Translations under genes and position numbers: made by a program | Shown: piece after piece, positions 1 through 30,771 of the stretch | Position numbering within the stretch: the stretch's first letter is position 1 | How the letters are laid out: every line of letters begins with the position of its first letter | The notes under the pieces: generated by a model | What the model was told of the DNA's origin: nothing | The model's input: the letters and a program-made list of their open reading frames with translations, nothing else | Databases searched by the model: none | DNA from: a virus | Virus record (IMG/VR): IMGVR_UViG_3300032287_000199 | Location: 1-30,771 of that record | Strand: one strand, 5' to 3' | Length of the DNA stretch: 30,771 bases

Positions 1-2
1 AT

Positions 3-260
3 GCCACGCCAAAACTTAATGCAGTCATGCAACTTAAAGTGCGTAACTACAATTTAATTGGTGATGATTTAAAACAAATTGGTTTTGTTGCCCAAGAAAT
101 TGAAGAAGTATTTCCTGCGCTTACTGAAACAGGAAAAGAAGATGGTATTAAATCAGTAAAAACTTCAATACTAATTCCAATTCTTGTTAAAGCCATCCAA
201 GAACAACAAGCCCTAATCACAGCCCTGACAGCACGAATCACAGCACTGGAAGTTAAATGA
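3..260 (+). CDS. Tail fibre/spike C-terminus, S74-type chaperone domain (partial)
   Basis: The frame is open from the first bases of the window, so only the last 85 residues are present; the internal ATG at 27 is unlikely to be the true start. The readable part has the hallmark of the peptidase S74 intramolecular chaperone found at the end of phage tail spikes: a short basic stretch, then IGFVAQEIEEVFPAL, then a helical C-terminus rich in Gln and Leu that would form the trimeric coiled coil. In that family the domain helps the fibre trimerise and then cleaves itself off. The stop overlaps the next start (ATGA). The enzyme's catalytic Ser-Lys dyad would lie upstream and cannot be checked. Confidence 0.8.
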   Translation, partial: ATPKLNAVMQLKVRNYNLIGDDLKQIGFVAQEIEEVFPALTETGKEDGIKSVKTSILIPILVKAIQEQQALITALTARITALEVK

Positions 261-448
261 GCTTAGAGACAGACTTCTACGCGCACCAAGCATCTTGCGA
301 CCAACGATACAAGAACATCGAAGAGAAGTTGGAGTCCGGCAAAGCTCGCATGACGCGGATTGAGTACCTCATCTACATTGTCATCGCCGCAGTGTTGCTA
401 GGACCAGGCTTTGCAGCTGAAATGGTTAAGAAGTTGCTGGGGCTGTAA
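257..448 (+). CDS. Small membrane protein, XhlA/holin-like
   Basis: A 63-residue protein with a charged N-terminal half that looks like a short amphipathic or coiled-coil helix (residues 1-34), followed by one transmembrane segment at about 37-54 and a short basic C-terminus. This plan resembles haemolysin XhlA-type lysis accessory proteins and single-pass holins, but there is no decisive motif. It starts with an ATGA overlap on the tail fibre gene and sits at the head of the lysis region, which supports a membrane or lysis role by context only. Confidence 0.6.
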   Translation: MSLETDFYAHQASCDQRYKNIEEKLESGKARMTRIEYLIYIVIAAVLLGPGFAAEMVKKLLGL

Positions 449-454
449 AGCAAT

Positions 455-1159
455 GTGGATCCAATATCCTTGTGCTTATTGGCCGCTGGTATCTGTAAGC
501 AGATACAGGCAGGGTGTGATTTGTACCGTGAATGCAAAACGCAGTTTGTTGAAATAAAGAAGACAACGGATGAGGTTGTTGCAGTTGGTAAAGAGTTGCA
601 ATCGTTCTGGAAACAGTTACTGCAATTCTTTGCAGGAAAACCAAAAGCAAAACAGCAACAGCAAGCAAAGCCAGTAGCAAAGAAGAAAGAGAAGTTTGTT
701 GAGGTAGACGAGGAAGCAATACTGAATGACGTTGTAGACCAATTAATTCAGTTTTTCCATATCCAACAACAACTCGCAGACCACATCCGATCTGAGGAGG
801 AGAAATCAAGAACTGTCTATGACCCTACTCAGAATCACTTTGAGGCCGCCATCAAGCGCGTGAGGGCGCAGGATCAGATGCAGAAGCTGGTGGAAGAGAT
901 CAGGATGGCGATGACTTGGAACGCCCCACCGGAACTAGGGGCGCTGTACTCTAAGGTCATGGATATGCATGAGATTGTTGGCGTAGAGCAGGAGGCAGCT
1001 AGGCTGGCGCAGGAGGCTAAAGCAAAGAGGGCAAGATGGCAACGTCAACAAAGAGAGGCCAGCCAGCGGTTAAAAGTGGGACTAAGCGTCCTGACCCTTA
1101 TTCTTATCCTATACCTGTGGCTGCTACTGTTTTTCGTGACGAAACAGAGGATCACATGA
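455..1159 (+). CDS. Coiled-coil protein with C-terminal membrane anchor, unknown function
   Basis: 234 residues from a GTG start (MDPISLCLL). An ATG two bases earlier lies in another frame and gives only 34 codons. The N-terminus has a hydrophobic, Cys-containing helix, the middle is a Lys/Gln-rich linker (about 65-85) followed by long charged helices, and the C-terminus has a strong membrane segment at about 203-225 preceded by an Arg/Gln-rich stretch. Proteins starting MDPI with this helical plan recur beside lysis and tail genes in aquatic podovirus-like phages, from memory, without a known role. It is coupled to the next gene by an ATGA overlap. Confidence 0.65.
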   Translation: MDPISLCLLAAGICKQIQAGCDLYRECKTQFVEIKKTTDEVVAVGKELQSFWKQLLQFFAGKPKAKQQQQAKPVAKKKEKFVEVDEEAILNDVVDQLIQFFHIQQQLADHIRSEEEKSRTVYDPTQNHFEAAIKRVRAQDQMQKLVEEIRMAMTWNAPPELGALYSKVMDMHEIVGVEQEAARLAQEAKAKRARWQRQQREASQRLKVGLSVLTLILILYLWLLLFFVTKQRIT

Positions 1160-1413
1160 TGGGGGCGATGGGATGGATATTTGCCGTAATTCTTGTGGCG
1201 TTCTTCTTGCCGTTGGGCGCGTTTCTTTATCTTGACATCTTGGAGACTAAAAATGAAACCAAGAAAATGCTAGAAAAGATTGAGAGAATAGAACGACAGA
1301 TTGAAAGGAAAAACCGTGACAAGACTCCTGATTCCATTGATGACAATCCTATTTTTGACAGGCTGCGAAGACAGATTTCGCTACCCATGCCAAGACCCAA
1401 CAAACTGGAATAA
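1156..1413 (+). CDS. Membrane-anchored coiled-coil protein, possible i-spanin-like partner
   Basis: An 85-residue protein with an N-terminal transmembrane helix (about 6-27) and a charged heptad-like helix (about 28-55, KIERIERQIERK). The start chosen is ATG 1156, which overlaps the previous stop (ATGA) and has AGAGG 5 bases upstream. A longer version from ATG 1036, also with a good ribosome site (AGAGGG), would add 40 residues but overlap the upstream gene by 124 bases. Its 3' part overlaps a lipoprotein gene in another frame. That inner-membrane coiled coil plus out-of-frame lipoprotein layout is the one used by Rz/Rz1 spanins, but a clearer spanin pair follows downstream, so the role is open. 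Confidence 0.6.
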   Translation: MMGAMGWIFAVILVAFFLPLGAFLYLDILETKNETKKMLEKIERIERQIERKNRDKTPDSIDDNPIFDRLRRQISLPMPRPNKLE

Positions 1414-1495
1414 TGCAGAATGTAAGCCGCCAATCTGTACAGCTACAGCGACTTGTCCTGAGATGCTTGTGAAACCCGAACCGGAGAAGAAGTAA
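1316..1495 (+). CDS. Small Cys-rich lipoprotein overlapping the upstream gene
   Basis: 59 residues from GTG 1316, preceded by AAAGGAA with 5-base spacing; a TTG at 1301 is the only longer option. It has a short hydrophobic signal ending in the lipobox LTGC, so Cys17 would be lipidated and the protein anchored in the outer membrane. The mature part holds four more cysteines (CQDPTNW, ECKPPIC, TCPEM), suggesting disulfides in the periplasm. About 98 bases overlap the coiled-coil gene before it in another frame. It ends in a TAATG overlap with the holin-like gene. Function unknown; a lysis or superinfection role is inferred from location only. Confidence 0.65.
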   Translation: MTRLLIPLMTILFLTGCEDRFRYPCQDPTNWNNAECKPPICTATATCPEMLVKPEPEKK

Positions 1496-1815
1496 TGCCT
1501 ACCATCGGATATAAACCAAACAACCGCATGACTGCCGAAGAGATTGAAGTCCGTATTTGGGCTATCGTGATATTTGCTTTGACATTGATTCTTCTTGGAT
1601 CGGTTGCCATGTTTCTGTACAGCGTTTCATTTGTGACGCAACCCATGTCTGGTATGGCCGCCATTGATAAGGTGTACACGCAACAGATCAACACCATCAT
1701 GGTATTCATCACTGGGGTGTTGGGTGGTGTTGCTGGCCGGTCTGCTGTTAAGGCAGTGGCTAATGCCAGCGCCAAGGCAGAGGTCATTGACAATGACGAG
1801 CCGCCAGCACCATGA
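1495..1815 (+). CDS. Putative holin (two transmembrane segments)
   Basis: 106 residues with two clear hydrophobic helices at about 21-43 and 66-84. A short periplasm-sized loop separates them, and the tail is charged and Ala-rich. Size and topology fit a class II holin, which forms the inner-membrane lesion that triggers lysis. It is sandwiched between a lipoprotein gene (TAATG overlap) and the spanin gene (ATGA overlap), with the endolysin two genes on. No family-specific motif was recognised, so the call rests on topology plus the lysis-cassette context. Confidence 0.7.
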   Translation: MPTIGYKPNNRMTAEEIEVRIWAIVIFALTLILLGSVAMFLYSVSFVTQPMSGMAAIDKVYTQQINTIMVFITGVLGGVAGRSAVKAVANASAKAEVIDNDEPPAP

Positions 1816-2288
1816 GCCTGTTTAATCCTTGGGTACTGCTTGGCATCATCATGTCGGTGATGTCAGCCTTTGGTGGTGGATACTTCAAGGGTAAGCATGA
1901 CGAGCACACGCGACAGCAGATTGAGATTGCTGCGCTGAATGCCAAGGCAAGGGAAACCGAGCAGGCTATGGCACAAGTGGCTCAGACTTATGGACAAACA
2001 TTACGAAGGGCGAACAATGCTGCAAAAGCTAAAGAAGACAAGTTGCGTGCTGATATTGCCAGTGGCACTCTCAGCCTGCGGATTCCTGTCAAAACCCAGT
2101 GCGCCGTACCAGCCGCCGGTGATGCCACCGCTGCCGCTGGAGATAACAGCGGAGAGGCACGAACCGAATCTAGTGGATCGACTACTGTCGCTGCCGATCT
2201 TCTCCAGATCGCAGCCGATGGAGACATCGCCATCCGCAAGCTCAACTCCTGCATCCAAACCTACGAAACCTTGAGGAACATGAAATGA
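1812..2288 (+). CDS. Rz-like inner-membrane spanin
   Basis: 158 residues with an N-terminal signal anchor (about 7-24), then a long charged helical region (about 28-85, EQAMAQVAQTYGQTLRRA) that would span the periplasm. An Ala/Ser/Thr-rich linker follows, then a C-terminal helix ending LNSCIQTYETLR, typical of Rz-type i-spanins. Such proteins pair with an outer-membrane lipoprotein to fuse the two membranes at the last step of lysis. The partner is encoded inside this gene in another frame (2017-2274), as for lambda Rz/Rz1. The start overlaps the holin-like stop and the stop overlaps the endolysin start (ATGA). Confidence 0.8.
   Translation: MSLFNPWVLLGIIMSVMSAFGGGYFKGKHDEHTRQQIEIAALNAKARETEQAMAQVAQTYGQTLRRANNAAKAKEDKLRADIASGTLSLRIPVKTQCAVPAAGDATAAAGDNSGEARTESSGSTTVAADLLQIAADGDIAIRKLNSCIQTYETLRNMK
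2017..2274 (+). CDS. Rz1-like outer-membrane spanin lipoprotein, nested in Rz
   Basis: 85 residues read wholly inside the Rz-like gene in another frame. ATG 2017 has GAAGGG 6 bases upstream; longer starts at 1939 and 1990 lack that fit and would push the signal peptide away from the N-terminus. The signal is short (KLKKTSCVLILPV) and ends in the lipobox ALSAC, so the Cys near residue 21 would be lipidated. The mature part is proline-rich (APYQPPVMPPLPLE), a hallmark of Rz1. It should anchor to the outer membrane and bind the C-terminus of the Rz-like protein. Confidence 0.78.
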   Translation: MLQKLKKTSCVLILPVALSACGFLSKPSAPYQPPVMPPLPLEITAERHEPNLVDRLLSLPIFSRSQPMETSPSASSTPASKPTKP

Positions 2289-2713
2289 ATTTATCACCAA
2301 GTTTTACCCTTGAAGAGTTGACGCATACAGATCACCGCGAGTTTGACAATATGCCGAATGATGAGGAGTTGGCCAACCTGTACCGGCTGGCTGAATTCTT
2401 GGAGCAGGTCAAGGTTGTGATTGGCGGTAAACCGATCATGGTGAATTCTGCATTTCGCAGTGCTGAAGTAAATAAGGCAGTCGGATCAAGCGATAAATCA
2501 CAGCATCGCCGTGGTTGCGCCGCAGATATCCGAGTGCCAGGCATGACACCAGATGAAGTCGTCAGAGCAATCATTGGCTCTGATCTTGAATATGACCAAG
2601 TCATTCGTGAGTTTGATCGCTGGACTCATGTCAGCATTCCAAACACTGAGGATGCCGATCCTCGCGCCATGGCTTTGATCATTGACAAGACCGGCACAAG
2701 AGCGTTTGCATAA
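2285..2713 (+). CDS. Endolysin, M15-type peptidase (L,D-/D,D-carboxypeptidase-like)
   Basis: A 142-residue single-domain enzyme. It carries the zinc-peptidase M15 motifs: SAFRS near 55, SQHRRGCAADI with His74 and Asp81, and WTHVSI with His115, which together make the usual His-Asp-His zinc site. Proteins of this size in phages cleave peptide cross-links or stems of peptidoglycan from the cytoplasmic side once the holin opens the membrane. There is no signal peptide, so it depends on a holin. The start overlaps the Rz-like stop (ATGA) and the stop overlaps the next gene (TAATG). Confidence 0.88.
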   Translation: MNLSPSFTLEELTHTDHREFDNMPNDEELANLYRLAEFLEQVKVVIGGKPIMVNSAFRSAEVNKAVGSSDKSQHRRGCAADIRVPGMTPDEVVRAIIGSDLEYDQVIREFDRWTHVSIPNTEDADPRAMALIIDKTGTRAFA

Positions 2714-3378
2714 TGGCACTTAACCTTGATCAGCAGATAACGCCACCGGCAACGCCAAACCTTGGCACGCCTGGCGTTGTCTATGAGGAAAGGTTTTTGT
2801 CTCAATCTTTTGGTGGTCTGAATGTCTACTTCAGCAAGCTCACAGCACTGTTTTCAGCGTTGTTCGGTAGGCGTGGTGGCAAGTGGATCAATAGTCCCTA
2901 TGGCGCGTTCCAAGACGGCACAGATCAGGTGGCGGCCAACACCACAACGGCCTATGCCATCACCTTTGACACCACCGACTTCAGCAATGGCGTGACATTG
3001 TCGAATTCGTCAAGACTCAATGTATCTCAGGCTGGTTTATATAACTTGCAATTCAGTATCCAGTTTACAAATACCACCAATGCATCTCAAGATGTGGATG
3101 TTTGGTTTCGCAAGAACGGCACAAACATTGACAAATCAAACAGCAGATTTGGCTTTGCGCCAAGGAAAGGTGCTGGCGATCCATATCACACCATTGCCGC
3201 ACTGAATTTCTTTGTCAGTTTGGCTGCCAATGACTATGTGCAGATCATGTGGCGGCCAACAGATGTCGGTGTCAGTATTGAACACTATGCAGCCAGCAGC
3301 ACACCCACCAGACCGGCAGTGCCATCAGTTATTGCCACTCTCACATTCGTGTCCAATTTGTCTACAGAAACCGCATAA
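2713..3378 (+). CDS. C1q/TNF-like jelly-roll virion protein
   Basis: 221 residues. The first 60 are a linker or docking region rich in Pro and aromatic residues. Residues about 75-215 look like a C1q/TNF-type beta jelly roll: alternating strands with SRLNVSQAGLYNLQFSIQF, then DVDVWFRKNGT and a late strand with DYVQIMWRP. The AGxYxxxxS pattern and the VWxxxNG turn are typical of phage C1q-like domains, which usually form trimers on fibres, head decorations or receptor-binding tips. The gene lies between the endolysin and a tail-associated gene, so a surface or tail-tip role is likely but not shown. Confidence 0.65.
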   Translation: MALNLDQQITPPATPNLGTPGVVYEERFLSQSFGGLNVYFSKLTALFSALFGRRGGKWINSPYGAFQDGTDQVAANTTTAYAITFDTTDFSNGVTLSNSSRLNVSQAGLYNLQFSIQFTNTTNASQDVDVWFRKNGTNIDKSNSRFGFAPRKGAGDPYHTIAALNFFVSLAANDYVQIMWRPTDVGVSIEHYAASSTPTRPAVPSVIATLTFVSNLSTETA

Positions 3379-3385
3379 TTAAGCC

Positions 3386-4867
3386 ATGGCACTCATTCCA
3401 CTCAAAATCCCACCTGGCGTGTACCGCAACGGCACTGAATATCAGTCTGCCGGACGATGGTTTGACGCAAACCTTGTTCGCTGGTTTGAGAATACCCTAC
3501 GTCCTATTGGCGGTTGGCGTAAGAAATCCAGCAGCCAGATGACCGGATCATGCCGTGGCTTTCTGACATGGCGAGATAACAGCGGCGACAGATGGATTGC
3601 TGCCGGTACGAATTCCAAGCTCTATGCCATGAATGAGTCGGGAACTCTCAAGGAAATCACGCCAACAGGTTTCACGGCAGGCATTGCAAACGCTGCCACT
3701 AAGACCGGCTATGGCTATTCAACTTATGGCTCATACGCTTATGGCGTGGCGCGTCCAGATATTGGGTCAGTAGCACCGGCCACCACATGGAGTCTGGACA
3801 CATGGGGCGAGTATTTGGTGGCCTGCTCTGACTCTGATGGCAAGCTGTACGAGTGGCAGTTAGGTTTCACAACGCCAACACTGGCGGCTGCCATCACCAA
3901 TGCGCCAACAGGTTGCGCTGCCTTACTCTCCACTGCGGAGCGATTCCTGTTTGCCTTGGGCGCATCCAGCAACCCGCGTCTGGTCAAGTGGTCAGATCAG
4001 GAGGACAACACTACATGGACGGCGGCGGCCACCAATCAGGCGGGTGACTTTGAGTTGCAGACTTCTGGTGCTCTGAAAGCCGGTAAACGTGTCAGAGGCA
4101 TCAATTTGCTATTCACTGACGTTGATGTGCATACGGCCAGTTATGTTGGTTTACCTTATGTGTATCAGTTTGAAAAGGCTGGATCAGGCTGCGGCTTGAT
4201 TTCATCTCAGGCCGTGGCCGCCATAGACACTGCCGCCATGTGGATGAGCAAATCAGGCTTTTGGACATTTGACGGTTATGTCAAACCTTTGCCTTGCGAT
4301 GTCAGTGACTATGTATTCCAGAATCTGAACTACAACCAAGCCTCAAAGGTTTATGCTGTACATAATTCAAAGTATGGCGAAATATGGTGGTTCTACCCAT
4401 CCAGCGCCAGCAATGAAGTTGACTCATATGTCACATACAACTACCGCGAAAACCATTGGAACATCGGTACATTGGCGCGTACAGCGGGAACTGACAGAGG
4501 TGTATTCTTAAATCCTTTGATGGTGTCAACTGATGGCTATATCTACGAGCACGAAGTTGGCTTTGCCTATGACGGCGGCTCTGTCTATGCTGAATCTGGA
4601 CCATACGAGATTGGTGCTGGTGAGAACATCATGTCAGTGCGTCAGGTGATTCCCGATGAGCAAACGCTTGGCGAAGTGCAGATCAGTTTCAAGTCGCGGA
4701 TGTATCCGACATCAACCGAAACGACTCATGGACCGTACCCAGCCGCGCAGCCAACTGATGTGCGATTCTCTGGCCGTCAGGTAAAGATCAAGTACACCGG
4801 CGCGGTGCTAGATGATTGGCGCGTTGGCGTGAACCGGTTTGATGTTGTGACAATGGGTAAGCGTTGA
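3386..4867 (+). CDS. Tail-associated virion protein (P22 gp10-like, tentative)
   Basis: 493 residues, no signal or membrane segment. The N-terminus (IPPGVYRNGTEYQSAGRWFD, then RPIGGW) is a conserved start seen, from memory, in many podovirus-like structural proteins. The rest is a run of short beta-rich units with repeated aromatic turns such as WRDNSGDRWIAAGT, TWGEYLVACSDSDGKLYEW and KYGEIWWFYPS, suggesting a beta-propeller-like core. This matches the general build of tail hub or DNA-stabilising proteins like P22 gp10, but I cannot confirm homology. It starts 8 bases after the jelly-roll gene and its stop overlaps the next start. Confidence 0.65.
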   Translation: MALIPLKIPPGVYRNGTEYQSAGRWFDANLVRWFENTLRPIGGWRKKSSSQMTGSCRGFLTWRDNSGDRWIAAGTNSKLYAMNESGTLKEITPTGFTAGIANAATKTGYGYSTYGSYAYGVARPDIGSVAPATTWSLDTWGEYLVACSDSDGKLYEWQLGFTTPTLAAAITNAPTGCAALLSTAERFLFALGASSNPRLVKWSDQEDNTTWTAAATNQAGDFELQTSGALKAGKRVRGINLLFTDVDVHTASYVGLPYVYQFEKAGSGCGLISSQAVAAIDTAAMWMSKSGFWTFDGYVKPLPCDVSDYVFQNLNYNQASKVYAVHNSKYGEIWWFYPSSASNEVDSYVTYNYRENHWNIGTLARTAGTDRGVFLNPLMVSTDGYIYEHEVGFAYDGGSVYAESGPYEIGAGENIMSVRQVIPDEQTLGEVQISFKSRMYPTSTETTHGPYPAAQPTDVRFSGRQVKIKYTGAVLDDWRVGVNRFDVVTMGKR

Positions 4868-5232
4868 GTGATGAGGAAGACTTTGAGAGGCTGCGCCATC
4901 ATGTGGCGGCGGCCTTAGAATACTCTGGCGGTACTCACAAAATTGAGGATATTGCTGAAGGGATTAGGCGGGGGCAGTTTCAGTTATGGGCTGGCCGCGA
5001 TTCAGCAGTAGTGACTGAGATCATTGTCTACCCGCAGCTAAAGGATTTGCATTACTTCCTTGCTGGCGGCGACCTAGATGAACTCCGATTGATGCGACCT
5101 TTGATCGAGCAATGGGGTAAGAGCATAGGTTGCAGCCGAGTGTCTCTCGCTGGCCGTAAAGGTTGGGAGAGGACATTTTTAAAGGATGAGGGATACGAAC
5201 CAAAGTGGTTCATTCTGTGCAAGGACTTGTAA
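4864..5232 (+). CDS. GNAT-like small virion protein (T7 gp13-like, tentative)
   Basis: 122 residues from a TTG start that overlaps the previous stop (TTGA). Strand-helix order and the sequence VVTEIIVYPQLKDLHYFLAGG followed by a helix, SRVSLAGRKGWERTF and a final strand look like a reduced GNAT fold, the fold proposed for T7 gp13-like internal virion proteins. The usual acetyl-CoA loop (Q/RxxGxG/A) is not obvious, so catalysis is doubtful and a structural or assembly role is more likely. It sits at the start of the internal-virion gene block, the same relative place as in T7-like phages. Confidence 0.5.
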   Translation: MSDEEDFERLRHHVAAALEYSGGTHKIEDIAEGIRRGQFQLWAGRDSAVVTEIIVYPQLKDLHYFLAGGDLDELRLMRPLIEQWGKSIGCSRVSLAGRKGWERTFLKDEGYEPKWFILCKDL

Positions 5233-5233
5233 T

Positions 5234-6286
5234 ATGGCTTATGAAGATTATTTGGCTAGTGGCAGTTGGACATCACTGCCGCCACCGCAATTCAACACAG
5301 GATTACTTGCAGCCGATCAACTGACTCCATACCAAAGAGCCATGGCTCAGATGGATCAGCGTACACCAGTACAGCAGTCTTACAACACTGGTTTGCTTGG
5401 TGGTGCTGGTGGATATAACCCTCAGTTGTTTAATGTATCTCTGCCAACAGCGCAAGCAATTAATAGATTAAATGCTCAATATACTGCTGCTGGTGGTGGT
5501 TCAGTGCAAGCAGATGCAGCGGCAAGACAAGCGGCAGCGGCAGAAGCAATGGCAGGATTAACGCCTGGTGAGCAAGCCGCAATACAAGCAATGGCACTTC
5601 CTAATATTGCTAATTTTTTAACCCCAATTCCAATAAAAATATTAATGCAAATTTTGGGGCAACCTGCATTTGGATCAACATCATCTGGCGGCGTAAGCGC
5701 CACCAGCGGTAGTCCCATGGCTGGTATTGCAAGTAGTGGAAATGTGGGTCAGGTTGCCAATGCAAACACTACTGCGGCCAATGCTGCTGCTAGTGCTGCT
5801 GGCGGTAATGTTGGCTCATCAGTTGGAACAACTGGCGGTGTCAGTGCTAGTAGTGGTAGTCCGATGGGCGGCATGGGAAGTGGCGCAGCCGGTGTTGCAG
5901 CGAGTCCTGGTAGCACTGGCGCGGCTGGCGGCGGCTCTGGTGGCGGTGGAGGCGGCTGCTGTTTTATCATGCTAGAGGCTAGATACGGTGACGGCACTAT
6001 GGATTCAGTTGTTCGTAGATACCGCGATGAGAAGATCACAGACAGAAACAAGCGTGGCTACTACAAGTTGGCCGAGGTATTCGTTCCGCTGATGCGTGAA
6101 TCGAAAATATTCAAATTCATGGTGGCTAAGACCTTTGCTGATCCACTGGTTTCATATGGGAAATACCACTATGGTGCAAACCGTCATGGTTGGATATTCA
6201 AACCAGTTGAGCGATTTTGGATGAAGGTTTTCAATGTGTTGGGCAATGACACACAATTTATCCGTGAAAACGGTGAAACGGTTTAA
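5234..6286 (+). CDS. Gly/Ala-rich virion protein with CFI-box C-terminal domain
   Basis: 350 residues from ATG 5234, which follows AAGGAC; a longer frame from 5186 overlaps the upstream gene and adds nothing convincing. The N-terminal third is Ala/Gln-rich with one hydrophobic stretch (about 128-145). Residues 150-240 are a Gly/Ser/Ala linker with an 11-residue repeat GGVSA(T/S)SGSPM at 152 and 201. From Cys242-Cys243 a compact domain begins: CCFIMLEARYGDG, then VVRRYRDE and GYYKLAEVFVPLM. This resembles the CFI-box (CFIATAAYG) module of bacterial surface proteins. Related domains occur, from memory, in many phage virion genes without a known role. Confidence 0.6.
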   Translation: MAYEDYLASGSWTSLPPPQFNTGLLAADQLTPYQRAMAQMDQRTPVQQSYNTGLLGGAGGYNPQLFNVSLPTAQAINRLNAQYTAAGGGSVQADAAARQAAAAEAMAGLTPGEQAAIQAMALPNIANFLTPIPIKILMQILGQPAFGSTSSGGVSATSGSPMAGIASSGNVGQVANANTTAANAAASAAGGNVGSSVGTTGGVSASSGSPMGGMGSGAAGVAASPGSTGAAGGGSGGGGGGCCFIMLEARYGDGTMDSVVRRYRDEKITDRNKRGYYKLAEVFVPLMRESKIFKFMVAKTFADPLVSYGKYHYGANRHGWIFKPVERFWMKVFNVLGNDTQFIRENGETV

Positions 6287-6297
6287 GGAGTAAAGAC

Positions 6298-7029
6298 ATG
6301 AGCAAAGGCGGCACAAGCACAAGCAGCACCAGTATTGATCCCGAATTAAAGACTGCGTATTTGCAGAATCTGGAGCAAGCCAGAAGTGTGGCGGCAGGTT
6401 TACCAGCGCAACAATTTGCTGGTTTCAATCCAATGTATCAAGCCGGTGAGCAGGCCGCGTACAACATTGGGCTGACTCCATTCACAGCGCAAAGCATTCA
6501 AGAATTCCAAAACCCATACGAGCAGCAAGTCATCCAAGGCACGCTTGGCGACATTGAGCAGTCTAGACAGATGGCGGCATTGCGTGACGCGCAGCAAGCT
6601 ACTGCCGCCAAAGCATTTGGTGGCTCTCGCTACGGTGTACAGGCCGCGCTGACAAACCAAGGCGCGTTGCAGACAGCGGCCAGAACTGCCGCACAGATGC
6701 GTCAGCAGGGCTACGGTCAATCGGCACAGTTGGCGCAAGCAGCGCGTGGCATGAATCTGCAAGGCGCTCAGACGGCCATGCAGTTGGGCGGTGCGCGTCA
6801 GCAGATGGAACAAGCGCAGTTGGATGCGGCACGCAATCAGGCGTTGCAACAGTTGCAGATTGCACAGGGCGGTTTGAGTTTGAGTTTGCCGAATTTAGGT
6901 CAGCAGAGTCAAACACCGTATTACACCAACCCCGCTGCTAGTGCGGCGGGTGGTGCTCAAGCTGGATTTGCTGTTGGTGGACCAACTGGTGCGGCTATCG
7001 GTGCTGGTCTTGGTTTGCTCTTGGGTTAA
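6298..7029 (+). CDS. Internal virion/ejection-type protein, Ala/Gln-rich
   Basis: 243 residues. A Ser/Thr-rich start (SKGGTSTSSTSID) is followed by a long helical region of Gln and Ala (about 25-195) with repeated short motifs such as AAKAFGGSRYGVQAAL and QLAQAARGMNLQGAQ, and a C-terminal Gly/Ala hydrophobic stretch (about 215-243) that could insert in or cross a membrane. This composition is typical of podoviral internal virion or ejection proteins that leave the head with the DNA. Preceded by AAGGAG and 11 bases from the CFI-box gene. No specific family recognised. Confidence 0.6.
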   Translation: MSKGGTSTSSTSIDPELKTAYLQNLEQARSVAAGLPAQQFAGFNPMYQAGEQAAYNIGLTPFTAQSIQEFQNPYEQQVIQGTLGDIEQSRQMAALRDAQQATAAKAFGGSRYGVQAALTNQGALQTAARTAAQMRQQGYGQSAQLAQAARGMNLQGAQTAMQLGGARQQMEQAQLDAARNQALQQLQIAQGGLSLSLPNLGQQSQTPYYTNPAASAAGGAQAGFAVGGPTGAAIGAGLGLLLG

Positions 7030-7042
7030 AGGATAAAAAATC

Positions 7043-8527
7043 ATGGCATTTGACTTAACGCAACCATTTAATTATGAGCCAATGAAATCTGGTGGCGGTG
7101 GCTTTTCCGCGCCAGACTTTGGCTTGCTGTTTGGCGGTGGAGGCTCTGCACTTGATGAGTACCTGACCGAAGATCAGAGGCAACAAATGCAACGTCAGGC
7201 GATGTTGCAATCAGCAGCAGCACTTCTGCAAGCTGGCGGCAGAAGTGCTACACCCATTTCACTTGGTCAGGCTTTGGGCAGCGCGTTGCAGGCTGGCACT
7301 GCCGGTTACCAAGGCGCACAGACAAATGCTATTCAGCAGTTGATGACCAAGCAGAAGATGGATGAGTACAAACGCCAGGTGGCTGACGAGCAGGCATACA
7401 GAGAGATGTTTGCTCAAATGCCAATTGCTAATGCTCCAATGACACCAACACAGGCTTTGGCGGTTGGAGGTGGCCAAGTTGGACCAACAGTAGAGCGTGC
7501 ATCAATGATTGGTATGCCAGCACCATCAGGTGTTGCAACAACTGGTGGTATGCCTGCTTTAAATCCAATGCAAATGAGTTTGTTGTCTCGCATGACACCC
7601 AAAGAGGGGAGAGCAGAACTATTGAAATTATCTCAGCCGCCAGAGATTACAGGTTCACCATTCAAAGGTGCTGACGGCAAGTATTACTACATGACAAAGC
7701 AAGGTCCAATTCCTGCAACCGTTGCGCCTGCTGACTTGGCGGCTGAAGAGTTTGGTACGCCTCAACCGCAAGTAGTTGATGGTCAAATTCAAATGGTTCA
7801 ATACAACAAGTATGGACAAAGAAGAGTCGTTCCAAATGTGATGCCCTATGAGGCACAGTCACCAGACATTCGCGCTGTTGAATACATTCAAGGCAAACCA
7901 TTGGCCGGCACAGGTGAGGCTGGTATTGGTGCTGTTGGTAAGTATCGTCAACAGATTGCACCAAAGAATATTGTCAATGTGCCTGATATGACTGGTGGTC
8001 AAAAAGGCTTTGAAAATGAGATGTCTTTAGGTAAAGCGTTCAGAGCAGAGCCTATTTACAAAGACTTCAACGACATGAAGACTGCATATAGTCAAGTTGT
8101 TTCATCTTTGGCGCAAGGCACTCCAATTGGTGACGTTGCTGGCGCTACTAAGGTGATGAAATTACTTGATCCTGGCTCTGTTGTGCGCGAATCAGAATTG
8201 GGAATTGCGATGGCCGCGTCTGGCCGTATGGATAGGTTGCAATACTATTTCAATAATTTCATGTCAGGTGAGAAGTTGACACCTACACAACGCGATGACT
8301 TTAGGCAATTGTCGGCAGAGCTTTATGCGGCTGCTGGTCAGGCTTACAACCAAAAGCGCAGTGAATATCAAGGTTTTGGAAGTCAATATGGGTTTAAGAA
8401 TCTTGATACCGCTTTGGGTGCGCCAGCCACTTTGCCATCAATTGTGAAAAAGCCACCGGCTGGCGCAACAGCGACACCTCCGGCTATTCAAGATATTTTG
8501 AATAAATATCCAGCAAGGAAACCATAA
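7043..8527 (+). CDS. Internal virion protein, unknown family
   Basis: 494 residues, cytosolic-type composition. The N-terminus is Gly-rich (SGGGGFSAPDFGLLFGGGGS), then helices with LGQALGSALQAGTAGYQGAQ near 75-95, a mid-region of mixed loops, a beta-like segment (VDGQIQMVQYNKYGQRRVVP), and a helical C-terminal part with TPIGDVAGATKVMKLLDPGSVVRESELG near 355-380. That last motif (GD...ATKVMKLLDPGSVVRESE) resembles a conserved element in phage lytic or ejection-associated proteins, from memory. Placement between two ejection-type genes supports a virion role. AAAGGA precedes the ATG. Confidence 0.55.
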   Translation: MAFDLTQPFNYEPMKSGGGGFSAPDFGLLFGGGGSALDEYLTEDQRQQMQRQAMLQSAAALLQAGGRSATPISLGQALGSALQAGTAGYQGAQTNAIQQLMTKQKMDEYKRQVADEQAYREMFAQMPIANAPMTPTQALAVGGGQVGPTVERASMIGMPAPSGVATTGGMPALNPMQMSLLSRMTPKEGRAELLKLSQPPEITGSPFKGADGKYYYMTKQGPIPATVAPADLAAEEFGTPQPQVVDGQIQMVQYNKYGQRRVVPNVMPYEAQSPDIRAVEYIQGKPLAGTGEAGIGAVGKYRQQIAPKNIVNVPDMTGGQKGFENEMSLGKAFRAEPIYKDFNDMKTAYSQVVSSLAQGTPIGDVAGATKVMKLLDPGSVVRESELGIAMAASGRMDRLQYYFNNFMSGEKLTPTQRDDFRQLSAELYAAAGQAYNQKRSEYQGFGSQYGFKNLDTALGAPATLPSIVKKPPAGATATPPAIQDILNKYPARKP

Positions 8528-10392
8528 TGGCTGAACCAACTATTGATGATCTGTATAAATCTTTGGCGGCTGCTGACGCGGCTGGTGATGTGCAGTCTGC
8601 ACAGATTTTGGCTGATTACATAAGAGCAGTGCAGGCCGCAACGCCACAGCAAGAACCAACGCTAACAGATGAACTAAAGCGTCAAGCCGGTCTATCTGTC
8701 AGACCCATGGCGCAGGCCGTAATGTCGGCTGGCGGTATGTTGCCGTTGGTGGTTGATCCTGCTGTCAACTTCTTAAATCTGGCCGCAGGCACTAACCTGC
8801 CAACAATGACTCAGGCCATGCCTAGAACGCTCTCAGCGATGGGCTTCCCTGAGCCACAGACAGCGCAAGAGCGAGTCGTGCAGGACATGGCAACCGCTGG
8901 ATATGGCGTTGGAACTGCGGCTAATCTGGCTCAAAAAGCTCTGCCCATGGCGCAGTCTCAGACAGCGCAAGAGTTCTTAAAGATGCTGGCTACAAGTCCT
9001 ACAGCGCAAGCGTCAGCAGCTACAGCGGCAACGGCTGCCAGCGGTGCATTGCGCGAGGGTGGTGCGCCTCCTTACGCGCAATTAGGCGGTGCAATGATGG
9101 CCGGTATGGTTGCGCCTGGCGGTCCAACTCTCCCATTAACTCAACGCGCTTTGGTTGCGCCTGTATCTTCAATGGTGCAACCGTTCACGCAAGCTGGCAG
9201 AGAAACCATTATTGGCAGTCTGCTAAATAGGCTTGCAACGAACCCTGCGAAAGCGCAGCAAAATCTAAGCAGAGCCGAGCCACTTGTGCCTGGCGTGCAA
9301 CCCACTACAGCCGCCACAGCGTTTGATCCTGGCTTGGCCGCTGCCGAGACTGCCATCAGAGCATTGGATCAAACTGGCGCGTTCCCAAGCCGACTGTCTG
9401 CTAATCAGCAGGCTTTGCTTGAAGGGTTTCGCAAACTCTCCGGCAAGCCTGGCTCTGTGGCCGTGGCTGAACTCAAGCGCACCGATGTCACTAAGCCATT
9501 GCGTGAGCAAGCCTTTGCCGGTGTGACGGTTGACCCTGTGACATTCCAGACCGGCATCAAGCTGGTGGTGAATCAGGCCATCGACAATGTGATGAGAAGT
9601 CCTGTCGGTGTGCGTCAAGATGTTGAAACCGCCATGAAGTTTGCCGCTGATCGAGTGGCTCGCGCAAAGTCTCCGATGGAGTTGTACGAAATCCGCAAGG
9701 ACTTGGCGGCAGCCGCGCAAGGCAAGTACAACCAAGAAAATCCAAGTCTGCGATTGGCGAGTGGACAACTCAAGCAAGTCATTGCAGCCGTTGATGATGT
9801 GATTGACGCGGCAGCGCCTGGCTTTAAAGGCTACATGGAAAAATATTCCAAGATGTCCGGCCCTATTGATCAGATGCGCGTGTTGCAAGAGATTGAGCGC
9901 CGTGTCACTACCGGCCAGCCAAACCTGATGACCGGTGAGCCTGTCTTGGCCGCGGGTAGTTTGCGCCGTCAACTGGCAAACAAGGCCGAGGAACTTGATC
10001 TCAAGCTGTCTATTCCGGCGCAGACGCGCTTGGATAACATTGTTGATGAAATCAATCGCGGTATGGCGGCAACAGCGCCAGGCGTTAAGCCGCCAGGCTC
10101 TGACACATTTAAGAACATGAGCATGGGCAACCTGATTGGACGAGTGTTCAGCGAGTCCATGGCTACTAACACCACACTGCGAACCATGACTCGGCCTTTG
10201 GACTTCTTGTACAAGCTGCCAGATGAGCAGATTCAGCAGTTGCTGGTGCAGGCAATGCTTGACCCTAAGATGGCCGCCATGATGATGGCTAAGGCGAACA
10301 TCACCAAAGTCGAGCCGCTGGCCAAGTCACTGCGCGACAAAGCAAATCAACTCGGCTTTGGCACTACCATTGGCGCAACGCAAGGACAATAA
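8527..10392 (+). CDS. Large Ala-rich virion/ejection protein
   Basis: 621 residues, starting in a TAATG overlap. The first 40 residues (DDLYKSLAAADAAGDVQSAQILADYI) resemble the short helical repeat seen at the N-terminus of several phage ejection proteins. Next come hydrophobic, Gly/Ala/Pro-rich helices (about 60-200) with possible membrane-active character, then a long soluble helical domain (about 230-600) with many charged residues. There is no catalytic motif that I can see. The layout of three or four consecutive large helical proteins matches the gp14-gp15-gp16 set of T7-like phages, which build the ejection channel. Confidence 0.55.
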   Translation: MAEPTIDDLYKSLAAADAAGDVQSAQILADYIRAVQAATPQQEPTLTDELKRQAGLSVRPMAQAVMSAGGMLPLVVDPAVNFLNLAAGTNLPTMTQAMPRTLSAMGFPEPQTAQERVVQDMATAGYGVGTAANLAQKALPMAQSQTAQEFLKMLATSPTAQASAATAATAASGALREGGAPPYAQLGGAMMAGMVAPGGPTLPLTQRALVAPVSSMVQPFTQAGRETIIGSLLNRLATNPAKAQQNLSRAEPLVPGVQPTTAATAFDPGLAAAETAIRALDQTGAFPSRLSANQQALLEGFRKLSGKPGSVAVAELKRTDVTKPLREQAFAGVTVDPVTFQTGIKLVVNQAIDNVMRSPVGVRQDVETAMKFAADRVARAKSPMELYEIRKDLAAAAQGKYNQENPSLRLASGQLKQVIAAVDDVIDAAAPGFKGYMEKYSKMSGPIDQMRVLQEIERRVTTGQPNLMTGEPVLAAGSLRRQLANKAEELDLKLSIPAQTRLDNIVDEINRGMAATAPGVKPPGSDTFKNMSMGNLIGRVFSESMATNTTLRTMTRPLDFLYKLPDEQIQQLLVQAMLDPKMAAMMMAKANITKVEPLAKSLRDKANQLGFGTTIGATQGQ

Positions 10393-12978
10393 ATGGCAAC
10401 CAATTACTACCAAGACCCATTTGGCGCACCAGACTACTCGGCTGAAGGTATGCCGAGTTTGTTTTCTCTGAGCAATTTGGAGTCTCTTGGGCGCGGCTCT
10501 GTTGCCGGTTTGCTTGGTCTTCCAGAAGATTTGCGAAAAATGCTGGTTAGTGAAAAGATGCAAAGAAATATGGATTTTCTAGCATCACAAAGTGGAATAC
10601 CTCAGATTCCATATTTTTTACCTAGCAGCGAGGAATTAAAACAACGCACACCGCGCATGACAACGCCGACACCTCAAGCTGGATTGCTTGAAGACATTGG
10701 TGCATTCATGTCACCAGTGCCTGCGGCGGCTGTTGTGCCTTTGGCGAGTGGCGGCAAAGCAGGTTTGCGTATGGTTGGCAATCGCATGGCTGAAAATGTT
10801 GTGATGGGTAGGCCAAGTCTTCCTAGCTTGCTGGCTGAACCAGCATCAGCAATATTTGCAATTCCACCAGGCAAAAAACTGCCGGCAAAAGGTTTATTAG
10901 AAGAAACGCCAATAGTTAGAACACCAGAAGAGCAGGCCGTCATAGATAAATTCGGACAGAAGCAAGTACAAGAAAAAGCAAGGGCTAAGAAGGTTGAAAA
11001 GATGGCACTAGAGAGTGCATCAATGAGTCCAGAAGCTCAAGCCGCCTCCACGTTTAAATCACAAGGTAAGCGACAAAAAGTAGAAGCAGACTACTATCGA
11101 AAGATGGCCGAGGCATCTGGAGATGAAGCTGTATTAAAAAATGTAAGAGAGGGACGGCACTTAAAACAGACAGCAGGAGGCTATGTTGGCGCTCCTCGTA
11201 CAGTGACAAGCGGCCAAGGATTGGGTGCAATGCGCCGATCTATGGATGCTGATTTTAATGATGCTGTTGAAGCTGTGCGCCTAGCTGATGAGGCTCGACT
11301 TGGTACTTGGTACGACAGAGCAAAACAAGGCATTGCTGAAAGTTCAGAACCCTATCAACTTAATAGAACACTTGAGCAGCATGGCGTTTATTCCGCTGGT
11401 GTTAGTCCAGAATCAGAATCTGGATTCGCATTAAAACACTTGAATAGTCGTGTAGCTGGAATTCCAGAAATGGCATATCGTGGTGCTCCAATGAGAAATT
11501 TGGACACTGCTGTGGCCGAGGGACGGCCAGCAAATATGGGATTCAAAATTGGTGAATACGCCAATAAGAATGACCCAAGAATACCCAACACAGGTTTATT
11601 TGGAGTGAACGATTTTAGGCGTGCTCAAGGAATGGGCTATACAGACCCGCAAGGAAATCCATGGAAGGCTGGAGTATCAGAGACAATGCACCCATTCATG
11701 GATGCTGAAACAGCACTTCAAGTTGATAGAGCAAACAAAGCCGCGGTTGGTGGAAGAACTAATTGGGGCGGTCCACAAATTCAAGAAGTGCCATGGGTTT
11801 ACGGCAAGGGACAAGATTTGTATAGTCGTGGACTAAACAGTAGATATGCTGGAGATCAATTAGAAGGCATCAAACAATCATTGCGTGATGCTAATAACAC
11901 CGCACGCGATTACTTCTACAAGCATATTGCCTCTGCCACTCATGAGGCTATACCTGGGGCAAACACAGGTCATTTACCGCAAATGATAAATGCGCCGTTT
12001 GAAGAAAAGTTAGCCTATGGAAATATTGGGCGGTGGGATGTACCGGCGCCAGAGTACGCTTTGAGTGATATGGGGACAGTTGGTGCTGGAAATCGAGATG
12101 TAATTTACAGTGCATTGGGATACCGTCAAGTACCAACAATTGACGCTACTGGAGCATATTTTCCAGAAGGATCAAAAATTGCAGAACACCAACCGGTTAA
12201 GATGGCGCGAGTATTAGCAGACTTTCCAACAGGTGGTGGAGGTTTACTGTCCATCCCAACGCAGCAGACAATGAGCTTTGCAGAACGGTTTCGTGCATTG
12301 ATGGATGCAAATGAAGCGTTTGGGTTTAACTTACCAAATACTATGGCTGACGTTAAGGGAAAGAACTCATTGGTACTTGATACTAGAGCGTCAGCCCCTA
12401 AATCTTTAGATGAGCCCTATACAGGCGTAATGCCAAGTGACAAACAAATGGCTGCGCTTACTGCGGCATTGAATGATACTGGTTATGGCATTACACCAAC
12501 AAGTCGTGGAGCAACAATTTTCCCATTTGATTCAAAAGCAACTGCTGCCGATGCAAGAAAATTGATGAAAAATAAGGGTAGTAAATTGCAAAAAATTTAC
12601 CCTTCAGATATGAAGCCATCGCTTAATACATCCGGTTATGGGCCAGGCGTAGGAATATACACACCGGAGGGGTTCAGAGCCACCGAGCCTTTTAGCGGAA
12701 GAGCGACAATGGGCTTACTGAAGGAAGCATCATATCTTCCACCTGAAGTAGCCCTTAACTTGGGTGAGTCAGAGGGCGTTAGAAGCTCCATCAAAGGTAA
12801 GATGAAGCGTGATGCAGCTCTGCCTAATGCTAGAGCTGACATTCAAGAAACGCGCCGATTTTTTAGCGAGGCTGATTGGCCTAAAGCAGTTGCTTTGATA
12901 CGCCAAGGCTATTCCCCAGCTGCTGCACTTACTGCTCTTGGCTATTCAGCGTCTAGTATGGCTCAAGACAAGCGTTGA
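10393..12978 (+). CDS. Very large virion protein, probable ejection component
   Basis: 861 residues, begins 1 base after the previous stop (TAAATG). The N-terminus has a Leu/Gly-rich helix (ESLGRGSVAGLLGLPEDLRK) and a hydrophobic Ala/Pro stretch near 100-125. The middle (about 170-240) is a Lys/Glu/Ala-rich helix. The C-terminal 600 residues are Gly/Pro/aromatic-rich mixed structure with no motif that I recognise. Base composition is visibly lower in G+C than in the gene before it (26 of 60 at 11521 against 38 of 60 at 9901), which suggests a different origin. It is the last gene of the rightward run, and its end overlaps a leftward gene by 16 bases. Confidence 0.55.
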   Translation: MATNYYQDPFGAPDYSAEGMPSLFSLSNLESLGRGSVAGLLGLPEDLRKMLVSEKMQRNMDFLASQSGIPQIPYFLPSSEELKQRTPRMTTPTPQAGLLEDIGAFMSPVPAAAVVPLASGGKAGLRMVGNRMAENVVMGRPSLPSLLAEPASAIFAIPPGKKLPAKGLLEETPIVRTPEEQAVIDKFGQKQVQEKARAKKVEKMALESASMSPEAQAASTFKSQGKRQKVEADYYRKMAEASGDEAVLKNVREGRHLKQTAGGYVGAPRTVTSGQGLGAMRRSMDADFNDAVEAVRLADEARLGTWYDRAKQGIAESSEPYQLNRTLEQHGVYSAGVSPESESGFALKHLNSRVAGIPEMAYRGAPMRNLDTAVAEGRPANMGFKIGEYANKNDPRIPNTGLFGVNDFRRAQGMGYTDPQGNPWKAGVSETMHPFMDAETALQVDRANKAAVGGRTNWGGPQIQEVPWVYGKGQDLYSRGLNSRYAGDQLEGIKQSLRDANNTARDYFYKHIASATHEAIPGANTGHLPQMINAPFEEKLAYGNIGRWDVPAPEYALSDMGTVGAGNRDVIYSALGYRQVPTIDATGAYFPEGSKIAEHQPVKMARVLADFPTGGGGLLSIPTQQTMSFAERFRALMDANEAFGFNLPNTMADVKGKNSLVLDTRASAPKSLDEPYTGVMPSDKQMAALTAALNDTGYGITPTSRGATIFPFDSKATAADARKLMKNKGSKLQKIYPSDMKPSLNTSGYGPGVGIYTPEGFRATEPFSGRATMGLLKEASYLPPEVALNLGESEGVRSSIKGKMKRDAALPNARADIQETRRFFSEADWPKAVALIRQGYSPAAALTALGYSASSMAQDKR

Positions 12979-13175
12979 CTATTTCGCTTGTACCATGACT
13001 CAGCCCCAAAAGTCTGAGCTCTTTGCAAAGCAGATTCTTTCGCTTGCAATGCTTGTGCCGAAAGCTCATGGGCGTTAGCCAATAGCTCTTCCATCAACTC
13101 AGCGCACTCATCAAAATAACTGCCTGGCTCTACGCTTTTCAAAAACTCAATTGCTTCATCATATTTATCCATCAT
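12963..13175 (-). CDS. Small acidic helical protein, unknown
   Basis: 70 residues, almost entirely helical: MDKYDEAIEFLKSVEP, then a second helix with ECAELMEELLANAHELSAQALQ pattern and a basic C-terminus. There is no known family. It is the last gene of the leftward operon. Its start overlaps the stop of the winged-helix gene (ATGA), and its end runs 16 bases into the convergent virion gene. Confidence 0.55.
   Translation of the reverse strand: MMDKYDEAIEFLKSVEPGSYFDECAELMEELLANAHELSAQALQAKESALQRAQTFGAESWYKRNSQRLS
12968..12991. other. Dyad at the convergent gene junction
   Basis: ACAAGCG, 10 bases, CGCTTGT: a perfect 7-bp stem spanning the stop of the 861-residue gene and lying inside the end of the opposing leftward gene. 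It is placed where a two-way terminator would be expected, but neither side is followed by a clear T-tract, so factor-independent termination is doubtful. Confidence 0.4.
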
Positions 13176-13540
13176 CTATCTCCAAACAGTGCAGCCACCA
13201 GCGGATCGCGCCGTGGCTTGAGTCTATGACCTCTTTCGCGCGCCAAGCGGAAAGCCTTATCGTCCAATGTCTCACGCTGCCTAAACCTACGCAGTCTCTC
13301 CACAGGTGTCAACGGTGGCGGTTTAACGGCATCAGTGCCAATTCCATACCTGTACACCGCCACCAGCACATTGCCTGATCTGCGCCACTCCTGAATGTGG
13401 ACAGTGCCATCCAGCCGCAGTCGGTTGATCATCTGCTGCGCTGACCTCTCGGTGCAGTACACCTTACGGCCAAGCTCTGGCGCTGTGCAGCCGGTGCGCT
13501 GGAGGATGCTAATTACCTTTGGTAGTCTTGCGGATTTCAT
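13172..13540 (-). CDS. Winged-helix DNA-binding protein
   Basis: 122 residues. The first 60 fit a winged helix-turn-helix: LPKVISILQRTGCTAPELGRK as helix 1 and the turn, TERSAQQMINRLRLDG as the recognition helix, then a two-strand wing (TVHIQEWRRSGNVLVAVYRYG). The C-terminal half is Pro/Arg-rich (PPPLTPVERLRRFRQRE) and probably disordered or DNA-contacting. A MarR/ArsR-like small regulator is the general class; the target is unknown. The start overlaps the upstream zinc-finger gene by 32 bases, so the two are likely coupled. Confidence 0.65.
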   Translation of the reverse strand: MKSARLPKVISILQRTGCTAPELGRKVYCTERSAQQMINRLRLDGTVHIQEWRRSGNVLVAVYRYGIGTDAVKPPPLTPVERLRRFRQRETLDDKAFRLARERGHRLKPRRDPLVAALFGDR

Positions 13541-13694
13541 GCTCGCGCCTATCGTGTCTGTCTGCCTCTTCCTTGTCGGTAAACATCTTGCCGCAGATGC
13601 TGCAACGGTAGATTCTGCCCACCGTCACAATCGTCTGTCTGTCACCGCGCAGGCCATGCTGCTTACCCGACATTGTGCGTATTGTCTCAATCAT
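13509..13694 (-). CDS. Single C2H2-type zinc-finger protein
   Basis: 61 residues with one clear zinc finger: YRCSICGKMFTDKEEADRHDRREH, that is Cys-x2-Cys, a conserved Phe, and His-x4-His. The N-terminus is short and basic (SGKQHGLRGDR) and the tail is basic, consistent with nucleic-acid binding. Single C2H2-like fingers are uncommon in bacteria but do occur in phage small proteins. The ATG overlaps the stop of the preceding 54-residue gene (ATGA); a second in-frame ATG lies 7 codons in. It overlaps the winged-helix gene by 32 bases. Confidence 0.65.
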   Translation of the reverse strand: MIETIRTMSGKQHGLRGDRQTIVTVGRIYRCSICGKMFTDKEEADRHDRREHEIRKTTKGN

Positions 13695-13855
13695 TTTTTG
13701 CTCAGTGCCTTTGAGTAAATAAAGACTTGCTCACGGTCATTGATGTCGCGCTTGTCCTGCCTCTTCTTAGCGCAGTCATCTGCCGTTTTATAGCGTTTGA
13801 GTTGCTGATCTCGCGTCCAGATTGAGGGCTGGTCTTTGTAGTCGAATGCGTTCAA
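13691..13855 (-). CDS. 54-residue charged protein, unknown
   Basis: Read from a TTG start that overlaps the stop of the previous gene (TTGA), ending in an ATGA overlap with the zinc-finger gene, so it exactly fills what would otherwise be a 160-base gap. It begins MNAFDYKDQPSIWTRDQ and continues with Lys/Arg/Asp-rich helix (CAKKRQDKRDINDREQVF). There is no known family. The tight stop/start overlaps on both sides are the main evidence. The same TTGA arrangement is used at 4864. Confidence 0.6.
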   Translation of the reverse strand: MNAFDYKDQPSIWTRDQQLKRYKTADDCAKKRQDKRDINDREQVFIYSKALSKK

Positions 13856-14298
13856 GTGTTGAGCTCCTTTAGTTTGGCTTCAATGTAGTCAATGACCGCC
13901 TCAATGCCATCAGGTGCGTCTTGCATATATTTAGCCGTTAGTCTGTCTTCTGCCGCAAGCCCTACCCATGTGCGCTGTGGTGGGGTGGTGTAAAAAGCAG
14001 TGCCAACACCTTTTTCACATTCCCACCAAATTTTTCGTGGTCTTCCGTTAATGCGTTGACCTTCGCAAACATCTTCTTTAACCCACGCCACAGGCTCTTG
14101 CTCTGGCTGTGCATAAGCATCTTTATACAACCCAAGGCGCTCGTTCTCGCTGTGCAGTGCTTGCAATGTTTTTTCTTTTGCCAAGGCTTCTTTGATAGCG
14201 GTGATGGCTTTTTCTTGGCGTTCAGTTGAGCCTCTCCATTCGCCAAAATTAACATCTTCAATAAAATCAAGCGCCAGCTTCAGAACTTCTTGTGTCAT
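13852..14298 (-). CDS. Phage hypothetical protein with conserved TPPQRTWVGL motif
   Basis: 148 residues. N-terminal helices (LKLALDFIEDVNFGEW, then AITAIKEALAKEK) lead to a QPEQEPVAW linker, a short beta part, and TTPPQRTWVGLAAEDRL. From memory this combination (EAL...QPEQEPVAW...LYTTPPQRTWVGL) is a widespread marker of small accessory proteins in phages and prophages of Burkholderiales and relatives. Its role is unknown. The start overlaps the preceding stop (ATGA) and the stop overlaps a TTG start. Confidence 0.65.
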   Translation of the reverse strand: MTQEVLKLALDFIEDVNFGEWRGSTERQEKAITAIKEALAKEKTLQALHSENERLGLYKDAYAQPEQEPVAWVKEDVCEGQRINGRPRKIWWECEKGVGTAFYTTPPQRTWVGLAAEDRLTAKYMQDAPDGIEAVIDYIEAKLKELNT

Positions 14299-14447
14299 GC
14301 TTGCATCCTCTTTTTATAGCTCTCAGTTAGCACTTGCTTAATCCACTTTGATGCGCCAAGCCTCTTCCATTCTTCATACTGCCACTGCGTCAACTTCACG
14401 CCAATGCGTTGTTGCGAGTTAGTTAATTCTGATTTCGGTCTAGGCAT
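14295..14447 (-). CDS. 50-residue ribbon-helix-helix-like regulator
   Basis: MPRPKSELTNSQQ is followed by RIGVKLT (a candidate DNA-binding beta strand), then a helix QYEEWKRLG and a second helix SKWIKQVLTESYKKR. Strand-helix-helix with a basic N-terminal arm is the ribbon-helix-helix (Arc/MetJ) plan, which binds DNA as a dimer. The ATG has GAGGA about 7 bases upstream and follows directly after the TAA of a 36-residue membrane peptide gene. The stop overlaps the next start (ATGA). Confidence 0.6.
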   Translation of the reverse strand: MPRPKSELTNSQQRIGVKLTQWQYEEWKRLGASKWIKQVLTESYKKRMQA

Positions 14448-14622
14448 TTACTTGTCCTCGGTCTGATCTAACAAAAATTTCACAATGCACATCAGCACCA
14501 CCAGCGTTATGGCCATGCCTAACAGTGCCATCAATAGGAAGTTGATTACGGTTTCCATCGAAGTCCTTTGCATCAAAGTAAAAGAGTGCTAGCACCGCCA
14601 GCACAAGTACGATTATTCTCAC
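14440..14622 (-). CDS. Small membrane protein from a GTG start
   Basis: 60 residues. The GTG overlaps the previous stop (GTGA), an arrangement typical of coupled genes. The N-terminus is one strong hydrophobic helix (IIVLVLAVLALFYF), followed by a polar tail that is Asp/Asn/Gly/His-rich. The tail region is the same DNA that encodes a second small membrane peptide in another frame, so one of the two may be constrained by the other. A small inner-membrane or exported protein; function unknown. Confidence 0.5.
   Translation of the reverse strand: MRIIVLVLAVLALFYFDAKDFDGNRNQLPIDGTVRHGHNAGGADVHCEIFVRSDRGQVNA
14448..14558 (-). CDS. 36-residue membrane peptide nested in another gene
   Basis: METVINFLLM starts at an ATG with AAAGGA and 5-6 bases of spacing. 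One hydrophobic helix covers nearly the whole peptide (about 6-30), with a short acidic/basic tail (DQTEDK). It lies fully inside the 60-residue gene in another frame, and its TAA abuts the ATG of the ribbon-helix-helix-like gene. Holin- or inhibitor-like single-pass peptides have this size. Good ribosome site and placement favour a real gene. Confidence 0.55.
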   Translation of the reverse strand: METVINFLLMALLGMAITLVVLMCIVKFLLDQTEDK

Positions 14623-14888
14623 TTCTGAACCGCCAGCAGCTCCATCTCCACTTCCTTGACGCGCTCGCGCAGGATGGTGACTTCGTGCTCCATCTCGGTG
14701 ATCTTGCGCTGCATACGCTCTCTGGTCATGTTCTCGGCGTGAGTCCAGCCGATGAATGTGCCATCAGTCACGGCCTTACGAGCAAAGGTTTTGATGTCCT
14801 CGCGGCTGAAGAATCCACCGCCCACTTCCATGGGTGGCGTGAACTTGTTTACTGCGCGGTCAATCTCAATTTGCATATTCTCAGACAT
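14619..14888 (-). CDS. Coiled-coil protein, unknown
   Basis: 89 residues. The first half contains a Phe/Gly-rich segment (PPMEVGGGFFSREDIKTFARKA) and a Trp-containing helix. The second half is a continuous charged helix (about 53-87, RKITEMEHEVTILRERVKEVEMELLAV) with heptad spacing of Ile/Val/Leu, so it probably dimerises. ATG 14888 overlaps the preceding stop by 8 bases, and the stop overlaps the next gene's GTG. No family recognised. Confidence 0.55.
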   Translation of the reverse strand: MSENMQIEIDRAVNKFTPPMEVGGGFFSREDIKTFARKAVTDGTFIGWTHAENMTRERMQRKITEMEHEVTILRERVKEVEMELLAVQK

Positions 14889-15132
14889 GGTTTTCTCCTT
14901 GTGGTTGTGTGTTCCAAGCCTGCACTAACAGGCTGGCGTTGTAGGGAATCGGTGTCACGGTGGACAGGAATAAGCCTTTGCCGCGCTGTTTACGCCCCCA
15001 TGCGTCTACGGCATTGGTGTTCTTCAATTCATTGCGCTTGACAGCGTTGTAGACCGCGTGCTGCTTGTATCCAGCCTCTACCAATTCATCCATGGTCCGA
15101 GGTTCTTGGCAGTAGTCTTGGAGATCGGTCAT
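14881..15132 (-). CDS. Small winged-helix-like protein
   Basis: 83 residues. After a short start, RTMDELVEAGYKQHAVYNAVKRNEL reads as a helix-turn-helix (the second helix GYKQHAVYNAVKR would contact DNA), followed by a strand-turn-strand wing with WGRKQRGKGLFL. The tail is polar. Similar compact proteins occur in early operons of betaproteobacterial phages, from memory, and are likely transcription factors or anti-repressors. It is coupled to its neighbours by overlaps at both ends. Confidence 0.55.
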   Translation of the reverse strand: MTDLQDYCQEPRTMDELVEAGYKQHAVYNAVKRNELKNTNAVDAWGRKQRGKGLFLSTVTPIPYNASLLVQAWNTQPQGENHV

Positions 15133-15365
15133 TGTTCTCTCGCTTTCAACATTGCGTCTGCAACGGCATAAGCCACTTCTGCAAGTTTTTCTGTACCCGC
15201 ACTAAATTGAGCGTTTTTTCCATTGATAACGGCATCCCAAACTTGTGCGCCTGTCATTGCTTGTGCCGCAAAGTAGTCCCGCAATGTCATGCCGTTACTG
15301 CCACCAATAATCTTGCCTTTGCCATCAGTAATGATTCCGGTTGGAAATGCTGGTTGATCGTTCAT
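15129..15365 (-). CDS. Phage hypothetical protein (MTLRDYFAAQAM motif)
   Basis: 78 residues from ATG 15365, which overlaps the stop of the preceding small gene (ATGA); a longer frame from 15419 runs through that gene and is rejected. It has QPAFPTGI, then GGSNGMTLRDYFAAQAMTG and a C-terminal helix AEVAYAVADAMLKAREQ. From memory this MTLRDYFAAQ...YxxADAML pattern is very common in phage and prophage early regions and is of unknown function. The stop overlaps the next start. Confidence 0.7.
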   Translation of the reverse strand: MNDQPAFPTGIITDGKGKIIGGSNGMTLRDYFAAQAMTGAQVWDAVINGKNAQFSAGTEKLAEVAYAVADAMLKAREQ

Positions 15366-15502
15366 GATGACCACCATGCGACTAAGAGGGCGGCCAAGCC
15401 AGTGCCGATGACAAGGCACAGCAAATAGTCATAGGCAGCCTCTGCGCGTTTGCCAAGCCTGCGGTGGTTTGCATCAGTCATGGCGTGTTGTGTGTGGTTC
15501 AT
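15362..15502 (-). CDS. 46-residue single-pass membrane protein
   Basis: MNHTQHAMTDANHRRLGKRA is a polar, basic N-terminus; a hydrophobic helix follows (about 26-43, LLCLVIGTGLAALLVAWW). The ATG sits 5 bases after AAGGAG, the best ribosome site in the operon, and right after an intrinsic-terminator-like hairpin. The stop overlaps the next start (ATGA). A small inner-membrane protein; function unknown. Confidence 0.6.
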   Translation of the reverse strand: MNHTQHAMTDANHRRLGKRAEAAYDYLLCLVIGTGLAALLVAWWSS

Positions 15503-15513
15503 GGGGACTCCTT

Positions 15514-15535
15514 AAAAATGGGGGACGATGCCCCC
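15514..15535 (-). terminator. Terminator/attenuator inside the leftward operon
   Basis: On the minus strand GGGGG, a 6-base loop (CATCGT), CCCCC, then A and TTTTT: a short, GC-only stem followed by a T-tract. It lies between the first gene of the operon and the 12 genes after it, and ends just before the AAGGAG ribosome site of the second gene. It probably stops a fraction of transcripts, so the first gene would be made in excess, unless antitermination occurs. Confidence 0.6.
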
Positions 15536-15541
15536 TTGGGT

Positions 15542-15814
15542 TTACTTGCGTTCTACAGTGCCAACCAATTTGCCATCCATGATCAAAAACAAAATGTGTT
15601 TGGCAATGTTGAGTGTTTGGCGGCTGCGGTCTTGTGCGCCACCAGCAATCCATTCTTGAGCATCAGACATCAGGCCAGCTACAACCATGTTTGCGCCTGT
15701 GAATTGGTATGTGATGGATTCTTTGACCAACTCCACATAAGCGTCAATATCAGCGACTCCATACATATTGATGTTGCGTTCTTCTTGAGCAGTTGTTTGT
15801 GTTGCGTTTGTCAT
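15542..15814 (-). CDS. First gene of the leftward operon, unknown function
   Basis: 90 residues, soluble, mostly helical: a Thr/Gln/Ala-rich start, then YGVADIDAYVELVKESITYQF, a hydrophobic helix GANMVVAGLMSDAQEWIAGG and RQTLNIAKHILFLIMDGKLVG. No family recognised. It has a strong ribosome site (AAGGAG 7 bases before ATG), lies nearest the strong leftward promoter, and is followed by an attenuator, so it should be the most highly expressed early-left product. An early host-takeover or regulatory role is inferred from this position only. Confidence 0.65.
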   Translation of the reverse strand: MTNATQTTAQEERNINMYGVADIDAYVELVKESITYQFTGANMVVAGLMSDAQEWIAGGAQDRSRQTLNIAKHILFLIMDGKLVGTVERK

Positions 15815-15835
15815 TTGAAATCTCCTTGGGGTTGG

Positions 15836-15882
15836 GTTGTTGATGAGTGAATCATAATCGATTTACCAAACTCATCAACAAC
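15836..15882. promoter_or_regulatory. 13-bp inverted repeat, probable operator
   Basis: GTTGTTGATGAGT at 15836-15848 and its exact complement at 15870-15882, 21 bases apart. The right arm covers the expected transcription start of the leftward promoter and touches its -10 box. A repressor bound to both arms would block the promoter; alternatively the arms form a hairpin in the 5' leader of the leftward mRNA. Candidate binders include the HTH protein encoded at 16043 and the small regulators of the operon itself. Confidence 0.65.
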
Positions 15883-15910
15883 TATTATTTAGACCTTACA
15901 AACTTGTCAA
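15882..15910 (-). promoter_or_regulatory. Leftward sigma70-type promoter
   Basis: On the minus strand a perfect TTGACA (15905-15910), 17 bases, then TAATAG (15882-15887). The predicted start is near 15875, about 60 bases before the first leftward ATG. It is the best promoter match seen in the window and overlaps the 13-bp dyad, which suggests regulation by repression. Confidence 0.7.
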
Positions 15911-15932
15911 GTATTCTGCCACTACAATGTCC

Positions 15933-15995
15933 CTGCTGGTTCATGCTTCCAGCAGTTGCCACTTTGGGGATCGGTTCACGCTGATCCCCTTTTTT
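15933..15995 (+). ncRNA. Two-hairpin element, candidate small RNA
   Basis: Two perfect hairpins in a row with no reading frame of note: CTGCTGG, 9 bases, CCAGCAG (15933-15955), then GGGGATC, 10 bases, GATCCCC and TTTTTT (15966-15995). The second is an intrinsic terminator for rightward transcription, yet no rightward gene precedes it. A short regulatory RNA or a decoy leader is one explanation. A TACAAT box lies at 15923-15928, but the nearest TTGTCA is only 13 bases before it, so no promoter is convincing. Confidence 0.4.
15966..15995 (+). terminator. Rightward intrinsic terminator in the divergent region
   Basis: GGGGATC, 10-base loop, GATCCCC, then six T. It is immediately upstream of the rightward early promoter, so it could also insulate that promoter from antisense transcription coming out of the leftward operon region. 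Confidence 0.75.
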
Positions 15996-16005
15996 GCCTG
16001 TACAC

Positions 16006-16035
16006 TTGACGCTTCAATCAAAACATGGTTAACAT
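16006..16035 (+). promoter_or_regulatory. Rightward early promoter, probably giving a leaderless mRNA
   Basis: TTGACG (16006-16011), 18 bases, TAACAT (16030-16035). The start would fall at about 16041-16043, right on the ATG of the HTH gene, where no ribosome site is visible. The -10 match is only moderate. Confidence 0.5.
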
Positions 16036-16042
16036 TCTAGAC

Positions 16043-16279
16043 ATGAAAATAGCACAGCAAGCAATTCACGATATAAAAACCAAGGTGGAGTCTGCCGGAT
16101 TCAAGATGTCCGATCTCTGCCGAGTCGCTGAAATCAATCAAGCTCAGGTCAGTCGCTGGCAGAACGGCATCACTGAGCCACTGTACTCCACCGTCCTGCG
16201 CTTGGATGAGGCCGCCAATGCGTTGGTGTCAGCACGCATGACCATACTCAACAAGGCCATGGAAGAGGCCGTCAAATGA
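16043..16279 (+). CDS. Cro/XRE-like HTH regulator
   Basis: 78 residues from ATG 16043; an ATG at 16025 lies inside the predicted promoter. A helix-turn-helix is clear: SDLCRVAEINQAQVSRWQNGITEP, with the turn at AEIN and recognition helix QAQVSRWQNG. C-terminal helices (VLRLDEAANALVSARMTIL) probably dimerise. The size and position, first gene rightward and divergent from a repressible leftward operon, match a Cro-type regulator. No larger CI-type repressor is present in the window. The stop overlaps the resolvase start (ATGA). Confidence 0.75.
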   Translation: MKIAQQAIHDIKTKVESAGFKMSDLCRVAEINQAQVSRWQNGITEPLYSTVLRLDEAANALVSARMTILNKAMEEAVK

Positions 16280-16755
16280 GCAAATACAGCATTGGCATCG
16301 ATCCTGGCCTCTCCGGCGCAATCGCCATCCTCTCGACTGAGAGCCTCAAGATATTCGATATGCCCACCATGACGGTGGAGCGCAACGGCAAAGCCAAGCG
16401 ACAGGTAAGCGCCAGCGAGCTGGCCGAGATGCTGTACCTGTACTCCGGCAGAGACTGCCATGTCTACTGCGAGCGCGTGAGCGCAATGGCAGGCCAAGGC
16501 GTTACCAGCGTCTTCAGCTTTGGCCGCAGCTTTGGCATGATCGAGGGCATTCTGGCCGCGTTTAAGATGCCGGTCACATTCGTGCCGCCAGCCACTTGGG
16601 TGAAGGCCGTTGGCCGTGGACAGGGCAAGGATGCCAGCCGCGCGCGCGCCATGGAACTCTTCCCATCAGATCAAGATCAATTCAAGCGCGTCAAGGATGA
16701 TGGCCGCGCTGACGCTGCGCTGATCGCGCATTGGGGATCACGCCATGCAGGATAA
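16276..16755 (+). CDS. RuvC-like Holliday-junction resolvase
   Basis: 159 residues with the RNase-H-fold endonuclease signature: IGIDPGLSGAIAI with Asp9, YCERV with Glu66, the FSFGRSFGMIEGIL helix, PPATWVKAVG, and DDGRADAALIA with Asp142 and Asp146 as the late acidic pair. RuvC-family enzymes cut branched DNA. In phages they clear replication or recombination branches before packaging. It sits in an early recombination block with a nuclease and an SSB-like protein, all in tight overlaps. Confidence 0.85.
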   Translation: MSKYSIGIDPGLSGAIAILSTESLKIFDMPTMTVERNGKAKRQVSASELAEMLYLYSGRDCHVYCERVSAMAGQGVTSVFSFGRSFGMIEGILAAFKMPVTFVPPATWVKAVGRGQGKDASRARAMELFPSDQDQFKRVKDDGRADAALIAHWGSRHAG

Positions 16756-16969
16756 AGAACGACAGATATTGCGAGAGCACATCATCTGGCTTGGCACTCA
16801 GTTGGAGTCGCAACGCAAAGCAAACCAAGACAAAGTCGTATTCATAAAGCGTTTGCTCGATCCCGAAGACCTCGGTCACGCGGCATCGCATGAGATACGT
16901 CAATTAGCTTATCAACTGATCATCAATGATCACCACTTAGAAAGAGACTCATGGCAACCAAACAACTAA
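16745..16969 (+). CDS. Small helical protein, unknown
   Basis: 74 residues, two to three charged helices (KERQILREHIIWLGTQLESQRKA, then DLGHAASHEIRQLAYQLI). It overlaps the resolvase end by 11 bases and the nuclease start by 19, so it is likely co-translated with the recombination genes. No family recognised. Confidence 0.55.
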   Translation: MQDKERQILREHIIWLGTQLESQRKANQDKVVFIKRLLDPEDLGHAASHEIRQLAYQLIINDHHLERDSWQPNN

Positions 16970-18069
16970 GGCTCAGACCGTCAGCGGCATCGCGCTGGAT
17001 CGCCTGTCCTGCATCAGCAAAGCTCTGCGCTCAAGTACCCTACCGGCCATCAGGTGAGGCAGCCCAAATTGGCACTGCCATTCACGCGCTGGCCGAGACT
17101 TGCTTTCAGCTTGGCTCAGACCCGATGCAGTTTGTCGGGCAGACGGTTGAGGGCATCACCATGACCGCTGACAACTGCGACTATGCGTTGCAGCACTTGA
17201 AGGCCATATGGGCGATTCAAGATGATCTAGGCTTGGTTAAGGTGGAAGTGCCTGTCAGCCTATTTAAGACACCAGCGTTTGTGCTTGGCGGTACTGCTGA
17301 TGTCATTGGCTATTCAGAGACAAAGAAGAAGCTCACAGTCGCGGATTTGAAGACCGGCAAGGGTTGGGTTGACCCAGACACTGAGCAGTTAAAAATATAC
17401 GCTCTGGCGGCCATGGCAACGCTGAATCTGCACTATGTGGAGGAGATTGAATTTCAGATCATCCAGCCGCATCACGGTGAAAAGCGCATACACATCATGA
17501 CTGCCGATGAACTCGGTGAGTGGGAAGAAAACACATTGATGCCTGCTGTTGATGACGCAATCAGTGACGCGCCCAAATTCAATCCAACTGAGTCAGCCTG
17601 CCAGTGGTGTGATGCGAAGACAATCTGTCCGGCACAGCAACAGCAATTTGATGTCGTGGCCGCCAACACTGACATCACCGCGCTGAACAAAGAAGACATT
17701 AAGCAGGTCATGCTGGCGCTGACAGCAGACCAGATCAGCGCCATTCTGGACAAAGCGCCACAGGTAGAGAAATTCATAGATGCGGTCAGAGAGTACGCAA
17801 TGCAGGCCATGGAAAAGGAAGGCATGGTGCTGGCCGGTTGGCAACTCGCGCCTAAACGTCCAACGCGCAAATGGGTTGACGGTGACAAGGCAGCCATGAA
17901 ACTGGTTGACTCGGGACTTACCACTAGCCAGATATTTGAAACAACACTAATTACTCCAGCGGCAGCAGAGAAACTGCTACCAAAGGAAAACCGAGTTATC
18001 TTGGACGAGTTAACCGTCAAGATTTCAAGTGGACTGACGCTTGCAAAAGATCGCAGCCTAAGTCAATAA
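16951..18069 (+). CDS. DUF2800/Cas4-like PD-(D/E)xK nuclease
   Basis: 372 residues. N-terminus PSAASRWIACPASAKL places Cys19 near the front. The nuclease core has GGTADVI (Asp117), ADLKTGKG (Asp132, Lys134) and a QLKIYA helix. Cys217, Cys220 and Cys226 (CQWCDAKTIC) complete, with Cys19, the four-cysteine iron-sulfur staple of the Cas4/AddB nuclease type. Phage members of this DUF2800 group are thought to resect DNA for recombination, paired with an ssDNA-binding or annealing protein, which here is probably the next gene. An AAAGAG ribosome site precedes the ATG. Confidence 0.82.
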   Translation: MATKQLRLRPSAASRWIACPASAKLCAQVPYRPSGEAAQIGTAIHALAETCFQLGSDPMQFVGQTVEGITMTADNCDYALQHLKAIWAIQDDLGLVKVEVPVSLFKTPAFVLGGTADVIGYSETKKKLTVADLKTGKGWVDPDTEQLKIYALAAMATLNLHYVEEIEFQIIQPHHGEKRIHIMTADELGEWEENTLMPAVDDAISDAPKFNPTESACQWCDAKTICPAQQQQFDVVAANTDITALNKEDIKQVMLALTADQISAILDKAPQVEKFIDAVREYAMQAMEKEGMVLAGWQLAPKRPTRKWVDGDKAAMKLVDSGLTTSQIFETTLITPAAAEKLLPKENRVILDELTVKISSGLTLAKDRSLSQ

Positions 18070-18085
18070 TGCAACCCCTGTAACT

Positions 18086-18694
18086 TTGAAAGCGAAACTC
18101 AAAATGCTAAACCTCTCTTCTTCTGGCGGCTCTGGAAACTACATCCGCTTCTCTCCCCAAGCCAACGCTTGGACAAACAATCTCGGCGAGGAAATCCAAC
18201 TCGGCAAGGTTGTATTCGACATCAACACGGTGCAAACCGGCTGGCTGCAACTCGGTGTAGGTGTACGCGATTGGCAGGCCGATGTCTCACTTGGCAAGAA
18301 AGGCCAGCAACCGTCACCTGACCACAAGCGCGGATTCATCATCCACTTCTACAACAAGGCGCTCGGATTGTGCGAGTGGTCATCTTCTGGAGTCGGTCCA
18401 AACATGGGATTGGAAAAACTGTACTTGGACTGCGCGGCACAGCAAGCCGCCAATGCTGGCAAGTTGCCTGTGCTGGAGTACACCGGCAGCAAACTGGAGA
18501 AGATCGGCAAGGGCACGACACGCATTCCAGCGTTCAACATCATCAGTTGGATTGATCGTCCTGCCGGCATGGACGCTGAAGTTGCAGTAGAACAGCCTGC
18601 GCCATTTAATAAGCCAACGCCTGCACCAGTTGCACCTCCAGTGCCGCCCAAGTCAGTGATGGCCGCAGCAGTTGCTGATGACGAGATGTTTTAA
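18086..18694 (+). CDS. SSB-like ssDNA-binding protein
   Basis: 202 residues. The body is beta-rich with aromatic residues (YIRFSPQANAW, TGWLQLGVGVRDW, GFIIHFYNKALGLCEW), consistent with an OB-like single-strand binding domain. A Pro/Ala-rich linker (about 168-190) leads to an acidic tip ADDEMF, like the SSB C-terminal tail that recruits repair enzymes. It follows the Cas4-like nuclease, its expected partner. The start is uncertain: a TTG at 18086 or ATG 18104, both with poor ribosome sites. One extra G after the ATG at 18069 would give a MATPV start in frame with this gene. Confidence 0.6.
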   Translation: MKAKLKMLNLSSSGGSGNYIRFSPQANAWTNNLGEEIQLGKVVFDINTVQTGWLQLGVGVRDWQADVSLGKKGQQPSPDHKRGFIIHFYNKALGLCEWSSSGVGPNMGLEKLYLDCAAQQAANAGKLPVLEYTGSKLEKIGKGTTRIPAFNIISWIDRPAGMDAEVAVEQPAPFNKPTPAPVAPPVPPKSVMAAAVADDEMF

Positions 18695-18710
18695 AACTTA
18701 GCAGTAAAGT

Positions 18711-18740
18711 GCCTGGGCGTAAAACCCCAGGCTTTTTTTT
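18711..18740 (+). terminator. Intrinsic terminator after the recombination genes
   Basis: GCCTGGG, 8-base loop, CCCAGGC, then eight T. It is a strong textbook terminator 17 bases after the SSB-like stop and 24 bases before the primase-helicase start, so the two blocks are separately controlled or linked through antitermination. Confidence 0.9.
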
Positions 18741-18763
18741 CCTTTAAATATTGGCAGCCATAA

Positions 18764-20836
18764 ATGCAAGCAGAACAAATAGCCAAGCAGCTCGGCAACG
18801 CGAAGAAAGCAAACGGTCAGTGGGTGGCGAGTTGCCCAGTACCGTCACACGGCAAAGGCAACGGCGACAAGAATCCATCTCTCTCCATCGACATCAATGA
18901 CGAGGGTAAGCCTTTATTCCATTGCCATGGTGGGTGCAGCCAAGAGGATGTCTTCCACACCATCAGGGCATTGCACTTGCTGCCGGAACTGGAAGAACGG
19001 CCAGACCCACTCGCCAACATCAAGCCGATACCGAAGGTGGAATTCCAACAGGAGTGGGTATACACCGATGAGAACCGTCAGCCGGTGTTCGTCAAGCAAA
19101 GGCTAAAGGTCGGCGCCACCGGCAAGACTTATAGGCTCTACAAGATTGACGAGGCAGGCAGAAAGCAAAGCTCACTCGCTGACGCACGCATAGTCCCCTA
19201 CAACTTACCGGCACTCTTGGACGCGAAGACAGCCGGACGCAACATCTTCTTGGTGGAGGGCGAGAAGGCCGCCGATGCCATCAAGTCAATTGGCATGATT
19301 GCCAGCACCGCGCATACTGGCGCAGGCAGTTGGCCTGCTGCCATCACCGAGTATTTCGCTGGCGCTCAAGTGATCATCCTGCCGGACAACGATGTACCTG
19401 GTTGGCAGTACGCGCACAAGGCAGCCGAGGCAATACTGCCCATCGCCAAAAGCCTAAAGGTAGTTGACCTCGGTCTGCAAGGCCAAGGCGATGATGCCTA
19501 CGAATTCATCGAAGAGGGCGCAGGCCGCGACAAGCTGGTGGCGCTAGTCAAGGCAGCGCCAATCATCACAACGGTGGATCAGGTAACAATGCCCGAAAGG
19601 TTAAACCCGATTAATAAGACAAGTATACAAAACGAGGAAATCTTTACAGATCAACTGGATCATGTACAGAAAACGGCAGAAATTGAACATGAGTTTGCGA
19701 CAGCGCCACCGAAAGAGCCAGCAAAGATTGGCAAGCAGATTGCCATTGAGCATTGGGACAGCATCCAAGACGAGCCGGTGAAGTGGCTGATCCACAGCGT
19801 GATTCCTGTGGGCGCGTTCACGGCACTCTACGGACCGCCAGGCTCATTCAAGTCGTTCATTGCCTTGGACATTGCCGAGGCCATCGCCACTGGCCGGCCG
19901 TGGATGGGCAATGAGGTATCAGAGCAGGGCGCTGTCTTATATATCTGTGGCGAGGGTTTCGGTGGTGTCGGTGCGCGGATCAAGGCGTGCAAGCAGCACA
20001 ACCAAACAGATGACGGTGCGCCAATTTATGTGATCAGACACCAATTAAACCTGAGAGCCAGCGTGGAGGACTTCAACGCGCTGATGATCGCCATCGAACT
20101 ACTGGTCATGGAAACCGGCATCAACTTCAAGATGATCATCATCGATACCTTGGCCAGAGCGTTTGGCGGTGGCAACGAGAACGACAGTGCCGACATGGGT
20201 GCGTTCATCACGGCCTGCGGACGCATCCAGCAGATCGTGCAGGACGCTGCCTTGATGATCCTGCACCACAGTGGCAAGGACGCGACCAAAGGACTGCGCG
20301 GCCATTCAAGCCTCTTAGGCGCAGTGGACACCGAACTGGAACTCCTGAGATTTGACGAGTCCATGAAGGGACTGATCACCATCAGCAAACAAAAAGATGG
20401 TCAGGACAACACGCGCATTGGATTTGAGATGGTCAGCATAGAACTTGAGTCGGCCAACGCATTGCACATTGGTGAACCAGTGACCAGCTTGGCGGTGCAG
20501 GCCAGCGAACTCGGAGCGTATGAGCAGGCCAAAAAGACCGGCAAAAGTAACTCAGGCAGCGGCAAAAATCAGCGCATGGAGTTGCACTGTCTGGAGACTG
20601 TGATCAAGAGCAATGGTGTACTAAAGTTTATTGAGGGTACTCAACGCAATGCGGTCAGTTTGGAGGCTTGGCGGCAGGAATTGTGGTCAAAGATGGGCTG
20701 CGATGAGGAGGATAAAAGCTCATTCAAGATGGCGTGGAAGAGGGCAAAAGAGCGTTTGCAGGACTCAGGACAAGGTGGAATTCGAGACGGTTATGTCTGG
20801 TTAGAGCCAAAAACAAACAACAAGGAAGAGTATTGA
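18764..20836 (+). CDS. Primase-helicase fusion (CHC2 zinc, TOPRIM, RepA-like ATPase)
   Basis: 690 residues. Zinc-binding head: Cys24, His29, Cys54, Cys58 (CPVPSH ... FHCHGGC). TOPRIM: FLVEGEKAADAI with Glu165, and IILPDNDVPG with Asp208 and Asp210. Then a RecA-fold ATPase of the RepA/AAA_25 type: Walker A GPPGSFKS (357-364), Walker B MIIIDTLARAFGGGNEND with Asp461, a sensor-like ILHHSGKD and LRGHSSLLGAVDTELEL. A C-terminal winged-helix-like tail follows. It should prime and unwind at the phage fork. The direct repeats just after its stop may be the site it works on. Confidence 0.88.
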   Translation: MQAEQIAKQLGNAKKANGQWVASCPVPSHGKGNGDKNPSLSIDINDEGKPLFHCHGGCSQEDVFHTIRALHLLPELEERPDPLANIKPIPKVEFQQEWVYTDENRQPVFVKQRLKVGATGKTYRLYKIDEAGRKQSSLADARIVPYNLPALLDAKTAGRNIFLVEGEKAADAIKSIGMIASTAHTGAGSWPAAITEYFAGAQVIILPDNDVPGWQYAHKAAEAILPIAKSLKVVDLGLQGQGDDAYEFIEEGAGRDKLVALVKAAPIITTVDQVTMPERLNPINKTSIQNEEIFTDQLDHVQKTAEIEHEFATAPPKEPAKIGKQIAIEHWDSIQDEPVKWLIHSVIPVGAFTALYGPPGSFKSFIALDIAEAIATGRPWMGNEVSEQGAVLYICGEGFGGVGARIKACKQHNQTDDGAPIYVIRHQLNLRASVEDFNALMIAIELLVMETGINFKMIIIDTLARAFGGGNENDSADMGAFITACGRIQQIVQDAALMILHHSGKDATKGLRGHSSLLGAVDTELELLRFDESMKGLITISKQKDGQDNTRIGFEMVSIELESANALHIGEPVTSLAVQASELGAYEQAKKTGKSNSGSGKNQRMELHCLETVIKSNGVLKFIEGTQRNAVSLEAWRQELWSKMGCDEEDKSSFKMAWKRAKERLQDSGQGGIRDGYVWLEPKTNNKEEY

Positions 20837-20850
20837 TGCTGTATGAATGT

Positions 20851-20946
20851 ACAGTAACAAGTAACAAACGGTAACAAATGTTACTTGTTTGTTCCGTACA
20901 GGTAACAAGTAACAAACCGAGAGTCTATGACTCGGTGGTTTGTTAC
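20851..20946. repeat. TAACAA-type repeat array with nested inverted repeats
   Basis: TAACAAGTAACAAAC occurs exactly at 20855-20869 and 20903-20917, each preceded by TACAG or TACAGG, 48 bases apart. AACAAGTAACA (20856-20866) pairs with 20879-20889. GTAACA pairs with TGTTAC at 20871-20884. GTAACAAACC (20909-20918) pairs with GGTTTGTTAC (20937-20946). The 152-base gap between the primase-helicase and the next gene contains little else. Iteron-like origin or multi-site operator are the two readings. Confidence 0.75.
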
Positions 20947-20988
20947 CAGCTGTATGTGACCAATTGACAATAAACCAAGGAAACCGAA

Positions 20989-21666
20989 ATGGCAACGAAA
21001 TCAAAAAGCAAACAGCATCCAGCAGCAACGAGTCCAAGTCCACAAGCAGATGCGTGGACGATTCACGTTCAATCCAAACTGGTGGAGTTGGAGGCTGCGA
21101 AAGCAGTCAGCGATAGAAAATGGGGTGAAAATCGACTGATTACTTTAGTAGACAGTGGACTTAGAGAGAAATTCTGGATTCAGACCGGCAGAGTGCATCA
21201 GGCAGCAATGTCAAAGGATCACGCCAAATTCGATTCAAGTCTGGCGGGAATGATCAGGGCGTATGCAGTGCTCGATCAGTGGGCAACCGATCAAGGGATC
21301 ACTCCGGCCAGTGACAGCATTCCGAGAATCGAGTGGAAGATGCAAAACGATCAGGTCATGGTGATCGTCAGAACGGTCAACGAAGCTGTGGCCATGCAGC
21401 GCGAAAGACAGGAACTGGACAACAAGTTCATCTGGGCAATGGAAGAGTTGGAGGTGATCTTCAACGATCCCATGGTTCAACAGATCATCAAGGTCAAAGC
21501 GTTTGATCCAACGGCCAAGGTGGTGAACTTCAAAGCAAACGAGAAATTCGGTGGACAATCAGGCTTTGATGACTTAGAAAACGATCTTCATGCATTTGAA
21601 GGTGGTCAACCGGAAATGAAATTCGACAGCAAACTCGCAGGGAGATTAAGAAATGCAGCAAATTAA
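20989..21666 (+). CDS. Hypothetical protein downstream of repeat array
   Basis: 225 residues, soluble, largely helical. A Lys/Ser/Pro-rich leader (about 1-22) precedes helices with KLVELEAAKAVSDRKWGENR and QAAMSKDHAKFDSSLAGMI, a Trp/Ile strand pair (IPRIEWKM ... VMVIVRTVNE), and a polar acidic tail. No family recognised. The position between replication and terminase genes suits a replication- or packaging-linked accessory protein. AAGGAA precedes the ATG. Confidence 0.6.
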   Translation: MATKSKSKQHPAATSPSPQADAWTIHVQSKLVELEAAKAVSDRKWGENRLITLVDSGLREKFWIQTGRVHQAAMSKDHAKFDSSLAGMIRAYAVLDQWATDQGITPASDSIPRIEWKMQNDQVMVIVRTVNEAVAMQRERQELDNKFIWAMEELEVIFNDPMVQQIIKVKAFDPTAKVVNFKANEKFGGQSGFDDLENDLHAFEGGQPEMKFDSKLAGRLRNAAN

Positions 21667-21742
21667 GCGATTAACGGAATTGATCAAGCAAAAGGTACTG
21701 GATGTCATCCAGCGCATTAAAACGGCTCTAGGGCGGGTTTAA
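21653..21742 (+). CDS. Possible 29-residue basic peptide
   Basis: ATG with GGGAG 7-9 bases upstream, overlapping the end of the previous gene by 14 bases and stopping 2 bases before the TerS start. It encodes one amphipathic basic helix (IKRLTELIKQKVLDVIQRIK). It fills the gap exactly but is very short, so this is only a candidate. Confidence 0.4.
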   Translation: MQQIKRLTELIKQKVLDVIQRIKTALGRV

Positions 21743-21744
21743 GC

Positions 21745-22176
21745 ATGGCAGGAAGACCGAAATTCAAGCAAGACATGGCGCTGCTTGAAGATTTGCCAGA
21801 TGACATGATCGTTTCGATGTTTGAGGCAGGCAAGTCGCAGACGCAGATTAGTTACGAACTTGGCATCGGGCGCAGGGCGCTTGAGCAATGGATCGAAGAT
21901 ACCGATCCCACTATAATTGCGCGTGCGCGCGCGAAAGCCGCCGATAAACTCGCGGTGGAGACTCTGGACATCGCTGACAGCATGGCCGACAGCAACCCGC
22001 AGCGCGATGTCCAGCGCATCCGGACGCGGCAATGGCTGGCCGAAAGGTGGGATCAGAAGACTTATGGCTTACAAAAAGCCGCTTCGGTCAACATCAACAT
22101 ACAGGATCTACGCATGGCGGCACTGCGCCATGTCGAGGTTGTCGATGACTTATCCACAGATAATCGCAATGGTTAA
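21745..22176 (+). CDS. terS: Terminase small subunit
   Basis: 143 residues. An N-terminal helix-turn-helix (DDMIVSMFEAGKSQTQISYELGIGRRALEQWIED) would recognise the packaging site. The middle and C-terminal helices have the signature of many phage TerS proteins: ARARAKAADKLAVETLDIADS, then RTRQWLAERWDQKTYG. A short tail follows. It pairs with the large subunit 306 bases downstream. The 3' end contains a perfect DnaA box (22150-22158). The gene order (TerS, gap, TerL, portal, scaffold, coat) is classic. Confidence 0.82.
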   Translation: MAGRPKFKQDMALLEDLPDDMIVSMFEAGKSQTQISYELGIGRRALEQWIEDTDPTIIARARAKAADKLAVETLDIADSMADSNPQRDVQRIRTRQWLAERWDQKTYGLQKAASVNINIQDLRMAALRHVEVVDDLSTDNRNG

Positions 22177-22343
22177 GCACATTGGCCTGTGCATAACTGC
22201 GAAGTGCCTGCAAAACAAGCAGAAACAGGCCAATTATCCACAATTGACTTAACATAATGGACATCGTGTTAAATGGATTATGTAAGCGTTTTGTAAGAAA
22301 GCATATAGATCAATGACTTACCGATATAGTGCCATGTGGATAA
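22150..22343. other. DnaA-box cluster, candidate replication origin
   Basis: Four perfect matches to TTATNCACA in 194 bases: TTATCCACA at 22150-22158 (+), TTATGCACA at 22188-22196 (-), TTATCCACA at 22234-22242 (+) and TTATCCACA at 22335-22343 (-). Between the last two lies an AT-rich stretch (22243-22330). The rest of the 306-base gap between TerS and TerL holds a 10-bp inverted repeat and a GC-rich dyad, and no gene. Confidence 0.65.
22181..22234. repeat. 10-bp inverted repeat between DnaA boxes
   Basis: ATTGGCCTGT at 22181-22190 and ACAGGCCAAT at 22225-22234, perfect, 34 bases apart, with a small inner CTGC/GCAG hairpin. One DnaA box overlaps the left arm and another begins at the right arm. 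Confidence 0.65.
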
Positions 22344-22397
22344 CTTTTACGCTGTCAACTGGCGCTGCCGACCGTCCTGCTGGCTGGCGCGGCGCGA

Positions 22398-22428
22398 CGC
22401 CCCCCCCTTGCGCTTTGCGGCGGGGGCG
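22398..22428. other. GC-rich dyad with C8 run upstream of TerL
   Basis: CGCCCCC (22398-22404) pairs with GGGGGCG (22422-22428); eight C run from 22400 to 22407. There is no T-tract, so it is not a standard terminator. It could be part of the packaging site, often found in or beside terminase genes, or a barrier element. The C run also makes this a place to suspect sequencing error. Confidence 0.4.
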
Positions 22429-22482
22429 ACTGATGATGCAACCGAACACCTACCGAATCCCACAGCCTGACACACACCGAAC

Positions 22483-23955
22483 ATGACCCTACCCCCCACC
22501 CCCACTGCCGCAAAAAAGCGCGTCCCGAAAAAAAATTCTGATGATTTGCTGACGAATAACCCATTTGTCGAATTCGTCAAACTCTACAAGAATAATCCGG
22601 TGCTGTTTGTCAGAGAGGTGTTGAACACTGAGCCTGACCCATGGCAGGTGGAATTCTTGAATCACATCGCGTCCGGCAACAGACGCATATCGGTGCGAAG
22701 TGGTCACGGTGTGGGGAAGAGTACAGCGTCAGCGTGGGCGATGATCTGGTACTTGCTGCTGCGCTTTCCGGTGAAGGTGGTGGTGACAGCGCCGACAAGC
22801 AGCCAGTTGTATGACGCATTGTTTGCCGAGGTTAAGCGTTGGGTGAAGGTGCTGCCGCCGATGCTGGCTGATATGTTGGACGTAAAGCAGGACCGTATTG
22901 AGGTGATTGGCGCAAACGAAGAGGCGTTCATCTCAGCGCGTACATCTAGAGCCGAGCAGCCAGAGGCGTTGCAGGGGGTTCACAGTGATCATGTGATGCT
23001 GGTGGGGGATGAGGCCAGCGGTATTCCTGAGAAGGTGTTTGAGGCGGCATCTGGCTCGATGTCCGGCCACAACGCCGTCACGCTGTTATTGGGTAATCCG
23101 GTGCGTTCCAGCGGGTTCTTTTACGACACCCATAACCGATTGGCGGGAGATTGGGTGACTATGAAGGTGAGTTGCGCCGACTCGCCGAGGGTGAGTGAGG
23201 CGTACATCGAGGAGATGAAGTCGCGCTACGGTGAGGAGTCAAATGCCTACCGCATCCGCGTGCTGGGTGAGTTTCCGAAGTCTGACGAAGACACGGTCAT
23301 ACCGATGGAGTTGCTTGACTTGGCGATGAATCGGGATGTGGCGGCATCGCCTTACGCGCCACTGGTGTGGGGATTGGATGTGGCACGCTTTGGCTCGGAT
23401 CGCTCTGCACTGTGCAAAAGGCGTGGTAACGCGGTGACTGAGCCGATCAAGACTTGGAAAAACTTAGACTTGATGCAGTTGACCGGCGCGGTGGTGGCCG
23501 AGTTTGAGGCACTTGCACCGAATGACCGTCCGACAGAGATACTGGTGGACAGCATTGGACTTGGCGCCGGAGTGGTTGACCGGCTGCGGGAATTGAAGCT
23601 GCCAGCGCGGGGCATCAATGTCGCGGAGTCACCTGCCATGGGCGGCACTTACAGGAATCTGAAGGCCGAGCTTTGGTACAAGGCCAAGGCTTGGTTGGAG
23701 CAGCGGGATTGTCGGCTGCCAAAGGATGAGTTACTGGTGGCCGAGTTGGCGACTGTGCGTTATATGTTTACGAGCAACGGCAAGATTCAGATCGAGAGCA
23801 AAGACGAGATCAAGAAGCGTGGTTTAGCATCGCCAGACAAGGCTGATGCGTTTTGTTTGACGTTTGCATCTGATGCGGTGATCGGCATGATGGGGAGTAA
23901 GGCTGGCAACAACTGGGCGCAACCGTTGAAAAGAAACCTCTCAAGGGTTGCATAA
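22483..23955 (+). CDS. terL: Terminase large subunit
   Basis: 490 residues. ATPase: Walker A SGHGVGKST (73-81), Walker B VMLVGDEA with Asp176 and Glu177, coupling-like LLLGNPVRSSGFFYD. Nuclease, RNase-H-like: WGLDVARFGSDRSA with Asp299, ILVDSIGLGAGVVD with Asp356, and SPDKADAFCLTFA with Asp452/Asp455. It packs DNA into the prohead and cuts concatemers. The N-terminus is Thr/Pro-rich, coded by a C-rich stretch, and no ribosome site is visible before the ATG; an in-frame stop just upstream rules out an earlier start. Confidence 0.93.
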   Translation: MTLPPTPTAAKKRVPKKNSDDLLTNNPFVEFVKLYKNNPVLFVREVLNTEPDPWQVEFLNHIASGNRRISVRSGHGVGKSTASAWAMIWYLLLRFPVKVVVTAPTSSQLYDALFAEVKRWVKVLPPMLADMLDVKQDRIEVIGANEEAFISARTSRAEQPEALQGVHSDHVMLVGDEASGIPEKVFEAASGSMSGHNAVTLLLGNPVRSSGFFYDTHNRLAGDWVTMKVSCADSPRVSEAYIEEMKSRYGEESNAYRIRVLGEFPKSDEDTVIPMELLDLAMNRDVAASPYAPLVWGLDVARFGSDRSALCKRRGNAVTEPIKTWKNLDLMQLTGAVVAEFEALAPNDRPTEILVDSIGLGAGVVDRLRELKLPARGINVAESPAMGGTYRNLKAELWYKAKAWLEQRDCRLPKDELLVAELATVRYMFTSNGKIQIESKDEIKKRGLASPDKADAFCLTFASDAVIGMMGSKAGNNWAQPLKRNLSRVA

Positions 23956-23964
23956 TACGAATTC

Positions 23965-24040
23965 GTTGGCGCATAGTAACTGGGTCTTCTAAAAGCAGTT
24001 TGCTCTAGGTTGGATTCAACCCAGAACTCCCTGCGCCAAC
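23965..24040. ncRNA. tRNA-sized structured element after TerL
   Basis: A perfect 8-bp outer stem (GTTGGCGC 23965-23972 with GCGCCAAC 24033-24040) closes a 76-base element. Inside are CTGGGT (23980-23985) with ACCCAG (24019-24024), or alternatively CTAGGTT with AACCCAG as a hairpin (one mismatch), plus a small AGCA/TGCT hairpin. It fills most of the 109-base gap between TerL and the next gene. Canonical D and T arms cannot be drawn on either strand, so it is not called a tRNA. Confidence 0.5.
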
Positions 24041-24064
24041 ACCTAATTCTTTAAGGGGTAAATT

Positions 24065-24259
24065 ATGAAGATGACAAAGGCAGCAAAGAAGGTTGGCAAG
24101 GTAATGGGCGAGTACAAGGCTGGCACATTGCACTCTGGCAAGGGCGGCAAAGTAGTCAAGAATCCCAAGCAGGCTATCGCCATTGCGATGTCCGAGGCCA
24201 AGATGCCCATGCGCGGTGCGCGTACAGCTAAGAACATGAAGACCAAGGGGATGCGTTAA
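24065..24259 (+). CDS. Small basic protein, DUF6496-like
   Basis: 64 residues, strongly basic. The segment VGKVMGEYKAGTLHSGKGG followed by KNPKQAIAIAMSEAKM matches, from memory, the DUF6496 pattern of phage-encoded small proteins usually found beside packaging and head genes. The function is unknown; the charge suggests contact with DNA, possibly inside the head. AAGGGG precedes the ATG, and the stop overlaps the next start (TAATG). Confidence 0.7.
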   Translation: MKMTKAAKKVGKVMGEYKAGTLHSGKGGKVVKNPKQAIAIAMSEAKMPMRGARTAKNMKTKGMR

Positions 24260-24744
24260 TGGCTACCTTAAAGCGCACCATGGATCAGGCCATGGATCAG
24301 GACGAAGGCTATGAGGATGGCGGCGAGAGTTGCCCCATGGCCACACAAGACATCACACTGAACTTGAAGAATCGCGGCAAGGCGATTGAGTCTGCGAACT
24401 ACGGTCCTGAGAATCCCAAGCTGCCCAACAAGCAGTATTGGATGCAGATGGCGGCTGAGTGGGATGTGTCCGAGGAGGATGCCAAGCAGAGCCGTTGCGG
24501 TAACTGCGCGGCGTTCAACCAAGATGATTCCATGCTGGATTGCATCGCCAAGGGCATTGGCGATGAGGGCGACCCTTGGGCGGTGATTGATGCCGGTGAC
24601 TTGGGTTACTGCGAGATATTCGACTTTAAGTGCGCGTCCAGCCGTACCTGCTCGGCGTGGGTGGTGGACGAAGAGGGCGAGAGCGAGAGCGAAGAGCCTG
24701 AGTCCTTGCTGACAATCAAGATTGGGATGAAAAATGAAGACTAA
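24259..24744 (+). CDS. Cys-rich protein, HiPIP-like metal-binding candidate
   Basis: 161 residues with an acidic start and tail. Seven cysteines, six of them clustered: Cys80, Cys83 (CGNCAAF), Cys95 (MLDC), Cys118 (LGYCEIF), Cys125 and Cys131 (FKCASSRTC), next to a Trp. The CxxC...C...GYC spacing is reminiscent of high-potential iron-sulfur proteins, but there is no export signal and spacing differs. A zinc or iron-sulfur site is likely. Such proteins occur near packaging genes in aquatic phages, from memory; the role is unknown. Confidence 0.6.
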   Translation: MATLKRTMDQAMDQDEGYEDGGESCPMATQDITLNLKNRGKAIESANYGPENPKLPNKQYWMQMAAEWDVSEEDAKQSRCGNCAAFNQDDSMLDCIAKGIGDEGDPWAVIDAGDLGYCEIFDFKCASSRTCSAWVVDEEGESESEEPESLLTIKIGMKNED

Positions 24745-24895
24745 GCCTGGTTTATACGCCAACATCAACGCGAAGCAAAAACGTATCGCCGCAGGCAGCG
24801 GCGAGAAGATGAACAAGGTTGGCTCTAAGGCTGCACCGTCTGCCGCCGACTTCAAGCTGGCGGCCAAGACCGCCAAGAAGAAGCCTAAGAAGTGA
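24734..24895 (+). CDS. 53-residue basic protein (KPGLYANI type)
   Basis: Starts MKTKPGLYANINAKQKRIAA, then GSGEKMNKVGSKAAPSAADF and a Lys/Ala-rich tail. From memory this KPGLYANIxxKxxRIxxGSGEKM sequence is a recurring small protein near the portal gene in many phages. It overlaps the previous gene by 11 bases and its stop overlaps a GTG start (GTGA). Probably DNA- or virion-associated. Confidence 0.65.
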   Translation: MKTKPGLYANINAKQKRIAAGSGEKMNKVGSKAAPSAADFKLAAKTAKKKPKK

Positions 24896-25590
24896 TCTCA
24901 CCGATATGCATCTCAACAGTACACGGCAAAGGTTTGCGGGTGATGCTCACAAGCATCGCCGAGTATTGTCCAGAAGTGCCTGTCTATTTGCGCGGTCCAG
25001 AGTCCATTATTGGCGGCTTTGACGCTGACCTTAAAGTGTTTGGTGCAGCGCACAATTTCGGTGACGACTACAACGAGATCATTGACAAAGCCTTTGCCGA
25101 TGGTTTTGAATCGGTGATCTGCGCCAACGATGACATCGTGCTGACTCCCAGCAGCTACCGGTTGCTGATGGAGGATGTGGCGCAGTTGAAGGCTGAAACC
25201 GGCGAGCCTGTGGGTTGGGTTTCAGCGCGGTGCGATGCGGCAAGGCCGGTGCAAAATATTCGCTCTAACCCCTTTGATCAGAAGCTGCACTACTTCAAGT
25301 ACCCATACGAGGACGCAATTGTGCCTATGGAATGCCCATCCCCTATCTTTGCATGGATCGGGCGCGATGCGTGGGAGGCTGCGAAGTTTCCACCGCTGAA
25401 CTGGTACTCGGATGATGTGCATTGCGAGGACTTGCGTGCCGCTGGCTTTCACCATTACCTGAGCAGATCGTATGTGCATCACATTGGCAGCCAGACTGTG
25501 GGCATGAACGGTGACGCACTGACCAAGGCCGCGATACCGTGGCTATTAAAAAACAGACCGGAATATGCAAAGCAGTGGTTTAACTCTTAA
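24892..25590 (+). CDS. Glycosyltransferase, GT-A/GT2-like
   Basis: 232 residues from a GTG coupled to the previous stop. Strand-helix start (ICISTVHGKGLRVMLTSIAEYC), then CANDDIVLTP with Asp80-Asp81 as the metal/nucleotide-sugar acidic pair, an Arg/Asn-rich acceptor-side region, SPIFAWIGRDAWE, and WYSDDVHCEDLRAAGF as the catalytic-acid region typical of GT2-like enzymes, with HHIGSQT near the end. No membrane segment, so it acts in the cytoplasm. It overlaps a methyltransferase gene by 26 bases, suggesting joint action on one product. Confidence 0.72.
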   Translation: MISPICISTVHGKGLRVMLTSIAEYCPEVPVYLRGPESIIGGFDADLKVFGAAHNFGDDYNEIIDKAFADGFESVICANDDIVLTPSSYRLLMEDVAQLKAETGEPVGWVSARCDAARPVQNIRSNPFDQKLHYFKYPYEDAIVPMECPSPIFAWIGRDAWEAAKFPPLNWYSDDVHCEDLRAAGFHHYLSRSYVHHIGSQTVGMNGDALTKAAIPWLLKNRPEYAKQWFNS

Positions 25591-26083
25591 TCTCGGTTCG
25601 GGCAAGGATCGCCGTGCCGATTGCGTGAATGCTGACATTCGCGCAGATGTTGGCGCTGATTGGGTGGTGGACATTGGTGCGCCAATGCAGATCGACCGAC
25701 AGTTTTCAAAGATCATCGCCAATGATGTGATTGAGCACATACCGAACTTAGTGCAGGCCATGACCAACTGCCGTGATTTGTTGGAGATGGGTGGCGAGAT
25801 GCACATTCATGTGCCGTATGACCTGAGTCATGGCGCGTGGCAAGACCCGACTCATGTGCGTGCATTCAATGAGAAGTCATGGGTGTATTACTGCGAGTGG
25901 GCGTGGTACTTGGGCTGGAAAGGTAGTCGGTTTGAGATGGAACATTTGCAAATGAGTCTCAGCAACTACGGTGCGAGCCTAGAATTACCGCAAGAAGAAA
26001 TACTGCGACTGCCGCGTGCAGTTGAGTCCATGTATGTGATTTTGAAGAAAGTACCCTATGAAAACACCGGCGTGGCAGCGTAG
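25565..26083 (+). CDS. SAM-dependent methyltransferase, class I
   Basis: 172 residues. Motif I LNLGSGKDRRADCVNADIR (SAM-binding Gly loop), a VDIGAPM strand, IIANDVIEHIPNL (motif with the NDVIEH helix) and GGEMHIHVPYDLSHGAW followed by DPTHVRAFNEKSW, all typical of small COG4627-like methyltransferases often found next to glycosyltransferases. The substrate is unknown; a sugar or glycan made with the upstream enzyme is the simplest reading. The stop overlaps the next gene. Confidence 0.75.
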   Translation: MQSSGLTLNLGSGKDRRADCVNADIRADVGADWVVDIGAPMQIDRQFSKIIANDVIEHIPNLVQAMTNCRDLLEMGGEMHIHVPYDLSHGAWQDPTHVRAFNEKSWVYYCEWAWYLGWKGSRFEMEHLQMSLSNYGASLELPQEEILRLPRAVESMYVILKKVPYENTGVAA

Positions 26084-26348
26084 TGAAGGTAAAAATCCCA
26101 AAGGCGGCCTAAATGCCAAGGGACGCGCCAGCGCAAAGGCCGAGGGGATGAACTTAAAAGCGCCGGTGAAAACTGGCGACAACCCGCGCAGGGCATCATT
26201 CCTTGCGAGAATGGGCAATATGCCTGGCCCGATGGAAAAGAACGGCGAGCCAACCCGATTAGCGTTGTCTCTCAAGGCTTGGGGGGCTAACTCAAAAGAA
26301 CAGGCGAAGGCCAAGGCAAAAGCCATATCCAGAAGGAACAAGAAATGA
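26058..26348 (+). CDS. Basic virion-associated protein (KTPAWQR type)
   Basis: 96 residues. MKTPAWQRSEGKNPKGGLNA and KGRASAKAEGMNLKAPV are followed by NPRRASFLARMGNMPGP and RLALSLKAWGANSKEQA. From memory this is a conserved small family (DUF6321-like) encoded next to portal genes. It is basic and partly disordered, with unknown function; packaging or virion role by context. It overlaps the methyltransferase by 26 bases and the portal start (ATGA). Confidence 0.7.
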   Translation: MKTPAWQRSEGKNPKGGLNAKGRASAKAEGMNLKAPVKTGDNPRRASFLARMGNMPGPMEKNGEPTRLALSLKAWGANSKEQAKAKAKAISRRNKK

Positions 26349-28528
26349 TCAACGATATGCAAGTGACCACCGACATCGCGGCAGTCAATCCGATGGACGA
26401 TACCGAGTTGCAGGGCATTGTGGCTGGCGAACTGGAGGATGCCGTCAGCTACATTGATGCCGATGTTTCTCCTATCCGCGCCAAGGGTACAGAGTATTAC
26501 CGCGGCGACCCCTTTGGCAATGAGGAAGATGGGCGCTCTCAGGTGGTTGCGATGGAGGTGCGAGACACTGTTTCAGCCATGCTGCCAAGTCTGATGAAAG
26601 TATTTTTCAGCAGCGAGAATGTCGTTGAGTATGTACCGCGTGGACCGGAGGACGTTGCCAGCACTCAGCAGGCGACCGACTATGCCAATTACATCTTTAG
26701 CAACGACAACAACGGTTTCATGACCACCTATGCGTTGTTCAAAGACTCGCTGGTGCGTAAGTGCGGCATCGCCAAATATTGGTGGGATGAAACCGAAGAA
26801 GTCAAAATCGATGACTATTCCGGCCTCGATGACCAGACCGTGCAGGTGTTGCTGCAAGAGGGCGCAGAAGTCAAGATTGTGATCAGCTATCCAGACCCAT
26901 CCATGCCCATGGACATGATGCAGCCACAGGTTGATCCGGCCACCGGACTGCCAATGCCGATGCAGCAACCCATGTTGCATGACGTACAGATCAAGCGCAC
27001 GATTAAAGATGGCCGTATCCGCATCATGGCCGTGCCACCCGAAGAGTTGGTACTTGATCGCAGAGCTAGATCGTTTGAGGATGCAGGCATCATCGCCCAC
27101 CGCCAGATGGCGACCGTGGATGATTTGCTCGGCATGGGCTATGAGTTGGATGAGATTGAGGAGAACATCTCCAGCACCGACTTAGACAGCAATGATGAGT
27201 ATTTAGCGCGGCAGCCACTATCCACCACCATGGGTTCGGGCGACAGTTTGAATCCTGGTCAGCGCCGTGTTTTGTACGTTGAATCCTATATCCGCGTTGA
27301 CTATGACGGTGACGGCATCGCCGAGTTGCGTAAGGTTTGCTGCATGGGGTCTGGCTACACCGTGGTGCGTAACCTGCCCGCTAGCTACATCCCATTCGTT
27401 GACTTTCCATGTGATCCAGAGCCACACACATCGCCACTTGAGGCCATGTCGACATTCGATCTGACGCATGACATTCAAGAAATCAAATCCGAAATATTGC
27501 GAAATACCTTGGATTCGCTGGCGCAGTCTATTCATCCGCGCACGGCGGTGGTTGAGGGTCAGGTCAATATTGATGATGTGCTCAATAACGAAACAGGTGC
27601 AATTATTCGGATGCGTGCGCCAGGCATGGTGCAGCCGTTCTCTACCCCATTTGTTGGACAGGCCGCATTTCCCATGCTGGACTACATGGATCAGATGCGC
27701 GAAGACCGCACCGGCATGAGCAAGGCCGCGATGGGACTTGATCCTGATGCCTTGCAGTCAACCACCAAGGCGGCGGTGGCCGCAACCGTCAGCGCCAGCC
27801 AGAGCCGTTTGGAGTTGCAGGCTCGACTCTTGGCCGAGGGCATGAAAAAGCTATTCAAGGGCATCTTGTATCTGATGACAACGCATCAGGACAAGCCTCG
27901 CATGGTGCGCCTACGCAATGAGTGGGTGCAGATTGATCCTCGCGTCTGGAATGCAAACATGGATGTGACCATCAATATTGGTCTGGGCAATGGCGACACC
28001 AACGAGCGCATACAGGGCTTGACCATGATTGCCGGTAAGCAAGAGCAGATCATGCAGCAGTTTGGTTTGTCTAATCCTGTCGTGACACCGGCCATGTACA
28101 TCCGCACTCTCCAGAAGATCATTGAGTTGTCTGGATTTAAGGATGCATCCAGCTACATACAGACGCTGCCGCCTGACTATCAGATGCCGCAGGCCGATGC
28201 ACCGAAACCGACACCAGAAGAAGTGCTGGCGCAGGTGCAGGCTCAGTCGATCCAAGCCGACATCCAGAAGAAGGCTGCCGAGTTGGAATTGAAGCGCGAG
28301 CAGATGATCCGCGATGACGATTACCGTAGAGATCAAATGGCGCAAGACTTAATGCTCAAAAAATACGAACTTGAGTTAAAGTACCAGACACAAATTAGCA
28401 CTGCTGAGATTCAAGCGCAGCAGTCTATGGATCGGGAGGCGATGGCGCAAGAGTCTGCAATTATCCAACAGGCTGTGCAGACAGCGGCGAATGTGCCTCC
28501 ACCCATCAACCTTAATGGAATGGTTTAA
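26345..28528 (+). CDS. Portal protein, P22-like
   Basis: 727 residues, about the size of P22 gp1. N-terminal helical clip/wing region (ELEDAVSYIDADVSPIRAKG, YYRGDPFGNEEDGRS), then VVAMEVRDTVSAMLPSLMKVF, mixed wing domain, and the crown-side helix region with RTGMSKAAMGLDPDALQST and a long Gln/Ala/Lys-rich C-terminal helix (about 620-715) like the P22 barrel. It forms the dodecamer through which DNA enters the head. AAGGAA lies upstream of the ATG, which overlaps the previous stop. Confidence 0.85.
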   Translation: MINDMQVTTDIAAVNPMDDTELQGIVAGELEDAVSYIDADVSPIRAKGTEYYRGDPFGNEEDGRSQVVAMEVRDTVSAMLPSLMKVFFSSENVVEYVPRGPEDVASTQQATDYANYIFSNDNNGFMTTYALFKDSLVRKCGIAKYWWDETEEVKIDDYSGLDDQTVQVLLQEGAEVKIVISYPDPSMPMDMMQPQVDPATGLPMPMQQPMLHDVQIKRTIKDGRIRIMAVPPEELVLDRRARSFEDAGIIAHRQMATVDDLLGMGYELDEIEENISSTDLDSNDEYLARQPLSTTMGSGDSLNPGQRRVLYVESYIRVDYDGDGIAELRKVCCMGSGYTVVRNLPASYIPFVDFPCDPEPHTSPLEAMSTFDLTHDIQEIKSEILRNTLDSLAQSIHPRTAVVEGQVNIDDVLNNETGAIIRMRAPGMVQPFSTPFVGQAAFPMLDYMDQMREDRTGMSKAAMGLDPDALQSTTKAAVAATVSASQSRLELQARLLAEGMKKLFKGILYLMTTHQDKPRMVRLRNEWVQIDPRVWNANMDVTINIGLGNGDTNERIQGLTMIAGKQEQIMQQFGLSNPVVTPAMYIRTLQKIIELSGFKDASSYIQTLPPDYQMPQADAPKPTPEEVLAQVQAQSIQADIQKKAAELELKREQMIRDDDYRRDQMAQDLMLKKYELELKYQTQISTAEIQAQQSMDREAMAQESAIIQQAVQTAANVPPPINLNGMV

Positions 28529-28789
28529 ATGAGTGATGACGCAGTACGCAAAGGCCAAAAAGCCAGCCAATTGATGCAAGACGAAGTCTTCTCTGCTGTT
28601 TTGGAAAAAATGCGAAATGATCAATATTGGGTTTTTGAGTCGAGTAAACCCGAAGAAACTGCCAAGCGCGAGATTGCTTGGTCAATGCTCAAGGCTATTG
28701 AAAACTTCCGCATTGAAGCCACCAAAATGATCGACAACGGCAAGGTGGCACAGCGTGCCATTGAACGCGCAACCAAAAATATTGTTTAA
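28529..28789 (+). CDS. Small helical protein between portal and scaffold
   Basis: 86 residues, immediately after the portal stop. Helices AVRKGQKASQLMQDEVFSAVL and EETAKREIAWSMLKAIENF make it nearly all-alpha and mildly charged. From memory small helical proteins in this slot are common and of unknown function, perhaps an assembly helper. No ribosome site of note; probably translated by coupling. Confidence 0.65.
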   Translation: MSDDAVRKGQKASQLMQDEVFSAVLEKMRNDQYWVFESSKPEETAKREIAWSMLKAIENFRIEATKMIDNGKVAQRAIERATKNIV

Positions 28790-28803
28790 TTAGGAAATAG
28801 ACC

Positions 28804-29796
28804 ATGCAAACAGTAGCACCAACGCCAGCAGGCAGTGCAGCCCAAGGTCCAATGAATGTGGCTGAAGCAGCCAATGCACTTGCAGGAATACTCCCCGAAG
28901 AGGGACAAGAGGATTCAGGCGAGGCGCAGTTGCCCGAAGAGGGCGCGGCGGCAGATGAGGAGTTATCAACAGAAGCAGACGCGGTTGATAATGAAACTGA
29001 TGCCGAACAATCCGAAGAAGATGATTATTCTGAAGAGGAAGAACAGCCACAAGTCTTCACCGTCAAGGTTGACGGTAAAGAAGTCGATGTGACGCTGGAG
29101 GAACTCCAGAAGGGATATTCAAGGACTCAGGATTACACACGCAAAACGCAGCAAATTGCCGAGGTGCGAAAGCACGCTGAGGCAGAGTTGCAGGCAGTGC
29201 GTGCCGAGCGTGAGCAATACGCTCAATTATTAGGTGCTCTAGAGGCACAGGTTCAGCAGGCAGCGCAGCCGAACATTGATTGGGAACGTCTCAGAAATGA
29301 AGACCCCATTGAGTATGTGACGCAGCGCGAGATGATGCGTGAAAACCAAGAGAAGAACGCAGCTATCCAATCGGAAAAGCAGCGACTCTCTGAGTTGTCA
29401 CAGCAAGAGCAGATGCAATATCGCAATCAGATGTTGCAGCAGGAGCAAGAGGCGTTGGTGGCGGCTATACCTGAGTGGAAAGACTCAAAGAAAGCCGCAG
29501 CCGAAAAAGCCATGCTTGTTCAATTCGGCCAGAAGGCTGGATTCTCACCTGATGAACTGAAGAATGTTGTAGATCACAGGGCGGTTGTGATGTTGCGTAA
29601 GGCAGCGTTATACGACCAGATGATGTCCAAGCGTGGACAGATTAAGCCGGTGACGAACAATGGCCCAAGACCCGCAAAGCCTGGTGCAGCGGGAAGAGTT
29701 TCTAATAATACTGAGACATTGCGAGCACAACAGCGCGTCGCGAAAACTGGCCGTGTCGATGACGCGGCCAATGCAATCTTTCAACTCTTGAAATAA
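28804..29796 (+). CDS. Scaffolding protein
   Basis: 330 residues. A disordered acidic N-terminal third (about 20-82, very rich in Glu, Asp, Ala), then a short beta-like element (FTVKVDGKEVDVTLEELQKG) and a long coiled-coil body (about 115-225, Gln/Glu/Ala-rich), and a basic, Pro/Gly-rich C-terminus (RGQIKPVTNNGPRPAKPG) ending in a helix. An acidic front, coiled coil and basic end that binds coat protein is the P22/T7 scaffold plan. It lies directly before the major capsid gene. Confidence 0.82.
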   Translation: MQTVAPTPAGSAAQGPMNVAEAANALAGILPEEGQEDSGEAQLPEEGAAADEELSTEADAVDNETDAEQSEEDDYSEEEEQPQVFTVKVDGKEVDVTLEELQKGYSRTQDYTRKTQQIAEVRKHAEAELQAVRAEREQYAQLLGALEAQVQQAAQPNIDWERLRNEDPIEYVTQREMMRENQEKNAAIQSEKQRLSELSQQEQMQYRNQMLQQEQEALVAAIPEWKDSKKAAAEKAMLVQFGQKAGFSPDELKNVVDHRAVVMLRKAALYDQMMSKRGQIKPVTNNGPRPAKPGAAGRVSNNTETLRAQQRVAKTGRVDDAANAIFQLLK

Positions 29797-29805
29797 GGAA
29801 AAATA

Positions 29806-30768
29806 ATGGCTATCGTAACGAACACATTTACAACCTATAGTGCTAAAGGCATTCGGGAAGATCTTTCAAATGTAATAACTAATATCTCACCAGAAGAAAC
29901 TCCATACCAATCCAACATTGGCCGCGAAACAATTACCAACACTCTGTTTGAGTGGCAGACAGATGCATTGGATTCTGCTGCTGCTAACGCACAGCTTGAA
30001 GGTGATGATGTAACTTTTAACTCAGTCACAGCTACTGTTCGTTTGACCAACTACGCTCAGATTTCACGCAAGACTATTGTCTTGTCGAACACTGAAGAAG
30101 TTGTCAATAAAGCAGGCCGCCGTTCTGAGTTGGCCTATCAGATCGCCAAGCGCGGCTCTGAACTCAAGCGCGACCAAGAATTTGTTTTCTTGAACGGCGG
30201 TATTGCTGTTGCTGGTAACACCACCACAGCTCGCGTGACTGCCTCTTTGGGTGCTTTCATCAAAACCAACGTGGACTATGACACCACCAACGGCGTAAAT
30301 CCTAGCTACAGCACCTTGCCTAACTCAGCTCGCACTGACGGCACTGTGCGTACTTTCACTGAAACCATTCTCAAGAATGTGATTCAAAAAGTATGGACAC
30401 AAGGCGGCACACCTAAGATTTTGATGGTTGGTCCTGTCAACAAGCAGCGCGTGTCAGGTTTCTCTGGCATCGCATCAGCTCGTTACAACATCAATGGTGG
30501 GGACCGTCCTGCAACCATCATCGGGGCCGCGGACATCTACGTCAGCGACTTCGGCCAAGTTCAGGTCGTACCCAACCGCTTCCAACGCGAGCGTGACGCT
30601 TGGGTGCTTGATCCTGAGTACGCAAAAATGGTTGTCCTGCGTCCTTACCAACAAGTCGAGTTGGCAAAGACTGGTGACGCCGAGAAGCGTATGCTTTTGG
30701 TCGAATGGGGCCACAAGGTCTTGGCAGAAAACGCACACGGTCTGGCAGCAGACTTGGTAACTTCTTAA
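29806..30768 (+). CDS. Major capsid protein, SU10/DUF5309-like
   Basis: 320 residues, complete. The start TNTFTTYSAKGIREDLSNVI followed by NISPEETPYQSNIGR and FEWQTDALD...NAQLEGDD is the hallmark of the SU10-type (DUF5309) HK97-fold coat family. The middle has AYQIAKRGSELKRDQEF on the long spine helix, and the end WVLDPEYAKMVVLRPYQ with a late beta part (KRMLLVEWGHKVL). It builds the icosahedral head around the scaffold. The TAA is 3 bases from the end of the window. Confidence 0.92.
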   Translation: MAIVTNTFTTYSAKGIREDLSNVITNISPEETPYQSNIGRETITNTLFEWQTDALDSAAANAQLEGDDVTFNSVTATVRLTNYAQISRKTIVLSNTEEVVNKAGRRSELAYQIAKRGSELKRDQEFVFLNGGIAVAGNTTTARVTASLGAFIKTNVDYDTTNGVNPSYSTLPNSARTDGTVRTFTETILKNVIQKVWTQGGTPKILMVGPVNKQRVSGFSGIASARYNINGGDRPATIIGAADIYVSDFGQVQVVPNRFQRERDAWVLDPEYAKMVVLRPYQQVELAKTGDAEKRMLLVEWGHKVLAENAHGLAADLVTS

Positions 30769-30771
30769 ACG

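Follow-up and report, generated by a model that had tools for sequence, protein, structure and literature searches.

Gene context and features of the locus

The DNA analyzed here, a linear virus record 30,771 bases long that is hereafter called the window, represents a partial genome. Its small and large terminase genes, terS and terL, are separated by a gap of 306 bp. Three of four DnaA boxes (boxes 2-4) lie inside this gap and box 1 falls within the final codons of terS, while a dif-like element, a candidate core site for the Xer recombinases, sits between boxes 3 and 4 with an IHF-like site next. The features are:

18764-20836, plus strand: AAA_25 primase-helicase, a phage replication protein (PF13481 and primase/helicase PHROGs)
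21745-22176, plus strand: terS, Sf6-like small terminase (PF20901, phrog_1482)
22150-22158, plus strand: DnaA box 1, TTATCCACA, inside the 3' end of terS (54/54 distinct relatives, codons invariant)
22188-22196, minus strand: DnaA box 2, TTATGCACA (only TT[AG]T[CG]CACA variants in the 54 relatives)
22234-22242, plus strand: DnaA box 3, TTATCCACA (exact in 46/54 relatives)
22240-22319, no strand: AT-rich stretch from the composition profile, candidate unwinding region containing the dif-like core
22247-22274, minus strand: dif-like Xer core, ATTTAACACGA TGTCCA TTATGTTAAGT, 28 bp in an 11+6+11 layout (XerC-like arm 22264-22274, centre 22258-22263, XerD-like arm 22247-22257)
22308-22320, plus strand: IHF-like site GATCAATGACTTA, with 8/9 specified bases of WATCAANNNNTTR
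22335-22343, minus strand: DnaA box 4, TTATCCACA (exact in 29/54 relatives)
22398-22428, no strand: C-run and GC-rich inverted repeat before terL (present in most relatives)
22483-23955, plus strand: terL, large terminase (phrog_2)

Rfam and tRNA scans returned no match, and the absence of any sigma-70 promoter or terminator in the terS-terL gap leaves a plain promoter reading weak. The interval between terL and the portal gene (24892-26083) holds two genes (232 and 172 aa) apparently unrelated to packaging, which by eye resemble sugar- or methyltransferases.

A conserved cluster of DnaA boxes

The first-pass annotation had described four perfect DnaA boxes, two on each strand, within 194 bases over the end of terS and the gap, as the only such cluster in the window, with an AT-rich stretch between the third and fourth boxes, in a phage carrying its own primase-helicase; each of these observations holds. 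Exact TTATNCACA sites are found at 22150 (+), 22188 (-), 22234 (+) and 22335 (-), with a fifth at 14108 (-), i.e. 5 observed against 1.04 expected, a number reached by only one of 100 shuffled windows. The degenerate motif TTWTNCACA occurs 8 times in the whole window (2.9 expected), and neither motif forms a second cluster. The GC content falls to 30-32% at 22240-22319 from about 50% around it.

The array also proved to be conserved with fixed spacings. We collected 80 viral contigs sharing the TerL of the window, 68 of which have sequence upstream of terL. In these 68, TTWTNCACA occurs 237 times; the 39 kb upstream of terL account for 201 of the sites and the remaining 506 kb for 36, which amounts to 5.1 per kb versus 0.07 per kb, a difference of about 70-fold. 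Conservation of the individual boxes was counted over 54 distinct gap sequences. Box 3 lies 84 bp past box 1, or 95 bp in one subgroup. Box 1 corresponds to the terS codons TTA TCC ACA, which are invariant in 42 distinct terS segments, whereas in the same comparison synonymous changes occur at 28 of the 38 degenerate codons whose amino acid is constant, implying selection on the DNA itself. The IHF-like site is represented by ATCAA...CTT[AG] in 54/54 relatives, with the full consensus in most. The dif-like core is nearly invariant in the gap alignment; its terS-side arm, TTAACATAA, hardly changes, and its centre is variable.

Two further sequence features of the window may be recorded. The fifth exact box (14108-14116, minus strand, TTATGCACA) stands isolated among small minus-strand genes, and the relative G010 has a comparable isolated box. 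A perfect 10-bp inverted repeat, ATTGGCCTGT/ACAGGCCAAT, at 22181-22234 overlaps box 2 and touches box 3; it folds better than 200/200 shuffles, yet is poorly kept in relatives.

The dif-like core in close and distant relatives

The core, which the first-pass annotation had not noted, has in the window a XerD arm that matches well and a XerC arm that is degenerate, and it is the best dif match by a small margin only (15.5 of 19.5 vs 14.5), as scored with a consensus that recovers E. coli dif. Single-strand folding of the core is no better than that of shuffles. The 11+6+11 layout is supported by the comparison of relatives, and is weaker in the window taken alone.

We then considered two further sets of 80 contigs, gathered with the TerL of phage C72C1 and with that of a phage contig in an Opitutae MAG. 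Most of these about 160 distant loci with enough sequence have, in the corresponding gap and with unchanged orientation, a dif-like site clearer than that of the window, frequently with one perfect arm, namely TGTCGCATAA on the XerC side in the C72C1 group and TTATGTTAAAT on the XerD side in the group of the Opitutae contig. For most near-complete dif-bearing genomes that were scanned, the top dif match genome-wide falls in this gap. Comparison of 67 distinct sites shows largely constant inner arms and 30 different central hexamers. A large marine clade has the Xer core and no DnaA boxes, which shows that the Xer part is able to exist alone.

A scan for tandem DnaA boxes, run blind to dif, recovered a fourth clade (L432, L454, L487, L492, L493) in which the same TerL family is accompanied by at least 3 DnaA boxes, a canonical dif (AGTGCGTATAA CACCCA TTATGTTAAAT or a close variant of it) and IHF-like sites. 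In the neighborhood of tandem boxes, high-scoring dif matches were present in 6/98 contigs against 1/256 control stretches (p = 0.002); five of these six contigs belong to the fourth clade, so that the signal represents one lineage plus the contig L470.

No integrated copy or host junction at the core was seen among 129 loci with sequence upstream of it, and all but one of these share that sequence with other phage contigs. The one exception, L125, was rejected as a host junction, as its site had been wrongly picked and the real dif-like site is elsewhere. A TerL search for prophages in 286 genomes of the class of the Opitutae MAG yielded only the phage contig of that MAG and distant terminases, and the MAG has no dif match besides that of this contig. 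The GC skew of 11 near-complete relatives rises almost steadily around the genome and is uninformative at the site.

The composite occurs beside other terminases

A scan with the core pattern returned 80 loci, of which 55 fit the terS-terL context; among the 25 flagged, L363 and L366 resemble the usual context by sequence, leaving 23. Freshwater phages with unrelated or distant terminases are seen to bear the same composite. In one type (L306) TerL has no BLASTP similarity to that of the window and the site lies between a 208-aa gene and terS; in another (L361/L368) TerL is distant (31% identity) and the site lies between terS and terL. The early genes of both types are related to those of the window (primase-helicase 47-71%, exonuclease 51%, RuvC 53%). 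In these contigs the density of DnaA boxes close to the core is about 150 times that in the remaining sequence. Taking the core as reference, box 1 is found at either -99 or -110, and the IHF site is found either at +59 or at +69/70; these shifts of about 11 bp equal one helical turn, from which we infer that the parts belong to a single nucleoprotein complex.

The composite is thus not tied to the terminase genes, since it also accompanies an unrelated TerL and can lie on the opposite side of terS. The array that was earlier read as an origin inside the packaging module is not specific to that module. As a DNA query among named phages, the L306-type composite gave no convincing relative. In the Roseobacter phages CRP-831 and CRP-821 the early module is of the same type but the composite site is missing, so possession of that module is not enough to predict the site.

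The C-run and GC-rich repeat before terL are kept across the TerL family, and are also present at L088:315-357. In Sinorhizobium phage phiM5 the annotated terminal repeat ends 12 bp past the matching GC-rich repeat, a hint that this element perhaps lies near a packaging terminus. Contig ends were discarded as proof of genome termini, as they cluster near the start of terL and not at a single base. One full-length contig overlaps itself, with strain differences.

The dif-like site and encoded recombinases exclude each other

We examined 39 near-complete or large records, 33 with and 6 without a dif-like site. Tyrosine integrases (PF00589) are encoded by 4/6 dif-less records (G026, G027, MW202496 and phiM5) and 0/33 dif-bearing ones, and a serine recombinase (PF00239) only by MW202879, which is likewise dif-less (again 0/33). 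Hence 5/6 dif-less against 0/33 dif-bearing records encode a recombinase, with a chance probability of about 1e-5, although G026 and G027 are close relatives, which reduces these to about four independent cases, and several records are fragments, such that absence in any single one is no proof. A search of 14 contigs with other terminases found no tyrosine integrase either. One relative alone, MW202711 (W03; L090, L283), lacks both the dif-like site in the gap and a recombinase of the tyrosine or serine type.

Most dif-bearing genomes encode the AAA_25 primase-helicase; DNA polymerase A was not found in them, and they therefore probably use the host polymerase. The phage of the window likewise yielded no DNA polymerase A or recognised initiator. 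C72C1 combines a dif-like site with an HTH_36 initiator-like protein instead of the AAA_25 primase-helicase. G026, which carries an integrase, encodes an O-like initiator together with an S24-type repressor, and no S24 repressor was found in the dif-bearing genomes. Phage phiM5, described as temperate (PMC10386132), is also without S24, and its absence is therefore weak evidence on lifestyle. Plasmid-like maintenance or ParA-type genes (PF13614) were found in 0/44 records. In G044 (C1:24108-24634) the primase-helicase is split and has two in-frame TGA codons, reflecting either a pseudogene or a sequence error.

Functional implications

These comparisons make it very probable that the gap holds a conserved composite of predicted DnaA, IHF and Xer sites. 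Recombination by XerCD at the core is, judging from the sequence patterns, probable; for the DnaA part acting as a replication origin we see the case as evenly poised, and integration at the host dif is less likely than not. The reading we prefer, at even confidence, joins a putative origin to an Xer site that would replace the phage recombinase. Host DnaA and IHF would bend and melt the AT-rich core region so that phage replication begins at this point, after which the phage primase-helicase would take over. Host XerC and XerD, bound to the core, would substitute for a phage-encoded enzyme in recombining phage genomes, the candidate products being a circularised or monomeric phage genome, or integration at chromosomal dif. 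All this suggests that these phages borrow the origin and terminus machinery of the host instead of encoding their own. A more elaborate version, in which DnaA and Xer would form a single helically phased complex, the recombinase and initiator having been given up and the host origin and terminus mimicked, appears doubtful.

The alternative that survives best, though we consider it unlikely, is that of an Xer site with accessory proteins, wherein the core would be an attP or resolution site of an integrase-less phage, DnaA and IHF would be architectural and replication would start elsewhere. DnaA and IHF would then give the reaction its direction, as ArgR and PepA do at cer. This could account for the Xer core being more widespread than the DnaA boxes, for the fixed spacing with one-turn shifts and for the mutual exclusion with encoded recombinases. 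The use of accessory proteins has precedents in cer and psi (PMC5357621). Against it, tandem DnaA boxes within AT-rich DNA are in keeping with an origin, and an integrated copy was not seen at any of the 129 loci. We also know of no case of DnaA serving as an accessory factor in Xer recombination.

Conversely, a DnaA-dependent origin and nothing else, with the core as an unwinding region or phage-initiator site and its dif likeness accidental, is quite improbable. The DnaA boxes, the IHF-like site and the AT-rich core are all in its favor, as is the fact that the site travels with homologous early genes, but a canonical dif occupies the same place in other clades, even without DnaA boxes, and the exclusion with encoded recombinases also speaks against it. 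The first-pass annotation had proposed a host-DnaA-dependent origin: the conserved boxes, IHF-like site, AT-rich core and primase-helicase speak for it, but as the boxes are less widely conserved than the dif-like core, which the marine clade retains without them, a DnaA origin alone is insufficient.

In lambda cosB an IHF site lies between TerS sites, and the TTATCCACA repeats could by analogy be TerS-binding sites with an IHF bend in a cos or pac site, which would suit a position adjoining terS and terL with the annotated phiM5 terminal repeat ending nearby. We regard this as very improbable: boxes and core alike are also found next to an unrelated TerL and ahead of terS, the variation seen in the 9-mer is that of DnaA boxes, and relatives whose TerS and TerL are similar lack the 9-mer. 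Finally, titration of host DnaA, and perhaps XerCD, by the array so as to disturb the host cell cycle would explain why sequences resembling binding sites of the host origin and terminus systems occur together, but is hardly credible, as a sink needs neither fixed spacing nor one-turn shifts and would not exclude integrases.

Relationship to known systems

The preferred reading, of an origin combined with an Xer site, has partial precedents. Origins of the DnaA/IHF type include oriC, phage P1 oriR and plasmid pSC101, with which the present site shares DnaA boxes, an IHF-like site and an AT-rich stretch; it differs in having a dif-like site inside, and its origin role is predicted only. Use of Xer is known in filamentous and satellite vibriophages (PMC4246890), and is listed for microviruses and tailless phages. 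Like the integrating elements exploiting Xer (IMEX), the phages described here have a dif-like site of 28-29 bp, often with one degenerate arm, and no integrase of their own (PMC4246890). However, the filamentous and satellite phages have been shown to integrate at dif, whereas these phages are tailed, were seen in no integrated copy, and in some clades add DnaA and IHF sites. The plasmid sites cer and psi similarly place an Xer core beside sites for accessory host proteins (PMC5357621), but these are ArgR, PepA and ArcA, as against the DnaA boxes and IHF-like site here, where no ParA-type gene was found. Phage phiM5 has a related TerL (55%) and the C-run with the GC-rich repeat before terL, but differs in possessing a tyrosine integrase and DNA polymerase A and in lacking a dif-like site in the gap.

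Neither dif sites in tailed phages nor a DnaA/Xer composite was found in the open-access literature, subscription journals being mostly outside this search; every Xer-hijacker met in the literature searched is a filamentous, satellite, micro- or tailless phage. If large families of tailed aquatic phages do carry a dif-like site, the use of host recombinases would reach supposedly lytic, integrase-less phages, and the prediction of lifestyle from genomes would change. Host sites of both origin and terminus type joined within one small module would also make a link between DnaA and Xer directly testable. A second composite of origin- and terminus-like character was observed in an unrelated element, L470, part of a viral contig of 154,976 bases, which at about 180-400 contains a perfect dif-like site, GGTGCGCATAAGACATATTATGTTAAAT, together with five DnaA boxes and two additional partial dif-like sites.
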